A DNA stretch of 64,000 nt from positions 638,001 to 702,000 of the forward strand of contig NZ_CP017305.1 in the NCBI RefSeq assembly GCF_001747405.1, written 5' to 3'. Below are positions 1 through 64,000 of this stretch, piece by piece; the stretch's first letter is position 1; the number at the start of each line of letters is the position of its first letter. A model generated the notes under the pieces. The model worked only from the letters and a program-made list of their open reading frames with translations, ran no database searches and had not been told where the DNA came from. Source of the stretch: Chlorobaculum limnaeum (GTDB taxonomy: Bacteria; Bacteroidota; Chlorobiia; Chlorobiales; Chlorobiaceae). Made by a program: the position numbers and the translations under genes.

Positions 1-984
1 GTAATCGAAAAAGAAGCTTGCACTCTCTCGACAACCCAGCCGCCAGAACTCCCGAAACATGTTCTTCATCGACCAGGCTTTTCCGGTTTTCAGCTCACAG
101 GCCATCAATTGATCAAAGCTTGTCCGCTGGCTTTCCGTCATGTTCTCCGGATTGCGCAGCCAGGTGAATTTCGAGCCAATCAGAGTCCTGTCCCCTGCAT
201 GATGAAGTTGACGGGACTCTTGGCGACGAACCGTGTCGACCGCCTCGTTCAGATATTTGCTGATATGGAAACGGTCATGCACAATATCGGCCTGCGGCAG
301 ATGCTTTTTGGCAGCAATCGCGAAGGGTTTCCACATATCCATCGAGATCGATTTCACACCCTGGCGTTGCGATGCTTCAAAGCTGAGGAGTAGCGCTTCT
401 GCTCCATCGGTCGTTCGGCTCTGGACCACCTCAAGTACCCGGCCACCTTTCAGGTCGTTCAGGATCGTCACATACTGATGGCCTGCCCGGAAGCTCTTTT
501 CATCAAGACCAAGATGAGCAATCGCCTCCTTATTCCGGCGGCTCAGGCCTCGCTTAACTGCACGGTTCATGATCTCGTTGGTTGCATGCCAGTTCAATCG
601 CAAGAGCCTCGATGCCGACTGAATGCTTGAACACTCCTGAAGCAACTCGACAGCAAGCGCTTCAAACTTCAGGGTGTAGCGCGAATAGCGCGTTGCCCAC
701 GGAACTTGAATTGTCTTGATCCTGTGCTCTTTGCACTCACACCGAGGCACCCTGGCTATCAGATGCGTCTCGTACTCCATGGTATCCAGATGCCGCCACC
801 GTTGTTCTGGCGCCAGGTCATAAATTCGTCCGGCCTTGCCGCATTCAGGGCATTCGACTTTGGGTCCGATATACTCCAGATGGATTTCTATCCGGGGGCC
901 GGACGTCGACAGCCGGACATCAGACACCTTCCATGTTTCTGGTAATCCTAATAACTGCTGGTAATGGGTAATGAGGCTCGGCAT
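1..984 (-). CDS. ISL3-family transposase, 3' end beyond window
   Basis: The minus frame is open from an ATG at 984 to the window edge, giving 328 codons with no stop. The product begins MPSLITHYQQLLGLP. It has the N-terminal zinc-binding pattern of ISL3 transposases (CPEC, then CECKEH at about residues 45-80). A helix-turn-helix-like segment follows, then the DDE-type core with LGLDEKSF and later HDRFHISKYL. ISL3 transposases are about 400 residues, so roughly 70 residues of C-terminus are missing. No frameshift is visible in the part present, so the element may be active. Neither a strong ribosome binding site nor the distal IS end can be judged here. It lies divergently from the phosphatase gene downstream. 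Confidence 0.85.
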   Translation of the reverse strand, partial: MPSLITHYQQLLGLPETWKVSDVRLSTSGPRIEIHLEYIGPKVECPECGKAGRIYDLAPEQRWRHLDTMEYETHLIARVPRCECKEHRIKTIQVPWATRYSRYTLKFEALAVELLQECSSIQSASRLLRLNWHATNEIMNRAVKRGLSRRNKEAIAHLGLDEKSFRAGHQYVTILNDLKGGRVLEVVQSRTTDGAEALLLSFEASQRQGVKSISMDMWKPFAIAAKKHLPQADIVHDRFHISKYLNEAVDTVRRQESRQLHHAGDRTLIGSKFTWLRNPENMTESQRTSFDQLMACELKTGKAWSMKNMFREFWRLGCRESASFFFDY

Positions 985-1072
985 ACGTTGGGGTTAGTGT
1001 TTTGGCGTTCTTGGATAAATTACACCAAGCCACTCATTTTTACTACCAGCCCATTAAATTCTGCGAAGAGCC
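1..1072 (-). mobile_element. ISL3-family insertion sequence, partial
   Basis: The transposase is followed on its 5' side by a likely element end. On the minus strand the sequence starting at 1072 reads GGCTCTTCGCAGAATTT, matching the usual start of ISL3 terminal inverted repeats. It abuts AAAAAAAT at 1073-1080, which could be the 8-bp target duplication typical of the family. The other end is outside the window, so the inverted repeat and duplication cannot be confirmed. Confidence 0.7.
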
Positions 1073-1209
1073 AAAAAAATAATAACTATCATTTTTTTCT
1101 GCGTTATAACGTCAATATCATAAGTGATTATCGTGTTGTATCACTTTAAATTATAAATCATGCGTTAAAAATACTGTTTGTCTGTTACGAGAATATCTGC
1201 CGTTCTCCC

Positions 1210-1695
1210 ATGGCTGAGGGGGCTTTCGTGCATGCGGCCTCGCAGCTCGGAGCTGAGGGTTGTTTCGAGATCGAGTCCGCGGGGACGGTGTGCTACCAGT
1301 CCGGTTCCTCGCCGGACCATCGCGCCGTCCGGGCGGCGGAGCGCTATGGGATCGATATCTCTTCGATTCGCGCCCGCTGCATTCACGATCTCGATCTGGC
1401 GTGCTTCGACCGGATTTTCGTCATGGATGCCGAAAATCATCGCGATATGCTTGACGCTCTCGACGGTGTTTCGGTGCCGGTACACATGATGACCGATTTC
1501 GCCGATTCGGAAGCTGGCGCTGAAATCGAAGACCCTTATTATGGCAGCGCGGATGGTTTCGACCGGACGATGGAGCGTCTTCTTCGCAGCGCCAAGGGAA
1601 TTGTGTCGGCTTTTCGGGAGGCTTACGAACTGCCTGTCGCGGAAACTGGCGTCGAAATTATGGCTCAACGCTCGGGGCGCGGCGATGAGCGATAG
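1210..1695 (+). CDS. Low-molecular-weight protein tyrosine phosphatase, 5' end damaged
   Basis: The product is a low-molecular-weight phosphotyrosine phosphatase, close to the Wzb/arsenate reductase fold. The first in-frame ATG is at 1210, but recognisable protein continues upstream in the same frame to about 1168. That upstream part encodes KILFVCYENICRSP, which carries the catalytic P-loop CX5RS (Cys codon at 1183). Starting at 1210 would therefore remove the active site. The general acid region is present as the DPYY motif. A perfect-looking ATG at 1160 is out of frame (ATG CGT TAA), so one extra base near 1165 may have broken the start. The lipid kinase gene overlaps its end by 11 bases. 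The gene may be a pseudogene or may use a non-standard start. Confidence 0.7.
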   Translation: MAEGAFVHAASQLGAEGCFEIESAGTVCYQSGSSPDHRAVRAAERYGIDISSIRARCIHDLDLACFDRIFVMDAENHRDMLDALDGVSVPVHMMTDFADSEAGAEIEDPYYGSADGFDRTMERLLRSAKGIVSAFREAYELPVAETGVEIMAQRSGRGDER

Positions 1696-2593
1696 TTTTA
1701 CCTTCATTTTCAATCCGGCGGCCGACAAGGGGCGCGCTGCCGCGAAGGCGGGTCTGATTCAGCGCTCGCTCGCTCATTTCGAGATGGCGTCGCTCGAAAC
1801 GACTCGCTTCGCCGGTCACGCCGCCGACATCGCCCGTGTCGCCGCCCGAGATGGTGCGACGCTTATCGCCTGCGGCGGCGACGGCACGCTCAACGAGGTG
1901 GTCAACGCCGTCGTGGGCCGGCCGGTGAAGATTGGCGTCCTTCCCGTGGGATCGGCCAACGATTTTCTCAAAACCTTCGACCCCTCGGTAAAAGCGCACC
2001 AGTCGCGCATCCGTGGCTTTGCCGGAGCCGCGAGCCGCCGCGTCGATCTCGGCAAGGTCGAGTTCAGCGGCGGCGAGTCGCGCTACTTCGTCAACTCCAT
2101 CGGCATAGGCTTTACCGGGCGGATCGCCAGCACCGTGAAGGCGACGCCGTGGCTGCGGGGCGAACTCTCGTATGCCTGGGCGCTGGTGCGGGTGCTTTTG
2201 GGTTATAGTGCGGTAAAAATGCATATTACGCTCGAAACCGTGGAGGGAAGAGTCGAACTCGACGAGCCGGTGTTCGCCTTTTCGGTCTCCAACGGCAGGG
2301 TCGAGGGAGGGAAGTTCCGCATCTCGCCGGAGGCCGATCCATGCGACGGGCTTCTCGATGTGTGCATTCTCAAGGCGATCCCCAAATGGCGCTTGCCCGG
2401 ATATGTGCTGAAATACCTGAAGGGCAGCCAGATTCACGATTCCAGAGTCATCTACTGCAAGGCGAGGTCGGTCGCGGTGTTCCTCTCTGTGGACGAGGCC
2501 ATGCACATGGATGGCGAGGTGATCGACAGAGCGGGCGGGGCTATCGGCATCACCGCCGAGCCGCTCGCGGTCGAGATGCTTTACGAGCCATAA
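1685..2593 (+). CDS. YegS/BmrU-family lipid (diacylglycerol-type) kinase
   Basis: This 302-residue protein is a lipid kinase of the DAGK catalytic family, which phosphorylates diacylglycerol or a related lipid with ATP at the inner membrane. The N-terminus has FIFNPAADKGRA (about residues 4-15) and the nucleotide-binding GGDGTLNEVVN motif (about residues 62-72), both diagnostic. Further conserved features are GSANDF and, near the C-terminus, MHMDGEVI. The start at 1685 puts FIFNP at the N-terminus as in homologues and overlaps the preceding phosphatase gene by 11 bases, so the two are probably co-transcribed. The exact lipid substrate is not deducible from sequence. Confidence 0.85.
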   Translation: MSDSFTFIFNPAADKGRAAAKAGLIQRSLAHFEMASLETTRFAGHAADIARVAARDGATLIACGGDGTLNEVVNAVVGRPVKIGVLPVGSANDFLKTFDPSVKAHQSRIRGFAGAASRRVDLGKVEFSGGESRYFVNSIGIGFTGRIASTVKATPWLRGELSYAWALVRVLLGYSAVKMHITLETVEGRVELDEPVFAFSVSNGRVEGGKFRISPEADPCDGLLDVCILKAIPKWRLPGYVLKYLKGSQIHDSRVIYCKARSVAVFLSVDEAMHMDGEVIDRAGGAIGITAEPLAVEMLYEP

Positions 2594-2610
2594 CTGAAAA
2601 ATCGATTCCC

Positions 2611-3846
2611 ATGCAGGTCATCATTTTTGAAGACGAAAAAACGCCCCGCCTCTCGCCGCTCTGCGATCTGAAGCCGGTTTGCGATCTCGTGACGGGTTGC
2701 CACTCCCTCCGGGCGCGATTCATCGCCGCCGCTGCCGGAAAGCGCGAGCTGACGTGGCATCTTCGCCGTCATATCGCGCCGTGGTTCCGGGAGAACCATC
2801 CCGGCGCGGTGGTCAACGATCTCGTCGATGACGACCTGCTGCTGGTCAATGCCCGACTCGTCTGCGACGGCGAAGTGGCGAGGCTGCTCGCGGGCGCGGG
2901 CGTCGGCGCGGGCGAAGCGCTCGTGCAGAATGGCAGTCTGCTCTTCGCCCGCATTGGCGCGGGGCAGCTTCCGTTCTCCGGCGCGGAGTTCCCGGAGCTT
3001 TTCGACGGCATGGCGCTCGCCTCGTCGCTGAAGCGCGTCGAGGTCTCCGGCTTTCGGGTGCTCGACAATCTCTGGGATCCCGTGGCGCTGCATCCGGCGA
3101 TGATGCGTGAAGATGGTGCGGCTCTGGCGCTCGGGCGCATCGACGGCGAGGTGCATCCGTCGGCGATTCTGGTCAGGCCGGAGGCGATCACCGTCGAGAA
3201 GGGCGCGGAGGTGAAGGCGGGCGCGGTGCTCGACGCCTCGGACGGCTTTATTTATATTGGCGCGGGCGCAGTGGTCGAGCCTGTGGCGCTCTTGATGGAG
3301 AAGGTGTTCGTCGCGCCGGGCGTGCGGGTCAAGAGCGGCGCGAGGATTTACAGCAACGTCTTTGTCGGCGGCGGCGCGAAGGCGGGCGGCGAGATCGAAG
3401 ATTCGATCATGGAGCCGTTCTCCAACAAGCAGCACGACGGCTTCCTCGGCCACTCCTACATTTCGAGCTGGTGCAACCTCGGCGCGGGCACCGACACCTC
3501 CGACCTCAAGAACAACTACAGCCAGGTGAGCATCGAGACCGCGCACGGCAAAATGGCCACCGGCCAGCAGTTCCTCGGCCTGCTCATGGGTGAGCACTCG
3601 AAATGCTCCATCGGCACCCGCTTCAACACCGGCACGGTCGTCGGCACCTCCTCGAACATCTTCGGCAACGGAATGCCCGCGAAATACGTCCCGTCATTTA
3701 GCTGGGGCGACGGCAATTCCGGCAATGGCGAATATCAGGCCGACAAAGCCGTCGAGACCGCGAGAAGGGTGATGGCGCGACGCAAGGTGGAGATGAGCGC
3801 GGCGTATGAGGCGATGTTGAGGACGGTGGCGGGGGAGTCGGAGTAA
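2611..3846 (+). CDS. GlmU-like sugar-phosphate nucleotidyltransferase
   Basis: This 411-residue protein resembles the GlmU-like family common in Bacteroidetes/Chlorobi. The N-terminal half is a nucleotidyltransferase-like domain starting MQVIIFEDEKTPRLSPL, with a CHSLRAR segment. The C-terminal half (about residues 165-370) is a left-handed beta-helix, seen as hexapeptide-like repeats such as VFVAPGVRVKSGARI. A conserved GLLMGEHSKCSIGTRFNTGT stretch follows. It would transfer a nucleotide to a sugar 1-phosphate, perhaps for cell-envelope sugars, but the substrate is inferred. The gene starts 17 bases after the lipid kinase stop and probably shares its transcript. Confidence 0.75.
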   Translation: MQVIIFEDEKTPRLSPLCDLKPVCDLVTGCHSLRARFIAAAAGKRELTWHLRRHIAPWFRENHPGAVVNDLVDDDLLLVNARLVCDGEVARLLAGAGVGAGEALVQNGSLLFARIGAGQLPFSGAEFPELFDGMALASSLKRVEVSGFRVLDNLWDPVALHPAMMREDGAALALGRIDGEVHPSAILVRPEAITVEKGAEVKAGAVLDASDGFIYIGAGAVVEPVALLMEKVFVAPGVRVKSGARIYSNVFVGGGAKAGGEIEDSIMEPFSNKQHDGFLGHSYISSWCNLGAGTDTSDLKNNYSQVSIETAHGKMATGQQFLGLLMGEHSKCSIGTRFNTGTVVGTSSNIFGNGMPAKYVPSFSWGDGNSGNGEYQADKAVETARRVMARRKVEMSAAYEAMLRTVAGESE

Positions 3847-3999
3847 CTTTGCTTCCAGCTTATAGCTCTCGCTGTCATTTTTTGCCTTATTTCGATTAAA
3901 TTATCTCAAGTTTACCCTTAGTCAATCCGTAGCCCCCCAACCTTACGGATTTGAGCTTTTTTTGTTTGCGCCTTGTTCACTTGTTTGTTAACATTCGCA

Positions 4000-4353
4000 A
4001 TGCGAACCATTGAGTTTTTCAAGACATCAACGGGAAAAAGCCCTGTCGATGAGTTTCTGGAATCTCTTTCGACAAAAGAGGCTGAAAAGGTTTTTTGGGT
4101 GCTCAGGCTGGTGGCGGAGCTGACGTTAATCCCGGCTGAGTATTTCAAGAAGCTCAAGAACACTGATGGAATTTGGGAGGTTCGGGCGGCGCATGGCAAC
4201 AATGAGTTCCGGCTGCTCGGTTTTTTTGACGATGGAAATCTGGTGATTTTGACCAACGGGTTCGCGAAGAAATCGCAGAAAACTCCGCCGGAACAGATCG
4301 CGCTGGCGGAACAACGAAAGAGTGAATATCTCAGGAGGAAGAACAATGGATGA
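4000..4353 (+). CDS. higB: HigB-like toxin (RelE superfamily, Gp49-type)
   Basis: This 117-residue protein of the phage Gp49-like/HigB branch of the RelE superfamily would be an mRNA interferase toxin. It reads [10 protein letters not shown] at the start. The centre has the core [19 protein letters not shown] (about residues 60-78) and the end is basic (YLRRKNNG). An ATG lies nine codons upstream, but 4000 fits the family N-terminus better. Its stop overlaps the antitoxin start by 8 bases, the toxin-first order typical of HigBA. The region is more AT-rich than the genes before it, suggesting acquisition. Confidence 0.85.
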
Positions 4354-4621
4354 CTTGCAACGTGCAATCGAGAAGCGCAAAAGCATTGATCCTGAATTTG
4401 CCGAGAATTTTGATAAAGGTTACGAGGAGTTCAAAATCGGGGTGCTTTTAAAAGAGGCGAGAAAAAACGCCGGATTTACTCAGGAGGCTCTGGCTGAAAA
4501 ACTGAATACCAAGAAGTCGGCTATTTCGAGAATTGAAAACCATGCCGATGACATCCGCCTCTCGACGCTGTATAACTACGCAGAGGCATTGGGGAAAAAG
4601 CTTCACGTAACGATCCAGTGA
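4346..4621 (+). CDS. higA: HigA-like XRE-family antitoxin
   Basis: This 91-residue protein has a C-terminal Cro/XRE helix-turn-helix: [20 protein letters not shown], then KSAISRIEN (about residues 33-70). It should neutralise the upstream HigB-like toxin and repress the operon. The start at 4346 is supported by an AGGAGGA ribosome binding site ending about 8 bases upstream, inside the toxin gene. An upstream in-frame ATG at 4322 lies before that site and is less likely. Confidence 0.87.
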
Positions 4622-5025
4622 GAGTGGCTGGTTGATCGGCTCATTTGTTTGCTTTGCATTACGATTTATTTACATTCGTATAAAGTGTTGGCTGAAGTTC
4701 AAGGTATTATCACCATTCTACCGACAGAAAATGCCCCACGCAAGCTCCATCATACGGTTCGCGCCCCTCGAATACAGAGGTGCGCAGTCACAACGACCAT
4801 GCGTACGCTGGAGCCGCAGCCGCTTATTTTGGGATATTCCTGAATCGGATGGGGTGATCGAGCTGCTGCTCAGGCAGGGGCTTCCGCACAGGCGCTTCAG
4901 CGATTCGATAGTCCAAATATATATGCGATATTTTGTTACGTTTGTTCGTCCGAGATATGGGATGTTAGACGTGGTAGAGTGGTGCAAATGATTTAGTCGG
5001 AAAACATTATTATAACTTTCATATT
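4622..5025 (+). other. Gap without a supported gene
   Basis: About 400 bases lie between the antitoxin gene and the next AT-rich gene. Open frames of up to 119 codons occur on both strands here, but none starts well or resembles a known family. A stretch around 4830-4950 reads LFWDIPESDGVIELLLRQG in the plus direction, which could be the remnant of a decayed gene. This is weak. Confidence 0.3.
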
Positions 5026-5832
5026 ATGACTGAAGAGCAAGATATTAGGTTAATTATTAAGATTGATAATAAACGGCCTGTTGAACTATTTGACTTGACA
5101 AAATCCTTGGTTTCGCTTGCGACTCAATTTGAAAACTATGTATCTAAAAATGCTGATAGCAAAGAGAATAGAGAAGCAAAATTGTATGTAAAAGAAATTA
5201 AATCTGGCAGTATTATACTTGAGTTGGTGGAGCTTGCTTCGGTTGGTATGATTCCGTTTCTTGAAAACATGAATACGGTTTTAGGGTTTGCGAGATACTG
5301 TAAAGATGCTTTTGTGTATTTTTTGCAAAACGAAGGGGAGAAGCCAGAGTTAACGCCAACAGACTATAAAGAGTTGTCAAGTGTGCTAAATCCTATCGCG
5401 AAAGATAATGGCTCACAAATAAATCTAAGCACTACAATAAATGGAAACGTAGAGTTGCATTTGAATTTAAACTCCACTGATGCAAATGCACTGCAAAATA
5501 TCTTCAAAAAAGAAATTGAACAACTTAAGGTTCCTGAGCAAGTCGATGAGATAAAGTCGAGAGTTCTTTTAACATGGTTTCAAGCCAGAAATGATATAAG
5601 AAGCACGATTGGGAATAAAGGCGTAGTTGAAGAATTATCAAAAAGGCCATTGAATATTATATTTGATAATGATGAAATAAAAGAAAATATGCTCCATGGA
5701 GATCTGAATCCATTTACTACAGCTTATGTGGTAGATGTTAAAATACAAAATGTTCAAGAAAAGCCGGTAGCTTACAAAATCATTAAACTTCATAGATATT
5801 TTGAAATAGAAGAAGATGATAAGAAAGAATGA
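5026..5832 (+). CDS. Hypothetical protein, AT-rich, unknown family
   Basis: This 268-residue protein (start MTEEQDIRLI) has no family I can name. It has no signal peptide. A moderately hydrophobic stretch (SIILELVELASVGMIPFLEN, about residues 64-83) sits in the first third, and the rest is hydrophilic with an acidic C-terminus (EIEEDDKKE). Codon and base use are strongly AT-rich compared with the housekeeping genes on either side, which points to horizontal acquisition. It sits downstream of a toxin-antitoxin pair and upstream of a second AT-rich unknown gene, so an accessory or defence role is possible but only inferred. No strong ribosome binding site is visible. Confidence 0.7.
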   Translation: MTEEQDIRLIIKIDNKRPVELFDLTKSLVSLATQFENYVSKNADSKENREAKLYVKEIKSGSIILELVELASVGMIPFLENMNTVLGFARYCKDAFVYFLQNEGEKPELTPTDYKELSSVLNPIAKDNGSQINLSTTINGNVELHLNLNSTDANALQNIFKKEIEQLKVPEQVDEIKSRVLLTWFQARNDIRSTIGNKGVVEELSKRPLNIIFDNDEIKENMLHGDLNPFTTAYVVDVKIQNVQEKPVAYKIIKLHRYFEIEEDDKKE

Positions 5833-6058
5833 GAGTGCCGTAAGCTCGGGCTAAAGTCTACTGTGCTGTTGTTTGTGTTCATTGACAAACTTATTGCTTG
5901 ATAATAAGTTGCTGCTTCTAAAAACGATGATTCAATAAAATAGCATAGGGCGTGTAGTTTTGAGAGTTAGGTGGTAGTTGAATATAAATGTCTTACATGA
6001 CAAAATGGGGAAGCCGAAAACCAAATAGAGTAGGCAGTAAAATTTAAATTTTACGGAA

Positions 6059-6841
6059 ATGTCATCAGCACAAGAACAGTACACCGATGAAATGAAAAAG
6101 AAATTCGGTTATTATGCAACTTGGAATCCTGGGGTTCCTCTGAAAATAGGAGACATTGGGATATTTAATGACAACGTATTTACACGGCTTTCAAGTCTAT
6201 CAGACAGAGGAATTGAATTTGAGATTCGTGAAGATTTAACAAAAACACCTTTAGAGCATAATTCAAAAGGAAGTATTTCTATGACGACAAAGCTTGCTGG
6301 GACAGTTGCTCCTCAAGGAAGTGTATTAACAGGTTTAGATGCTGGGATAATTGTGGAATTTAGTAAAGAAAATTCAACTTTATTTAAAGCTAATAATACA
6401 ACATGTCCTTCAATAAAGGATACGATCAAGTTGGGGGAGCAAGTTTTGGATTTATATGGAAAAGGTAAGTGGAATAAAAAATGGGTTATTATTACTGAAC
6501 TTGTTGAGGCTGAAAGCGCAACTGTTATTATTTCAAATAGTTCAAATGGTAAGATTGAGTTAAAGGCTAATGCTAATATTGATGCGCCAGCTATGGATAT
6601 AGCAGATGCTGAGTTCAAATTTTCAACTTTATTTTCAAAAGGTTTAGAAAGTAAAATAGTCTCAGCCGAAGGATTGACGCCATTATTTAAAATTATGGGG
6701 ATGAAGACAAGAATATTTCTTCCGCCAATGTTTAAAGCTCAAAAAGTTATGTCATTTGACCTTTTTACCCCTGAAATGGCAAGAGGTGAGTATAAAGATG
6801 ATATTTATTTTGGTTACATTTCAGATGAAGAGAGAGAATAA
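6059..6841 (+). CDS. Hypothetical protein, AT-rich, unknown family
   Basis: This 260-residue protein of unknown function begins MSSAQEQYTDEMKKKFGYYATW and continues with PGVPLKIGDIGIF. Motif-like features are WNPGVPLKIGDIG (about residues 22-34), KKWVIITELVEA (about 140-151) and TPLFKIMGMK (about 205-214). The look is an alpha/beta cytosolic protein without signal peptide or membrane helix. The gene is AT-rich like its upstream neighbour and lies 226 bases after it on the same strand, so the two may form one acquired unit. A long imperfect inverted repeat follows its stop almost directly. Confidence 0.7.
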   Translation: MSSAQEQYTDEMKKKFGYYATWNPGVPLKIGDIGIFNDNVFTRLSSLSDRGIEFEIREDLTKTPLEHNSKGSISMTTKLAGTVAPQGSVLTGLDAGIIVEFSKENSTLFKANNTTCPSIKDTIKLGEQVLDLYGKGKWNKKWVIITELVEAESATVIISNSSNGKIELKANANIDAPAMDIADAEFKFSTLFSKGLESKIVSAEGLTPLFKIMGMKTRIFLPPMFKAQKVMSFDLFTPEMARGEYKDDIYFGYISDEERE

Positions 6842-6851
6842 TTACCAGCAG

Positions 6852-6961
6852 CAGCTACCCAAAAGTGTCGATTCAGAGCGTGACGCAAAGTTCGTGACTC
6901 TATAGAAGTTTGTTCTTGGCTGAAAGTGAAGCGCTTCGAAATCGTCGCTTTAGGGTAGCTG
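6852..6961. repeat. Imperfect inverted repeat, about 30-base arms
   Basis: The left arm (6852-6880) begins CAGCTACCCAAAAG. The complement of the right arm (about 6930-6961) begins CAGCTACCCTAAAG. The arms match with a few substitutions over nearly 30 bases and enclose about 50 bases. The element directly follows the second AT-rich hypothetical gene. It could be a strong hairpin terminator, a small non-autonomous element or a recombination site. Confidence 0.6.
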
Positions 6962-7063
6962 TAAAATATTACCCCGACAGAATAGCATGAGAAACCCGTG
7001 TTGCCCTGTCATCAACCCTACATGTTACAGCTTTTCAGTACAGGTCGATTCTTGTAATCATCC

Positions 7064-7099
7064 ATTCATTCATTCATTCATTCATCCTCCCTCCCTCCT
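7064..7099. repeat. ATTC and CCTC microsatellite
   Basis: Five tandem ATTC units (7064-7083) run into a CCTC-type tract (about 7086-7099). They lie in the 480-base gene-free stretch between the AT-rich genes and trpG. The rest of that stretch (6962-7322) shows no gene that I can support; the promoter of trpG should lie at its right end. Confidence 0.75.
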
Positions 7100-7322
7100 A
7101 AATCCCTCATCGTCTAACGTTCTCCACTCCCAGCCTTCCCACTCCCCCTAACCCCCACCACAACAACATATTTGAGTTTCGAGCTTAAACGGCGCTATAT
7201 TGCGGCTTGAAAGTCCGGCAGGGGTGCGGCGGGGGATCGGGAGAGACTTCGGGTATCTTTGCGGACGCGAATCTGGAATCTGACTTTTTAAGTCTCAATA
7301 ATATAGTGTTTTACGTGCTCTT

Positions 7323-7886
7323 ATGATTCTTGTTATAGACAATTACGACTCTTTTACATACAATCTTGTCCAGTACATCGGCGAACTCGGAGCCGAGGTG
7401 GCGGTGTACCGGAACGATGAACTGACCGTCGAACAGGCGTTGGCGCTCAAGCCGGAGAAGATCGTCATCTCTCCGGGGCCGGGAACGCCTGCGGATGCGG
7501 GCATCTCCATTGCGCTCATCGACGCCGCGAAGGGCAACATCCCGCTGCTCGGCGTCTGCCTCGGCCATCAGGCCATTGGCGAGGCGCTTGGCGGCAAGGT
7601 CGTCCGCGCCGGGCAGATCATGCACGGCAAAACCTCGCAGGTCTATCACGATGGGCAGGGGATGTTCCGCGACATCCCGAACCCCTTCACGGCCACCCGC
7701 TACCACTCGCTGATCGTGGAACGCGAAACGCTTCCGTCGGCGCTCGAAATCCGCGCGTGGACGGAGGACGGCATCATCATGGCCTTCGACTCGAAGGAAC
7801 TCGGCCTGTACGGCGTGCAGTTCCACCCCGAATCGATCATGACCTCCGTCGGGCACGATCTCATCAGGAACTTCCTCGAACTCTGA
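7323..7886 (+). CDS. trpG: Anthranilate/aminodeoxychorismate synthase glutamine amidotransferase
   Basis: This 187-residue class I glutamine amidotransferase subunit releases ammonia from glutamine for TrpE (anthranilate) or PabB (aminodeoxychorismate). The catalytic Cys79 is in GVCLGHQ, and His168/Glu170 are in QFHPES. The oxyanion PGPGTP motif is at about residues 51-56, and the N-terminus [13 protein letters not shown] is typical of TrpG/PabA. The length matches the family. No TrpE or PabB gene is adjacent, so it may serve both pathways. The LOG-family gene starts 8 bases after its stop. Confidence 0.9.
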
Positions 7887-7893
7887 TTGCAAC

Positions 7894-8634
7894 ATGGAAG
7901 GACGTGAACGCGACAAGCCGGGGTGGGCTTCCGAGCCGCCGCAATGCAGACCTGCAAAGGAGATGGCGCTCATGCCGGGCAGCGAGTTCATGGCCGACGG
8001 CTGGCGCGTCTTCAAGATCATGGCCGAATTCGTCAACGGATTCGAGATTATGTCGGCTGTCGGTCCCGCCGTTTCGGTCTTCGGCTCGACGAGAGTCAGG
8101 GAGGGCGATGCGGAGTACCAGCTTGGCGAAACGATGGGGCGTATGCTCGCCGACAACGGCTTCGCCGTCATCACCGGCGGCGGCCCCGGAGCGATGGAGG
8201 CGGCCAACAAAGGGGCGCAGAGCAGTGGCGGCGCGTCGATCGGCTTCAACATCAAGCTGCCCAACCAGCAGCGTCCAAACCCCTACATCGATTACGACAA
8301 GCTCGTCACCTTCGAGTACTTTTTCGTGCGCAAGGTGATGTTCCTCAAATACTCGCAAGCCTTCATCGTTCTGCCGGGAGGCTTCGGCACGCTCGACGAG
8401 CTGTCGGAGGCGATCACCCTGATCCAGACCGGCAAGAGCCAGAAATTTCCGGTGATCATGATGGGATCGGAGTACTGGAGCGACTTCTACACCTGGATCC
8501 GGAAGCGGATGCTCGAAGAGAACGGGTTCATCTCGGAAGCCGATCTCGACTTCATCTTCATCGAGGATGATCCGGCAAAGGTCATCGACCTCATCCTGAA
8601 CTTCTATCCCGAAGGGTATAGTATCAATTTTTAG
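7894..8634 (+). CDS. LOG-family nucleotide phosphoribohydrolase (TIGR00730 type)
   Basis: This Rossmann-fold LOG/lysine-decarboxylase-like protein has up to 246 residues. Family members cleave nucleoside 5'-monophosphates to base and ribose 5-phosphate. It carries ITGGGPGAMEAANKGA (about residues 91-106) and the signature PGGFGTLDE (about 163-171). Two starts are plausible: 7894, only 8 bases after the trpG stop, and 7972, which has AAGGAG nine bases upstream. The longer frame is kept because the extra residues look coding. Substrate specificity is inferred only from the family. Confidence 0.85.
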   Translation: MEGRERDKPGWASEPPQCRPAKEMALMPGSEFMADGWRVFKIMAEFVNGFEIMSAVGPAVSVFGSTRVREGDAEYQLGETMGRMLADNGFAVITGGGPGAMEAANKGAQSSGGASIGFNIKLPNQQRPNPYIDYDKLVTFEYFFVRKVMFLKYSQAFIVLPGGFGTLDELSEAITLIQTGKSQKFPVIMMGSEYWSDFYTWIRKRMLEENGFISEADLDFIFIEDDPAKVIDLILNFYPEGYSINF

Positions 8635-8760
8635 TCTGGCAATGCGTTAGCCGTCTGCGTGCCGCATCGCTTTCCGATCCTGAGGTGGATTTTTTAACGG
8701 GGTAAAATTTTTCGGCATCGCACACTTTTATCAATGCGATGAATTGTTTATCCTTTTACT

Positions 8761-9210
8761 TCATTCACGATTGTTATTCGTCGCCCATTCGGCCAGTTCC
8801 CGTCGTTCGCTTTCGGTCATCCTGATCGGGGGAAATCCCGCAATAGCGCCGTGTTTTGCCAGGTCAGCCGACCCGGCGAGGCGGGACGCCGATTGTTCGA
8901 TTTCGCGGCGAGCTGGTTCAGGGAGCGCGTCGAAGTTCGAAAAGTCCAATGCTTTGCGGGCTTGCCGGACTTTGCCGGTAACATGCCACGAGAGCGGCGC
9001 GATCCATGCGCTTCGGGGCCACCGGGTCTGCGTGGAATGGCAGTCGTAGCAGTGAGCTTCGAGAACGGCAAGAACGCTGGCGGGAATGCCGGTGGGTGGT
9101 TTCGACGGTTGATCGAACCGGTTCAGCGGGATGAACTGGATCAGAATCAGGACGATGACGATCCAGCCGACGGCAATACCGGTCTTGTTATTCATATTGT
9201 TCGTAGCCAT
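8761..9210 (-). CDS. Haem-binding domain cytochrome c, membrane anchored
   Basis: This 149-residue protein has an N-terminal membrane anchor (VGWIVIVLILIQFIPL, about residues 14-29). One c-type haem site, CYDCH (about residues 54-58), follows, and the remainder fits the small haem-binding domain family. It should sit on the periplasmic face of the cytoplasmic membrane. It is transcribed away from the HTH-resB-ccsA operon, whose products attach haem to such proteins. Its electron-transfer partner is unknown. An internal Met six codons in is an alternative start. Confidence 0.85.
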   Translation of the reverse strand: MATNNMNNKTGIAVGWIVIVLILIQFIPLNRFDQPSKPPTGIPASVLAVLEAHCYDCHSTQTRWPRSAWIAPLSWHVTGKVRQARKALDFSNFDALPEPARREIEQSASRLAGSADLAKHGAIAGFPPIRMTESERRELAEWATNNNRE

Positions 9211-9360
9211 TGAAAAATCTGAGAGTTACGGAGTGGTAACAAGGTTAATGGAATTTGTAATACATTACGGCAAACAGGTGTTTCTTGCCGGAAGCCTGGT
9301 TCAGCACTCTCCGGAACTGGTTCGCGCCTGTATCAACACCATCAAGAAAACAAGTTATCG

Positions 9361-9699
9361 ATGATTTTTCCATGTGAAAAAGCTGTATGGTATTATCTGC
9401 CCCAGATCAGGGCGGACCTGGCCAAAGAGCTGGTCAAGACGGGCATGACCCGGTCGAGCGCAGCCAAGATGCTTGGCGTCACTCCGGCGGCGGTCTCCCA
9501 GTACCTGCACAAGAAGCGCGGCGGGCAGAACATCAAATCCCGCGTTTACAAGCAGGAGATTCGCAACGCCGTGGAGAAGATCTGTGAAGGGGTTGCCGGG
9601 GCGGAGTTGTACACTATTGTATGCAAGTGTTGTCAGATATTGAAGAAAGATGATGTAGAGATTGGCGGTGGCAGTTGTGGAGATGGAACAGCAGGTTAA
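9361..9699 (+). CDS. COG2522-type HTH transcriptional regulator
   Basis: This 112-residue protein begins with PCEKAVWYYLPQIRADLAKEL. A helix-turn-helix reads SSAAKMLGVTPAAVSQYL (about residues 34-51). A conserved cysteine pair follows near the C-terminus (VCKCC, about residues 87-91). These features match small predicted regulators with an XRE-like HTH and a Cys-containing tail that may sense metal or redox state. The resB gene begins 5 bases after its stop, so it probably controls, and is cotranscribed with, the cytochrome c biogenesis genes. Confidence 0.75.
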   Translation: MIFPCEKAVWYYLPQIRADLAKELVKTGMTRSSAAKMLGVTPAAVSQYLHKKRGGQNIKSRVYKQEIRNAVEKICEGVAGAELYTIVCKCCQILKKDDVEIGGGSCGDGTAG

Positions 9700-9704
9700 G
9701 TTAT

Positions 9705-10949
9705 ATGTCTGGAAGTAAGAATTCTGTAAAGACCGGTGCAGCGCCAGCCGGTTTCATGGAGGCGGCGCTTTTTACTTTGGTGGCCATTCTGGCCGGATTC
9801 GGCATGGAGCTGCTCTCGTCGGGCGGCGGCATCGACCTGCCGGTCTGGCCGTTCAACCTCATCGTTTTAATCCTTTTCGGAGCATTGATTCTGGCCGTCG
9901 GCCTGATGTTCAGGGAGCGCCCGCTGGTGGCCTGGCTTGGCGGCATTCCGCTGGGGCTGAGTCTGATTATCGGCCTCGCGCTGCTCTCCCTCATTGGTGG
10001 CGTTCTGCCCCAGGACAAGTTACCGCCAGACTCGCCGGTGGCGATGTTGCGGCTGAACGGCATGTTTTCGAGCTGGTCCTTCGCACTTGTCACGTTGCTT
10101 TTTCTCTTCAATCTCGGCCTCTCGCTGGTCTGGAAGAGCGTTCCGTTCAAAGTGGCCAACCTTCAGTTCATGCTCTTTCACGGCGGCTTCTGGATCGCGC
10201 TCTCCTGCGGCTTGCTCGGCGCCACGCAGCTCGAACGCCTCGTGGTGCCGCTCTACGAAGGCAAGGCGAGCGATGTGGCGTACCATCGTGAATCCGAGAA
10301 GGCGATTCATCTTCCCTTTTCGATCTACCTGAAAGATTTCCATATCGAACAGTATGCGCCCAAGTTCGCCCTGTACGATCCCGCGAACGACCGGCTCGTC
10401 GAGCCGAAATCGAAGCTCGTTCCCGAGATCGGCAAGGGGGTCAAGGTCGAGTGGACGAACATCGGCTCGGTGACGGTGCTCGATTATCTGCCCAGCGCCT
10501 TGCCCGGCGCGAATGGCGTGCCGGTGGCGGTCGATGGCAAGAAAGGGGTGGCGTTCGCCAGGGTGAGGATCGATGAAAACGGCAAGGTTTCCGAGCGCTG
10601 GATCAGCTCTGGCGGGCCTCAGCTCAAGCCGCTCTTCGTGCCGATGGGCAGCTATTTCATCGTGATGGCCGATGGCGCGCCCAAGGCTTTCAGGTCGGAA
10701 GTGATGCTGACTGGCCCGGGCGGCGAGAAGAGGATGGAGACGCTCGAAGTGAACAAGCCTGTCGATATGCAGGGCTGGAAGCTTTACCAGGCCGGGTACG
10801 ACGAGAGCGCCGGACGCTGGTCAACGCTGAGCCTTGTCGAGGCGGTGCGAGACCCGTGGCTGCCAGCGGTGTATGTGGGATTTTTCATGATCATGGCGGG
10901 CAACGTGCTGTTTTTCTGGAAAGGCGTCAAAAAGATGGAGGCTGCATGA
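9705..10949 (+). CDS. resB: ResB-family cytochrome c biogenesis protein (System II)
   Basis: This 414-residue membrane protein of the ResB/CcsB family works with CcsA to carry haem across the membrane and attach it to apocytochrome c. It shows three N-terminal hydrophobic helices, another around residues 140-175, a long periplasmic domain (about 185-375) and a last helix (PAVYVGFFMIMAGNVLFFW). The start at 9705 (MSGSKNSV) follows the regulator stop closely. The ccsA start overlaps its stop in an ATGA arrangement, indicating translational coupling. Confidence 0.85.
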   Translation: MSGSKNSVKTGAAPAGFMEAALFTLVAILAGFGMELLSSGGGIDLPVWPFNLIVLILFGALILAVGLMFRERPLVAWLGGIPLGLSLIIGLALLSLIGGVLPQDKLPPDSPVAMLRLNGMFSSWSFALVTLLFLFNLGLSLVWKSVPFKVANLQFMLFHGGFWIALSCGLLGATQLERLVVPLYEGKASDVAYHRESEKAIHLPFSIYLKDFHIEQYAPKFALYDPANDRLVEPKSKLVPEIGKGVKVEWTNIGSVTVLDYLPSALPGANGVPVAVDGKKGVAFARVRIDENGKVSERWISSGGPQLKPLFVPMGSYFIVMADGAPKAFRSEVMLTGPGGEKRMETLEVNKPVDMQGWKLYQAGYDESAGRWSTLSLVEAVRDPWLPAVYVGFFMIMAGNVLFFWKGVKKMEAA

Positions 10950-11743
10950 CCCTGGTCGAATTTCCGGCAATAGCCTTCGCGGCTGCCGCGTGCTGGGCGG
11001 CGGGCAGTCTTTTGCAAATTCCGGCGCGAAACTCCAAAGCGGCCGGTTCGTTCTCCTGGCTCTTCATGCTTTCCGGCACCCTCGTGCTTGTCTGGTTCCT
11101 TACCTCATTCTGGATCGCCCTCGAACGTCCGCCGCTCCGCACGCTCGGCGAAACGCGGCTCTGGTATGCGACGCTTATTCCCGTGGTCGGCTTTCTCGTC
11201 GAATACCGCTACAGAATCGGGTGGCTCAAGTACTACTGCATGGGGCTGGCGACGGTGTTTCTCGGCATCAATTACCTGCACCCGGACGTTTTCGAGAAGG
11301 CGCTGATGCCTGCGTTGCAGAGTCCGTGGTTCGTGCCGCACGTGGTGGTCTATCTGGTGGGTTACGTGCTGCTGGCCGCCTCGGCGGTCTCCGGCTGGCA
11401 CAACGTCATGCTCGATTTCCGGGGCAAGCGCTCGGCGAAGGGGGAGGCGATGTCACACTATCTCGCTCTGCTCGGGTTCGTTTTGCTCACCTTTGGCCTG
11501 ATTTTCGGCGCGCTCTGGGCCAAAGAGGCGTGGGGGCACTACTGGACCTGGGACCCCAAGGAGACCTGGGCTTTCATTTCGTGGCTCGCCTATCTCGGCT
11601 ACCTGCACCTCGTGGCTTTGAAGACCGATCCGCGCAAGCTCCAGTGGTACCTCGGCCTCTCGTTTTTCGTGCTGCTGGTCTGCTGGTTTGGCGTGAACTA
11701 CCTCCCCTCGGCGCAGAACAGCGTGCACACCTACTCGGGGTAA
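10946..11743 (+). CDS. ccsA: CcsA cytochrome c biogenesis protein
   Basis: This 265-residue polytopic protein carries the haem-handling tryptophan-rich WGHYWTWDPKETW motif (about residues 196-208) that defines CcsA/CcmC/CcmF. It also has conserved His in the preceding loop (PHVVVYLVGY). About eight hydrophobic helices are visible. The start ATG at 10946 overlaps the resB stop by four bases. A long TGGAC-type hairpin follows immediately and may terminate the operon. Confidence 0.9.
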   Translation: MTLVEFPAIAFAAAACWAAGSLLQIPARNSKAAGSFSWLFMLSGTLVLVWFLTSFWIALERPPLRTLGETRLWYATLIPVVGFLVEYRYRIGWLKYYCMGLATVFLGINYLHPDVFEKALMPALQSPWFVPHVVVYLVGYVLLAASAVSGWHNVMLDFRGKRSAKGEAMSHYLALLGFVLLTFGLIFGALWAKEAWGHYWTWDPKETWAFISWLAYLGYLHLVALKTDPRKLQWYLGLSFFVLLVCWFGVNYLPSAQNSVHTYSG

Positions 11744-11747
11744 GAGC

Positions 11748-11803
11748 GTGGACGTTGTGGACTTGCTGGACGAAGAGCAATTTTTCTTGTCCACAACGTC
11801 CAC
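11748..11803. terminator. Long TGGAC-type hairpin after ccsA
   Basis: GTGGACGTTGTGGAC (11748-11762) and its perfect complement (11789-11803) form a 15-bp stem around a loop containing a run of five T. It lies between the convergent ccsA and bshC genes and may terminate both. Related TGGAC arrays occur near 18.1 kb and 49.5 kb. Confidence 0.6.
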
Positions 11804-11828
11804 TTAGTCCACCAAGTCCACTGCTTTT

Positions 11829-13520
11829 CTACAACTCCACGATCAAATGCGACTCCGTCGAGTAGCCTTGCAGTACCTTGAGCAGTTCGCCGATGAGCGA
11901 GGGGCCGTATTTGTTCAGGTAATAAAAGATGTTGATGCTTCGTTCCTGCGGCTTGCCTTCGGGGAAGAGGTTCAGCTCCGCCTTGTCGAGCTGCTGGAAA
12001 AGCTCGTCGTGCTTCCGGCGGCCTGCCCGCCAGGTCTTCTCCCTGATCGTGCCGATGATTTTCGTGATCTGGCCCGACGAGGCGGCCAGTGCTGGCTGCA
12101 AGGTCGGATCCATTTTCACGAGCGCCGGTTCCAGCGACATGAGCGAACGGGCGACCTCCGTTTCCACCCGCTCGAAGAGCGCGTCAATGTCCGTGCTGTC
12201 TCCGCCTGAAACCATCGATTTCCGCAACTCCTGTGCATTCCCGAAGACCGCTTCGTAGACCTGCCTTCGCGAAAAGCTCGGCCTGCCGCTCGCCTTGAGC
12301 ACCTTGTCCATCGTGCGGGCGATTTTCGGCTCGACCAGCGTGAAGCTGCCGCGAGGAATGACGAAGGGCATCACCAGGCCGAAGTGCTCGTAGGCCTTGC
12401 GGAACTGGGCGAGGTAGCTGATCTCGCCGGGGCCGCCGACGTAGGCGAAGGTGGGGAGCACGGCGTCCTGCACGATGGGGCGCAAGACGACATTCGGGCT
12501 GAATTTTTCGGGGTGATCCTGGCAGAGCTCCATCAGTTGATGGCGCGTGTAGCGCTGCCGGTCGGGCAGCACGACGAAGTTGTCGGGCGAGGGCTGTTCG
12601 ATCTTCAGCCGCTGGCCGAGCTGGTTGAGGTAGAAGAGGTTGACCGGGCGCGGCTTGGTCTGCGCCGGATAGCCCATCGATTCGAGGGTCGAGCTTTGCG
12701 CCACCACCTCGTACGACGAAGCGGGCGCGGTTTCGATCTCCCGGCAGAGCACCTCGCTGGCGAGCCGCTTGAAGCGGGCGTCCTGCGCCGAGACGAGAAC
12801 CAGGGGATGGTCGCGGAAGAGGCGGTTCATCGTCCGCGCGAAAGCGATCTCGAAGGTGATGCCCGGTTCGTAGCAGGAGCGGAGCAGTTCGGCGATCTCC
12901 GGCTTGAACTCCGTCTCCGGCAACAGATCGAGGAACTGTTGCACCGTTTCGCCGATGCTCGCGTCGAGCAGGGTGGCTCCGGCCATCTGGTCGGGGAGGC
13001 GATGCGCGGCTTCCACCGTGACCGTTTCGAGGCCGCCGCCGGTGAAGAGCAGCGCCGAGGAGGCCTCGTCGAAATCGTGATCCTCGCTCTCGATCCAGAA
13101 CACCGGCACGAAGTCGTACTCCGGGAACAGCTCCTTCTGCTTGCGGGCGACCACCACGGTGGTCAGCGCCTTGTAGATCGTGTAGAGCGGGCCGGTGAAG
13201 AGGCCGGTCTGCTGGCCGGTGACGACCGTCATGCAGCGTGGCGAGCGGAGCTTTTCGATCTCCCGCTGCTGCCGCTCCGAGCCGCCGAACCGTTCGTTCT
13301 GCGCCGTCAGCAGCTCCACCAGCGCCTCGCGCCGGAAGTTGCGCGACGCGAGCAGGCCGAGGTGGCGGTAGTAGTCGGCATCCTTGCGGTAGTCGAGATG
13401 GAAGCAGCCCGAGAGCAGTTTCACTCGCGCATCGCTTTCAGAGGCGTAGTCGCAGAAGAGGCGGGAAAAGCCCTTTCTGGGCGTCTGGATGTGTTGATAG
13501 TCGATGAGAAAGGTGTTCAC
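11829..13520 (-). CDS. bshC: BshC, bacillithiol cysteine-adding enzyme
   Basis: This 563-residue protein of the BshC family is thought to ligate cysteine to glucosaminyl-malate in the last step of bacillithiol synthesis. Visible family features include [20 protein letters not shown] (about residues 99-118), [15 protein letters not shown] (about 139-153) and [13 protein letters not shown] in the C-terminal half. Length is close to the usual 540. Green sulfur bacteria make N-methyl-bacillithiol, so the role fits the host. It starts 4 bases after surE and is the third gene of a patatin-surE-bshC operon. Confidence 0.93.
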
Positions 13521-13524
13521 GTGC

Positions 13525-14346
13525 TCACTTCTTGATGGTGTTCTGGAGGCCCCAGGTTTCGAGTTCGCTCCTGAAGCGATGGTCGGTCATGTCGCAGGCG
13601 ATCGGCGTGACGGCAACGTAGTTGTGCCGGACGGCATATTCGTCCTCCGAAAGGTCGCTGTCGTGCAACTGGAGCGAACCGCCGAGCCAGTAGTACGGGT
13701 TGCCGTACATGTCGTGCCGCTCGATGGCCGACTCTTCCCATCGCGACCGCCCCTGTCGCGTGAAGAGCACGCCGCGAATCTCGCTTTCAGGCACGTTGGG
13801 GATGTTGGCCGAGAGGATGGTATCGGGCGGCAAGCCACGTCGGAGCGTCTCGCGGACGAGCTGCCGGGCGAACTTGGCCGCGTAGGTGAAGTCGGCGTTC
13901 TCGTAGGTGGTCAGCGAAAAGGCGAGCGATGGCACCTGCTGGATCGCGCCCTCGCGGGCGGCGGCCACGGTGCCGGAGTAGAGGCTGTTCATGGCTGTGT
14001 TGCTGCCGTAGTTGATGCCGGAAACGATCAGATCAGGCTTCTCGTCGAGGATGTGACTCAGCGCCACCTTGATGCAATCGACCGGCGTGCCCGAGACGGT
14101 ATAGCCGAAAAAGCGGTTGTTTTTCTGATACTCCCGGATGCGCAACGGTTCGCCGAGGGTCATGGCGTGGCTCTTGCCGCTTTGGGGTTCGGCGGGCGCG
14201 ACCACCGTCACGGCGCCGATCTTTTTCATCGAGGCGACGAGCGCGTGCAGGCCGGGGCCTTCGATGCCGTCGTCGTTACTGACCAGAATATGCGGTTTGG
14301 TTCTTGCTGTCAAAAGGTGTCGATGTATGGTTTCAGATAATCTCAA
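13525..14346 (-). CDS. surE: SurE 5'/3'-nucleotidase (survival protein)
   Basis: This 273-residue SurE-family phosphatase is a metal-dependent nucleotidase acting on nucleoside monophosphates. The metal-binding [10 protein letters not shown] is at about residues 23-32. Family motifs [17 protein letters not shown] and SGINYGSN (about residues 109-116) are all present. The start ATG overlaps the stop of the upstream patatin gene in ATGA form, and bshC begins right after it. Confidence 0.92.
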
Positions 14347-17135
14347 AAGTCATGGCCAAGGCTGAAATAGAGCATGGTATCGTCAAAGTCGATCCGGGCG
14401 GCATCCTTGACCTCATCGCGTTCTAACGCGAACGGCTTGGCGATGGTGAACTGCGCTGGTCCGATCGGCGTATCCCACACCAGCCCCGCGCCCGCGCCCT
14501 GAAGCAGTCGGCTGGCGGACATCTGCGAGCGCCGCTCCCAGACATTACCGATGTTGTACGACAGGGTGAGCGAGGTCGGGAAAAGGAGCTGTATCGGCGA
14601 CCTGTAGCGCAGCATCGCTCCGGCGACGGCGATGTTGTTGCCGATGAGGTCGCTGTCATTCAGGCCGATGAAACGGTAACTGTAGGCGGTGCCCGTTCCG
14701 CCGAGGAAGAATTTTTCGGAGAGCGGAACCTCCTCGCTGCTGGTTCCGGCCAGCGCCGTCAACTGAAGCGTGACGGACGAACTGATCGAGAGGTTCTCCT
14801 CATGCGTCGCCGCCAGTTGCCAGAAATTGTCCAGCTCGCCGGAAAGACCGGAGGTCGAGCTGTACCGGATGCTGGTATATCGTCCGCCCGAGGGCAGGAA
14901 CGAACTGTCGCGACTGTCGAAGATGAACTGTCCGCCGATGGAGGCGAGCGTGAGGTTTCCGGTGGCGAATGGCTCGTCGATAGTGTCCCTGATGTACGAC
15001 TGGGCGTTCTGCGCGGTGACGTCTGCCGTCAGACGGCCGTTTTTGCTGACCCGGGTGCCGAACGAGGTGGTGAAGCCGTAGCGCTGGATGCCGAGCGAGC
15101 GGGCCTTGCCGGTCGCCTGCAAGCCCGATTGCTCGATGAGCGCAAGCTGGCGGGTTTCGAAATCGCGCTGGTCGAAAAATGCCCTCGTGAACATGGTCAG
15201 CGGCGTGTTTCCGATTCGCGGCATGCTGTATTCGAGATTGAAGCGATTGTTCTTCTGGCCGATCTTGGCCCAGCCTCCAGCGGAGTTTCCCGTGCCATAG
15301 AGGTTTTCGTTCCTGAAATCGAGCAGGAGTTGCGCATTCGAGGTATCGTCGTAGCGCATGCCGATACGCAGCACGGTGGGCAGCTTCTCGTCGAGCCGGA
15401 CGAGCAGCGTGCCGTTGCCCTCCTTTTCCTGCCAGCCTGGGCTTTCCGTGCTCAGCGAGACCCGGTTGAAGACGCCCGTTCCGTAGAGATTGTCGAATGT
15501 TTTTTCGGCATCCTCGTACCGGAATGCCCTGGTGGAGTCGATGGCCATCTCCCGTCTGACGGTCATCGGTTTGGTGATCTTTCGCTCCTGTTCGATCTCG
15601 ACCTTTTCGATTTTTCCCGAAGTGAGCTGAACCGCGAGCGTTTTGCCGGTCACGGAGACGCTTTCGATTCCCACGAGGCTGTACCCCTTGTTCCGGTAGA
15701 GACGGATCAGTTCTTCAAGCGACCTGGTCGCGACCGCGCTGGTGTAGAGTTTTCCGGTGAGGGGTTGAAATACGTTGACGATCTCTTTTTCGGGAACGGC
15801 ATTGTCGGGGCCGCCGGTGACCTCGATGCTGTCGATCCTTGGCAGCGGTTCGAGGACGAAAACCGCTTTTTTCGACCGATGGTCGAGCCGGGCATAAGCT
15901 CGTGTGAAGAGGCCGGTTTCGAGCAGTTCGTTCAGGATTTTCTTGACACCGGTTTCGTTGCGGATGATCGCTTTCGCCATTCTCGACTGTTCGATATACT
16001 CGGCAGAGTCCGGAATGCCCTCGATGCTTTTGCTGAATCCGGCAATGCTGGCGTCGTTTCGTGGCGCGAGCTGGATGTTTCGCCTGATGACCGGGGCGAG
16101 CAGGCGGCCCTTGGTGTATCCGGCGGCGATCATCTGGCGAATATCGGAAAAATCGGTCGCCTTGTGGTCGCCAACGTCCGGAGTGATGATCAGGTCGGCT
16201 TTTTCGAGCTGCTGCGGGTACTGAACCTGAGTCAGGATGCTCATTGCCTGGTCGGCGGCTTTCCAGGGCACATCGAGGTCGCCGCTGTTGGTGTACATCC
16301 TGCCGTGCGTGTCGATGGCCACCTTGTAGCCCGCGTCGAACCGTTCCAGCTCATCGACGGGCAGGTTGGCCACCAGCCCTCCGTCGGCCAGCTTCCGGCC
16401 GTTCCGCTCGATTGGCTGATAGAGAATCGGAATGGTGCCGCTGGCTCGCATCGCCTCCGAGAGCGGCCCGGAGTCCAGCGTGACACGGCGGCCCGAAAGC
16501 AGGTCGGTGGTGACGGCGCGGAACGCCACCGGCAGCTCTGAAAACGAGTGGCCGGTGTGGTAGGGGGCGTTCAGGACGAGCAGGTCGATGGTTCGGGTGA
16601 GCGTCTGCGCCGCGCTCAGCGATTTTGGCACGACCAGCTTGAACTTTTCGAAGCGGATGGCGATCGAGGCGCGGTCGCGGATGCTTTTCTGTTCGAGCCA
16701 GGTGCTGGTTCTGGGCGCGTCGTTATTGAGCGAAACAAGCTTATGCCAGGGAAGGGAAATGGCGAGCGATTCGAGCTCCTGCGCGGTGTAGCCGGAGCTG
16801 TACAGCCCGCCGACGAGCGCTCCCATGCTGGTGCCAGCGATGCAGTCGATGGGCACATTCTCCTCCTCCAGCGCCTTGAGTACGCCGATCTGGGCGAGGC
16901 CATTGGCGCCGCCGCCGGAGAGGGCCAGCCCGACGGTTTTGCGGAGCGGGCGCATCGTCGGAAGGAGTTCATATCGGTGATTCGGAGTGGCGAGCGTGTC
17001 GGGCCAGACGATGGTCGCGGCACGGGTTTCTTTGGCTGGCAGCATCGCAACAGCGGCAATCGAGAGCAGGAGTGCGAGCTTTATCGATATTCGAGGTTTT
17101 GAAAGAAGCTGAAGCTGTATGTGTTTACGGTTCAC
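14343..17135 (-). CDS. Patatin-like phospholipase fused to POTRA/outer-membrane barrel (type Vd-like)
   Basis: This 930-residue protein joins an N-terminal export signal (hydrophobic [15 protein letters not shown], about residues 18-32) to a patatin domain. The patatin domain has GGGANG (74-79), the nucleophile elbow GTSMG with Ser103, and the DGG dyad with Asp251. POTRA-like repeats follow at about 420-510, then a BamA/TamA-type beta-barrel at about 580-930 ending in aromatic HDF, as expected for BAM-dependent insertion. This architecture matches PlpD-like type Vd autotransporters, which display a phospholipase at the cell surface. It is first in an operon with surE and bshC. Confidence 0.88.
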
Positions 17136-17226
17136 AGGGGACTCCGGGCACAGCCTGTTTTTTGGGAAATCGTGTCGAGTTTATATCTTAAATTCCAATG
17201 TAAACTCTTTAGAGATAATAATAAAA

Positions 17227-18063
17227 ATGGTCTGGTTCAAACGGGCGATTCCTTCGATACGAACGACGGACAAACGCGACACTCCCGAGGGGTTGTGGTC
17301 GAAATGCGATGCGTGCGGGGCTGCTCTGCACAAAAAACAGCTCGAAGACCATCTCTATACCTGTCCGGATTGCGGTTTTCACTTCCGCATATCGCCGGAA
17401 ATCTATTTTTCGTTCCTGTTCGACGATGGCAAGTGGGAAGAGTTTGACGGTCAGCTCAGGGCAGCCGATCCGCTCGCGTTCGTCGATACGAAAAACTATC
17501 CCGATCGTGTTCGCGCCACGATTGCAAAATCTGGCAAAAGCGAGGCGTGCCGCAACGCGACCGGTAAGCTGGAGGGATCGACGCTGGTGATCTCGGCGAT
17601 GGATTTCGGCTTCATTGGCGGCTCGATGGGTTCGGTGGTCGGCGAGAAGATCGCCCGCGCCGCCGACAAAAGCGTGGAGCTGAACGCGCCGCTCATCGTG
17701 ATTTCGCAGTCCGGCGGCGCGCGCATGATGGAGGGAGCCTTCAGCCTCATGCAGATGGCCAAGACCTCCGCGCGCCTCACCCGCCTCGGTGAGCGCCGCA
17801 TTCCGTTCATCTCGCTCATGACCGATCCAACGATGGGCGGCATCAGCGCCTCCTTCGCCATGCTCGGCGACCTGAACATCAGCGAACCGAAAGCGCTCAT
17901 CGGCTTCGCCGGGCCGCGCGTCATCCGCGACACCATCAAGCGCGACCTCCCCGAAGGGTTCCAGCGAGCCGAGTTCCTGCAAGAGCACGGCTTCGTGGAC
18001 GTCATCGTGCACCGCAAAGATCTGCGCTCACAGCTTTCCAGGCTGCTCGGGCACATGAGGTGA
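17227..18063 (+). CDS. accD: Acetyl-CoA carboxylase carboxyltransferase subunit beta
   Basis: This 278-residue AccD transfers the carboxyl group from biotin carrier to acetyl-CoA, the first committed step of fatty acid synthesis, as an alpha2beta2 complex with AccA. The four-cysteine zinc ribbon is visible (CDAC at 27-30, CPDC at 46-49). The crotonase-fold core [12 protein letters not shown] and SGGARMMEG follow. The start [10 protein letters not shown] at 17227 fits homologues; in-frame upstream residues do not. It is divergent from the patatin gene. A hairpin with a T run lies just after the stop. Confidence 0.94.
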
Positions 18064-18077
18064 GCAGGCATTGCAGG

Positions 18078-18102
18078 GGCGCATGGCTGTGCGCTCTTTT
18101 TT
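18078..18102 (+). terminator. Hairpin terminator after accD
   Basis: GCGCA (18079-18083) pairs with TGCGC (18090-18094), followed by a T-rich run. It begins about 15 bases after the accD stop. Confidence 0.6.
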
Positions 18103-18128
18103 GTGGACTTGGTGGACGTTGTGGACGA
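18103..18128. repeat. TGGAC-array half repeat
   Basis: Three TGGAC units spaced eight to nine bases apart match the left arm of the larger hairpins near 11.75 kb and 49.5 kb. Here no complementary right arm is visible. Confidence 0.5.
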
Positions 18129-18188
18129 ATCAAAGAGAAGAGGATTTTTTTCTACCAGTCTGTGGTGTCCGCCTCTCAGTTCACTTTT

Positions 18189-18839
18189 TTATTTCCAGCC
18201 TAAAGCGGCGCTTGTCACGGGGAACTGCTCCCTGAAAATCGCCTGCACGGCTTCTGCTATGTCGCGGTGCTCTTTCTGGGTGGCGGGGTCGGTGCGGACT
18301 TCGAGGTAGTGGATCCAGCTTCGTATCGACCCCTTCATGTAGAGCCGGGTCTGGGTGCCGAGCGGGAGCAGCACGCGGGCGCACTCCTTGGCGATGCCTC
18401 TCTCCAGCGCCTCCTCGTACTTCTCCATGCCAAGCCGGGCGATGCTCTCCTGCGCCTCGTCGAACCAGGCGACGGTTGAGTCGTCGAGGTCGTCGAGCGA
18501 GTTCTGGCGGTTCTTCACATCCTGTCGCCTTGGCTGGTACTTCTCGACCGCCTGCACCTTGGCGTATCGCTGGCTGAACTCCTGAAAGCAGAAGCTGCGA
18601 TGGCGGAGAATCTGCGGGCTGATGGCGCGGCTGGTCGTGATCTCGACGGTCATGTCCACCATCTCGAAGACGCTCCAGTGCTTTTTCTCGATGCAGTAGG
18701 CGAGCAGCTTTTCGTAATCGGGCGTCTCTTGGTGCGGGCTCGATACGCGGGCGCAGTAGGCGATGAGTCCTTCCGGCGTGAGCTGGCGGTTGTCGATTTC
18801 GATGAGCGGCCTGGTGACGGAGATGAGGCGTGCCTGCAT
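18189..18839 (-). CDS. thyX: Flavin-dependent thymidylate synthase
   Basis: This 216-residue ThyX makes dTMP from dUMP with methylene-tetrahydrofolate and FADH2. The diagnostic RHRX7S motif is at residues 79-89 ([11 protein letters not shown]), followed by the conserved QRYA. The C-terminal [20 protein letters not shown] (about 157-176) also fits. The length is normal. It stands alone on the minus strand, convergent with accD and divergent from clpP. Confidence 0.93.
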
Positions 18840-19048
18840 GGTGAGTGACGGTCTTCAAGGTGTTGGAAAGCTTCAAATATATCAAAAGTATGGCGCGTCG
18901 GCAGGAATCACTTCACAATAAAATCAGGAAACCGGAACCGGATTTCTGGAATTCTTGTTCCGTCTCTGTATTTTAGGTGTTCATTGCACAGCTTTGCGGA
19001 ATTTGAACGTATCTTTCGCCGGGCATAACAAGTAAACGTTTGACGCAC

Positions 19049-19726
19049 ATGGCAAATATCAATTTCGGATTCGATCATCACGCCAAAAAGCTCTACTCCG
19101 GAGCTATTGAAAACAGTATCAACAGCCAGCTCGTGCCGATGGTCATCGAGACCTCGGGCCGTGGCGAGCGGGCGTTTGACATCTTTTCCCGCCTTCTGCG
19201 GGAGCGCATCATCTTCCTCGGCTCTCCCATCGACGAGCATGTGGCCGGTCTGATCATGGCGCAGCTCATCTTCCTCGAATCGGAAGATCCGGAGCGCGAC
19301 ATCTACATCTACATCAACTCACCTGGCGGAAGCGTTTCGGCTGGCCTCGGCATCTACGACACGATGCAGTACATTCGCCCCGACATCTCGACGGTCTGCG
19401 TCGGCATGGCGGCCAGCATGGGCGCGTTCCTCCTCGCCAGCGGCACGGCTGGCAAGCGGGCGTCGCTGCCGCACTCGCGCATCATGATTCACCAGCCCTC
19501 CGGCGGCGCGCAGGGGCAGGAGACCGACATCCTCATCCAGGCCCGCGAGATCGAAAAAATCCGCCACCTCCTTGAAGACCTGCTTGCCAAACACACCGGT
19601 CAGGATGTGTCGAGAATTCGCGAGGATTCCGAGCGCGACCGCTGGATGAACGCCACCGAGGCCAAAGAGTACGGCCTGATCGACCAGATTTTCGAAAAGC
19701 GTCCAGCACCGGCCAAGCAGGATTGA
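19049..19726 (+). CDS. clpP: ATP-dependent Clp protease proteolytic subunit
   Basis: This 225-residue ClpP has catalytic Ser123 in GMAASMGAF and His148 in [10 protein letters not shown]; the Asp is expected near residue 197 in the REDSERD region. It forms the tetradecameric serine protease used by ClpX/ClpA. The start MANINFG at 19049 is preferred over an ATG three codons upstream. clpX is not adjacent; valS follows after about 100 bases. Confidence 0.93.
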
Positions 19727-19826
19727 TACAGGTCGGACAGACCGGACGGATCGGGAAACAACGATTTTCAGACGCCTCCTTGCCGTGGGGCGTCTGTGAT
19801 TTTCAACCTTGCTTTCAACCAGACTC

Positions 19827-22535
19827 ATGAGTGACCATTCCGCGCAGAATCTCGACAAAACCTATAACCACCACGAAGTAGAAGAGCGCTGGCGAAGCGC
19901 GCACTGGGAGGCGCTTGGCGCGTTCCACGCCGAGAGCTCGCGCGTGCGCGAAGGTGGCGCGCCGCCCTACACCGTGCTGATGCCGCCGCCGAACGTGACC
20001 GGCAGCCTCACACTTGGCCACGTGCTGAACCACACGCTTCAGGATATTTTCATCCGCCACGCCCGCATGACCGGCAAGGAGGCGCTCTGGCTTCCCGGTA
20101 CCGACCACGCCGGTATCGCGACCCAGACGGTGGTCGAGAAGCGGCTGCGCACTGAGGGGGTCACCCGCCACGATCTCGGGCGGCGCGACTTTCTCGACAA
20201 GGTGTGGGAGTGGCGCGACGAGTACGGCGGCCTGATCTTGCGGCAGCTCCGCAAGCTCGGCATCTCCTGCGACTGGCGGCGCAACCTCTTCACGATGGAC
20301 GATCGCGCCTCCGAGGCGGTCATCAACACCTTCGTCGCGCTCTATCGCGAGGGGCTGATCTACCGTGGCCGTCGCATTATCAACTGGTGCCCGGTGTCGC
20401 AGACGGCGCTTTCGGACGAAGAGGTGATCATGAAGTCCCGCCGCGACAAGCTGGTTTACGTCAGCTATCCGCTGGCCAAAGACCCGTCGCGCTCGATCAC
20501 CATCGCCACGGTGCGTCCCGAAACGATCCTCGCCGACGTGGCCATCGCGGTCAACCCGAACGACGAGCGTTACCGTGATCTCATCGGTGAACTGGTGATC
20601 GTGCCGGTTGCCGGACGCCACGTGCCGGTTATCGCCGACGATTATGTCGATATCGAGTTCGGCACCGGCGCGCTGAAGATCACGCCGGCGCACGACCCGA
20701 ACGACTACGAAGTGGCCAAGCGCCACAATCTTCCGGTCTTTTCGGTGATCGGCAAGGACGCCCGTATGACCGACGAGTGCGGCTACGCGGGGATGGATCG
20801 TTTCGAGGCTCGCGACAAGATCGTCGCCGATCTCGAAGAGCTGGGCCATCTCGTCAAGGTCGAGGAGTACGAGCACAACGTTGGCTACTCCGAACGCGCA
20901 GACGTGGTTGTCGAACCCTACCTCTCCGAGCAGTGGTTCGTCAGGATGCAGCCGCTCGCCGAACCGGCGCTCAGGGCGGTCAACGACGGTGAAATCCGCT
21001 TCCACCCGGAGCACTGGATCAACACCTACCGCCACTGGATGGAGAACATTCAGGACTGGTGCATCTCGCGCCAGCTCTGGTGGGGCCACCGCATTCCGGC
21101 CTGGTACGACGACAAGGGCAACGTCTGGGTCGCCGCCTCTTACGACGAGGCGTGTCACCTGGCGGGCACCGACAAGCTCTCGCAGGACGAGGATGTGCTC
21201 GACACCTGGTTCTCTTCGTGGCTCTGGCCGCTGACCACCCTCGGCTGGACGGGGCTGCACAGCGACAACGACGACCTCCGCGCCTTCTACCCGACCGACA
21301 CGCTCGTCACCGGCCCGGACATCATCTTCTTCTGGGTGGCTCGCATGATCATGGCCGGTATGCACTTCAGGGGCGACGTGCCGTTCCGCGACGTCTACTT
21401 CACGAGCATCATCCGCGACATCAAGGGGCGCAAGCTCTCCAAGTCGCTCGGCAACTCGCCCGACCCGCTCAAGGTGATCGACGCCTACGGCACGGACGCC
21501 CTGCGCTTCACCATCGTCTATATCGCGCCGCTCGGCCAGGATGTGCTCTTCGGCGAGGAGAAGTGCGAGCTTGGCCGCAACTTCGCCACCAAAATCTGGA
21601 ACGCTTCGCGCTTCGTCTTCATGCAGCGAGAAAAGCTCTTCGCCACCCGCGAGGAGTTCGTCGAGTCATTCTCGTCGTTTACGCCTGACCGCGCCCTCAT
21701 GTCCTCCGCCGGACTCTGGCTCATGTCACGCTACAACGCCATGCTCGAACGCTACCATACTGCGATGGCGAACTTCAGGGTGAACGACATGGTCAAGATC
21801 GTACACGAGTTCTTCTGGGCCGACTACTGCGACTGGTACGTCGAGGCACTCAAGAGCGAGCTGGCGGGCGAGACCTCCGAAGAGCGTTCGCGCCACGCGG
21901 TCTGCCTGGCCGTTTCGGTGCTCGAAGGGGTGCTCAAGGCGCTGCATCCGGTGATGCCGTTCATCACCGACGAAATCTGGCACGTCATCGCTCCGCGCGG
22001 CAACGACGAGACCATCGCGAAAACCGCCATGCCGCAAGCTGACACCGCGTCGTGGAGGGCTGACGATGCCGCCGCGTTCGACATGGTGCGCAACATGGTA
22101 TCGGAAATCCGCAGCCTCCGCTCGGCCTTCAACGTGCCGCACGACCTGCGGGCGCAGGCGGTCATCCGGGCGGCATCCGGAGAAGCGCTTGCGGCGCTCG
22201 AAGCTGGCAAGGCGATCTTTCCGGCGCTGACCAGGTGCGACACAGAGCTTGGAGAACGCGTCGAACGGCCTGCTCACTCGGCGGCTTCGGTGGTTGACGG
22301 CAATGAACTTTTTATCAGGTTAGAGGGGTTAATATCGTTCGAAAAGGAAAAAAACCGCCTTCAGAAAGAGATCTCCAAAGTGACGGCCTACATCGAATCG
22401 TTACAGAAAAAACTTTCAAATCAGGGATTCGTTGCCAACGCACCAGCGGAGGTCGTGGCGAAGGAGCAGGAAAAGCTCGTAGAGTCGCGTTCGCTCGTGT
22501 TGAAGCTTCAGGGGAATCTCGAAGTTCTCTCGTAG
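19827..22535 (+). CDS. valS: Valyl-tRNA synthetase
   Basis: This 902-residue class Ia synthetase charges tRNA-Val. The HIGH-box equivalent is LTLGH (61-65) within [13 protein letters not shown], and the KMSKS equivalent is [13 protein letters not shown]1 editing domain containing [11 protein letters not shown] flanking elements and a C-terminal coiled coil ([20 protein letters not shown]) complete the usual layout. The start MSDHSAQ at 19827 is preferred to an ATG six codons earlier. Confidence 0.95.
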
Positions 22536-22707
22536 TGGAGAGTTGTTTTTTTCAGGTTTAACAGAAAAGTCCAAATTTTTTATGATATTCTGAGTTTGAT
22601 TTCGTCTGTCCGGGATTCTGCTGCCGTAATCGATGTAATTCGTTAGGATGGTAGTAGTTATGTGTTATCCTCGATAGTGTCATGAAGTTCGAACGAGAAT
22701 TAAATTC

Positions 22708-23607
22708 ATGAGGCAGTTGAAAATAAGTAAACAGATTACCAACAGGGAGAGCCTCTCCCTCGACCGTTATCTCCAGGAGATCGGCAAGTACGATCTTTTG
22801 ACGGCCGAAGACGAGGTAAAGCTTACCAAAGCTATCAAGGAAGGCTACGACATGCCGGTCGATACCGTCGAGTACAAACGCGCAAAGCGTGCGCTCGACA
22901 AGCTCATCAAGGGCAACCTCCGCTTCGTGGTCTCGGTGGCCAAGCAGTATCAGAACCAGGGCCTGACCCTCGGCGACCTTATCAACGAGGGAAACCTCGG
23001 CCTGATCAAGGCGGCCAAGCGGTTCGACGAAACCCGAGGCTTCAAGTTCATCTCCTACGCCGTGTGGTGGATCCGGCAGTCGATTCTCCAGGCGCTCGCC
23101 GAGCAGTCCCGAATCGTGCGCTTGCCACTCAACAGGGTTGGCACGCTCAACAAGATCAGCAAGGCGTACAGCCAGCTCGAACAGGAGTACGAGCGCGACC
23201 CGAACACCAAGGAGCTTGCCAACCTGCTCGACATGGACTCGCAGGATGTGGCCGACACCCTCAAGATCGCCGGACGCCACGTTTCGGTCGATGCGCCCTT
23301 CGCGCAGGGTGACGACAACCGCCTGCTCGACGTGTTGCAGAACGACGGCCACATGCCCGACCACGGCCTGAACCGCGACTCGCTCACGCTCGAAGTCGAG
23401 CGTTCGCTCTCGGTGCTCGCGCCGCGTGAAGCCGACGTGATCCGCTCCTACTTCGGTATCGGCATGGACAACCCGCTCACGCTCGAAGAGATCGGCGAAA
23501 AGTTCAAGCTCACCCGCGAGCGCGTCCGCCAGATCAAGGAAAAAGCGATCCGCCGCCTTCGCCAGTCCGCCTACAACAAGGTACTCAAGGAGTACATCGG
23601 AAGCTGA
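22708..23607 (+). CDS. sigA: Primary sigma-70 factor
   Basis: This 299-residue sigma factor of the short primary type is found in Bacteroidetes and Chlorobi. Region 1.2 ([19 protein letters not shown]) opens the protein. Region 2 includes [16 protein letters not shown] and the -10 recognition helix [13 protein letters not shown] (about residues 113-125). Region 4 ends with [17 protein letters not shown]. There is no long region 1.1, which is usual for this group. It is likely the housekeeping sigma factor. Two hairpins follow the stop. Confidence 0.93.
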
Positions 23608-23634
23608 CATTCAGCGACGACATACCAATTCATC

Positions 23635-23662
23635 AAAGCCGGCAAGCAGTATCGCCGGCTTT
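23635..23662 (+). terminator. Hairpin terminator after sigA
   Basis: AAAGCCGGC (23635-23643) pairs perfectly with GCCGGCTTT (23654-23662), 28 bases after the sigA stop. Confidence 0.65.
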
Positions 23663-23687
23663 GGTGTTTTATGGGCGGGCCGGGAGC

Positions 23688-23711
23688 GCCAAGCTCCAGC
23701 TTGGCTTTTTT
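23688..23711 (+). terminator. Dispersed GCCAAG/CTTGGC hairpin with T run
   Basis: GCCAAG (23688-23693), a CTCCAG loop, CTTGGC (23700-23705) and six T give a compact terminator. It shares flanks and layout with the hairpin at 33448-33471, so it is one member of a dispersed family. Confidence 0.6.
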
Positions 23712-23783
23712 GAGCTGAAGGCTAAACGATTTACCGGGGTTGCGTGACGGGACGGATAAGTCGGGAAGGATGATCTGCTGTCG

Positions 23784-23805
23784 GGGCAGGCACGGATGCC
23801 TGCCC
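23784..23805. repeat. Dispersed GGGCAGG hairpin repeat
   Basis: GGGCAGGCA (23784-23792) and TGCCTGCCC (23797-23805) form a perfect 9-bp stem with a 4-base loop. It resembles hairpins at 33413, 43072 and 53854. Confidence 0.55.
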
Positions 23806-23832
23806 ATTCTCCACTTGTCGAGGGGTGTGGCG

Positions 23833-24654
23833 TCAGTTCAGATTTTTATCAGTTTTTGACCCCTCCCTTGCTTCCACCGCATCCCCCTCGCCAACTCCCA
23901 ACTCCGCACTCGCATTTCCGTTGCGGATTGCAATTTCGATCATGCCGCTGCTGCCGGTGTAGGCGAGCGGGTGGCCCGGCTCTGCTTCGCCGTAGGTTCG
24001 TACGATTCGAAGTGGCTCGGCGTTTCCAACTGAAACTTGCCAGCCCTCGCCATCCGCGATCATCCCGGCTTCGAAGGAGGTGATGAGGTTGCCGAAGTGG
24101 TCGGTGGCTATGATTTCGCCTTGCCAGCCTTTACCGTCCTCCAATGGGCGGTTTTGCCACAGCTCGATTCGCTGGCACTCCGCGACGTCAATCGATGGCC
24201 CGAAGGCCTCCAGCGGCACTCCGGCGGCGAGGTGGGCGGCGGCGGGGGAGAAGAGGTCGCGGCCGTGGAAGGTGGCGCTTTTGTTCGGGAGCTGGTAGGC
24301 GGCGTTCGTCAGTTCGTGGCAGCGCGCATCGGGCCAGCGCTCGAAGACCGGCGTGAGCAAGCCGTTGTCCGGCGCGACGAAGCGGTGTGGCCCGGCCTGG
24401 ACGCCGATGGCTCTGCGGGCGGTGCCGACGCCGGGATCGACGACGCAGACGAAGATCGTCTCCGCCGGGAAGTAGCCGATGGAGCGGTCGAGGTGGAAGG
24501 CCGCCTGCCGGACGTTCTGGGCGCTGATGGCGTGGGTGAGGTCGATGACGCGCGCCTCGCGGCAGATGGTGGCGATCACCCCTTTCATGACGCCGACAAA
24601 GGCGTCTTCGAGGCCGAAGTCGGTCATGAGCGCGATGAGGGGCGGCTGAAGCAT
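23833..24654 (-). CDS. S-adenosyl-L-methionine hydrolase (DUF62 family)
   Basis: This 273-residue protein of the SAM hydroxide adenosyltransferase/chlorinase-fluorinase superfamily would hydrolyse SAM to adenosine and methionine. The N-terminal IALMTDFGLEDAFVGVMKGV (about residues 6-25), VVDPGVGT and VAPDNGLL motifs are diagnostic. Nothing suggests a halogenase. The start MLQPPLIAL at 24654 aligns the conserved N-terminus; the permease gene ends 4 bases upstream. The role in GSB metabolism is inferred from the family. Confidence 0.85.
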   Translation of the reverse strand: MLQPPLIALMTDFGLEDAFVGVMKGVIATICREARVIDLTHAISAQNVRQAAFHLDRSIGYFPAETIFVCVVDPGVGTARRAIGVQAGPHRFVAPDNGLLTPVFERWPDARCHELTNAAYQLPNKSATFHGRDLFSPAAAHLAAGVPLEAFGPSIDVAECQRIELWQNRPLEDGKGWQGEIIATDHFGNLITSFEAGMIADGEGWQVSVGNAEPLRIVRTYGEAEPGHPLAYTGSSGMIEIAIRNGNASAELGVGEGDAVEAREGSKTDKNLN

Positions 24655-24658
24655 GGCG

Positions 24659-25813
24659 TCAGTGGTTGGCGGAGCGGTACAGGAAAACTCCGGCGATGAT
24701 GAAAAGAAGGTTTGGCAGCCAGGCAGCGAGCACAGGATCGAGCAGTCCATCGTAGCCGAGGCTGCCGATTGTTCTCAGCATACCGAGATAGGAGAGGCCG
24801 ATGAGGAGGCTGATGGAGACCTCCACGGCCAGGCCGCTGCGCTTTTTCTTCGAGGAGAGCGGCACGCCGATCAGCACGATGATCATGCTGGCCAGCGGCA
24901 GGGCGAGCTTGGTGTGCAGCTTGACGGTCGCCTTTTCGAGTCCCGGCAGTCCGGAGTGCGTTTTCTGCCAGATGAAATCGAAGTGCTGCAAGATGTTCAT
25001 TTCGTCCGGATCGGTGTCGATCATCTTGAAGGTATTGGTCGCCAGCGAGAGCTTCAGGGTGTCCGCGCCCGGCCTGGTGGCGAGCGTTTCGATGCCGTTC
25101 GAGAAGGTGCGCTGTTTCGTGTTGTACAAAATCCAGTACTTCTCTCGGGTGATGATGCGGAGCGAATCGGCGTCGATGCGCCCGACGATCTGGCTGCCGT
25201 TGAAGGTTTCGAGCGAAACGGTCGTGGCGCTTTTTCTGTCGGGGCCGATCTGGCCTACTGTGAGAATGCGGTTTTTCGACTCCCGGATGTGCAACGGCTC
25301 CCCGTCGTTGTTTTTCTGCCGTTTCAGGTAGCGCTTCTCGAACCCTTTCGACCAGTCGTACATCGCCGGAGCGATGAAGCAGGAGTTGACCGTGTTGAAG
25401 GCCGTGATCACGAGCGTCACGACGAGAAAAGGCTTCATCAGGCGCGACAGGCTCATGCCCGCCGATTTGAGCGCGGGCAGTTCGCTCTGCATCGAGAGCT
25501 TGCCGGTGACGAAGAGCGCGGCGAGCAGCGCGCTGAGTGGGCTGGTGAGCAGAAAGGTGTCCGGCAGGCCGCTGAGGTAGAAGATGACGATCCTGTCGAA
25601 CGGAATCTTCCGGTCCATGAAGCGGTCGAGGTTTTCGACCAGATTGACGATGATGAACAGCGCGGCGAAGCTCGCGAGGGCGAACAGGAAGATCGTCAGG
25701 AACTGCCGGGCGATGTAGCGGTCGATGATCGTGAATTTGCCCGGGCCGGGCAGCCTCGGTGGCCGATTCACCCCGCGGCCCGTTTCGTCCGCTGTCGCTT
25801 TTCCGTCGCTCAT
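24659..25813 (-). CDS. LptF/LptG-family permease (YjgP/YjgQ)
   Basis: This 384-residue inner-membrane protein of the LptF/G family normally pairs with LptB to extract lipopolysaccharide. Helix pairs are visible near the N-terminus (FLTIFLFALASFAALFIIVNL, then PDTFLLTSPLSALLAALF). A periplasmic beta-jellyroll-like middle covers about 145-275, and C-terminal helices follow, including LALPLASMIIVLIGVPL. The N-terminal cytosolic extension before FTIIDRYIARQFL is longer than usual. It lies between the M16 protease and the SAM hydrolase gene on the same strand, 16 bases after the protease. Confidence 0.88.
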   Translation of the reverse strand: MSDGKATADETGRGVNRPPRLPGPGKFTIIDRYIARQFLTIFLFALASFAALFIIVNLVENLDRFMDRKIPFDRIVIFYLSGLPDTFLLTSPLSALLAALFVTGKLSMQSELPALKSAGMSLSRLMKPFLVVTLVITAFNTVNSCFIAPAMYDWSKGFEKRYLKRQKNNDGEPLHIRESKNRILTVGQIGPDRKSATTVSLETFNGSQIVGRIDADSLRIITREKYWILYNTKQRTFSNGIETLATRPGADTLKLSLATNTFKMIDTDPDEMNILQHFDFIWQKTHSGLPGLEKATVKLHTKLALPLASMIIVLIGVPLSSKKKRSGLAVEVSISLLIGLSYLGMLRTIGSLGYDGLLDPVLAAWLPNLLFIIAGVFLYRSANH

Positions 25814-25829
25814 GTGGCCGAACTCCCTC

Positions 25830-28784
25830 TCAGTAGCCGAAAATCTCCCTGAGCGTCAGGAAGCTGATCTCGCCGTACTTGCGGAGCGTTTCGAGATCGA
25901 GCTGCTCCTTCTTGCCGAGCACCAGCATGATCTGCGGCTTGTTGCGGAAGCGGGTCTCGTGGAACTTCTCGATGTCGCTGAACTCCATGCCGGGCGTCTC
26001 GCGGAACACATCCTCGCGGATATCGTGGTCGAGGCCGAGCCTCCGCGCTTCTTCGAGGGCGAAGAGCACGTCGCCCCTGGTGAGGTGCTCCGTGCGGATC
26101 TTCTGGTCGATGCCCGCCTTGGCCGAGGCGAACAGCTCCGGCGATTCGGGCAGCTTCTGCATCAGCGCCTGGAACCCTTCGAGCGCTTCGGGGAGCTTGT
26201 CTGCCTGCGTGCCGATGTAGCTGAAGAGGTAGCTGTGGCGCTCCTTCTCCTTCGGCAGGCGGTAGACCGAGAAGACCGAGTAGGCGAGAGCCTTTGCCTC
26301 ACGCATCTCCTGGAAGACCACCGACGACATGCCTCCGCCGTAATATTCGTTGAAGAGCGTGACGAGCGGCACCGTCGTGGCGTCGTACCCCTCGCTTCTC
26401 GACAGCATGATGATCTCGGCCTGCGTCATGTCGTAATCGACCACGTAGACGTGATTTTTCGCGGTCTCCAGCTCCACGTAGGGATCGCTCTCCGGCACAG
26501 GCCTGAACGCCTGGCCGAAGTGGCGCATCGAAAGCAGCTCCGTCATCAGCTTTTCGGGCGAGTCGGGGCCGTAGTAGAGCACACGGTGGCGATAGTTCAT
26601 GAAATTTCTGATCTCGCCGAGCAGCTCTTCAGGCGTGAGCTTGTCGATCTCCTCGTCGCTCAATACGTTGGTGAAGGGCGATTTCGGGCCGTATTTTCCG
26701 TAATTGACCATCGCCTCGAAGAGAATTTTACGCTTCGAAAGCTTCTCGTCGGCGCGCTCCTTGCGGATGCCCTCCTTGAGCTTTTCGAGCGCCGGGGCGT
26801 CGGGCTGGGCGTCTTGCAGCAATTCGTCGAGCAGGGCGATCGCTTGCGGGAAGTTCTCCCTGAGGCCGGAGAGCTTCAGGTAGACGTAATCATCCGATGT
26901 CAGCACGGTGAACTCCGCGCCGAGGCGGTACAGCTCCTGGCTGAACTCCGCTGGCGAGAGGCGCGAGGTGCCGAGGTACGAGAGGTAGTCGAGCGCCGTG
27001 TCGATCTTGCGGTTCTGGTTCGAGCCGGCGTCGAACATGAGGTAGAGGCTGTACAGCTCGTTTTCCCTGTTCGCCACGTAGTTGAGGCTGATCTCCGGCG
27101 TGAGGTCGTGGTAGCCGATGTCCTTTTTGAAATCGACGAACACAGGCTGCACCTCGCCGCTCTTTTTGGCGAGCAGCTTTTCGGCGAAGTCGGACGAGCG
27201 GTCGCGATTGACCTTGATCGGCGTGATCGGCGGCTTCTGTATTTTGGCCTCGCTCTCGCGCTGGCCGTGTTTTTTGTAGATGGCGACGTAGTTCTTGCCG
27301 TAGTGCTGTTTGGCGAATTCGACGATCTCCGCCTTGGTGATCTTTTCGAGGCGCTCGAAGCGGCTGACCTGACGATCCCACGCCATGCCCCAGACGAAGG
27401 CGTCAACGAACGCCTCGGAGCGTCCGCGGTTCGACTCGTACGACTTCAGCTCTTCGAGCTTCATGTCGTTGATCACCGCCGTCACCAGCCAGTCGGGGAA
27501 CTCGCCCTTCCTGACGAGGTCGAGCTGTTCGAGCAGGAGCGCCTTCACCTCGTCGAGGCTTTGGCCCTCGCGCGGCTTGGCGCTGAGGATGTGCGCCGAG
27601 TAGTCCTTCATCAGCACCAGCATCGAGCCCCCTTCGAGCACCTTCTGCTGCTGGTTGAGGTTCAGATCGATCAGGCCGGCAGTCTGGTTGAAGAGAATCT
27701 TGTCGACGAGCGCCAGCATGTCGGCATCACGCGAATCAGCACCGCCGAAGCGGAAGCCGAGCACCAGCTCTTCGGCCTCCGGGCCGGTGACGGTCCTGAC
27801 GACCGGTTTGGCGATGGCCGGTTCGACCGGCGGATGGAACTCCGGCACCTCTTTCGGCTCGAGCTTCGAGAACTTCTCGTCGATCAGGCGGATCGTCGCG
27901 TCGGGGTCGAAGTCCCCCGCGATGCAGATCGCCATGTTATTGGGCACGTACCATGAGCGGTAGTAGTCGATGACGTTTTTGATCGAGGGCTTTTTGAGGT
28001 GCTCCGCCTTGCCGATGGTGGTCTGCGTGCCGTAGGTGTGGCGCGTGAAGAGGCCGCCGAACAGCTCCTCCCACAGCTTTCGGCTGTCGCTGTCCATCGT
28101 CATGTTCTTCTCTTCGTAAACCGTCTCCAGCTCGGTGTGGAAGAGGCGCATCACCGGATTGCGGAAGCGCTCGGCCTCGATGGTCAGCCAGCGGTCGAGT
28201 TCGTTCGACGGAATGTCGTTGATGTAGACCGTTTGCTCCACCCAGGTGTAGGCGTTGGTCCCCTTCGCGCCGATGGAGTTGAGCAGCTTGTCGTACTCGT
28301 TCGGCACGGTGAACTGCGCCGCGACGTTCGAGATGCTGTCGATGTCGCGGTAGATCGCCGCGCGGTGCTCCGGGTCGCTCGTGGCGCGGTACTTTTCGTA
28401 CAGCTCGATGATCTTTTCCAGCTCGGTGTGCTCTTTGGCGTAATCGAGCGAGCCGATCGAGTCGGTGCCCTTGAAAAGCATGTGTTCGAGGTAGTGCGCA
28501 AGGCCGGTGGTTTCGGCGGGGTCGTTCTTGCTGCCCGCCCGCACGGCGATGGAGGTGTAGATTCGCGGCTCGTCGTGGTAGGGACTCATGTAAACGGTGA
28601 GGCCGTTTTTCAGCCGGTAAATCCGCGTGTGCAGTGAGTCGCCGGGGACGGTGGTGTATGGATAACTTTCGTTCTGGTTTGTCTTGGTTTCAGTCATGAT
28701 TGATCTGCAGGATATGAGATGGAGCAGCGCCAGCCCGATGGCGAGCACTCTGCCCGTTGATTTCAGTAAAGAGCCGTTGGACAT
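25830..28784 (-). CDS. M16-family zinc metalloprotease lipoprotein
   Basis: This 984-residue insulinase-like protease has two tandem M16 halves. The zinc motif HYLEH is at residues 97-101, with the downstream Glu expected in the [11 protein letters not shown] segment. The second half lacks a zinc motif, as usual. The N-terminus has a lipobox-like LISC with Cys26, so the protein should be a periplasmic or outer-membrane lipoprotein. Bacterial relatives degrade peptides in the periplasm. The permease gene follows 16 bases downstream. Confidence 0.9.
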
Positions 28785-29010
28785 AGTTCTTCATCGCCGT
28801 CATAGAAAGAATCAGCCCGATAGCCGCTCGTTCCGGTTCAAACAAAACCCTACATTACGAAAATTCCGGCAAAGTGACGTTAAAAAACCGGCAGGCGCGC
28901 CGGAGTCGTCACCACATGACGGATTGGCCTCAAGAACTATCAGCAGACGCAATTAGTTCTTGTAGTGGCTATTATCAACGGTATCGAGCATTGCGGGAGA
29001 GTTTGGGTCT

Positions 29011-31068
29011 ATGATTTTTGGAGAAGGAAACAGGGGCGGTGAGTTCAGTCTTGCAAGTCCATACAGCCCGACGGGCGATCAGCCTGCGGCGATCAAAGCG
29101 CTGACCGAGGGGGTGCTGCGGGGTGACCGCTGGCAGACGCTGCTTGGCGTGACCGGTTCCGGCAAGACCTTCACGGTGTCGAACGTCATCGCCCAGGTCA
29201 ACCGTCCCACGCTCGTGCTGAGTCACAACAAGACTCTCGCCGCGCAGCTTTACGGCGAGCTGAAGCAGTTCTTTCCGCACAACGCGGTCGAATACTTCAT
29301 CAGTTACTACGACTTTTACCAGCCCGAGGCGTATATCCCGTCGATGGACAAGTACATCGCCAAGGACCTCAAGATCAACGACGAGATCGAGCGGCTCCGT
29401 CTGCGGGCGACGAGCGCCTTGCTCAGCGGGCGGAACGACGTGATCGTGGTCAGCTCGGTGAGCTGCATCTACGGCCTCGGTTCGCCGGAGGACTGGATGG
29501 CGCAGATCGTGGAGTTGCGGCAGGGAATGGAGCTGGATCGCGACGAGTTTCTGCAGAAGCTCGTGGCGCTGCACTATTTCCGCGACGATGTCGATCTTTC
29601 GCCGGGGCGCTTCCGGGTGCGCGGCGACGTGATCGACCTGGTGCCGGGCCATGAGGAGCTGGCGTTGCGCATCGAGTTTTTCGGCAGCGAGATCGACTCC
29701 ATCCAGACCTTCGATCCCAAAAGCGGCGAGATCATCGGCCAGGACGAGTACGCCTTCATCTACCCGGCGCGGCAGTTCGTGGCCGACAGCGAGAAGCTGG
29801 AGGTGGCGATGCTCGCCATCGAGAACGAGCTGGCCGGGCGGCTGAACACGCTCCGCGCCGAGGAGAAGCTGGTGGAGGCGCAGCGGCTCGAAGAGCGCAC
29901 CCGCTACGATCTGGAGATGATGAAGGAGCTGGGCTACTGCTCCGGCATCGAGAACTATGCCCGCCACATCGCGGGGCGCAAGCCGGGCGAGCGGCCGTGG
30001 TGCCTGCTCGACTACTTCCCGGAGGATTTTCTCGTCGTCGTGGACGAGTCGCACGTCACGCTCCCGCAGATTCGCGGCATGTACGGCGGCGACCGCTCGC
30101 GCAAGACGGTGCTCGTCGAGCACGGCTTTCGTCTCCCGTCCGCGCTCGACAACCGCCCGCTCCGCTTCGAGGAGTTCGAGGAGATGGTGCCGCAGGTGAT
30201 CTGCGTCTCGGCGACCCCGGCGCAGCACGAGCTGATGCGCTCCGGCGGCGTGGTGGTCGAGCAGGTTGTCCGCCCGACCGGCCTGCTCGATCCGGTGATC
30301 GAGGTGCATCCGGTGGCCGGGCAGATCGACCACCTCCTGGCCCGCGTCCGCGAGCGTATCGCCAAAGGGCAGAAGTCGCTCGTCATGACGCTCACCAAGC
30401 GTATGTCCGAAGACCTGCACGCCTATTTCCGCAAACTTGGCCTGCGCTCGCAGTACCTGCACTCCGAGATCAAGAGCCTCGAACGGATGCAGATTCTGCG
30501 CGAACTTCGCGCGGGCGACATCGATGTGCTGGTCGGCGTGAACCTCCTCCGCGAGGGGCTCGACCTGCCGGAGGTGGCGCTGGTGGCGATTCTCGATGCC
30601 GACAAGGAGGGGTTCCTGCGCGACGCCAAGTCGCTCATGCAGATCGCCGGGCGGGCGGCGCGAAACCTCGAAGGCAAGGTGCTGTTCTATGCCGACAAGA
30701 TCACTGACTCGATGCGCGAGGTGCTCGACGAAACCGACCGCCGCCGCCGCATCCAGCAGGCGCACAACGAAAAGCACGGCATCGAGCCGCGCTCCATCGT
30801 CAAATCGGTCGATCAGGTGCTCAACACCACCAGCGTGGCCGATGCCGAGGAGCGCTATCGCCGCAAGCGCCTCGGTTTGCAGAAGCGCCCCGAACTCGAA
30901 CTGCGTGGCCTGCTCGACAACATGAGCCGCAGCGACGTGGTGATGATGGTGGCGGAGATGAACGCCGAAATGCGGAAGGCCGCCGCCGAGACCGATTACG
31001 AAAAAGCTGCATACCTGCGTGACGAAATTCTGATGCTTCAGGAGCGAATCGGGCAAATGACGGAGTAA
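29011..31068 (+). CDS. uvrB: UvrABC excinuclease subunit B
   Basis: This 685-residue UvrB, the damage-verification helicase of nucleotide excision repair, has Walker A GVTGSGKT at 46-53. The beta-hairpin region [10 protein letters not shown] follows, helicase motifs include [16 protein letters not shown] and [11 protein letters not shown], and the UVR domain is at the C-terminus ([14 protein letters not shown]). The length is typical. It is divergent from the M16 protease; no SOS-type operator was recognised. Confidence 0.95.
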
Positions 31069-31157
31069 AAAGCATTGACCTGAAGCGCCGTTTTCATATC
31101 ATAATAGTTTAGAAGATCAGACGATAACAATTTCCAACACCGGAGAAGCGTAATTTC

Positions 31158-33356
31158 ATGCTGGCCCAGATAGAACAGGAACATTACTCCAAACTGCACG
31201 AAATACTTCGGCTCTGCCGGGCGAATCTCAAGAACTACGACGAGTCGCTCATCCAGCGTGCGTTTTTCATGTGCTATCGGGCTCATGAGGGGGAGAAGCG
31301 TGCCTCCGGCGAGCCGTTCTTCTACCATCCCGTCGAGGTGGCAAAGCTGCTTGTGACCGAATTGCCGCTCGATGGCGTATCGGTCGCAGCGGCGCTGCTG
31401 CATGACGTGATCGAGGACAGCGGCTACACCTACGAGGATATCTCCGCCGAGCTGGGCGTGGAGGTGGCCGACATCGTCGAGGGGCTGACCAAGATTTCCG
31501 AAATCATGATCAACCGCGAAACCACCGAAGCTGAAGGGTTCCGCAAGATGCTGCTCTCGATGGTCAAGGATATTCGCGTCATCCTGATCAAATTCTGCGA
31601 CCGCCTTCACAACATGCGCACTCTCGATTCGCTTCCGGAGCATCGCCGCGTGCGTATGGCGCTCGAAACGCGCGACGTCTACGCGCCGCTCGCGCACCGC
31701 TTCGGTCTCGGTAAAATGAAGGTCGATCTGGAAAACCTCGCTCTCAAGTACATCGATCCCGAGATGTACGATTACCTGCTCAAGAAAGTCCGGCTGAGCA
31801 GAAACGAGCGCATCTCCTACCTCAACAAGATGATCGCGCCGATCAAGGAGGATCTCGAAAAGCAGGGATTTCCCGTCGAATTGCAGGGCCGCGCCAAACA
31901 TCTCTATTCGATCTACAACAAGATGCGGATGAAGAACAAGGAGTTCGACGACATCCACGATCTCTACGGCATTCGCGTCATCATCGATACGGACAAGCTG
32001 TCGGATTGCTTTGCCGTTTACGGCTACATCACGCAGAAGTTTCCGCCAATACCGCAGCACTTCAAGGATTACATCTCCATACCGAAGCATAACGGCTATC
32101 AGTCGCTCCATTCGGCGATCATTGGCCCGAAAGGTTACGTCATCGAGTTGCAGATCAGAACACGCCGGATGCACGAATTCGCTGAACTCGGCGTCGCGGC
32201 GCACTGGCGCTACAAGGAGAAGATCTCCAGGGACGACGCGGCGGTCGATTCGTTTCTCAAATGGGCGAGGGAGCTGATCAAGGACGCCGACACAGCCTCG
32301 GCCTTCATGGAGGGGTTCAAGCTCAACCTCTACCACGACGAGATTTACGTCTTCACGCCGAAGGGCGACATGAAGATTCTTCCCGCAGGAGCCACGCCGA
32401 TCGACTTTGCCTACGCCATCCACACCGAAATCGGCAACGGCTGCATCGGAGCGAAGGTCAACGGCAAAATCGTGCGTCTGAACGCTGAGCTGCGGTCGGG
32501 CGACCGCGTCGAGGTGATTACGTCAAAGAGCCAGAAGCCGAAAGCCGACTGGCTGAAGATCGTCGTGACGCACCGCGCAAAGCTCAAGATCAGGGCCGCC
32601 ATCAACGAGGAGCGCCGCCAGGAGATCGAGAAAGGGCGCGGTATCTGGGAAAAGATGATCTCCGGAACCAAAAAGCTTCTGACCGAGAACGACGCCATTC
32701 ACGCGATCCGCAAGCATGGCATCAAGACGCCCGCCGACCTTTTCAGCGCGCTTGCCAATCAGCAGATCAGCAGCGAAGAGGTGATGGAAAGCATCACCAG
32801 ACCGCACGGCAGGAGCGGTGAAGCGCAGGAGATTCCGGCTCAGGCCAAGGCTCCATACAGGGATTTCGCCGAAATTGCCCGCGAAGTACAGGAACGCCTT
32901 GGACACCAGAAGGACGAAGTGACTATCGCCGGGCTGAGCAATATCTCTTATTCTTACGCCAAGTGCTGTAATCCTGTGCCGGGTGACGACATCATCGGCT
33001 TCGTGACCACCGAGGGCACGGTCAAGATTCACCGCAAGAACTGCCTCAACGTCACCAACGAAAACAGCGTAAAAAGCGAGCGGATCGTCTCGGTAGCCTG
33101 GAACCGCAAGCTCGACACGGAGTTTCTCGCGGGCATCCGCATCGTCGGCGAAGACAAGATCGGCATGACCAACCAGATCACCGGCGTTATCTCCCGGTTC
33201 GACACCAACATCCGCACCATCGCCCTGAACGCCAAAGACGGCATTTTCAACTGCAATCTGATGATTTTTGTAAAAAACACTGACAAACTCAACACGCTGA
33301 TGGACAAACTGAGGAAAGTGCAAGGAGTGTTCACGGTAGAGCGGTTATCGAGCTGA
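31158..33356 (+). CDS. rsh: RelA/SpoT homologue, (p)ppGpp synthetase/hydrolase
   Basis: This 732-residue bifunctional RSH enzyme has a hydrolase HD domain with HDVIEDSG (82-89). The synthetase domain has the DIHDLYGIRVIID and NGYQSLHSAIIGP segments. A TGS domain (VFTPKGDMKILPAGATPIDFA) and a C-terminal ACT domain follow. The intact HD and synthetase motifs suggest both making and degrading (p)ppGpp, controlling the stringent response. It is the only RSH gene in the window. Confidence 0.93.
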   Translation: MLAQIEQEHYSKLHEILRLCRANLKNYDESLIQRAFFMCYRAHEGEKRASGEPFFYHPVEVAKLLVTELPLDGVSVAAALLHDVIEDSGYTYEDISAELGVEVADIVEGLTKISEIMINRETTEAEGFRKMLLSMVKDIRVILIKFCDRLHNMRTLDSLPEHRRVRMALETRDVYAPLAHRFGLGKMKVDLENLALKYIDPEMYDYLLKKVRLSRNERISYLNKMIAPIKEDLEKQGFPVELQGRAKHLYSIYNKMRMKNKEFDDIHDLYGIRVIIDTDKLSDCFAVYGYITQKFPPIPQHFKDYISIPKHNGYQSLHSAIIGPKGYVIELQIRTRRMHEFAELGVAAHWRYKEKISRDDAAVDSFLKWARELIKDADTASAFMEGFKLNLYHDEIYVFTPKGDMKILPAGATPIDFAYAIHTEIGNGCIGAKVNGKIVRLNAELRSGDRVEVITSKSQKPKADWLKIVVTHRAKLKIRAAINEERRQEIEKGRGIWEKMISGTKKLLTENDAIHAIRKHGIKTPADLFSALANQQISSEEVMESITRPHGRSGEAQEIPAQAKAPYRDFAEIAREVQERLGHQKDEVTIAGLSNISYSYAKCCNPVPGDDIIGFVTTEGTVKIHRKNCLNVTNENSVKSERIVSVAWNRKLDTEFLAGIRIVGEDKIGMTNQITGVISRFDTNIRTIALNAKDGIFNCNLMIFVKNTDKLNTLMDKLRKVQGVFTVERLSS

Positions 33357-33412
33357 AGGGTAGGGGTGTGGATATAGACGCCTGAAGCCGGGTTTATGCG
33401 CCTGACCTGTAG

Positions 33413-33433
33413 GGGCGGCTCTTGTGGCCGCCC
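33413..33433. repeat. Dispersed GGGCGGC hairpin repeat
   Basis: GGGCGGC (33413-33419) pairs with GCCGCCC (33427-33433). Nearly the same 21 bases recur in the opposite orientation at 53854-53880. Confidence 0.6.
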
Positions 33434-33447
33434 TTTTCCTTGTGAGC

Positions 33448-33471
33448 GCCGAGTTCCAGCTCGGCTTTTTT
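33448..33471 (+). terminator. Hairpin terminator after rsh
   Basis: GCCGAG, a TTCCAG loop and CTCGGC are followed by six T. It shows the same layout as the hairpin at 23688-23711. Confidence 0.65.
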
Positions 33472-33558
33472 CAATTCTCTTCAAATCATCAATCCCGGCA
33501 ACAAGAAGAAATTCAGGAGTTCCAACAAAGATGTCGCCTCACTCTTTTTCAGGATTGA

Positions 33559-33991
<433 letters not shown>

Positions 33992-34038
33992 CCTCCGGCC
34001 AGGCGACCCGTCCCGCGTTCTGCGGTCAGATACACGAA

Positions 34039-34085
34039 ATGAAAAGAGGCTGTTCCGGAATCGAAACCGGGGCAGCCTCTTGGTG
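34039..34085 (+). terminator. Hairpin terminator after mdh remnant
   Basis: AAGAGGCTG and CAGCCTCTT pair across a 23-base loop and are followed by a T-rich stretch. It is probably the original terminator of the decayed mdh gene. Confidence 0.6.
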
Positions 34086-34216
34086 TTTTACGGTTTTTGA
34101 AAGTCACCGGATATCGATGGCACCGGAGCCACACTTCTCACCTCACTCACAGAGTTTCCCCTGCGGAGGATTGCTTATTTGTTGGCAATGACGTGCACCT
34201 CTCAGCGCAGAGATTT

Positions 34217-34414
34217 TCATTGGAGAGCGTTGTCTGCCTTGAATTGGTTGGCCTCCTGCACGGCGGCTACCAGCTTTTTGGCAAGAGCGGGCATCTTCTC
34301 GTAGTCCACCCAGAGCGAATCTTCGACGATATCATGGATCTCCGATGCAATATCGATCGCTATCCGTTTACGTTTCGCAAGCTCTTTTTTCAGGTCTTTT
34401 ATCTCTTCTGACAT
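34217..34414 (-). CDS. Small coiled-coil protein, possibly Rop-like (PF05082 type)
   Basis: This 65-residue protein is predicted to be mostly helical: a charged N-terminal helix (DLKKELAKRKRIAIDIASE), then IHDIVEDS and MPALAKKLVAAVQEA. The pattern of a helix ending in HDxxED, a short loop, then PALA resembles the Rop-like family often found with nitrogen fixation genes. That assignment is by eye only. An AGGGAG site 8 bases upstream supports 34414 over a longer frame beginning at 34498. It sits between two mdh fragments, about 14 kb from the nif/mod region. Confidence 0.6.
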   Translation of the reverse strand: MSEEIKDLKKELAKRKRIAIDIASEIHDIVEDSLWVDYEKMPALAKKLVAAVQEANQFKADNALQ

Positions 34415-34841
34415 GGTTTTACTCCCTGGATTTACAATGGATAAAAAATACTCCATCTTGTGGAACTGGATACCGTTCGCCTCTTCGCCACGCAACATGA
34501 TAAAGGGACTACAGGTGATCAGCCTTAATTATTTAAACTGAAAAGCCAATATTCCGAACATAAATGAAGCAAAACCAAGATTAACCGAGAAAAAGTTCAG
34601 AATAATGCGTTCCTCCTCTTTTTTATCAGACCTGTCAGTGTGCCGACCATTACGCACACATCACTGATGGAAGACGGGAAGAAGATGGTGAGGCTCTCTC
34701 TGGCAAGGTTGCTGAACTCGTTGATATACTGTGCCGTCACTCTGTGGTTGAAGGACTTCCGCGCGCCCTTCTTTTTGATCGCCTCGCAAATTTTACGATT
34801 ACCCGCATAGGCAGCAACGGCCTGCGATTAGGTTGCTTGAA
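34415..34841. other. Decayed gap with an orphan open frame
   Basis: The gap holds no intact gene. On the minus strand 34597-34827 is open for 77 codons and reads like protein (CEAIKKKGARKSFNHRVTAQ, then NEFSNLARESLT) but has no start codon at its head. It may be the tail of a lost gene. I recognise no family. Confidence 0.35.
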
Positions 34842-34898
34842 CTCGACGGAGAGTGTGGCATCGACAGCACTTTCGGCGGCGTCCCGGTCAAGGGAGGA
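34842..34898 (+). pseudogene. Second malate dehydrogenase fragment
   Basis: This short stretch encodes LDGECGIDSTFGGVPVKGG. It matches the malate dehydrogenase segment that comes just before and into VPVKLGKNG, that is, the part missing from the larger remnant about 1 kb upstream. It is too short to be a gene. Confidence 0.55.
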
Positions 34899-34931
34899 AT
34901 AAAGAGCTGCGTCCGTTCAGGATACCGAGAA

Positions 34932-34972
34932 ATAAAAAAGCGGCCTGTGAAAGTCGCTTTTTTATTCCTGCT
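34932..34972. terminator. AT-rich hairpin with T run
   Basis: AATAAAAAAGCG and CGCTTTTTTATT pair across a short loop. The symmetrical A and T runs suggest a bidirectional terminator in the gap before the agmatine deiminase gene, which ends at 35117 on the other strand. Confidence 0.55.
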
Positions 34973-35116
34973 CATGGAAAAATCATCACCGCCACGAAAA
35001 ATCCAGAAAAAGAGGCCGCCATTGTGAATAAAACGAAGAATCCACCTTTTTACTAAACGGTAATTTCTGGATTCTTCGATTCGCTCAGAATGACATTAAC
35101 AGTAGGTATGTCATTC

Positions 35117-36160
35117 TCACCCCTCCGGCTCTTCGTGCGTCACGCAGTGAATTGCGCCGAGACCCCAGATGAGGTCGCTGCAATCGATGCCGATCACCTC
35201 CCTGCCGGGGAAGCATTGCTGCAATATGTCAATCGCCTGCTGGTCTCGTGAGCAGCGATAAGTCGGTACGAGGACGGCGGTGTTGGCGATGTAGAAGTTG
35301 GCGTAGCTGGCGGGCAGGCGTTCGCCGTCGTAATACACCGGCTCGGGCATGGGCAGTTTCACCACATTGAGCGGCTTGCCGTCGAGGTCGGTCATGGTTT
35401 TGAGGAGTTCGTAGTTCTCCTGAAGGATCTGGTAGTTCTCGTCTTCGGGATCCTCCTCGACGGTGATGACGACGGTGTTCTCGTTGACGAAGCGCGCCAT
35501 GTCATCAACGTGGCCATCGGTGTCGTCGCCAGCGATGCCGTCGCCAAGCCAGAGCACTTTTTCGATGCCAAGATAGCGCTTGAGCTGCGCTTCTATCTCG
35601 GCTTTGCCCAGCGATGGATTGCGGTTGGGGTTGAGCAGGCAGGCGGTTGTGGTGAGCAAGAGGCCCGCGCCGTTCACGTCGATCGCGCCCCCTTCGAGCA
35701 CCATGCCGGTCGAAACCATCGGTAAGCCCTGAACTTTCGCCACGCGCTCCGGGACGGCGTTGTCGTCGTCGTACGGCTCGTACTTGCCGCCCCAAGCGTT
35801 GTACTCCCAGTTCATGATGACTTTATCACGACACCCGTCCTGTGTGCGGATGACGTAGTTCGGGCCGTGGTCGCGGCACCAGGCGTCGTTGGTCGGAATC
35901 CGGTGAAAGACGATGCGGTCGGCGTATTTCTCCTCGGGGTCGCGCTCGCTTAACAACACGCGCGCTTGCGTTTCCATCGCGTCGTCGAGCACGTTGATGT
36001 TGACCGTTTCGGAGCGGCTGAGCTGATAGGCGAGTTCGGCAAAGACCGCCGGAACCGGCTCAAACTTGCCGGGCCACGATTCGAGCTTGTGCGGCCACGA
36101 AAGCCAGGTCGAGGCGTGGGGCGCCCACTCGGGCGGCATGAAGTAGGTCGGTTCGCTCAT
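35117..36160 (-). CDS. aguA: Agmatine deiminase
   Basis: This 347-residue guanidino-group-modifying enzyme converts agmatine to N-carbamoylputrescine. Typical motifs are MPPEWAPHASTWLSWP at the start, NDAWCRDHGPNYV (about residues 90-102), the GDDTDGHVDDMARF segment with the active-site His, and the nucleophile Cys339 in GAIHCVTHEEPEG at the C-terminus. The N-carbamoylputrescine amidase gene lies upstream in the same strand run, separated by an M48 protease gene, so the two-step route to putrescine is encoded here. Confidence 0.9.
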   Translation of the reverse strand: MSEPTYFMPPEWAPHASTWLSWPHKLESWPGKFEPVPAVFAELAYQLSRSETVNINVLDDAMETQARVLLSERDPEEKYADRIVFHRIPTNDAWCRDHGPNYVIRTQDGCRDKVIMNWEYNAWGGKYEPYDDDNAVPERVAKVQGLPMVSTGMVLEGGAIDVNGAGLLLTTTACLLNPNRNPSLGKAEIEAQLKRYLGIEKVLWLGDGIAGDDTDGHVDDMARFVNENTVVITVEEDPEDENYQILQENYELLKTMTDLDGKPLNVVKLPMPEPVYYDGERLPASYANFYIANTAVLVPTYRCSRDQQAIDILQQCFPGREVIGIDCSDLIWGLGAIHCVTHEEPEG

Positions 36161-36192
36161 CGGTATGTGGTGACAGGAATGGATTAGATAGT

Positions 36193-37434
36193 TCAGTGCC
36201 AGGCCGCAGCTTCGATCCTTTCGACACGCTGCAACACCGGCGGATGGGAGTAGTTCAGGAACACGTTGAACGGATGCGGCGTCAGGTTCGAGAGGTTCTG
36301 CCGCGAAAGCTTCTTGAGCGCATCGGCCAAAAGTACACCATTTCGATACGTTGTGACAGCGTAGTGATCAGCCTCGAATTCGTTGTGGCGCGAAAGCATC
36401 TGCATCAGAATCGAAATGATGAACTCCACCGGATTGTAGAGCAGCATGAAGAAGAGCAGGCTCGCGTAGACCGAGGTCTCCTGCATGGCGAAGGCGTCGA
36501 AGAGCATCCGGTTGTTCATAAAGAGCGAAAGCAGGTAGAAAACCACGCCAAGGTTGAGCATACTCAGCACCATCGACATGAGAATGTGCTTCTTCTTGAA
36601 GTGGCCGATCTCGTGCGCGAGCACCGCGACCAGCTCGCCGGTCGAGTGGTTCCTGATGAGCGTGTCGAAGAGCGCGATGCGCTTGTTTTTGCCGAATCCG
36701 GTGAAGAAGGCGTTACCCTTCGCCGAGCGCTTCGAACCGTCCATGACGTAAATGCCGGTGAGCGGAAAGCGCACTTCGGCGGCGTAATCCATGATGGACT
36801 TGCGCAACTCGCCATCTTCGAGCGGCTCGAACTTGTTGAACATCGGCATGATCCAGGTCGGCGCGACATATTGCAGGAGCAGGCTGAAGACCGTCACGCC
36901 GCCCCACGCCCAGAGCCAGCCGAGCGGCCCGGCGCTCTGGAAAAACCAGAGGATCACCGCCAGCACGGGCGCGCCGAGGAGAGCAGAAAGCAGGAGCGTT
37001 TTGACGAGGTCGGCGGCGAACACCTTCGGCGTGGTCTGGTTGAAGCCGAATTTCTCTTCGAGCACGAAGGTGTGCCAGATGCTGAACGGCAAGCCGACAA
37101 CGCCCTGAAGCAGGAGCAGCGCCCCGATGTAGAGCACGCCGTTGACGACCGGGTCGAAGCCCCAGGCGCGGATGAACTGGTCGAGCCAGTTGAACCCCCC
37201 GGCGAACCAGAAAACGAGCAACAGGGCGAGATCGAAGGTCGAGCTGACGAGCGAGAATTTCGTGTTGGCGCGGAGATACTCCTGCGAGCGGCGGTAATCC
37301 GCCGGATCGTACACATCGCGGAAAGCCTCCGGAAGCTCCGGCGAGGCGGCGCGGAGATTAAGGAAGTCGGCCACCACCTTGATGAGAAAGGTGCCCGCGA
37401 GCGTGGCGAGAATGATGGTTCCGTAGAGATTCAT
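36193..37434 (-). CDS. M48-family metalloprotease (Ste24/CAAX protease type)
   Basis: This 413-residue integral membrane protease has zinc motif HEIGHFKKKH and the third ligand in the NEFEADHYAV segment. Several hydrophobic helices surround it. The layout matches Ste24-type proteases, which in bacteria clear membrane proteins. It lies between aguB and aguA in one strand run, 12 bases after aguB, and is probably cotranscribed with them without any obvious link to agmatine. Confidence 0.9.
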   Translation of the reverse strand: MNLYGTIILATLAGTFLIKVVADFLNLRAASPELPEAFRDVYDPADYRRSQEYLRANTKFSLVSSTFDLALLLVFWFAGGFNWLDQFIRAWGFDPVVNGVLYIGALLLLQGVVGLPFSIWHTFVLEEKFGFNQTTPKVFAADLVKTLLLSALLGAPVLAVILWFFQSAGPLGWLWAWGGVTVFSLLLQYVAPTWIMPMFNKFEPLEDGELRKSIMDYAAEVRFPLTGIYVMDGSKRSAKGNAFFTGFGKNKRIALFDTLIRNHSTGELVAVLAHEIGHFKKKHILMSMVLSMLNLGVVFYLLSLFMNNRMLFDAFAMQETSVYASLLFFMLLYNPVEFIISILMQMLSRHNEFEADHYAVTTYRNGVLLADALKKLSRQNLSNLTPHPFNVFLNYSHPPVLQRVERIEAAAWH

Positions 37435-37446
37435 CCCGATTCCGGT

Positions 37447-38322
37447 TTACTCGTCGATCCAGCGCCGCGTGATGTCGCCATACGAATCGATCCGGCGGTC
37501 GCGCATGAAAGGCCAGTGCGAGCGGTAGAAGGCGATCTTCGAGAGGTCGCAGTCGGCGTAGAGAATCTCCTCGTTGTTGTGCGCGGCCTCGGCAATCACC
37601 TGGCCGAAAGGATCGGAGACGAAGCTGTTGCCCCAGAACTCGAGTTCGCCCTCTGTGCCCGCACGGTTGGCGGCGGCGACAAAGACGCCGTTGGCCACGG
37701 CATGACCAAGATGCGAGGTTTTCCACGCCTGCCGCTGGCTCGAACGAACCGTGTCGGAATTTTCCGAAGTCGCCCAGCCGATGGCCGTGGGATAGAAGAG
37801 AATGTCGGCTCCGCGCAGCGCGGTGAGTCGCGCCGCTTCGGGATACCACTGATCCCAGCAAATGAGGACGCCAATCGTGCCGAAGCGCGTCTTGAAAATC
37901 TTGTAACCGAGATCGCCGGGTATGAAGTAGAACTTCTCGTAGAAGCCGGGGTCGTCGGGGATGTGCATCTTGCGGTACTTGCCGAGGTAACTGCCGTCGG
38001 CGTCGATCACCGCCGCTGTGTTGTGGTGCACGCCTTTGGCGCGAATCTCGAAGAGCGACGCCACGATCACCACGCCGAGTTCGGCGGCCAACTCCTGCAA
38101 CGCGGCGGTCGAGGGGCCGGGAATCGGCTCGGCGTAACCGAACGGCTCGTACTCCTCGGTCTGGCAGAAGTAGAGCGTGGTGAACAGCTCTTGCAGGCAG
38201 ACAATGTTCGCCCCGCCCGCCGCAGCCTCGCGGATGCGCTCCTGCGCTTTCTGGAGATTCTCCTGCGGGTTTTCAACGCAGCTCATCTGGACGAGCGCTA
38301 TGCGAACCTGATCGTTGGTCAT
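37447..38322 (-). CDS. aguB: N-carbamoylputrescine amidase
   Basis: This 291-residue nitrilase-superfamily amidase yields putrescine, CO2 and ammonia. The catalytic triad motifs are LQELFTT (Glu), YRKMHIPDDPGFYEKFYF (Lys) and LICWDQWYPEAARL (Cys). The start MTNDQVRIALVQ at 38322 matches the family; the longer frame upstream overlaps menA and is not protein-like. Its start overlaps the menA stop by four bases. Confidence 0.9.
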   Translation of the reverse strand: MTNDQVRIALVQMSCVENPQENLQKAQERIREAAAGGANIVCLQELFTTLYFCQTEEYEPFGYAEPIPGPSTAALQELAAELGVVIVASLFEIRAKGVHHNTAAVIDADGSYLGKYRKMHIPDDPGFYEKFYFIPGDLGYKIFKTRFGTIGVLICWDQWYPEAARLTALRGADILFYPTAIGWATSENSDTVRSSQRQAWKTSHLGHAVANGVFVAAANRAGTEGELEFWGNSFVSDPFGQVIAEAAHNNEEILYADCDLSKIAFYRSHWPFMRDRRIDSYGDITRRWIDE

Positions 38323-39242
38323 GGACGGATAATCGAAAGAATGTGTGGAATGACAAGCCCGGCGGAAAAGAGGACGCCGTGAACAGTCAGCACCTTGCCG
38401 GTGCCAGCGAGCACCGCGTTCAGCGCCCGCCCTTCGGAGGCGTACAGCGTGCGCACCATGCCGATGGCGAGCGGAATGCTCAGCAGACTCAGAAGGCACC
38501 AGGGCGAATAACCGGCACTAAACATATAAAACGGCACGAGATAGGCGAGCACGGTCAGCGCGACGTACAAAGCGCGGGCTGCCGGAGCGCCGATGCGGGC
38601 CGGCAGCGTCATCTTGCCAACTTTGCGGTCGGTGTCGATGTCGCGGATATTGTTCACCAGAAGGATGCAGACCGAAAACGCGCCGGGCGCGGCAGCGGCC
38701 ACGAGCACCGGCAGCGTCAGCGTCAGCGCCTGCACGTAGTAGGTGCCACCGACCGCCACGAGGCCGAAAAAGATGAAGACGAAGACGTCGCCAAGCCCGG
38801 AGTAGGCGATGGGAAAAGGCCCGCCGGTGTAGGCCCAGGCGAAGAGCAGCGAGAGCACGCCGATCAGCAGGATCGGCCAACCGCCGATCGCGACGAGGTA
38901 CATGCCGAGCACGAAGACCGAGACGCCAAGCGTGATGGAGACGCGCGTCATCGTCCGCTCGGTGATGATGCCAGCGGCCACGGTGCGCGTCGGCCCGAGC
39001 CGCTCGCTGGTGTCGGCCCCTTTGCGGAAGTCATAAATCTCGTTGATGAAGTTGGTCGCGATCTGGATGCCAAGCGCGCAAATCAGCGCCACAAGCGCCG
39101 GCAGCGGCTTAAAGACGCCGTTGGCGAAGGCGAGCGCCGAGCCGACCACGACCGGCATCGCGCCTGCCGGTAGGGTTTTCGGGCGGATGGCAAGCATCCA
39201 CGCCTGGAACGCCGATGGTCGGGACGAAGTGGAAACGGACAT
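38319..39242 (-). CDS. menA: 1,4-dihydroxy-2-naphthoate polyprenyltransferase
   Basis: This 307-residue UbiA-family membrane prenyltransferase makes demethylmenaquinone. Two Asp-rich motifs are seen: NFINEIYDFRKGADT and NNIRDIDTDRKVGKMTLP. Eight or nine hydrophobic helices are present. Green sulfur bacteria use menaquinone and chlorobiumquinone. The start MSVSTSSRPSAF at 39242 is preferred because the 17 residues upstream are highly basic and overlap the FNR gene. It is coupled to aguB by an ATGA overlap. Confidence 0.9.
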   Translation of the reverse strand: MSVSTSSRPSAFQAWMLAIRPKTLPAGAMPVVVGSALAFANGVFKPLPALVALICALGIQIATNFINEIYDFRKGADTSERLGPTRTVAAGIITERTMTRVSITLGVSVFVLGMYLVAIGGWPILLIGVLSLLFAWAYTGGPFPIAYSGLGDVFVFIFFGLVAVGGTYYVQALTLTLPVLVAAAAPGAFSVCILLVNNIRDIDTDRKVGKMTLPARIGAPAARALYVALTVLAYLVPFYMFSAGYSPWCLLSLLSIPLAIGMVRTLYASEGRALNAVLAGTGKVLTVHGVLFSAGLVIPHILSIIRP

Positions 39243-39246
39243 AACC

Positions 39247-40389
<1,143 letters not shown>

Positions 40390-40710
40390 TCAGTTTCCGG
40401 ACTTTTTCAGGTAGATCATCCCCTCGGGATCGACCATGCCGTAGAGAATGGCGACAAGCAGATCGTCATCGTCGAACTCATGGATTTCGACATGCACGGC
40501 CTCCTGCTTGGCCACCTGGTCGCCCGCATCGTTCTTGAAGTAGAACACCGCCTTGACGCCGCCATGCGGAGTTTCGCCGGTGAACAGATAGGTGCCGTCA
40601 TCGAGCGCATCGAGGGCGCATCCGGCCTTGTTTGGCTCGATGGGACAGCTTGCGCACTGTGAGTAGAAGCCCTCTTCGGATTCGGCGAAATCGCAAACAG
40701 GAAATTTCAT
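40390..40710 (-). CDS. Small cysteine-containing protein, unknown function
   Basis: This 106-residue protein has four cysteines near its N-terminus (positions 6, 19, 22 and 31, including CASC). The spacing could bind a metal or iron-sulfur centre. The rest reads as a compact acidic beta-rich domain (HEFDDDDLLVAILYGMVDPE). No family recognised. It lies 39 bases upstream of the ferredoxin-NADP reductase gene and is probably in the same transcript, so a redox role is possible but inferred. Confidence 0.7.
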   Translation of the reverse strand: MKFPVCDFAESEEGFYSQCASCPIEPNKAGCALDALDDGTYLFTGETPHGGVKAVFYFKNDAGDQVAKQEAVHVEIHEFDDDDLLVAILYGMVDPEGMIYLKKSGN

Positions 40711-40838
40711 GACCGTTTCTCTTTTTCTGTTGGCTGGTTGGAATGCGGCTCAATATAAGAAGACTTTGATATATTGCGGCAGATTCAAAGTTTTCTGCCG
40801 TACCGTGCCGGACTCCGGCCATCAACAAATTCCAGACG

Positions 40839-41594
40839 ATGTTAGCCAAACGTATCATACCCTGCCTTGACGTCCGCGACGGACGGGTGGTCAAAGGCAT
40901 CAATTTCGAAGGTCTCAGGGATGCCGGTTCGATTCTCGAACAGGCCCGCTTCTACAACGGCGAAATGGCAGACGAGCTGGTCTTTCTCGACATCTCTGCG
41001 TCACTCGAATCGAGAAGGACAACTCTCGAAGAGGTGCTGAAAGTTTCGGGCGAGGTGTTCATTCCGCTCACGGTCGGCGGCGGTATCAGCTCGGTCGAAC
41101 GGGCGCGCGACGCCTTCCTGCACGGCGCGGACAAGGTGTCGGTCAACACGGCGGCGGTCAGCGAGCCGGAGCTGATCTCGCGCATCGCCGAACGGTTCGG
41201 CTCGCAGGCGGTCGTGGTGGCGATCGACGTAAAGAAAGTGGACGGACGCTACATCGTGCACACCCACTCGGGCAAAAAGCCGACTGAATACGAAGCGGTC
41301 GAGTGGGCGCACAAGGTGCAGGAGCTTGGCGCGGGCGAAATTCTCCTGACCAGCATGGATCGCGACGGTACCAAGGAGGGGTACGACAACGAAATCCTCA
41401 AGATGATCTCGACCACCGTGCACATTCCGGTCATCGCCTCGGGCGGCGCGGGCAACCTCGAACATCTCTACCGGGGCTTCACCGACGGACACGCCGACGC
41501 CGCGCTGGCCGCCTCGATCTTCCACTTCCGCCAGCACTCTATCCGCGAAGCCAAGGAGTACCTGCGCGAACGGGGCATTCCGGTCAGGCTGTGA
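40839..41594 (+). CDS. hisF: Imidazole glycerol phosphate synthase cyclase subunit
   Basis: This 251-residue TIM barrel cyclises PRFAR with ammonia from HisH, giving imidazole glycerol phosphate and AICAR. The N-terminus [18 protein letters not shown] contains the catalytic Asp. The second Asp is in [13 protein letters not shown], and IASGGAGN is the phosphate-binding loop. The length is normal. hisH is not adjacent; the gene stands alone on this strand. Confidence 0.94.
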
Positions 41595-41610
41595 CTCTCC
41601 GGGCGAGGAT

Positions 41611-42036
41611 TCAGACTCTCCCTTTGTAAAGCCGGATAACGAGGCGCGTCAGGAGTATCGGTACCAGAAATGCCGCGATGCCGATAACATCGGCAAGAAA
41701 ATCCGACGCCGCGGCGCTCCGCCACGGAAGGAGAGACTGAATCCACTCGATGAACAGTCCAAAAGCCAGCAGGAACATCACTTTCCACAGCAGGAGCTTC
41801 AGTGATGGAAACGACAGCTCCGTCAGCATGGTCAGCGTAAAAAAAGCCGCCGCATGAAGTACCTTGTCTCCAAAATCCATCCTCGGCGGTGGAATCGGGT
41901 GCGGGATGGCCGCTTCGTAAAGAATAAAGCAGATCGCAAAAACGAGCGAAATTCTGGCTGTGTAAGTGATTGACAATCGCGCATAACGCCTCATTTTTCT
42001 TTGATATGGCGTTAGGGGCATTTTGTAGTGATTCAA
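41611..42036 (-). CDS. VanZ-like membrane protein
   Basis: This 141-residue protein has four hydrophobic helices: ISLVFAICFILYEAAI, KVLHAAAFFTLTMLTEL, KVMFLLAFGLFIEWIQ and DVIGIAAFLVPILLTRL. The motif DKVLHAAAFF followed by FIEWIQSLLPWRSAAASDFLADVIG is typical of VanZ-like proteins. Their function is mostly unknown apart from teicoplanin resistance. The gene converges with hisF. The 423 bases after its start (42037-42459) hold no supported gene. Confidence 0.8.
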   Translation of the reverse strand: MNHYKMPLTPYQRKMRRYARLSITYTARISLVFAICFILYEAAIPHPIPPPRMDFGDKVLHAAAFFTLTMLTELSFPSLKLLLWKVMFLLAFGLFIEWIQSLLPWRSAAASDFLADVIGIAAFLVPILLTRLVIRLYKGRV

Positions 42037-42459
42037 CGCTTTCGTATCGGTTTAGGGTTCATGCCGCATGGCTCGCCATCGAATTGACCGGCAATACTAC
42101 GCCACTCGCTCTGACGCAGCAATTCCGTGAACGAAGCCGCCAATAGCGTGCCTGATTTGGCCTCTTCGCACTCGACTTAGAACCTTCGGCCTGCTTGACC
42201 GTATCATGGTCAAATGCAATGTATACAACAAAATACAACAAAAAATCCATACGGTTCGAAGCAGAGTTGTTTTCGGAATCCTCGCGCTTGCATGAGCCGA
42301 TGAAACCGGAAAACCAGCTCATTGGCAGGCCGTCTCTTTTTTCCCCTTGCGGAGTTTTTCCGGCCAAAGGCGCGTTACAGTTTTTTTGACCAGTTGACCT
42401 CAAAAAAATGCAGAAAAGACAAAACCATTCAGCTAATCGATGAACAAACGAGGTGAACC

Positions 42460-43047
42460 ATGCAAACGCGAATCTGGATTTTCCCGCTGATCGCCCTGCT
42501 GACGCTTGCGGGGTGCTCCAACTACCGGGTCGTCAGCGACTACGACAGCTCCATTCCCTTCGAGCGCTACAAAACCTACCGTTGGTCGAGCGCGGGCAGC
42601 GTCGGAATCAGCGACGACATTCTCGCCCGTAACCCCTTTATCTACAAGCACATCAAATCGGCGGTGGATCGCGAACTCGCCGCAAAAGGCTTCGTGCTGA
42701 AAGCCTCAGGCCCGACCGATTTCACCGTGTCACCCCATGCGAGAATCCGGGAGCGAGTGGTTGTCGAGCCGCCGGTAGGCTTCGCGTACAGCAGCGGCTA
42801 CTACCACCGCTGGGGACGACGCGGCTACACGACCATCTGGTACGACCCGTATCTGTATCCAGCGGTCAGCTACTACGAAGAGGGCACGCTCATCATCGAC
42901 ATCATCGACAGCAGAACCGACGACATCGCCTGGAGCGGCGTGGCGCGAGGCATTCTGAAAAACTACGACACCTCCGTGCAGATGCACCGCGACATCGACG
43001 AAGTGGTGACGAAGATCATGGCCCAGTTCCCGCCGGTGGTGAGGTAA
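42460..43047 (+). CDS. DUF4136-type lipoprotein
   Basis: This 195-residue protein with a signal peptide and lipobox LTLAGC (Cys19) should be a membrane lipoprotein. The mature part opens with VSDYDSSIPFERYKTYRW and closes with the MHRDIDEVVTKIMAQFP segment, as in the DUF4136 family. A GAGGTG ribosome binding site lies 5-10 bases before ATG. The molecular role is unknown. A GGGCAGGT hairpin follows shortly after its stop. Confidence 0.85.
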   Translation: MQTRIWIFPLIALLTLAGCSNYRVVSDYDSSIPFERYKTYRWSSAGSVGISDDILARNPFIYKHIKSAVDRELAAKGFVLKASGPTDFTVSPHARIRERVVVEPPVGFAYSSGYYHRWGRRGYTTIWYDPYLYPAVSYYEEGTLIIDIIDSRTDDIAWSGVARGILKNYDTSVQMHRDIDEVVTKIMAQFPPVVR

Positions 43048-43071
43048 ACGGTAACGACCTCGATCTTGTAG

Positions 43072-43092
43072 GGGCAGGTCTCGCACCTGCCC
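43072..43092 (+). repeat. Dispersed GGGCAGGT hairpin repeat
   Basis: GGGCAGGT (43072-43079) pairs with ACCTGCCC (43085-43092). The hairpin belongs to the same loose family as those at 23784, 33413 and 53854. Confidence 0.6.
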
Positions 43093-43268
43093 TTCTCGCA
43101 CACGATTAGCATCGCACAGCAAAGCCCACCCCGCCTGTATGTTTTTTTCGGGCGAAACACTTACATTGAGACATAGGATTTTTGATTGATTTACTTGTTT
43201 CAGCAAAAATCGCTCAAATACATGAAAATTCCATGAAAAACATATTAATATTGTTGACTTAAAATGCA

Positions 43269-44426
43269 ATGATGCAACTTAAAGGAACGGCCACTATATC
43301 TGAAGATAATAAGATATTTAAAGTCTATGTATCTTTCGATCTCGAGACTGGACGTTGTCTGATTTCTGAACAGGATGCAGAATTGTCAGATGGTTTTTTT
43401 TCGTTCTGGCTTGCAACAAAAAATACAATACTTCTAAGAGATATTGTTATCAAACACAGAAACCATAATTTCATTGCTAAAGAGTTAGGTCCTTTTCAGT
43501 TATATTCGATCAATCAAGCTGTCTATTCAGAGGATAACGGCATTAGGAACTCCCATCTTGCAGCTTTTCTTGGTATAGAAGCTTATTCGAAAGAGATCGA
43601 CGAAATTGAATTGAAGCCATTACATTCAAGAATATTGTTTCAAATTGAAGGGGCCGTTTTAGATAAAGGCTCTGAAATACTATTTTATTGCGATCCGAGG
43701 AGATCATTTGACTTTTCCATAAATTTAGATGGAGAAGAGGTACGTATTCATACTTTTAAATATGGAACGCTATTGAATAAATACGTGCGATGCGTGAGCC
43801 AAAAGATAGATTTAACGAAGTATTTAGATAATCTTCAAGTTGCATTATCGCTCTTTTTAAGACGAAAAGCTTTTGTTCATTTCATAAGAAACCATTCAGA
43901 AATTAGCATAAATTTGATCCCACCAAATCAAGTACTATCATATGGGCCCTTGATTTCAAATCCTTCTCTATACAAACAAATTTTTCAGAAATTAGTAACA
44001 AATCCTTTACGCCAACGCAAGCATTTTCTGATTGAAGCATTTTCTAATCCAGGAACTATAGACATCAGGCTATTGAATGCGTTTGTTCATCTTGAAATTC
44101 TAGATGGGGGCAAAACGCTTTCACCAGATCGTGTTGCATCGGTTCTGAAAATATCAAGAGAGAATGCAGATGCACTCGTAAAAATGCGTAATATTTTGAT
44201 CCATAATGGTCTTGGAGTAAAAGAGGCGCTGGAGAAAACTCGGCTTGACCTCAAAAGTAGACAAGGCGGCAAAAAAACTGCTGCTGTAATCGAAAAAGTG
44301 TTTGAAAGCAATTCACCTCAAGAATACTTCTATGCCGCATTAATGGATATTTTTTCTAAACAATTGGTCAGAGAATTAGGAATATCAGAAGACGCGGTGC
44401 AATCAAGAGTTCCTTTACTTTTTTAA
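43269..44426 (+). CDS. AT-rich protein with C-terminal HEPN-like RNase motif
   Basis: This 385-residue protein has no family name I can give. Its C-terminal part contains MRNILIHNG with R307, N308 and H312, fitting the Rx4-6H catalytic motif of HEPN ribonucleases, where a polar residue follows Arg. HEPN domains occur in toxins and antiviral proteins that cut RNA. The N-terminal 250 residues could sense a trigger, a layout seen in single-gene abortive infection proteins; this is inference. The gene is AT-rich compared with its neighbours, and a damaged addiction-module antitoxin gene follows it. Confidence 0.7.
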   Translation: MMQLKGTATISEDNKIFKVYVSFDLETGRCLISEQDAELSDGFFSFWLATKNTILLRDIVIKHRNHNFIAKELGPFQLYSINQAVYSEDNGIRNSHLAAFLGIEAYSKEIDEIELKPLHSRILFQIEGAVLDKGSEILFYCDPRRSFDFSINLDGEEVRIHTFKYGTLLNKYVRCVSQKIDLTKYLDNLQVALSLFLRRKAFVHFIRNHSEISINLIPPNQVLSYGPLISNPSLYKQIFQKLVTNPLRQRKHFLIEAFSNPGTIDIRLLNAFVHLEILDGGKTLSPDRVASVLKISRENADALVKMRNILIHNGLGVKEALEKTRLDLKSRQGGKKTAAVIEKVFESNSPQEYFYAALMDIFSKQLVRELGISEDAVQSRVPLLF

Positions 44427-44475
44427 TATAATCACCAATAATAGATGTAATTTCAAGAATCAACAGGAAATAATT

Positions 44476-44679
44476 ATGTCTTAATCAATATTAGAGCAAG
44501 CTTTGGAAATGTCACCAAATGAGCGACTCGAATTCGCAGAGATTTTATTGGCGAGCATTGAACACGAAGACGAAAAAATCAGGGAAAAGTGGATAACTGA
44601 AGTCAGAGACAGAATGGTGGCTGTAAAAACCGGCAATGCGAAATTAATCGATTTTGACAGTTTGTATCAGGAAGAATAG
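44476..44679 (+). pseudogene. Addiction-module antitoxin, nonsense codon at position 3
   Basis: From an ATG at 44476 with AGGAAA upstream, the frame reads Met-Ser-stop, then continues open as SILEQALEMSPNERLEFAEI to a stop at 44679. This matches the small addiction-module component family (TIGR02574 type), which usually precedes a ParE/RelE toxin. The TAA at 44482-44484 looks like a point mutation. Translation could restart at the in-frame ATG 44509. No intact toxin gene follows: a terminator begins within 30 bases. Confidence 0.7.
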
Positions 44680-44704
44680 AATGCATAAAAATACCCCATC
44701 CACA

Positions 44705-44737
44705 AAAAGCGTCCCGACTTGTCGGGACGCTTTTCAT
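44705..44737. terminator. Bidirectional hairpin terminator
   Basis: AAAAGCGTCCCGAC and GTCGGGACGCTTTT form a near-perfect stem with a tiny loop and flanking A and T runs. It separates the AT-rich insert from the phosphoketolase gene, which ends at 44748 on the minus strand. Confidence 0.85.
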
Positions 44738-44747
44738 ATCTGTCACA

Positions 44748-47120
44748 TCACTCCTCCCACTTCCAATCCCTCACTTCCGGCATATCCTCACCATACTTCG
44801 TGATATACTCCTTGTGCTCGATCAGGCGGTCGCGAACGTATTGTTTGATATACGCAGCTTGCGGCCTCAGGCTTTCCACGCGGTTGGCTACGTCGGCAAC
44901 GAGGTGGAAGCGGTCGAGGTCGTTGATTACCACCATGTCGAATGGCGTGGTCGTCGTGCCCTCTTCCTTGTAGCCGCGTACGTGCAGGTTCGGATGGTTC
45001 GTGCGGCGGTAGGTCAGCCGGTGGATCAGCCACGGGTAGCCGTGATAGGCGAAGATGATCGGCTTGTCGGTAGTGAAGAGGTCGTCGAAGTCGCGATCCG
45101 AAAGACCGTGCGGGTGCTCCTCCTTCGGTTGCAGTGTCATGAGATCGACGATGTTGACCACCCGTATCTTCAGCTCCGGCGCGAGCTTGTGCAGAATCTT
45201 CACGGCGGCCAGCGTTTCGAGTGTCGGCACGTCGCCCGCGCAGGCCATCACCACGTCCGGCTCGCCGCCCGCGTCATTAGACGCCCACTCCCAGATGCCG
45301 ATGCCGCTGGTGCAGTGCCGGACGGCGGCCTCCATGTCGAGCCACTGCCACGCAGGCTGCTTTCCCGCCACGATGACGTTGATGTAATTTCGCGAGCGCA
45401 GGCAGTGATCCGTGACCGAGAGCAGCGTGTTGGCGTCCGGCGGCAGATAGACGCGAATCACCTCGGACTTTTTGTTCACCACGTGGTCGATGAAGCCCGG
45501 ATCCTGATGCGAAAAGCCGTTGTGATCCTGCCGCCACACGTGCGACGTGAGGAAGTAGTTCAGCGAGGCGATGGGCCGTCGCCACGGAATTTCGCTGTCG
45601 GTCACTTTGAGCCACTTGGCGTGCTGGTTGAACATCGAGTCGATGATGTGAATGAACGCCTCGTAGCAGGAGAAGAAGCCGTGGCGACCGGTCAGCAAGT
45701 ACCCTTCGAGCCACCCCTGGCAGGTGTGCTCCGAGAGAATCTCCATCACGCGGCCATCGGGCGAGAGATGGTCGTCGGCGGGGATGGTGTTGGCCATCCA
45801 GGTGCGGTCGGTCTCCTCGAAGAGGTCGCCGAGGCGGTTCGATGCGGTCTCGTCCGGCCCGAAGACGCGGAAGTTGGCCGTCTTGTCGTTCATCTTCATG
45901 ATGTCGCGCAGAAACCGCGCCATCGGCTTCGGCGCTTCGGCCTCCACCGCGCCGGGCTTCGGCACGTCGAGCGCGTAGTCCCGGAAATCGGGCATCCGCA
46001 GCTCCTTGAGCAACAGGCCGCCGTTGGCGTATGGAATATCGCCCATGCGCTTTTTGCCCTTCGGCGCGAGCGCCTGCAACTCCGGCAACAGTACGCCGTC
46101 TGGCGTAAACAGCTCCTCGGCGCGGTAGCTCTTCAGCCACGTTTCGAGCAGCTCCATGTGCTCCGGATTGTCGCGCACCGTGCTGAAGGGCACCTGGTGT
46201 GAGCGCCAGTTTCCCTCGGCGGGCTTGCCGTCCACCACCTTCGGCCCCGTCCACCCCTTCGGCGAGCGGAAGACGATCATCGGCCACACCGGTCGTTCGG
46301 TCACGCCCTCGACCCGCGCCCGGCGCTGGATTTCGGCGATCTCGTCGAAGCAGCGATCCATCGTTTCGGCCATCGCCCGGTGCATCGTTTCGGGATCGTC
46401 GCCCTCGACGAAGTACGGCTTGTAGCCGTAGCCGGTCATGAGCTGCTCCAGCTCGTCGTGCGAAATACGCGCCAGAACGGTCGGGTTGGCGATCTTGTAG
46501 CCGTTCAGGTGCAGGATCGGCAGCACCGCTCCGTCGCGCTCCGGGTTCAGGAACTTGTTGCTGTGCCATGCCGTGGCGAGCGGGCCGGTCTCCGCCTCGC
46601 CGTCACCGATGACGCAGGCGGTGACGAGATCGGGATTGTCGAACACCGCGCCGTAAGCGTGCGACAATGCATAGCCAAGCTCGCCACCTTCGTGGATCGA
46701 TCCCGGCGTTTCGGGCGCGACGTGGCTCGGAATGCCGCCCGGAAACGAGAACTGCCGGAAAAGGCGCGTCATGCCCGCCTCGTCGAACGACACGTCGGGA
46801 TAGTACTCGCTGTACGTCCCCTCCATCCACACGTTGGCCACCAGCGCAGGCCCGCCATGCCCCGGCCCGGCGATATAGACGATATCGAGGTCGCGGTTGA
46901 GGATGATGCGGTTGAGATGCACGTAGAGGAAGTTGAGGCCGGGAGTGGTGCCCCAGTGGCCGAGCAGGCGGGGCTTGATATGCTCTTTGGAAAGCGGCTC
47001 TTTCAGGAGCGGATTGTCCATCAGGTAGATCTGACCGACGGAAAGATAGTTCGCCGCCCTCCAGTAAGCATTCATCAGTTCGAGTTCGCTTTCTGAAAGC
47101 GTGGTCGTCGTTTGATTCAT
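44748..47120 (-). CDS. xfp: Xylulose-5-phosphate/fructose-6-phosphate phosphoketolase
   Basis: This 790-residue thiamine diphosphate enzyme cleaves xylulose 5-phosphate (and fructose 6-phosphate) with phosphate to acetyl phosphate and an aldose phosphate. Family features include [20 protein letters not shown] (about residues 52-71), [17 protein letters not shown] and [20 protein letters not shown]. The acetate kinase gene lies upstream on the same strand, so acetyl phosphate could be turned into ATP and acetate. The length is normal. Confidence 0.93.
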
Positions 47121-47220
47121 CGGTTATGTTGATTTGAGAGTTTTTTTATGTCTGGTCCCGGAGTTCATCCGGAACTCTGTTTTCCGATCTTGCAATCAAT
47201 AGCCGCACATTAAACGAAAA

Positions 47221-47244
47221 GCGGTACCAGCGAACCGGTACCGC
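47221..47244 (-). terminator. Hairpin between ackA and xfp
   Basis: GCGGTACC (47221-47228) pairs with GGTACCGC (47237-47244) and is followed on the minus strand by TTTTCG. It sits after the ackA stop and may reduce read-through into xfp. Confidence 0.65.
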
Positions 47245-47297
47245 CCTCTTTTCGTCATTCAATGCCAAACCGGTAACCACACCATATCGGCATCACA

Positions 47298-48485
47298 CTA
47301 ACCACCTTCGAGCACACGTCTTGTCTCTCTGACAATCGTCACCTCTTCGTTGGTCTCAATAACTTTGACGACAACCGGGCTGGTATCTGTCGAAATAATT
47401 CCGGAATGATTCAGATTCTTTTCATGATCGAGCCGGACACCAAGAAATTCGAGGCCCGCAAAGATGCGTTCGCGAATCTCAGGAGAATAGAGTCCGATGC
47501 CGCCAGTGAAGACGATCATGTCGAGGCCACCGAGCACCGCAGTGAGCGCGCCAATGTGCTTGCGGGCGCTGTAGCAGAAAAGCTCCACGGCCAGCCGCGC
47601 CTGTTCGTTCTTCGCTTCTGCGTCGAGAAGGTCACGCATGTCGTCGCTCAGGCCGGAGACGCCGAAGAGGCCGGACTTTTTGTTCACCATGTCCCGTAAT
47701 CCGGTGGAGTCGAGATGGCCCTCTTGCAACAGGAAAAGCACCACGCCCGGATCGAGGTCGCCCGTGCGCGTGCTCATCACGAGGCCGCCCGCGGGCGAGA
47801 AGCCCATCGTCGTCTCGATGCTCCGCCCGTCGAGCACCGCCGCCATGCTCGCCCCATGGCCGAGATGCGCGAGAATCAGGCGCCCCTTCCGGGCAAGCGG
47901 ATCGCCCTCGGCCTGAAGCTGGCTGAGGATGTACTGATAGGAAAGTCCGTGAAAGCCGTAGCGCTGCACCCCCTGGCGGCGATACTCCTCCGGGATGGGG
48001 CAGAGCTTTGCCAGCGGCGGCATGGTGTTGTGGAAGGCGGTGTCGAAGCAGGCCACCTGAAAGGCGCCCGGCAGCTCGGTGGCGGCGTAGCGGATGGCGT
48101 TCAGCGCCTGTGGAAGATGTTCTGGCGCATAGGAAACAAGTTCGGCAATGGAGTCGAGCAGTTCTGGCGTTACCTTTTCGGATGCGGTGTGTCGGGGCCC
48201 GCCATGCACTACCCGGTGGCCGACCGCATCCGGTATTCCGGGGCCATGCTTCTTGAGCCACGAAAACACGTGGCTGCACGCCGCCGGATGATCGGGCGCA
48301 TCGACCCGCTCGCAATCGATGTACCGCCCCTCGGGATCGACCACCGAAAAGCGCCCGTCCTTCAGCCCTATGCGGGTCAGCGAACCGGAAAAAAGCAACT
48401 CCTCCCTCTCCCCACTCTCGTACAGCGAAAACTTGATACTCGACGAACCGGTATTGACGGCAAGAATCGTAATCACAGGCTTCAT
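47298..48485 (-). CDS. ackA: Acetate kinase
   Basis: This 395-residue ASKHA kinase interconverts acetyl phosphate plus ADP with acetate plus ATP. Hallmarks are LAVNTGSSSIKFSLY near the N-terminus, GHRVVHGG, FDTAFHNTMPP and HLGHGASMAAVLDG. The start MKPVITILAVNTGSS at 48485 aligns with the family; an ATG 14 codons upstream adds an unlikely leader. No phosphotransacetylase gene lies nearby, but xfp supplies acetyl phosphate directly. Confidence 0.93.
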   Translation of the reverse strand: MKPVITILAVNTGSSSIKFSLYESGEREELLFSGSLTRIGLKDGRFSVVDPEGRYIDCERVDAPDHPAACSHVFSWLKKHGPGIPDAVGHRVVHGGPRHTASEKVTPELLDSIAELVSYAPEHLPQALNAIRYAATELPGAFQVACFDTAFHNTMPPLAKLCPIPEEYRRQGVQRYGFHGLSYQYILSQLQAEGDPLARKGRLILAHLGHGASMAAVLDGRSIETTMGFSPAGGLVMSTRTGDLDPGVVLFLLQEGHLDSTGLRDMVNKKSGLFGVSGLSDDMRDLLDAEAKNEQARLAVELFCYSARKHIGALTAVLGGLDMIVFTGGIGLYSPEIRERIFAGLEFLGVRLDHEKNLNHSGIISTDTSPVVVKVIETNEEVTIVRETRRVLEGG

Positions 48486-48710
48486 AACGCACCATCTCCC
48501 GGAAAATTGCTCTGCTGGACGGCACACAACGCCACTCGCCCCTCAAGTCACACAAAGATACAAGTCACTGACACCAACCCCGCCCGGCTGTCGTTACGTT
48601 CCTGAAAAATCGGAGAAGCACGAATTATCACTATTATTCGGCATCCTTCCGGTTAAAAACTATCCCGGATTTGTAACGGTACGAAACAGCCATGAGCGTT
48701 CGCCCCCGAA

Positions 48711-49457
48711 CTACTGATTCAGATACCCTTGCCTTTTCAGAATTGTTTTCGCTTCGACGCTTCTCAGGTAACTGAAAAATGATCTCGCGTCGGCGTTTGC
48801 GGCGCCGCCTGGGGTTAGCGCCATCGTGAAGGGCGTTCTGTCGTAGAGCGCGTGCGGCACGGTAAAGAGGATTTTCGCCTTTCTGGCAGTGAGTGCTTCG
48901 GTGAGGTGCACGAAGGCAGCATCGACCGCGCCGGTTTCGGCGTACATCAGGGACTGCGGCATGTCGCGCGTCATGACCAGCTTTCCGGCAAGCTGATGTT
49001 CGAGACCGGCGGATATGATCGCATCCATCGCCATTTCACCGGCGGGCGCGCTGTTCGGATTGCCGAGAGCGATTCTGCCGAGCTTCGTCAGGTCATTCAT
49101 CGACGAGACTTTCCGCACCGGAGCGCCGATCACCACGATTTCGTTCCAGGCAAAAGGAGTTATCGATTCCGGGGCGAGCAGCTTTCGCGCCTTGAGATAC
49201 TCCACCCATTTTGAATCCGCGGAGATGTAGACATCCGCCGGAGCGCCGTTCTCGATCTGCAACGCAAGCGCACCCGCAGCCGCGTAGTTTTTCGTGAAGG
49301 TCGCGCCGGGATGGGCTTTCGCGAAGTTTCCCGACAGCACGTCAAGCACCGGTTTCATGCCCGCTCCCGCCGACAGGCGGATTTCACCGGCAAAGGCCGG
49401 AGAGGTGGTTATGACGAGCAGAAGAGCGAAGAGCATGGTTTTAAAGCGTTTTTTCAT
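48711..49457 (-). CDS. modA: Molybdate-binding periplasmic protein
   Basis: This 248-residue ABC-transporter binding protein begins with a signal peptide (KTMLFALLLVITTSPAFA, then GEIRLSAGAG). Family features are the YAAAGALALQIENGAPADVY segment and later AKTILKRQG. It should bind molybdate or tungstate for the ModBC permease. The start MKKRFKTML at 49457 gives the proper signal peptide. modE lies just upstream on the same strand. modB and modC do not follow: acetate kinase is the next gene. Confidence 0.88.
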   Translation of the reverse strand: MKKRFKTMLFALLLVITTSPAFAGEIRLSAGAGMKPVLDVLSGNFAKAHPGATFTKNYAAAGALALQIENGAPADVYISADSKWVEYLKARKLLAPESITPFAWNEIVVIGAPVRKVSSMNDLTKLGRIALGNPNSAPAGEMAMDAIISAGLEHQLAGKLVMTRDMPQSLMYAETGAVDAAFVHLTEALTARKAKILFTVPHALYDRTPFTMALTPGGAANADARSFFSYLRSVEAKTILKRQGYLNQ

Positions 49458-49486
49458 GAGTGGTTGTGGTTTTCGTTGTGTTTTTG

Positions 49487-49500
49487 CCGTTATAGCGATG
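49487..49500. promoter_or_regulatory. Candidate ModE-type site upstream of modA
   Basis: CCGTTATAGCGATG lies about 30 bases upstream of the modA start. It shares the GTTATA core with GGTTATAACGG in front of the TonB receptor and cytochrome genes. ModE operators in other bacteria contain TATAACG/CGNTATA half-sites, so this is a plausible operator, though unproven. Confidence 0.4.
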
Positions 49501-49513
49501 GGCGTCAGTTTTG

Positions 49514-49581
49514 GTGGACGAAGTGGGCTTGGCGGACGGAAAAAAGCTCTCGTGTAAGTCCACAACGTCCACTTCGTCCAC
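49514..49581. repeat. TGGAC-type long inverted repeat between modE and modA
   Basis: GTGGACGAAGTGGGC (49514-49528) is complementary to 49567-49581 with one mismatch. It belongs with the hairpin at 11748-11803. It lies in the modE-modA gap and might attenuate modA transcription. Confidence 0.55.
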
Positions 49582-49593
49582 TCAATCCACCAC

Positions 49594-50403
49594 TCAGTTC
49601 ACGCCAATGATTACGTCAGATGCTTTGAATATGGCGCAGACTTGCTGGCCCTCTTTGAGGTCGAGTTTGCTGGTGCTGGTTTTGGTGATGATGGCGGAAA
49701 TGCTGTTGCTGCCGCCGATTTCGATGTCGATTTCGCTGTTGACCTGGTCTTCGATCACACGTTGCACCGTGCCGCAGATGACGTTGCGGGCGCTCAGCTT
49801 TTTGCCTTGCAGGTCGCGGCCCACCATGACCGAACTCGACTTGACGATGGCGTAGGCGCTCATGCCCGTTTTCAGACCGAGGTTATCGACCGCGCCGTTA
49901 GTGATGGTCGAAGCGATCTCCTGGCCGCCGTTGAGCGTGATGATGATTTCGGCGTTGACCGCGCCTCGCGTGATTTCGGTGATGACGCCGGAGAAGGTGT
50001 TGCGCGCGCTGATGCGCATCGAAATCCTGCGCAGGAACTGGTAGAGGTTGCCGGTGTCGCCGAGCCGCTCTTCGAGATTTTCGAGGAACTTGCGGTGCTC
50101 CTCCTGCACGATGCGGTACTTTTCGATTACCTGCCGCCCCTCGCGGGTGAGCACGGTGCCGCCGCCGCCCTTGCCGCCGGTCATGCGGTCAACGAGCGGT
50201 TTGTCGGAGAGGTTGTTCATCATGTTCACCAGGTGCCAGGCGGTTTTGTAGCTGATGCCGACCGCTTTGGCCGCGCTGTTGATCGAACCGAGTTCGTCGA
50301 TCTTTTCAAGCAGGGCAATCCGGTCGCCCCCGAGAAAGCGGCTCTGTGATTTCTGGAACCAGATCGAACCTTCGATTCCGATGGGGTCTTTTGTTTTGCT
50401 CAC
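49594..50403 (-). CDS. modE: ModE molybdate-responsive regulator
   Basis: This 269-residue ModE has an N-terminal winged helix (ALLEKIDELGSINSAAKAVG, about residues 30-49). The glycine-rich MTGGKGGGG is typical of ModE. Two tandem Mop domains bind molybdate (about 130-195 and 202-268). The start codon is GTG at 50403. ModE with molybdate usually represses mod transport genes and can activate molybdoenzyme genes. It sits between the TonB receptor and modA in one strand run. Confidence 0.92.
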   Translation of the reverse strand: MSKTKDPIGIEGSIWFQKSQSRFLGGDRIALLEKIDELGSINSAAKAVGISYKTAWHLVNMMNNLSDKPLVDRMTGGKGGGGTVLTREGRQVIEKYRIVQEEHRKFLENLEERLGDTGNLYQFLRRISMRISARNTFSGVITEITRGAVNAEIIITLNGGQEIASTITNGAVDNLGLKTGMSAYAIVKSSSVMVGRDLQGKKLSARNVICGTVQRVIEDQVNSEIDIEIGGSNSISAIITKTSTSKLDLKEGQQVCAIFKASDVIIGVN

Positions 50404-50467
50404 GCGCTCTGTCCGTTACGTTGCAATAAATAATCATATGTAAATATAGAATACAAGATGAATAAAT

Positions 50468-50490
50468 CCCGGCGGTGGAGCGCCGCCGGG
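50468..50490 (-). terminator. GC-rich hairpin after TonB receptor gene
   Basis: CCCGGCGG (50468-50475) pairs with CCGCCGGG (50483-50490) and is followed on the minus strand by AT-rich sequence. It lies between the TonB receptor stop and the modE start. Confidence 0.55.
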
Positions 50491-50538
50491 GAGGTGTAAC
50501 GGAGAAAGAACAGGGAGAACATATTCGGAAACAACCGG

Positions 50539-52755
50539 TCAGTAGTGCACCGCGACCGAGGCGACCACCGTGAAGGGCGCGCCAGGCTGATAGGAGCTGT
50601 TCAGTGTTTTGTAGTCTGAGGTGCTGATCAGGCTGACGTATTTTTTGTCGAACAGGTTGATGAACGAGAGCGAACAGTCCACGTTCCGGAATCCGGCCAT
50701 CGCTGTGCTCCATGTCAGGTCGAGGTCAACGAGCGTCGCGCCATCGATCTTCTGCTGGTGCCGCACGTCGCCATAACGCGCTGATGAGTAACGGACGACC
50801 GGTGAAATGGTGAAGTCGCCGACGGTGTAGCTGACGATTCCTTTGGCCATGAACTCCGGCGCGTCGGGCACCTGGTTGCCTTCGATGGCAAGGATCGGGT
50901 TGCCGGGAGCATCCGAGCGAATATCCTGATCGAATGAGAAGCGGTTCCACGAGAACGAGCCGTAGCATTTCAGGGCGCTTGAGGGTTTGTACTCCGCTTC
51001 GAACTCAAAGCCGTATCCTTTCGCGTCGGCATTGTTTATCGGATAGGTGGCATCGAGATTCGGATCGTAGAGTACAGCCTGCTTGTTCTTGTGAGTGGCG
51101 TAATAGATGGTTGGCTCTATGCTCCAGTTGCGGCCGTTCATCTTCAGGCCAAGCTCGAGGTTCCGGGAAATTTCCATCTGCCGCGCATCCCAGAGCTGTT
51201 CGAAGGTTATGCCTTTCGGCTGGAAGCTCGTGCTGTATTGCGAGATGAAGTAGGGATAAATATCTACGTGAGTGACGTAGTTCTCCCCGTAGGCCAGGTG
51301 CACGGTGGTGTCGTCGCCGATCATGCGGGTGAGCCTCACGTCGGGGAAGAGGCGGCTGAAGCTCTTCGTCGATTCAGCGCTTTTGGCCGCGACGATGGCC
51401 GGATCGGTGGCGAGCGCATCGTCGTAACTGACGTCAACGATTCCGGTTGTGTCGTAAGTGAGAATCGAGGGCAGGGTGTAGTTCACATACTTCACGCCGC
51501 CCTCGAGCAGCCAGTCGCCGGTGCGGTACTTCGCCTCGATGAAGGGTTCGTGCAGTACGTGATCTGAGCCGTCTGACAGGATCGACCAGTTTTTGAACTG
51601 GAGCGCGCTGCCGTTGAGCGTGTAATTTTTCCACGAGGTCGGTGGTCCGGGGCGCTTCTGGGTGTGATAGAGATAGCCGAAATCGAGGTCGGCTCCGCCA
51701 AGTTTCGTGGTGTATTCGGCGAGGATTCCCTTGAGATCGTGGTCGATGTCCCAGCGACGAATCATGTTCTGGCTGTTCTGGGTGATCGTCTCCATGTAGT
51801 AGCCCTTGTCGCTCCAGTAGTAAGGCTTGATGTTGAGCTTCGAGTTGTCGCCGGTTTTCACTTCGAGGTTGGCCATCACCATCCAGTCCTCGAACTCGTT
51901 CTTGTTGTAGCCGTAGTAGTCGTATTTCGCCGGATCGTTGCCGTAATCGGTGTCGTACGCGCTGTCGATATCCTGGATTTCATCCCATTTCAGCGCCTTG
52001 TAGGGGTGGATGTTACCCTTGCTCCAGGTAACGAAGGTTTCGAGTTTCACGCTGTCGCTGAACTCCTCGATCATGCCGAACATCAGGTTGTTGCGGTTGC
52101 TCGATCCGTACCCTTTCCACTTTTCGGCGTAGCTTGTCGAGCCGGAGGCGAATGCCCTCAGGCCGCCGCCGAGATTGCCGGTGTCGATGCGCAGGTAGGT
52201 GCGGCTGAAGTCGTGGCTGCCGATGCTCTGCTTGAAGGTGACGCCGAACTTCTCCTCCGGTCGCCTGATCGTCATGTCTATTTTGCCGCCTACGTCGGCG
52301 ATGCCGAGGCCGATGTTGGCGGGCATGACGCCGCTGTACACCGCGATGTTCTCGAAGTTTTCGAGGTCGTAAATCGTCGCGCCGCCGCCCGGACGCCCGG
52401 TGACCGGCAGTCCCTCGACGTTGGCTGTGGTGCCGGGTACGCCGCCAGCGGTCGCCTCGACGCCACGAAAGCGGAATGCCTCGTGGTAGTTGACGGTGTC
52501 CGCCAGTCCGTAGGGATCGACGCTTTGCTGGCTGATGGAGGGCATCATGCCGATGACCTTGTACACCGACATCTGCGACGGGTTGAGCAGCGCCGACTCC
52601 TTGCCGGTGACGTTCTGCAGGAGGTCGCCTTTTTTGCCCGAGACGGTGATTTCGGGTGCTGTAAAGGTGCTGTTCGCCAGCAGGGCCTGGCTTTCCTCAG
52701 CCTTCGCCGTGGCGGATAGCAGCGCCAGAAGGGTGATGAGTGAAGTTTTTTTCAT
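50539..52755 (-). CDS. TonB-dependent outer-membrane receptor in mod/nif region
   Basis: This 738-residue TonB-dependent receptor has a signal peptide (MKKTSLITLLALLSATAKA), a TonB-box-like start (PEITVSGKK), and a plug domain with FRFRGVEAT and GLPVTGRPGGGATIYDLENF. A beta-barrel follows, ending VVASVAVHY with a terminal aromatic. It would import a ligand across the outer membrane. The gene lies upstream of modE and modA, so molybdate bound to a chelator is a likely ligand, though iron or other siderophores cannot be excluded. GGTTATAACGG lies about 30 bases upstream. Confidence 0.85.
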   Translation of the reverse strand: MKKTSLITLLALLSATAKAEESQALLANSTFTAPEITVSGKKGDLLQNVTGKESALLNPSQMSVYKVIGMMPSISQQSVDPYGLADTVNYHEAFRFRGVEATAGGVPGTTANVEGLPVTGRPGGGATIYDLENFENIAVYSGVMPANIGLGIADVGGKIDMTIRRPEEKFGVTFKQSIGSHDFSRTYLRIDTGNLGGGLRAFASGSTSYAEKWKGYGSSNRNNLMFGMIEEFSDSVKLETFVTWSKGNIHPYKALKWDEIQDIDSAYDTDYGNDPAKYDYYGYNKNEFEDWMVMANLEVKTGDNSKLNIKPYYWSDKGYYMETITQNSQNMIRRWDIDHDLKGILAEYTTKLGGADLDFGYLYHTQKRPGPPTSWKNYTLNGSALQFKNWSILSDGSDHVLHEPFIEAKYRTGDWLLEGGVKYVNYTLPSILTYDTTGIVDVSYDDALATDPAIVAAKSAESTKSFSRLFPDVRLTRMIGDDTTVHLAYGENYVTHVDIYPYFISQYSTSFQPKGITFEQLWDARQMEISRNLELGLKMNGRNWSIEPTIYYATHKNKQAVLYDPNLDATYPINNADAKGYGFEFEAEYKPSSALKCYGSFSWNRFSFDQDIRSDAPGNPILAIEGNQVPDAPEFMAKGIVSYTVGDFTISPVVRYSSARYGDVRHQQKIDGATLVDLDLTWSTAMAGFRNVDCSLSFINLFDKKYVSLISTSDYKTLNSSYQPGAPFTVVASVAVHY

Positions 52756-52783
52756 GCGTGTGTCGTGGTTGCTGTGACTTTCT

Positions 52784-52794
52784 GGTTATAACGG
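52784..52794. promoter_or_regulatory. GGTTATAACGG motif upstream of TonB receptor
   Basis: This 11-base motif with palindromic core GTTATAAC lies about 29 bases upstream of the receptor start and is identical to the one upstream of the cytochrome gene. It may be a ModE-type operator half-site or a shared -10 region. Confidence 0.4.
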
Positions 52795-52827
52795 TCGAAA
52801 AAATATCCCGGTGCTCTTCCGCTCTTC

Positions 52828-53226
52828 TTATTCAGGGCAGTCTGGTGGAGTAAATGCCGGGTCATACTGGTCCCACATCCATTCCGCCACCGTCCTGAGT
52901 TCTGTTGCGGTGAGTTTGACGGCTGGCATCAGCCCGAACCGGGAAATGGCCGGGGCGCGGAGCTTCGATTTGCCGGGTTCGGGGTTGGCTATGAATTCCA
53001 TGATATGGTGGACGCCAACCTCGCGGTCATCGAATACTTTATGGTAGAAGTGCGCGAGCCCGATGATCGGCGGGGCTTTTGCTGGCGGGGGCGTCATGGT
53101 GTGGCAGCTGCTGCAGTGTTGCCGATAGAGTTTCCGGCCCTTCGATGTGGACTCTGATGAGTGCGCAGCTTCAGGCGAGGCCGCAAGCAGTGCGCTTCCG
53201 AGAAGCAGTATCGTCAACGGTTTCAT
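52828..53226 (-). CDS. Small periplasmic cytochrome c
   Basis: This 132-residue protein has a signal peptide (LTILLLGSALLAASPEAAHS) and one haem c site, CSSCH, at about residues 39-43. A Met in the FGLMPAVKLT segment is the likely sixth ligand. It is a class I cytochrome c, probably an electron carrier or a haem donor near the outer membrane. The start MKPLTILLLG at 53226 is chosen because the longer frame has no signal peptide at its head. It precedes the TonB receptor gene and shares the same upstream motif. Confidence 0.85.
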   Translation of the reverse strand: MKPLTILLLGSALLAASPEAAHSSESTSKGRKLYRQHCSSCHTMTPPPAKAPPIIGLAHFYHKVFDDREVGVHHIMEFIANPEPGKSKLRAPAISRFGLMPAVKLTATELRTVAEWMWDQYDPAFTPPDCPE

Positions 53227-53249
53227 CTGTCTGGTCGTTTTGCATTTCA

Positions 53250-53260
53250 GGTTATAACGG
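53250..53260. promoter_or_regulatory. GGTTATAACGG motif upstream of cytochrome c
   Basis: Identical to the motif in front of the TonB receptor, here about 24 bases upstream of the cytochrome start. It is a possible shared operator or promoter element. Confidence 0.4.
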
Positions 53261-53418
53261 CGCGCAAAAAAAAGAGCCGAGCCCTTTATTCTCTTTTTGT
53301 GCAAGGCATTACGCTATGTACTAATTTTCATAACGCAATGCAATAAAATGGGGGAATGCCTTGCGTCTCCAGTTAACGCAAGGCGGCCTCCCCCGGCTTC
53401 CTGAAGGGAAGGAAGTTC

Positions 53419-53727
53419 TCAGTTGATTATGTGATCCTCGCAGGCTTCGCCCTCTTCGAGCGCGTCGAGGATTTCATCGACCTTCTCTTCGCTGTCGATC
53501 TCGCCATACCAGAAGTTTTCGGGATAGACGACCAGCACCGGCCCTTTTTCGCAGAGGTTCAGGCAGGCGGTGGCGGAAACGGCCACGTCGCTCATGCCAC
53601 GATCGGCAAGCTCGCTTTCGAGGTAGGGAATGAGGTTGAGCGACTCTTTCTTGTGGCACATGCCCTGGGGAGCACCCTGTGCCCTGAAGCTCGCGCAGAC
53701 GAAGATGTGATGTTTCGGTTTGTCCAT
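53419..53727 (-). CDS. Thioredoxin-like [2Fe-2S] ferredoxin
   Basis: This 102-residue protein has FVCASFRAQGAPQGMCHKK with two cysteines 12 residues apart, then CLNLCEKGPVLVVYPE. These are the four ligands of the thioredoxin-like [2Fe-2S] ferredoxins often found beside nif genes. It may donate electrons in nitrogen fixation or cofactor assembly. It follows nifB on the same strand after about 180 bases that include a hairpin. The C-terminus is acidic. Confidence 0.87.
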   Translation of the reverse strand: MDKPKHHIFVCASFRAQGAPQGMCHKKESLNLIPYLESELADRGMSDVAVSATACLNLCEKGPVLVVYPENFWYGEIDSEEKVDEILDALEEGEACEDHIIN

Positions 53728-53853
53728 TGTGGTTTGGTATTGGTTGTGTATTGGCCGAAAATTCTTTTTCCTTGTTGATTTTTTGTCTTATGGGACAAAT
53801 GGGACATATAGGACTGATGGGACGAATGTTTTAGAGCAACAATGTTGCCGGTT

Positions 53854-53880
53854 TCAGGGCGGACACAAGAGCCGCCCTGA
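53854..53880. repeat. Dispersed GGGCGG hairpin between nifB and ferredoxin
   Basis: TCAGGGCGG (53854-53862) pairs with CCGCCCTGA (53872-53880). Its complement is almost the same as the hairpin at 33413-33433. It may attenuate transcription from nifB into the ferredoxin gene. Confidence 0.6.
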
Positions 53881-53910
53881 CATTATCAATTATCAATTGT
53901 CCATTATTCT

Positions 53911-55185
53911 TCAGTCGCACCCGTTGCCTGCGCCGCTGCAACCTGATTTGCAGGCGTGGATCTGGCTGCTTTTCATCAGATGTTTGAGATTCTGGCCGGT
54001 GAAGACTCCGTAGACCGCCTCTTCGATCACCCCTTCGAGCGACATGACGTCGATACCGCTGGCTTTGAGCACCGATTGCGGCGAGTCTCCGGCGCTGTTG
54101 ACCAGAACGGCGCGGCAGTCGGAGAGCTTCGAGGCGAGCGCTTCCCAGCGCGACTTGCCGCCGCCGGGAGGCGGAGCCGGGCGTGAATCAATCAGCGTGC
54201 AGCTCTGCTTCTCCTCGTCGAGCGCATAGACCAGGAACCTGTCTGCTTCGCCGAGGTGCTGGTTGATGAGCACCCCTTCGAGGCTGGCCACGGCGATATA
54301 GGGGCGGTGCTCGTCGGGATTTTTCGGCATCCTCGAGGCTTCGGCGAGCTTCTCCATCATCTCGTCGCTGTTGATCTCGCCGATGATGCCGACCGCATCG
54401 GCGCGGCAGCGGGCGCAGTGCTTCATCTGCGGCAGCAGCTTTCCGGCTTCGGCCTGAATCTCCATGACCATCAGCGGATCGGGTTCGGGAATGTTCTCGA
54501 ACACCGTCTCGGTGGTGTTGTAATAGGGCAGGCAGTTCAGAATGTCCGCGCCCATCGAGGCGACCTGGCGGGCCACTTCGACCACGTGCGTATCGTTGAC
54601 GCCGGGGATGATGATTGAGTTGACCTTGGCAGTCACGCCGAATCTCTTGAGCTTCTGCAGGGCGGCGAGCTGGTTTTCGAGCAGCAGGTCGGCGGCCTGG
54701 CGGTCGCGGTACATCTTCTTCTGGTAGCGCACCCAGGCGTAAATCTCCTGGCCGATCTCCGGATCGATGGCGTTGATCGTGAGCGTCACATGGCTCACCT
54801 GCAACTCGGCAAGTTCTTCGATATATGGCAGCACGTCGAGGCCGTTGGTGGCCACGCAGAGCAGCATTTCGGGATACTTCTCGCGAACGAGGCGCAAGGT
54901 CTCCATCGTCTCCTCCGGGTTGGCGAACGGGTCGCCCGGCCCTGCGATGCCCACCACCGAAATGTTCGGCGAGAGCTTCAGTGCGTTATCGAGGTAGAAG
55001 AGCGCCTGCTTCGGCGAGAGCACCTTGCTGGTGATGCCGGGGCGGTTCTCGTTCATGCAGTCGTATTTCCGGTTGCAGTAGTTGCACTGGATGTTGCATT
55101 TCGGCGCGACCGGCAGGTGTATTCTTCCGAAGGTGTGCCTCGACGAGTCGTTGAAACACGGATGGTTCTGGATGTTCAGTGTCAT
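53911..55185 (-). CDS. nifB: NifB, FeMo-cofactor precursor synthase, with NifX-like domain
   Basis: This 424-residue radical-SAM protein makes NifB-co, the iron-sulfur-carbide core of FeMo-cofactor. The SAM cluster ligands CX3CX2C are Cys30, Cys34 and Cys37, in APKCNIQCNYC. AGPGDPFANPEETMETL is another conserved segment. A NifX/NafY-like cofactor-carrying domain occupies about residues 290-410, beginning YIAVASLEGVLINQHLGEA. The end is Cys/Gly rich (CKSGCSGAGNGCD). It follows nifN and is probably the last of the nifH-led genes. Confidence 0.95.
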   Translation of the reverse strand: MTLNIQNHPCFNDSSRHTFGRIHLPVAPKCNIQCNYCNRKYDCMNENRPGITSKVLSPKQALFYLDNALKLSPNISVVGIAGPGDPFANPEETMETLRLVREKYPEMLLCVATNGLDVLPYIEELAELQVSHVTLTINAIDPEIGQEIYAWVRYQKKMYRDRQAADLLLENQLAALQKLKRFGVTAKVNSIIIPGVNDTHVVEVARQVASMGADILNCLPYYNTTETVFENIPEPDPLMVMEIQAEAGKLLPQMKHCARCRADAVGIIGEINSDEMMEKLAEASRMPKNPDEHRPYIAVASLEGVLINQHLGEADRFLVYALDEEKQSCTLIDSRPAPPPGGGKSRWEALASKLSDCRAVLVNSAGDSPQSVLKASGIDVMSLEGVIEEAVYGVFTGQNLKHLMKSSQIHACKSGCSGAGNGCD

Positions 55186-55248
55186 GATGCCTCCCTTCAG
55201 GCGTTTTTCAGCAGCTTTTGATTTCTGGATGGAGCCGCTGTTTATCGT

Positions 55249-56619
55249 TTACATATAGGTGTAGCCAATCGGCGACGATTTCTGGCGCTCTTCGATGACG
55301 GTGTTCACGATGCGGTCGAACAGCTCCTGGGTGCCGCGGTAACCGAGGTGGTGCAGGCACTGTCCGCCGAAGCGGTCGTGAATCGGGAAGCCGATCCTGA
55401 TGAGCGGCAGGTCGTGTTTTTTCGACATGGTGAACCCCTTGCTGTTGCCGATGAGCATGTCCGGCTGGAGCCGCTCCGCTTCGTGCTCGATGTCCACGAA
55501 ATCCACCCCCTCGCGCACCTCGATGCCCTGCTCCTCCAAGTCGGGAATCAGCTCCAGCATACGCTTTTTCATCAGCCCGCTCTTGCCGCCCGAGGCGCAG
55601 AGCACCGGCACGACGCCGATTTCGCGCAGGAAGGCGGCCATCGAAATGACCAGATCCTCCTCGCCGTACAGAATCGCTTTTCTGCCGAAGATGTACTTGT
55701 GGCCGTCGGCGTAGGCGTCCACAAGGCGGCGGCGCTCATCTTCGTACTTTTCAGGCATCTGCAACTCGGTCAGCTCTTCGAGCACGGCGAAAAAGCGGTC
55801 GCTCGCCTTGATGCCGATGGGCAGCGGGAGCTGGTGGCGCGGTACGCCAAACTCCGCTTCGAGGTAGCCCGCCGCCGATTTCGAGGCTTCAAGCGTCGAG
55901 CTGAACTCGATGCTTGCCGAGGCGCAGCCGCTGTCGGCAATGGCGCTCGTCGGGGTGCCGCCTGGCGGAATCCGGTGGTACTCGGCCCACGGGCCGCCGT
56001 CGAGCGTCTGCGAGTAGTCGGGCAGCAGCATGAAGGGCATGCCGAAGTCGGTCAGAATCTCCTTCATGTAGCGTATATCCGCTGGCGAAATCATCCCCGA
56101 AAAGAGGTTGACGAGGTTCTTTTTCGCCCCGCCAACGGCGAGCGTTTTTACGGCGGAGCGCACGGCGGCGTGGAAGCCGTCGATGTGCGTGCCGCTGTAA
56201 CTCGGTGTCGATGCGAAGATCATCACCGGCAGGTTTGCCGCGCCGCCCATGATCGCTTCGTACTCCTTGAGGATCATCGGCACGTCGTCGCCGATGGTTT
56301 CGGACAGGCAGGTGGTGGCGATACCGATCACGCGCGGCTTGTACTGCTGCGACACGTTTTTCAGGCCCAGCTTCAGGTTGTGGCTGCCGCCGAAGACCGC
56401 CGTCTCTTCGTTGAAGTTCGACGAAGCAATGTCAATCGGCTCCTTGTAGTGGCTGATGAGGTAGCGGCGGATGTAGGTGGCGCACCCCTGCGAGCCGTGC
56501 AGGAACGGCACGCACTGTTCGATGCCCCTGAAGGCCAGGCACGCGCCGAGCGGGTTGCAGAGCTTGCAGGCGTTCTGCGTGGCCGTTTTCGCCGTCATGG
56601 TCGGTGCGTTCGTTGTCAT
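55249..56619 (-). CDS. nifN: NifN, FeMo-cofactor scaffold subunit
   Basis: This 456-residue homologue of NifK pairs with NifE as the scaffold where FeMo-cofactor is completed. It has the cysteine pattern CKLCNPLGACLAFRGIEQC and HGSQGCATYIRRY near the start, and CLSETIGDDVPMI. The start MTTNAPTM at 56619 is supported by GGAGGT 5 bases upstream and by ATGA overlap with the nifE stop; a longer frame begins 11 codons earlier inside nifE. Confidence 0.92.
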   Translation of the reverse strand: MTTNAPTMTAKTATQNACKLCNPLGACLAFRGIEQCVPFLHGSQGCATYIRRYLISHYKEPIDIASSNFNEETAVFGGSHNLKLGLKNVSQQYKPRVIGIATTCLSETIGDDVPMILKEYEAIMGGAANLPVMIFASTPSYSGTHIDGFHAAVRSAVKTLAVGGAKKNLVNLFSGMISPADIRYMKEILTDFGMPFMLLPDYSQTLDGGPWAEYHRIPPGGTPTSAIADSGCASASIEFSSTLEASKSAAGYLEAEFGVPRHQLPLPIGIKASDRFFAVLEELTELQMPEKYEDERRRLVDAYADGHKYIFGRKAILYGEEDLVISMAAFLREIGVVPVLCASGGKSGLMKKRMLELIPDLEEQGIEVREGVDFVDIEHEAERLQPDMLIGNSKGFTMSKKHDLPLIRIGFPIHDRFGGQCLHHLGYRGTQELFDRIVNTVIEERQKSSPIGYTYM

Positions 56620-57983
56620 CTCAAACCTCCTTTTCTCGGTGCGAATTGCCACACGGGGCTCATCACCGATTCGTAAACTTCCTTGGCGAAATAGTACATG
56701 CCGATGAATCCGGCGAGTGGAATCTTGCGCTCGTGGTTGTGGTCGCAGAAGCCGACGCCGAGCTTGAAGGCGATCGGGCGCTCCTTGACGCCGCCGATGA
56801 GCAGGTCGGCCTCCTTTTCGAGCACGAACTTCGAGAGTTCGACCGGGTTCGAGTCATCCACGATCACCGTCCCCTCGTCGCACATCTCCTTCAGGTTCTT
56901 GTAGTCCTGCTTGTTGCCGGTCTGCGAACCGGCCAGCACCACCGACATGCCGATGGTGCGCAGCGCCTTGATGAGCGAGAAGGTCTTGAACGCGCCGCCG
57001 ACGTAGATCGCAGCTTTCTTGCCGGTCAGCGCGGCCTTGAACTTCTGCATCTCGGGGTAGTATTTCCTGATCTCGTCGCGTACGATCTCCTTGGCTTTCT
57101 CCATGATGTCCGGCCTGTCGGGGAAGTGCTGCGCCACGTCGTAGAGCGATTTGGACATATCCTCGAAGCCGAAGTACGACACGCGGATGTAGGGAATGCC
57201 ATATTTCTCCTCCATATCCTTGGCAAGCGTGGTCATCGAGCCAGAGCACTGCACCACGTTGAGCGTCGCGCCGTGCGAGCGGCGGATGTCGTCGATGCGG
57301 CCGTCGCCGGTCATGGTGGCGACCACCTCGATGCCCATCTTTTCATAATATTCCCGGATGATCCAGGCTTCTCCGGCGAGGTTGAATTCGCCGAGAATGT
57401 TGATGCTGTATTTGCTGATCCCCTCGGTCGAACCCTGGCCGATCAGTTTCATGAGGGCGTGGCAGGCGGCTTTGTAGCCATCCTTCTTGGTGCCCTTGAA
57501 TCCTTCGGAATGCACCGGCAGAACCGGGATTCCTTTTTCTTTTGCAACTTTCTTGCAGACCGCATCGATGTCGTCGCCGATGAGGCCGATGATGCAGGTC
57601 GAGTAGATGAATGCCGCGTTGGGCTGATACTGGTCGATCAGCTCGACGAGCGATTTGTAAAGCTTTTTTTCGCCGCCGTAGATGACATCCATCTCCTGGA
57701 GGTCGGTCGAAAAGCTGAGCCGGTGCAGCTCCGGTCCCGACGAAACCGCTCCCCGGATATCCCAGGTGTAGGCGGCGCAGCCGATGGGGCCGTGCACGAT
57801 GTGAATGGCGTCGGCTACCGGATAGAGCACGACACGTGAGCCGCAGAAGACGCAGGCCCGCTGGCTGACCGAGCCGGAGAGGCTGGTCTTGTCGCAGGCG
57901 ATCTCGATCTCCGCGCCGCCCGCGGTCTTTTCATAGACCTGTTTTTCCCTGCCTTCAAGCAGGTTGATGTTCTGCGTGTCCAT
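56616..57983 (-). CDS. nifE: NifE, FeMo-cofactor scaffold subunit
   Basis: This 455-residue partner of NifN has the cluster-binding region RACVFCGSRVVLYPVADAIH and HGPIGCAAYTWDIRG, followed by STCIIGLIGDDIDAV. The start MDTQNINLLEG at 57983 has AAGGAAG upstream and is preferred to an ATG six codons earlier that lacks a ribosome binding site. It is translationally coupled to nifN and follows nifK by about 90 bases. Confidence 0.93.
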   Translation of the reverse strand: MDTQNINLLEGREKQVYEKTAGGAEIEIACDKTSLSGSVSQRACVFCGSRVVLYPVADAIHIVHGPIGCAAYTWDIRGAVSSGPELHRLSFSTDLQEMDVIYGGEKKLYKSLVELIDQYQPNAAFIYSTCIIGLIGDDIDAVCKKVAKEKGIPVLPVHSEGFKGTKKDGYKAACHALMKLIGQGSTEGISKYSINILGEFNLAGEAWIIREYYEKMGIEVVATMTGDGRIDDIRRSHGATLNVVQCSGSMTTLAKDMEEKYGIPYIRVSYFGFEDMSKSLYDVAQHFPDRPDIMEKAKEIVRDEIRKYYPEMQKFKAALTGKKAAIYVGGAFKTFSLIKALRTIGMSVVLAGSQTGNKQDYKNLKEMCDEGTVIVDDSNPVELSKFVLEKEADLLIGGVKERPIAFKLGVGFCDHNHERKIPLAGFIGMYYFAKEVYESVMSPVWQFAPRKGGLR

Positions 57984-58070
57984 TACTTCCTTCCCCTTCA
58001 TTGTCGCCCGCCTTCCGTTGTCGAAGGCGGGCGGTTGCGAATCATTTTTTTCTGTCCCGGATGTTCTGGA

Positions 58071-59450
58071 TTACATCACGAGTTCGAATTTCTCCTCCAG
58101 CGCCACGCGATCCTGCTGATCCATGAGCACGCCGAGAATTTTCTCGATCAGCCTCATCGCGCCGCTGTAGCCGACGCTCGGGAAGTAGCTGTGACCGACG
58201 CGGTCGAGGATCGGGAAGCCGAACCTGACGAACGGAATGTTCTCGTCGCGGGCGATGTACTTGCCGTAGGTGTTGCCGATGAGCAGATCGACCGGCTCGT
58301 TCTTGATCCACTGGTGGAGCAGGAACATGTCGGCCTGGGCGCCGTTCCTGAAGTTCGCGTAAGGCGCTCTTTCGAGAATCTCCTTCATGCGCTTTTCAAA
58401 CCTCAGGCCTGGTGTGCCGCTGACGATGTGCGTCGGCCTCATGCCGAGATCGAGCAGGAACTCGGTGAGTGGCATGATCTGGTCGGGGTCGCCGAAGAGC
58501 GCCACCTTCTTGCCGTAGAAATACTGCTCCATGTCGGCCATCACGTCAACCACGCGACCGCGCTCCGCGGTGATCGAAGCCGGAACCGGCTTGCCCGCGG
58601 CCTTGCTCAGCGCCATGATGAAGCGGTCGGTTGCCGACAGGCCGATGGGCATGTCGAGTGTTTCGAACGGCACCTTGCACTTCTTGTCGAGCGCGATGGC
58701 TGCCGGTTCGGCGCTCACGCAGCCGAGGGCCAGCGAGCACTTGCTGTCGCCGGTGCTCCGGAGCTGGTCGATGGTGACGCCGCCCTTCGGGTAGAACTCG
58801 TGCTTGCCGGTCTGCGGCGCGTCGAGCACGTCGGAGGTGTCCGGAAAGAGCACGATCTTGGCGTCCATCAGGCTGGCGATGCTCTTGATCTCGCGCATGT
58901 CGGACGGCTCCATCCAGCCGGCCACGATGTTGATCTGCTCCGTCTTCTCGCCGGTCGAAACGGCGAACTGCTCGGCCATGCCGGTCACCATGTTGGCGTA
59001 ACCGGTGATATGCGAACCCACAAAGCTCGGCGTGCTGGCGTAGATGACGTATTTGCCATCCGGAATCTTGCCATCATCGCTCGCCTTCTTGGTGATCTGC
59101 TGCAAGTCGTCACCGATGGTTTCGGACAGGCAGGTCGAGTGCACGGCGATCACTTCGGGATCGTAGACCGAAAAGATGGTCTCGATCGAAGCGAGCAGGT
59201 TGGCCTGGCCGCCGAACACCGAAGCGCCTTCGGTGAACGAGCTGGTCGATGCCATGACCGGCTCCTTGTAGTGACGGGTCAGAGTGCTGCGGTGGTATGA
59301 GCAGCAGCCCTGCGAACCGTGGCTGTGCGGCAGGCAGCCATGGATGCCGAGCGCGGCGTACATGGCTCCGATCGGCTGGCAGGTCTTTGCCGGGTTGATC
59401 GTCAGCCCCTCGCGCTCTTTGACTTCTGTTGGTGTATGACGTAATAACAT
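58071..59450 (-). CDS. nifK: Nitrogenase MoFe protein beta chain
   Basis: This 459-residue NifK forms the MoFe protein with NifD and shares the P-cluster. Cysteine ligands appear in TINPAKTCQPIGAMYAALG and GIHGCLPHSHGSQGCCSYHR, and in VHSTCLSETIGDDL. It is short at the N-terminus compared with proteobacterial NifK (about 520 residues), as in clostridial, methanogen and green sulfur enzymes. It lies 33 bases after nifD. Confidence 0.95.
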   Translation of the reverse strand: MLLRHTPTEVKEREGLTINPAKTCQPIGAMYAALGIHGCLPHSHGSQGCCSYHRSTLTRHYKEPVMASTSSFTEGASVFGGQANLLASIETIFSVYDPEVIAVHSTCLSETIGDDLQQITKKASDDGKIPDGKYVIYASTPSFVGSHITGYANMVTGMAEQFAVSTGEKTEQINIVAGWMEPSDMREIKSIASLMDAKIVLFPDTSDVLDAPQTGKHEFYPKGGVTIDQLRSTGDSKCSLALGCVSAEPAAIALDKKCKVPFETLDMPIGLSATDRFIMALSKAAGKPVPASITAERGRVVDVMADMEQYFYGKKVALFGDPDQIMPLTEFLLDLGMRPTHIVSGTPGLRFEKRMKEILERAPYANFRNGAQADMFLLHQWIKNEPVDLLIGNTYGKYIARDENIPFVRFGFPILDRVGHSYFPSVGYSGAMRLIEKILGVLMDQQDRVALEEKFELVM

Positions 59451-59483
59451 CAGATAATCTCCTCGTTAAAATATTTTACATCC

Positions 59484-61115
59484 TTATGATGCGACGTAGC
59501 TGGCTTCCAGCGATTCCGCTCCGGCCTTCTCCCACGGAGCCTTGATCAGTTTCCACACAGGGTTGTTGACCATGCGGTCGATATCCTTGTAGAAGTTGAC
59601 GGCGCCTTCGTAACCGGTGTAAGGACCTCCGTAGTCGTAGCTGTGAAGCTGCTTGAGCGGCACGCCCATCTTCTGGACGACGTATTTTTCCTTGATACCG
59701 GCGCAGAAGATGTCGGGCTTGTAGAGTTCGATCAGCTTCTCGGATTCGTAGTGGCTGACGTCGTCGATCACCAGCGATTTTTTCTGCATCTGCTTCATCA
59801 TGCCTTCGTAGCCATTGATTTCGAGGCCCCTGGCTTTCAGCTCTTCGAGTTCGGCTTCGCTCTTTCTTGGCTTGTACAGTTCCGGGTCGGCGGAGACTTT
59901 CAACTCTTCGATGTTCTTGCTGTCGGCGTCGATCTTGATCTTGGGCAGCACTTCGCGGCCTTCGTAGTCGTCGCGGTGAGCGAACTCGTAACCGGCGGCG
60001 AGGGTCGTCATGCCAAGCTCGCTGAAGAGATCCTGGTAGTGGTGGGCGCGGGAGCCACCGACAAAGAGCATCGCGGTCTTGCCTTCGGTTCTCGGGCGAA
60101 TCTCGTCGATGATGGCCTGCACCTTCGGCGTCTCCTCGGCGATCACCGCTTCGACGCGCGCTTTCAGCTCTTCGTCACCGAAGTATTCGGCGATCTTGCG
60201 CAGCGACTTGGAGGTCGATTCAGCGCCGACGAAGTTGACCTTCATCCACGGAATACCGTACTTGGTCTCCATCATGTCGCCCATGTAGTTGATCGAGCGG
60301 TGGCAGAGGATAACGTTCAGGTCAGCCATGTGCGCGTTCTCGATCGCTCTGACCGTCGAGTTACCGCTGAAAGAGGCGACCAGCGTGATGCCGCACTTCT
60401 CGAAGAGGCGCTCGATTTCGAAGGCGTCGCCGCCGATGTTGTATTCGCCGAGCAGGTTCAGCTTGAACTTGCCGGCTTTCGGTTCGTTGTTGTTGCCGAC
60501 CATGTGCTTGAACACGCCGTTGTTGGCGATGTGGTGTCCTGCCGACTGGCTGACGCCGCGATAGCCTTCGCAGCTGAAGCCGAAGACGTTGCAGTCGCCG
60601 AGCTTCTCCTTCATTTCGCGAGAGGCGGCGTGCACGTCGTCACCGATCAGGCCGACCGGGCAGGTCGAGAAGATGGCGATCGCCTTCGGGTGGAAGAGAT
60701 CGTAGGCCTCCTGGATCGCCACTTTCAGTTTTTTCTCGCCACCGAACACCACGTGCTCTTCCTGCATGTCGGTCGAGAAGCAGTAGGTGATGTAGTTCTC
60801 GTCGGTCGGTTTTTCAGGCCTGGTCTGGTTACGGCGGGTCAGCCATGCATAAAAGCTGCACCCGATCGGGCCGTGGACGATATTGACGATGTCGCGCGTC
60901 GGTCCGAGAACCACGCCTTTGCATCCGGCATAGGAGCAGCCGCGCTGTGTGATGATGCCCGGCACCGTGCGGACGTTGGCCTGCACTTCGGGAACCGTCT
61001 CCGGGTCGTTGATCACGATCGACTTGCTGCGCTTCTTGGCGACCTTGGCCGGGTATTTATTGATCAGCTCCTCCTTGATTCTGGACGGATCTGGTATGAG
61101 TACTTTCGCCTCCAT
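59484..61115 (-). CDS. nifD: Nitrogenase MoFe protein alpha chain
   Basis: This 543-residue NifD holds the FeMo-cofactor. P-cluster ligands Cys60, Cys86 and Cys152 are in QRGCSYAGCKG, GPIGCSFYAW and STCPVGLIGDD. The FeMo-co ligands are Cys271 in CHRSINYM and His491 in LHSYDYGGPY. An insertion of about 50 residues (about 390-440, containing DADSKNIEELKVSADPELYK) is typical of the clostridial-type NifD. Nothing suggests vanadium or iron-only nitrogenase, and no anfG/vnfG is present. Confidence 0.96.
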   Translation of the reverse strand: MEAKVLIPDPSRIKEELINKYPAKVAKKRSKSIVINDPETVPEVQANVRTVPGIITQRGCSYAGCKGVVLGPTRDIVNIVHGPIGCSFYAWLTRRNQTRPEKPTDENYITYCFSTDMQEEHVVFGGEKKLKVAIQEAYDLFHPKAIAIFSTCPVGLIGDDVHAASREMKEKLGDCNVFGFSCEGYRGVSQSAGHHIANNGVFKHMVGNNNEPKAGKFKLNLLGEYNIGGDAFEIERLFEKCGITLVASFSGNSTVRAIENAHMADLNVILCHRSINYMGDMMETKYGIPWMKVNFVGAESTSKSLRKIAEYFGDEELKARVEAVIAEETPKVQAIIDEIRPRTEGKTAMLFVGGSRAHHYQDLFSELGMTTLAAGYEFAHRDDYEGREVLPKIKIDADSKNIEELKVSADPELYKPRKSEAELEELKARGLEINGYEGMMKQMQKKSLVIDDVSHYESEKLIELYKPDIFCAGIKEKYVVQKMGVPLKQLHSYDYGGPYTGYEGAVNFYKDIDRMVNNPVWKLIKAPWEKAGAESLEASYVAS

Positions 61116-61149
61116 TGTAGCGTTCTCCGTTTACACCTTTAGTTAAGTC

Positions 61150-61527
61150 TTAGTTAAGCGCTTCGTCGCCCTCTTCTCCGGTTCTGACCCTGATGGTGTC
61201 GGTAATCGGGGTCACGAAAATCTTGCCGTCGCCCGGCTTGCCGGTCTGGTTGGTCTTGATGATCGTGTCGATGGCCGTCTGGGCAAGTTCGTCGGGCACC
61301 ACGACGGTCAGAATCCTCTTGGCGACCAGCCTCGGCGCGTTGCCGAGCTGGGCGATGGCTTCCGGATGACCGGCTTCCGCACCCTGGAGGATGTCGTAGT
61401 GAACCTGGCCCTTGCCGCGTCCCATCACCCTGCCGGTGGCCGTGAAGGCCGGGATGCCAGCGTCGATGAGCGCTTTCTTGGTTTCGTTCACCTTGTTGAT
61501 CCGGATAACTGAAATGATCTCTTTCAT
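61150..61527 (-). CDS. nifI2: NifI2, PII-like nitrogenase regulator
   Basis: This 125-residue member of the PII family (GlnB-like) starts MKEIISVIRINKVNETKKAL and contains ATGRVMGRGKGQVHYDI and TNQTGKPGDGKIFVTPI. In methanogens NifI1 and NifI2 together bind and inhibit dinitrogenase when ammonium is available and release it with 2-oxoglutarate. It sits between nifI1 and nifD; its start overlaps the nifI1 stop by one base. Confidence 0.93.
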   Translation of the reverse strand: MKEIISVIRINKVNETKKALIDAGIPAFTATGRVMGRGKGQVHYDILQGAEAGHPEAIAQLGNAPRLVAKRILTVVVPDELAQTAIDTIIKTNQTGKPGDGKIFVTPITDTIRVRTGEEGDEALN

Positions 61528-61880
61528 CAGGCCTCCTTGGCTGCTTCCAGCACGGAATCGGTTTCTTTCAGGCCGGAGCTGATCGTGTAGACCTCCTCGA
61601 CTGCCGAGACGAAGATTTTACCGTCACCGAACTTGCCGTCGCCGGTCTTTGCATTTTCGAGGATGGCGCGGACGACGAAATCCTTGTCGGCGTCGGGCAC
61701 GACCACGAAGAGCATCTCTTTCGGCAGTTCGTCATAGACCACGTCACCGACGCGAAGACCGCGCTGCTTACCCCGGCCAACGACCGAGATTTTGGTGACT
61801 GCCGGGTAACCGGCGTCGAGCAGGCCCTGCATGACCTCATGTACTTTTTCCGGCCTGACGATGGTTCTGATCATTAACAT
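61527..61880 (-). CDS. nifI1: NifI1, PII-like nitrogenase regulator
   Basis: This 117-residue PII-family protein begins MLMIRTIVRPEKVHEVMQGL and has SVVGRGKQRGLRVGDVVYDE and GDGKIFVSAVEEVYTI. It pairs with NifI2 for ammonium switch-off of nitrogenase. ATG at 61880 and at 61874 are both possible; 61880 is kept. It lies about 50 bases after nifH. Confidence 0.93.
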   Translation of the reverse strand: MLMIRTIVRPEKVHEVMQGLLDAGYPAVTKISVVGRGKQRGLRVGDVVYDELPKEMLFVVVPDADKDFVVRAILENAKTGDGKFGDGKIFVSAVEEVYTISSGLKETDSVLEAAKEA

Positions 61881-61927
61881 GTGTGTGTTCTCCGTTTTGT
61901 TGTTTTAATCTTTAGCCGTGTTCAATC

Positions 61928-62830
<903 letters not shown>

Positions 62831-62836
62831 TTAATA

Positions 62837-62852
62837 TGCAAGTGCTGTGCCA
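62837..62852 (-). promoter_or_regulatory. Sigma-54 (-24/-12) promoter of nifH
   Basis: On the minus strand the sequence is TGGCACAGCACTTGCA. The GG and GC doublets are exactly 10 bases apart, as in the sigma-54 consensus TGGCACG-N4-TTGCA. Transcription should start about a dozen bases downstream, near 62825-62828. An upstream NifA-type or other activator site was not identified with confidence. Confidence 0.75.
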
Positions 62853-63258
62853 AAGTGAGGCAAAGAGCCGATTTTATTTGGGTTATTTTTGTGCAAAAGC
62901 CATAAGTCTATGCCCGGTATGAGGTTATCGATTCGAAGGTTTTCGGGATGGAAGCCTTGCGCAGGCTCTTGTTTTTATGTCGGGCGGAAATCCTATGGGC
63001 GAGTAACCTACAATTGTGCGGAAAACGAGTTGTGTCTACAAAATGGTAGGATTTGCGACGAGCGTCAGGCTGGATGTTTTAGCGGTCAGGCTGTACCGAA
63101 AAGCTGCTTTTCCTGGACTATTTTGCTGATCGGGAAATAAATCCGGCGTTTCAGCGATGATTTTCCGATGAAACGACCAAAATGTAGGAATTGGCGGTTT
63201 TGTGTTTTTTTCGATGAGGAACCGTTGCAAAGGTGCCGGTGTTTGAACTGAAAATCCA
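62853..63258. other. Gene-free region upstream of nifH promoter
   Basis: About 400 bases between the sigma-54 promoter and the next gene's leader hold no supported gene. Short open frames of up to 83 codons occur but do not resemble proteins. Activator sites for the nif promoter could be here. Confidence 0.4.
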
Positions 63259-63298
63259 GCGGTTGGCGCTATATCTTATAATAAGAGTGGCCAACCGC
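63259..63298. promoter_or_regulatory. Nine-base inverted repeat around a TATAAT-like box
   Basis: GCGGTTGGC (63259-63267) and GCCAACCGC (63290-63298) are perfectly complementary and flank a 22-base AT-rich spacer containing TATAAT. This is a plausible repressor operator over the promoter of the next gene. Confidence 0.45.
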
Positions 63299-63339
63299 AC
63301 AGGAGAGGAAGCATCCACGAACCGAAAAACACCGGTACC

Positions 63340-63666
63340 ATGAAAACCTTCCTTCATCGCCGCCCAACGATTGGCGGCAAGTATCGTCAATGGATGTCCG
63401 GAAAAAGCCGTGAAGCTTCATGCTCCGGTCGCAAACCGATGGCGATTCCGGCAGTCTCTTCTGGCGCAGCAGCCGTTGGCGCGTTCGCCATCGGAGCGCT
63501 CAGCATCGGCGCACTCGCGATCGGCGCGGTGGCTATTGCCCGTCTCGTCATTGGCCGCCTCTTCGTAAAAAAAGCGAAGATCGAAACGCTCGACATCGGT
63601 ACGTTGCGAGTCGGCAAGCTGGAGGTGGCGGAGAGAGGTGGAGGCGAGGTGGCTGATGAGGCGTGA
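63340..63666 (+). CDS. Small hypothetical protein with GA-IGAL repeats
   Basis: This 108-residue protein has a basic N-terminus (HRRPTIGGKYRQW), a central run of five-residue-like repeats (GAFAIGALSIGALAIGAVAI, about residues 47-66) and a tail with KIETLDIGTLRVGKLEV. The repeats suggest a pentapeptide-repeat-like solenoid or a hydrophobic membrane-associated segment. I have seen similar small proteins in many genomes without known function. A later ATG (residue 34) is an alternative start. No good ribosome binding site is close to 63340. Confidence 0.6.
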   Translation: MKTFLHRRPTIGGKYRQWMSGKSREASCSGRKPMAIPAVSSGAAAVGAFAIGALSIGALAIGAVAIARLVIGRLFVKKAKIETLDIGTLRVGKLEVAERGGGEVADEA

Positions 63667-63823
63667 GGTGTTCGATTGTCATGCTGATTCCGACTGTCGA
63701 GACCGCACAGAACGGCTGGCGAAGGTGTAACGTCGAAGACTTGTCCTCGCCTGAAAAAACTTCTCACTATATTACAGTATGATTTTTCAGCAACGACAAC
63801 GGCCTAACTGTCAGCTATAACAC

Positions 63824-64000
63824 ATGATACTCGAACTGGAAAGCCTCGTTGCAGCGCTGTCAGCTCTGGAAAAATCCATCACAACCTGGCACAAGCTGTC
63901 GCAGGCGACGGGCCTCACCTCCGATGATTTGCAAACTATCAAATCGGGTGTGATCCAGAATTTCGAGGTGGCCTATGAACAGTGCTGGAAATTCATGAAG
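63824..64000 (+). CDS. HI0074-type nucleotidyltransferase substrate-binding protein, 3' end beyond window
   Basis: 59 codons are present before the window edge. The sequence LESLVAALSALEKSITTW, then DDLQTIKSGVIQNFEVAYEQ and CWKFMK, is typical of the HI0074/HEPN-type partner of minimal nucleotidyltransferases. Such pairs act as toxin-antitoxin modules in which the nucleotidyltransferase modifies the HEPN protein. The partner gene would be expected just outside the window. Confidence 0.8.
   Translation, partial: MILELESLVAALSALEKSITTWHKLSQATGLTSDDLQTIKSGVIQNFEVAYEQCWKFMK

Follow-up and report, generated by a model that had tools for sequence, protein, structure and literature searches.

The locus studied here lies in a 64,000-nucleotide stretch (the window) of the single-contig, 2.80-Mb genome of Chlorobaculum limnaeum, which we surveyed by pattern searches, protein searches and the reading of selected stretches. 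The genes on the minus strand are ordered nifD-nifK-nifE-nifN-nifB, followed by genes for a 2Fe-2S ferredoxin (fdx), a monohaem cytochrome c, a TonB-dependent receptor (TBDR), modE and modA. The first-pass annotation had placed the receptor, the cytochrome and the ferredoxin between nif and mod genes, and we confirmed that they form a single minus-strand row after nifB. All features described below are on this strand. The final gene of the nif block encodes a thioredoxin-like 2Fe-2S ferredoxin of the Shethna/NifB-linked type (53419..53727). On its 3' side is a hairpin with 9-bp arms GCCTTGCGT/ACGCAAGGC (53358..53384) that is conserved across aligned loci and probably marks where the nif transcript stops. 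Two predicted ModE boxes follow. Box 1 (CGTTATGAAAATTAGTACATAGCG, 53312..53335) carries 13 of 16 consensus letters and fits CGYTAT-N12-ATARCG exactly, and box 2 (CGTTATAACCTGAAATGCAAAACG, 53236..53259), 76 bp away from it, lies ahead of the probable start of the cytochrome gene (52828..53226). This gene, the first of the predicted ModE-boxed operon, encodes a periplasmic protein with a signal peptide, a CSSCH motif and a GLMP methionine. The receptor gene (50539..52755) is separated from modE (49594..50403) by an intergenic terminator-like hairpin (50468..50490). A further ModE-like box (49474..49497) matching 11 of 16 letters, whose orthologous boxes score 12-13, is located just 5' of the probable start of the last gene, modA2 (48711..49457), which encodes a divergent ModA.

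Two gene starts were re-assigned, that of the cytochrome from 53304 to 53226 (MKPLTILLLG..., with signal peptide) and that of modA2 from 49565 to 49457 (MKKRF...), and with these corrections one ModE-like box stands directly before each gene. Genes for ModB and ModC are missing beside modA2, and a complete modABC is present at G000:C1:2020-2024 kb. A sigma-70 promoter scan of the locus, a type of scan that is uninformative in this phylum, found none, and an Rfam search gave neither a Moco RNA nor another element near the locus. Elsewhere in the window, a DUF805b RNA (RF02914) was found at 6004-6036 with 45.8 bits, above the gathering score, and a phosphoketolase (XFP) and acetate kinase pair occupies 44748-48527, directly 3' of modA2. 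NifB (53911-55185) is fused at its C terminus to a NifX-like domain (Nitro_FeMo-Co, PF02579).

Concerning the receptor, the primary structure of the 738-residue protein was compared with known families. TIGR01783 was matched with an E value of 1e-25, the score of 90.1 bits being below the curated cut-off of 223.5. A Pfam search with the window TBDR alone gave no match, and PF00593 was matched in 4 of 25 members of the TBDR family. The protein displays the features of a TonB-dependent transporter: an N-terminal signal and a TonB-box-like segment, EITVSG (by inspection), a plug and a β-barrel, with the plug stretch highly conserved among 25 orthologues. In an AlphaFold model the barrel was well modelled and the plug was of low confidence, and a Foldseek search with this model returned TonB-dependent transporters with E values of 1e-22 to 1e-17. 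The nearest families were FoxA/FhuA by profile and Fiu/FoxA/FecA by fold. The receptor shares with FoxA, FhuA, Fiu and FecA the TonB-box-like segment, the plug and barrel and a weak similarity in sequence and fold, but differs from them in its sub-cut-off score, in boxes of the ModE rather than the Fur type and in its pairing with modA/modB. OprC, a copper transporter among the best fold matches, is likewise a TonB-dependent transporter for a metal other than iron, although the metal differs and the identity is only 14-16%. TBDR is the sole copy in its genome, which harbours two TonB genes. We consider it a TonB-dependent transporter with a probably new class of substrate.

The regulator encoded next to the receptor is a full-length, molybdate-sensing ModE. 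Its helix-turn-helix region (ModE_repress) and two Mop/TOBE domains score above the cut-offs, as does the protein against TIGR00637 and TIGR00638. The site consensus of E. coli ModE is ATCGNTATATA-N6-TATATANCGAT (PMC545781). We scored candidate boxes by the 16 fixed inner letters of this consensus and counted those with a score of at least 12. The exact pattern CGYTAT-N12-ATARCG occurs only three times in the 2.80-Mb genome, before genes for a molbindin and a PhsA-like molybdopterin oxidoreductase (the latter at L065:5131-8213) and before the cytochrome-TBDR operon. Among the sites with one mismatch are two in front of the complete modABC and a single one in front of modA2. The best Fur-like box at the locus had 12 of 19 consensus matches, no better than background.

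Orthologues of TBDR, with about 55-86% identity, are present in 32 of the 98 genomes of the class, counting that of the window. We examined up to 20 kb around each of 29 orthologues, which together with the window gave 30 loci. In 29 of these, the window included, modE or modA/modB lies within 3 kb of TBDR, an arrangement that is not due to chance. The order in Chlorobaculum is nif-fdx-(cytochrome)-TBDR-modE-modA2. In Chlorobium it is nif-fdx-TBDR-modA-modB-modE-moaA or a shorter form near nif, and TBDR-modA-modB, with or without a second TBDR and a cytochrome, away from nif. The distance from the TBDR stop to the modA start is 90-109 bp in 12 loci, suggesting a single TBDR-modA-modB operon.

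The predicted ModE boxes accompany this arrangement. We counted 38 boxes in the 9.5 kb upstream of TBDR or the cytochrome, distributed over 25 of the 30 loci and usually as a tandem pair, whereas shuffled sequences gave a mean of 0.37 and a maximum of 3, and the remaining sequence of these loci would predict 0.43. The five loci lacking a box with a score of at least 12 were L031, with two boxes scoring 11, and L048, L052, L055 and L056, each with two boxes whose spacer is one base shorter (a 23-nt rather than a 24-nt span). These 23-nt tandem palindromes of four Chlorobium-family loci are found at L048:8358/8485, L052:10357/10485, L055:14109/14237 and L056:7478/7603. An alignment of 11 promoters from the genus Chlorobaculum revealed the conserved hairpin 3' of fdx followed by two boxes. 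With a box in its promoter that is conserved among orthologues, TBDR is a predicted member of the ModE regulon. A full-length ModE is encoded in 31 of the 32 genomes with TBDR, and the 11 other members of the class outside the window's family, G086 excepted, have neither protein. About 50 genomes have ModE without TBDR, indicating that the receptor is not essential.

In genomes without TBDR the order is fdx-(box)-modE, and in several of them one box precedes modE itself, suggesting that modE autoregulation was the original role of the site or is a second one. One may therefore ask whether the boxes serve modE alone, with TBDR a mere passenger between fdx and modE that has no function related to Mo. 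The general conservation of synteny in the nif region would fit such an explanation, but where TBDR is found away from nif and modE (L048, L052-L056, L059) it retains both the boxes and modA-modB, and in the window two boxes precede cytochrome-TBDR and the terminator-like hairpin stands between TBDR and modE. We thus regard the passenger explanation as very improbable. Synteny with nif as the sole explanation was rejected, given the TBDR loci away from nif.

The first-pass annotation had suggested a search for the trio of receptor, cytochrome and ferredoxin in other diazotrophs. The receptor was recovered with mod genes in 29 of 30 loci, the cytochrome accompanied it in a minority only, and the ferredoxin stayed with nif. 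The ferredoxin scored 92.1 against NF041612 (E=3e-26; cut-off 150) and 62.5 against NF041613 (cut-off 195); these scores are below the thresholds for membership, but kinship to nitrogenase-linked 2Fe-2S ferredoxins is clear. As fdx remains with nifB where TBDR is absent and does not accompany a relocated TBDR, it belongs to the nif block, and the proposal that it is part of the uptake system had to be abandoned.

The cytochrome open reading frame (52828-53304) contains one CSSCH haem motif and scored 22.2 against PF00034 (cut-off 21.3) and just below the cut-off against PF13442. With its CXXCH motif, signal peptide and Pfam score, the protein is a class I c-type cytochrome. It adjoins TBDR in only five loci (the window, L036, L038, L039 and L040), and a role as an obligate component was ruled out by its absence beside TBDR in most relatives. 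The same subfamily is found with a second, BtuB/CirA-like TBDR in several genomes, often with ModE boxes (L040, L052, L055, L056, L104-L106 and L110, and L048, where the pair lies within the same boxed run), and lone copies in L102 and L103 have a ModE box at their start. In the window's genome, another TBDR-cytochrome pair at 860-863 kb has no ModE box and is followed by a further TBDR and a flavodoxin, suggesting that the pairing of TBDR and cytochrome is general and has been put to use for Mo in some operons. This unboxed TBDR-cytochrome c-TBDR-flavodoxin run (L120:5579-14799; G000:C1:860-870 kb), with TonB-ExbD-like genes further on, is perhaps an iron-limitation set with the same family of cytochrome.

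It is quite conceivable, if somewhat short of an even chance, that the cytochrome of the window is a redox protein of photosynthesis or sulfur metabolism that came to be in the operon by accident, taking into account its absence beside TBDR in most relatives and the abundance of monohaem cytochromes of this kind in the group. On the other hand, the subfamily recurs with TBDRs, with that of the window type at five loci and with the second TBDR in many, and several copies carry ModE boxes, including that of G086 (L110) and the lone copies in L102 and L103. The natural guess for its function is that it carries out a redox step on the complex that is imported, and the reducing role put forward in the first-pass annotation is likewise a guess. 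The suggestion that the cytochrome is a partner of TBDR consequently stands in part: it is ModE-boxed in several lineages, but it is dispensable and also pairs with a receptor that is apparently unrelated to Mo.

We then considered the ModA proteins paired with the receptor. The window ModA2 scored 151 bits against TIGR01256 (cut-off 62.5) and is thus a member of the family. Nine ModA2 proteins and thirteen ModA-like proteins from Chlorobium, all linked to TBDR, were aligned with E. coli ModA, and alignments with PDB structures were also made. S12, S39 and Y170 are the side-chain molybdate ligands in the structure of E. coli ModA. The corresponding residues are Gly, Ala and His in the window ModA2 and Gly, Met and Asn in the Chlorobium proteins, so that the canonical ligand set is absent from both. 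Overall, S12 was replaced by Gly and Y170 by His or Asn in all 22 TBDR-linked proteins, and S39 by Ala or Met in 21 of the 22. By comparison, five ModA1-type proteins of the same group, which are linked to modABC, retain all three residues. In a phylogenetic tree ModA2 is placed near ModA1, and the Chlorobium type forms a separate, distant branch, which points to changes of the ligands in two lineages of ModA, both paired with this TBDR. A genome without TBDR (L123) also harbours a ModA2 with the S12-to-Gly and Y170-to-His changes. The Azotobacter-type ModA has a somewhat different ligand set. Taken together, the best reading of the alignments is that the ModA proteins paired with TBDR bind another species, either instead of free molybdate or alongside it. 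The loss of ligand side chains likewise raises the possibility that the imported species is not free molybdate.

The altered ligand residues would also fit the import by TBDR of a different oxyanion or thio-anion, such as tungstate or vanadate, that ModE senses as Mo. Regulators of the ModE type and binding proteins of the ModA type can bind tungstate too. The regulon in the window's genome, however, consists of Mo functions (nif neighbours, molbindin and a molybdopterin enzyme), and we judge an anion other than Mo to be the least probable of the explanations considered.

An alternative that deserves more attention is that TBDR is an ordinary receptor for a ferric siderophore or another metal chelate, induced under Mo limitation through the raised demand for iron or nutrients that accompanies diazotrophy or Mo stress. 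Its closest family likeness, by TIGR01783, profile and fold, is to siderophore receptors. Homologues with 45-47% identity occur in Deltaproteobacteria that are sulfate-reducing or related (L091, L092, L093 and L094), with neither mod neighbours nor a ModE box of this kind. Directly downstream of the homologue is another TBDR-like gene in L092 and a TonB-like gene in L094. In Azotobacter, siderophore-type TBDRs are produced under Mo depletion under the control of VnfA1 (PMC9542535), and organic Mo complexes are taken up with Mo-binding metallophores (PMC3440940). Nevertheless, modA-modB is found in the same run of genes as TBDR in the Chlorobium loci, a siderophore-type ABC transporter was not seen beside TBDR within the window, and no Fur-like box was outstanding. 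A siderophore receptor therefore seems unlikely to us, while being the more plausible of the alternatives concerning the receptor's substrate.

These comparisons raise the possibility of TonB-energized uptake of Mo across the outer membrane, as the first-pass annotation had proposed. The proposal gained strong support, at the level of sequence, from the ModE boxes in nearly all orthologues and the putative TBDR-modA-modB operons away from nif, and it is very probable that TBDR serves specifically to import Mo in one form or another. We consider it likely that the cytochrome-TBDR operon is controlled by ModE, and that TonB drives the import of a scarce Mo species that is handed over to a divergent ModA. 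At high cytoplasmic molybdate, ModE-molybdate bound to the two tandem boxes would repress the operon, and the receptor would be produced when Mo is scarce. Powered by TonB-ExbBD, TBDR would carry the Mo species over the outer membrane. The divergent ModA (ModA2, or in Chlorobium the product of the modA-modB genes immediately after TBDR) would take it up in the periplasm and pass it on toward nitrogenase and Mo-enzymes. Energized import makes sense if the Mo species is so rare or so large that porins would not suffice. A supply of Mo specifically to nitrogenase is only proposed, as ModE is predicted to control a molybdopterin enzyme as well and TBDR persists without nif neighbours.

In terms of the substrate, the notion that Mo enters as a chelate or another form distinct from molybdate gained indirect backing from the ligand changes in the ModA proteins paired with TBDR. 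The substrate may be larger or softer than free molybdate, for example an (oxo)thiomolybdate or a Mo chelate, and a thiomolybdate or chelate is probably what is imported. Green sulfur bacteria inhabit sulfidic waters. In such water molybdate is converted to thiomolybdates, which react with particles and whose bioavailability is almost unknown (PMC3440940; PMC3528336), and we favour these compounds or a chelate on this basis. Where present, the cytochrome may alter the redox state of the Mo complex. The full scheme, in which a ModE-repressed TBDR, a cytochrome converting the complex and ModA proteins with ligands altered for the new species in two separate lineages make up a TonB route for non-molybdate Mo that feeds nitrogenase in sulfidic water, is a tentative one, and we hold it to be possible rather than probable.

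Known systems share parts of this scheme. The modABC operons under ModE in E. coli, Azotobacter (modEABC) and Geobacter have the same full-length ModE, the 24-nt palindromic box, modA/modB and control of Mo import; here, in contrast, the box precedes genes for a TBDR and cytochrome c, and the canonical side-chain ligands are gone from the ModA that goes with them. Azotobacter vinelandii resembles the present case as a diazotroph with TBDRs produced on Mo depletion and uptake of Mo as a complex (PMC9542535, PMC3440940), but in its Mo/V acquisition VnfA1 takes the place of the ModE boxes, and its receptors are encoded in operons with ABC components. The literature searched revealed no ModE-boxed TBDR in a modA-modB operon and nothing direct on TBDRs for Mo; an earlier prediction is possible in a 2003 paper that reportedly treated ModE elements in green sulfur bacteria. 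Very little is known of thiomolybdate bioavailability, and 'yet-unknown mechanisms' have been invoked for Mo acquisition by diazotrophs in sulfidic water (PMC3440940). A TBDR under predicted ModE control in cultivated green sulfur bacteria provides a named gene with which to probe this process. Mo would join the metals with dedicated TonB transporters, with a bearing on the limitation of nitrogen fixation by Mo in anoxic waters, past and present.

We also noticed that in three genomes of the same genus the molbindin gene faces a ModE-boxed cluster (L104:2666-14740, L100:3836-9990 and L121:1888-13700). In L104, the only one in which the cluster was fully annotated, it comprises a tetrapyrrole methylase-like gene, another TBDR, a FecCD permease, an ATPase, periplasmic binding proteins and a CobW GTPase, and ends with a ModE box followed by a second TBDR and a cytochrome. 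This cluster may represent a second Mo-linked uptake system, MolABC-like or dependent on a metallophore.
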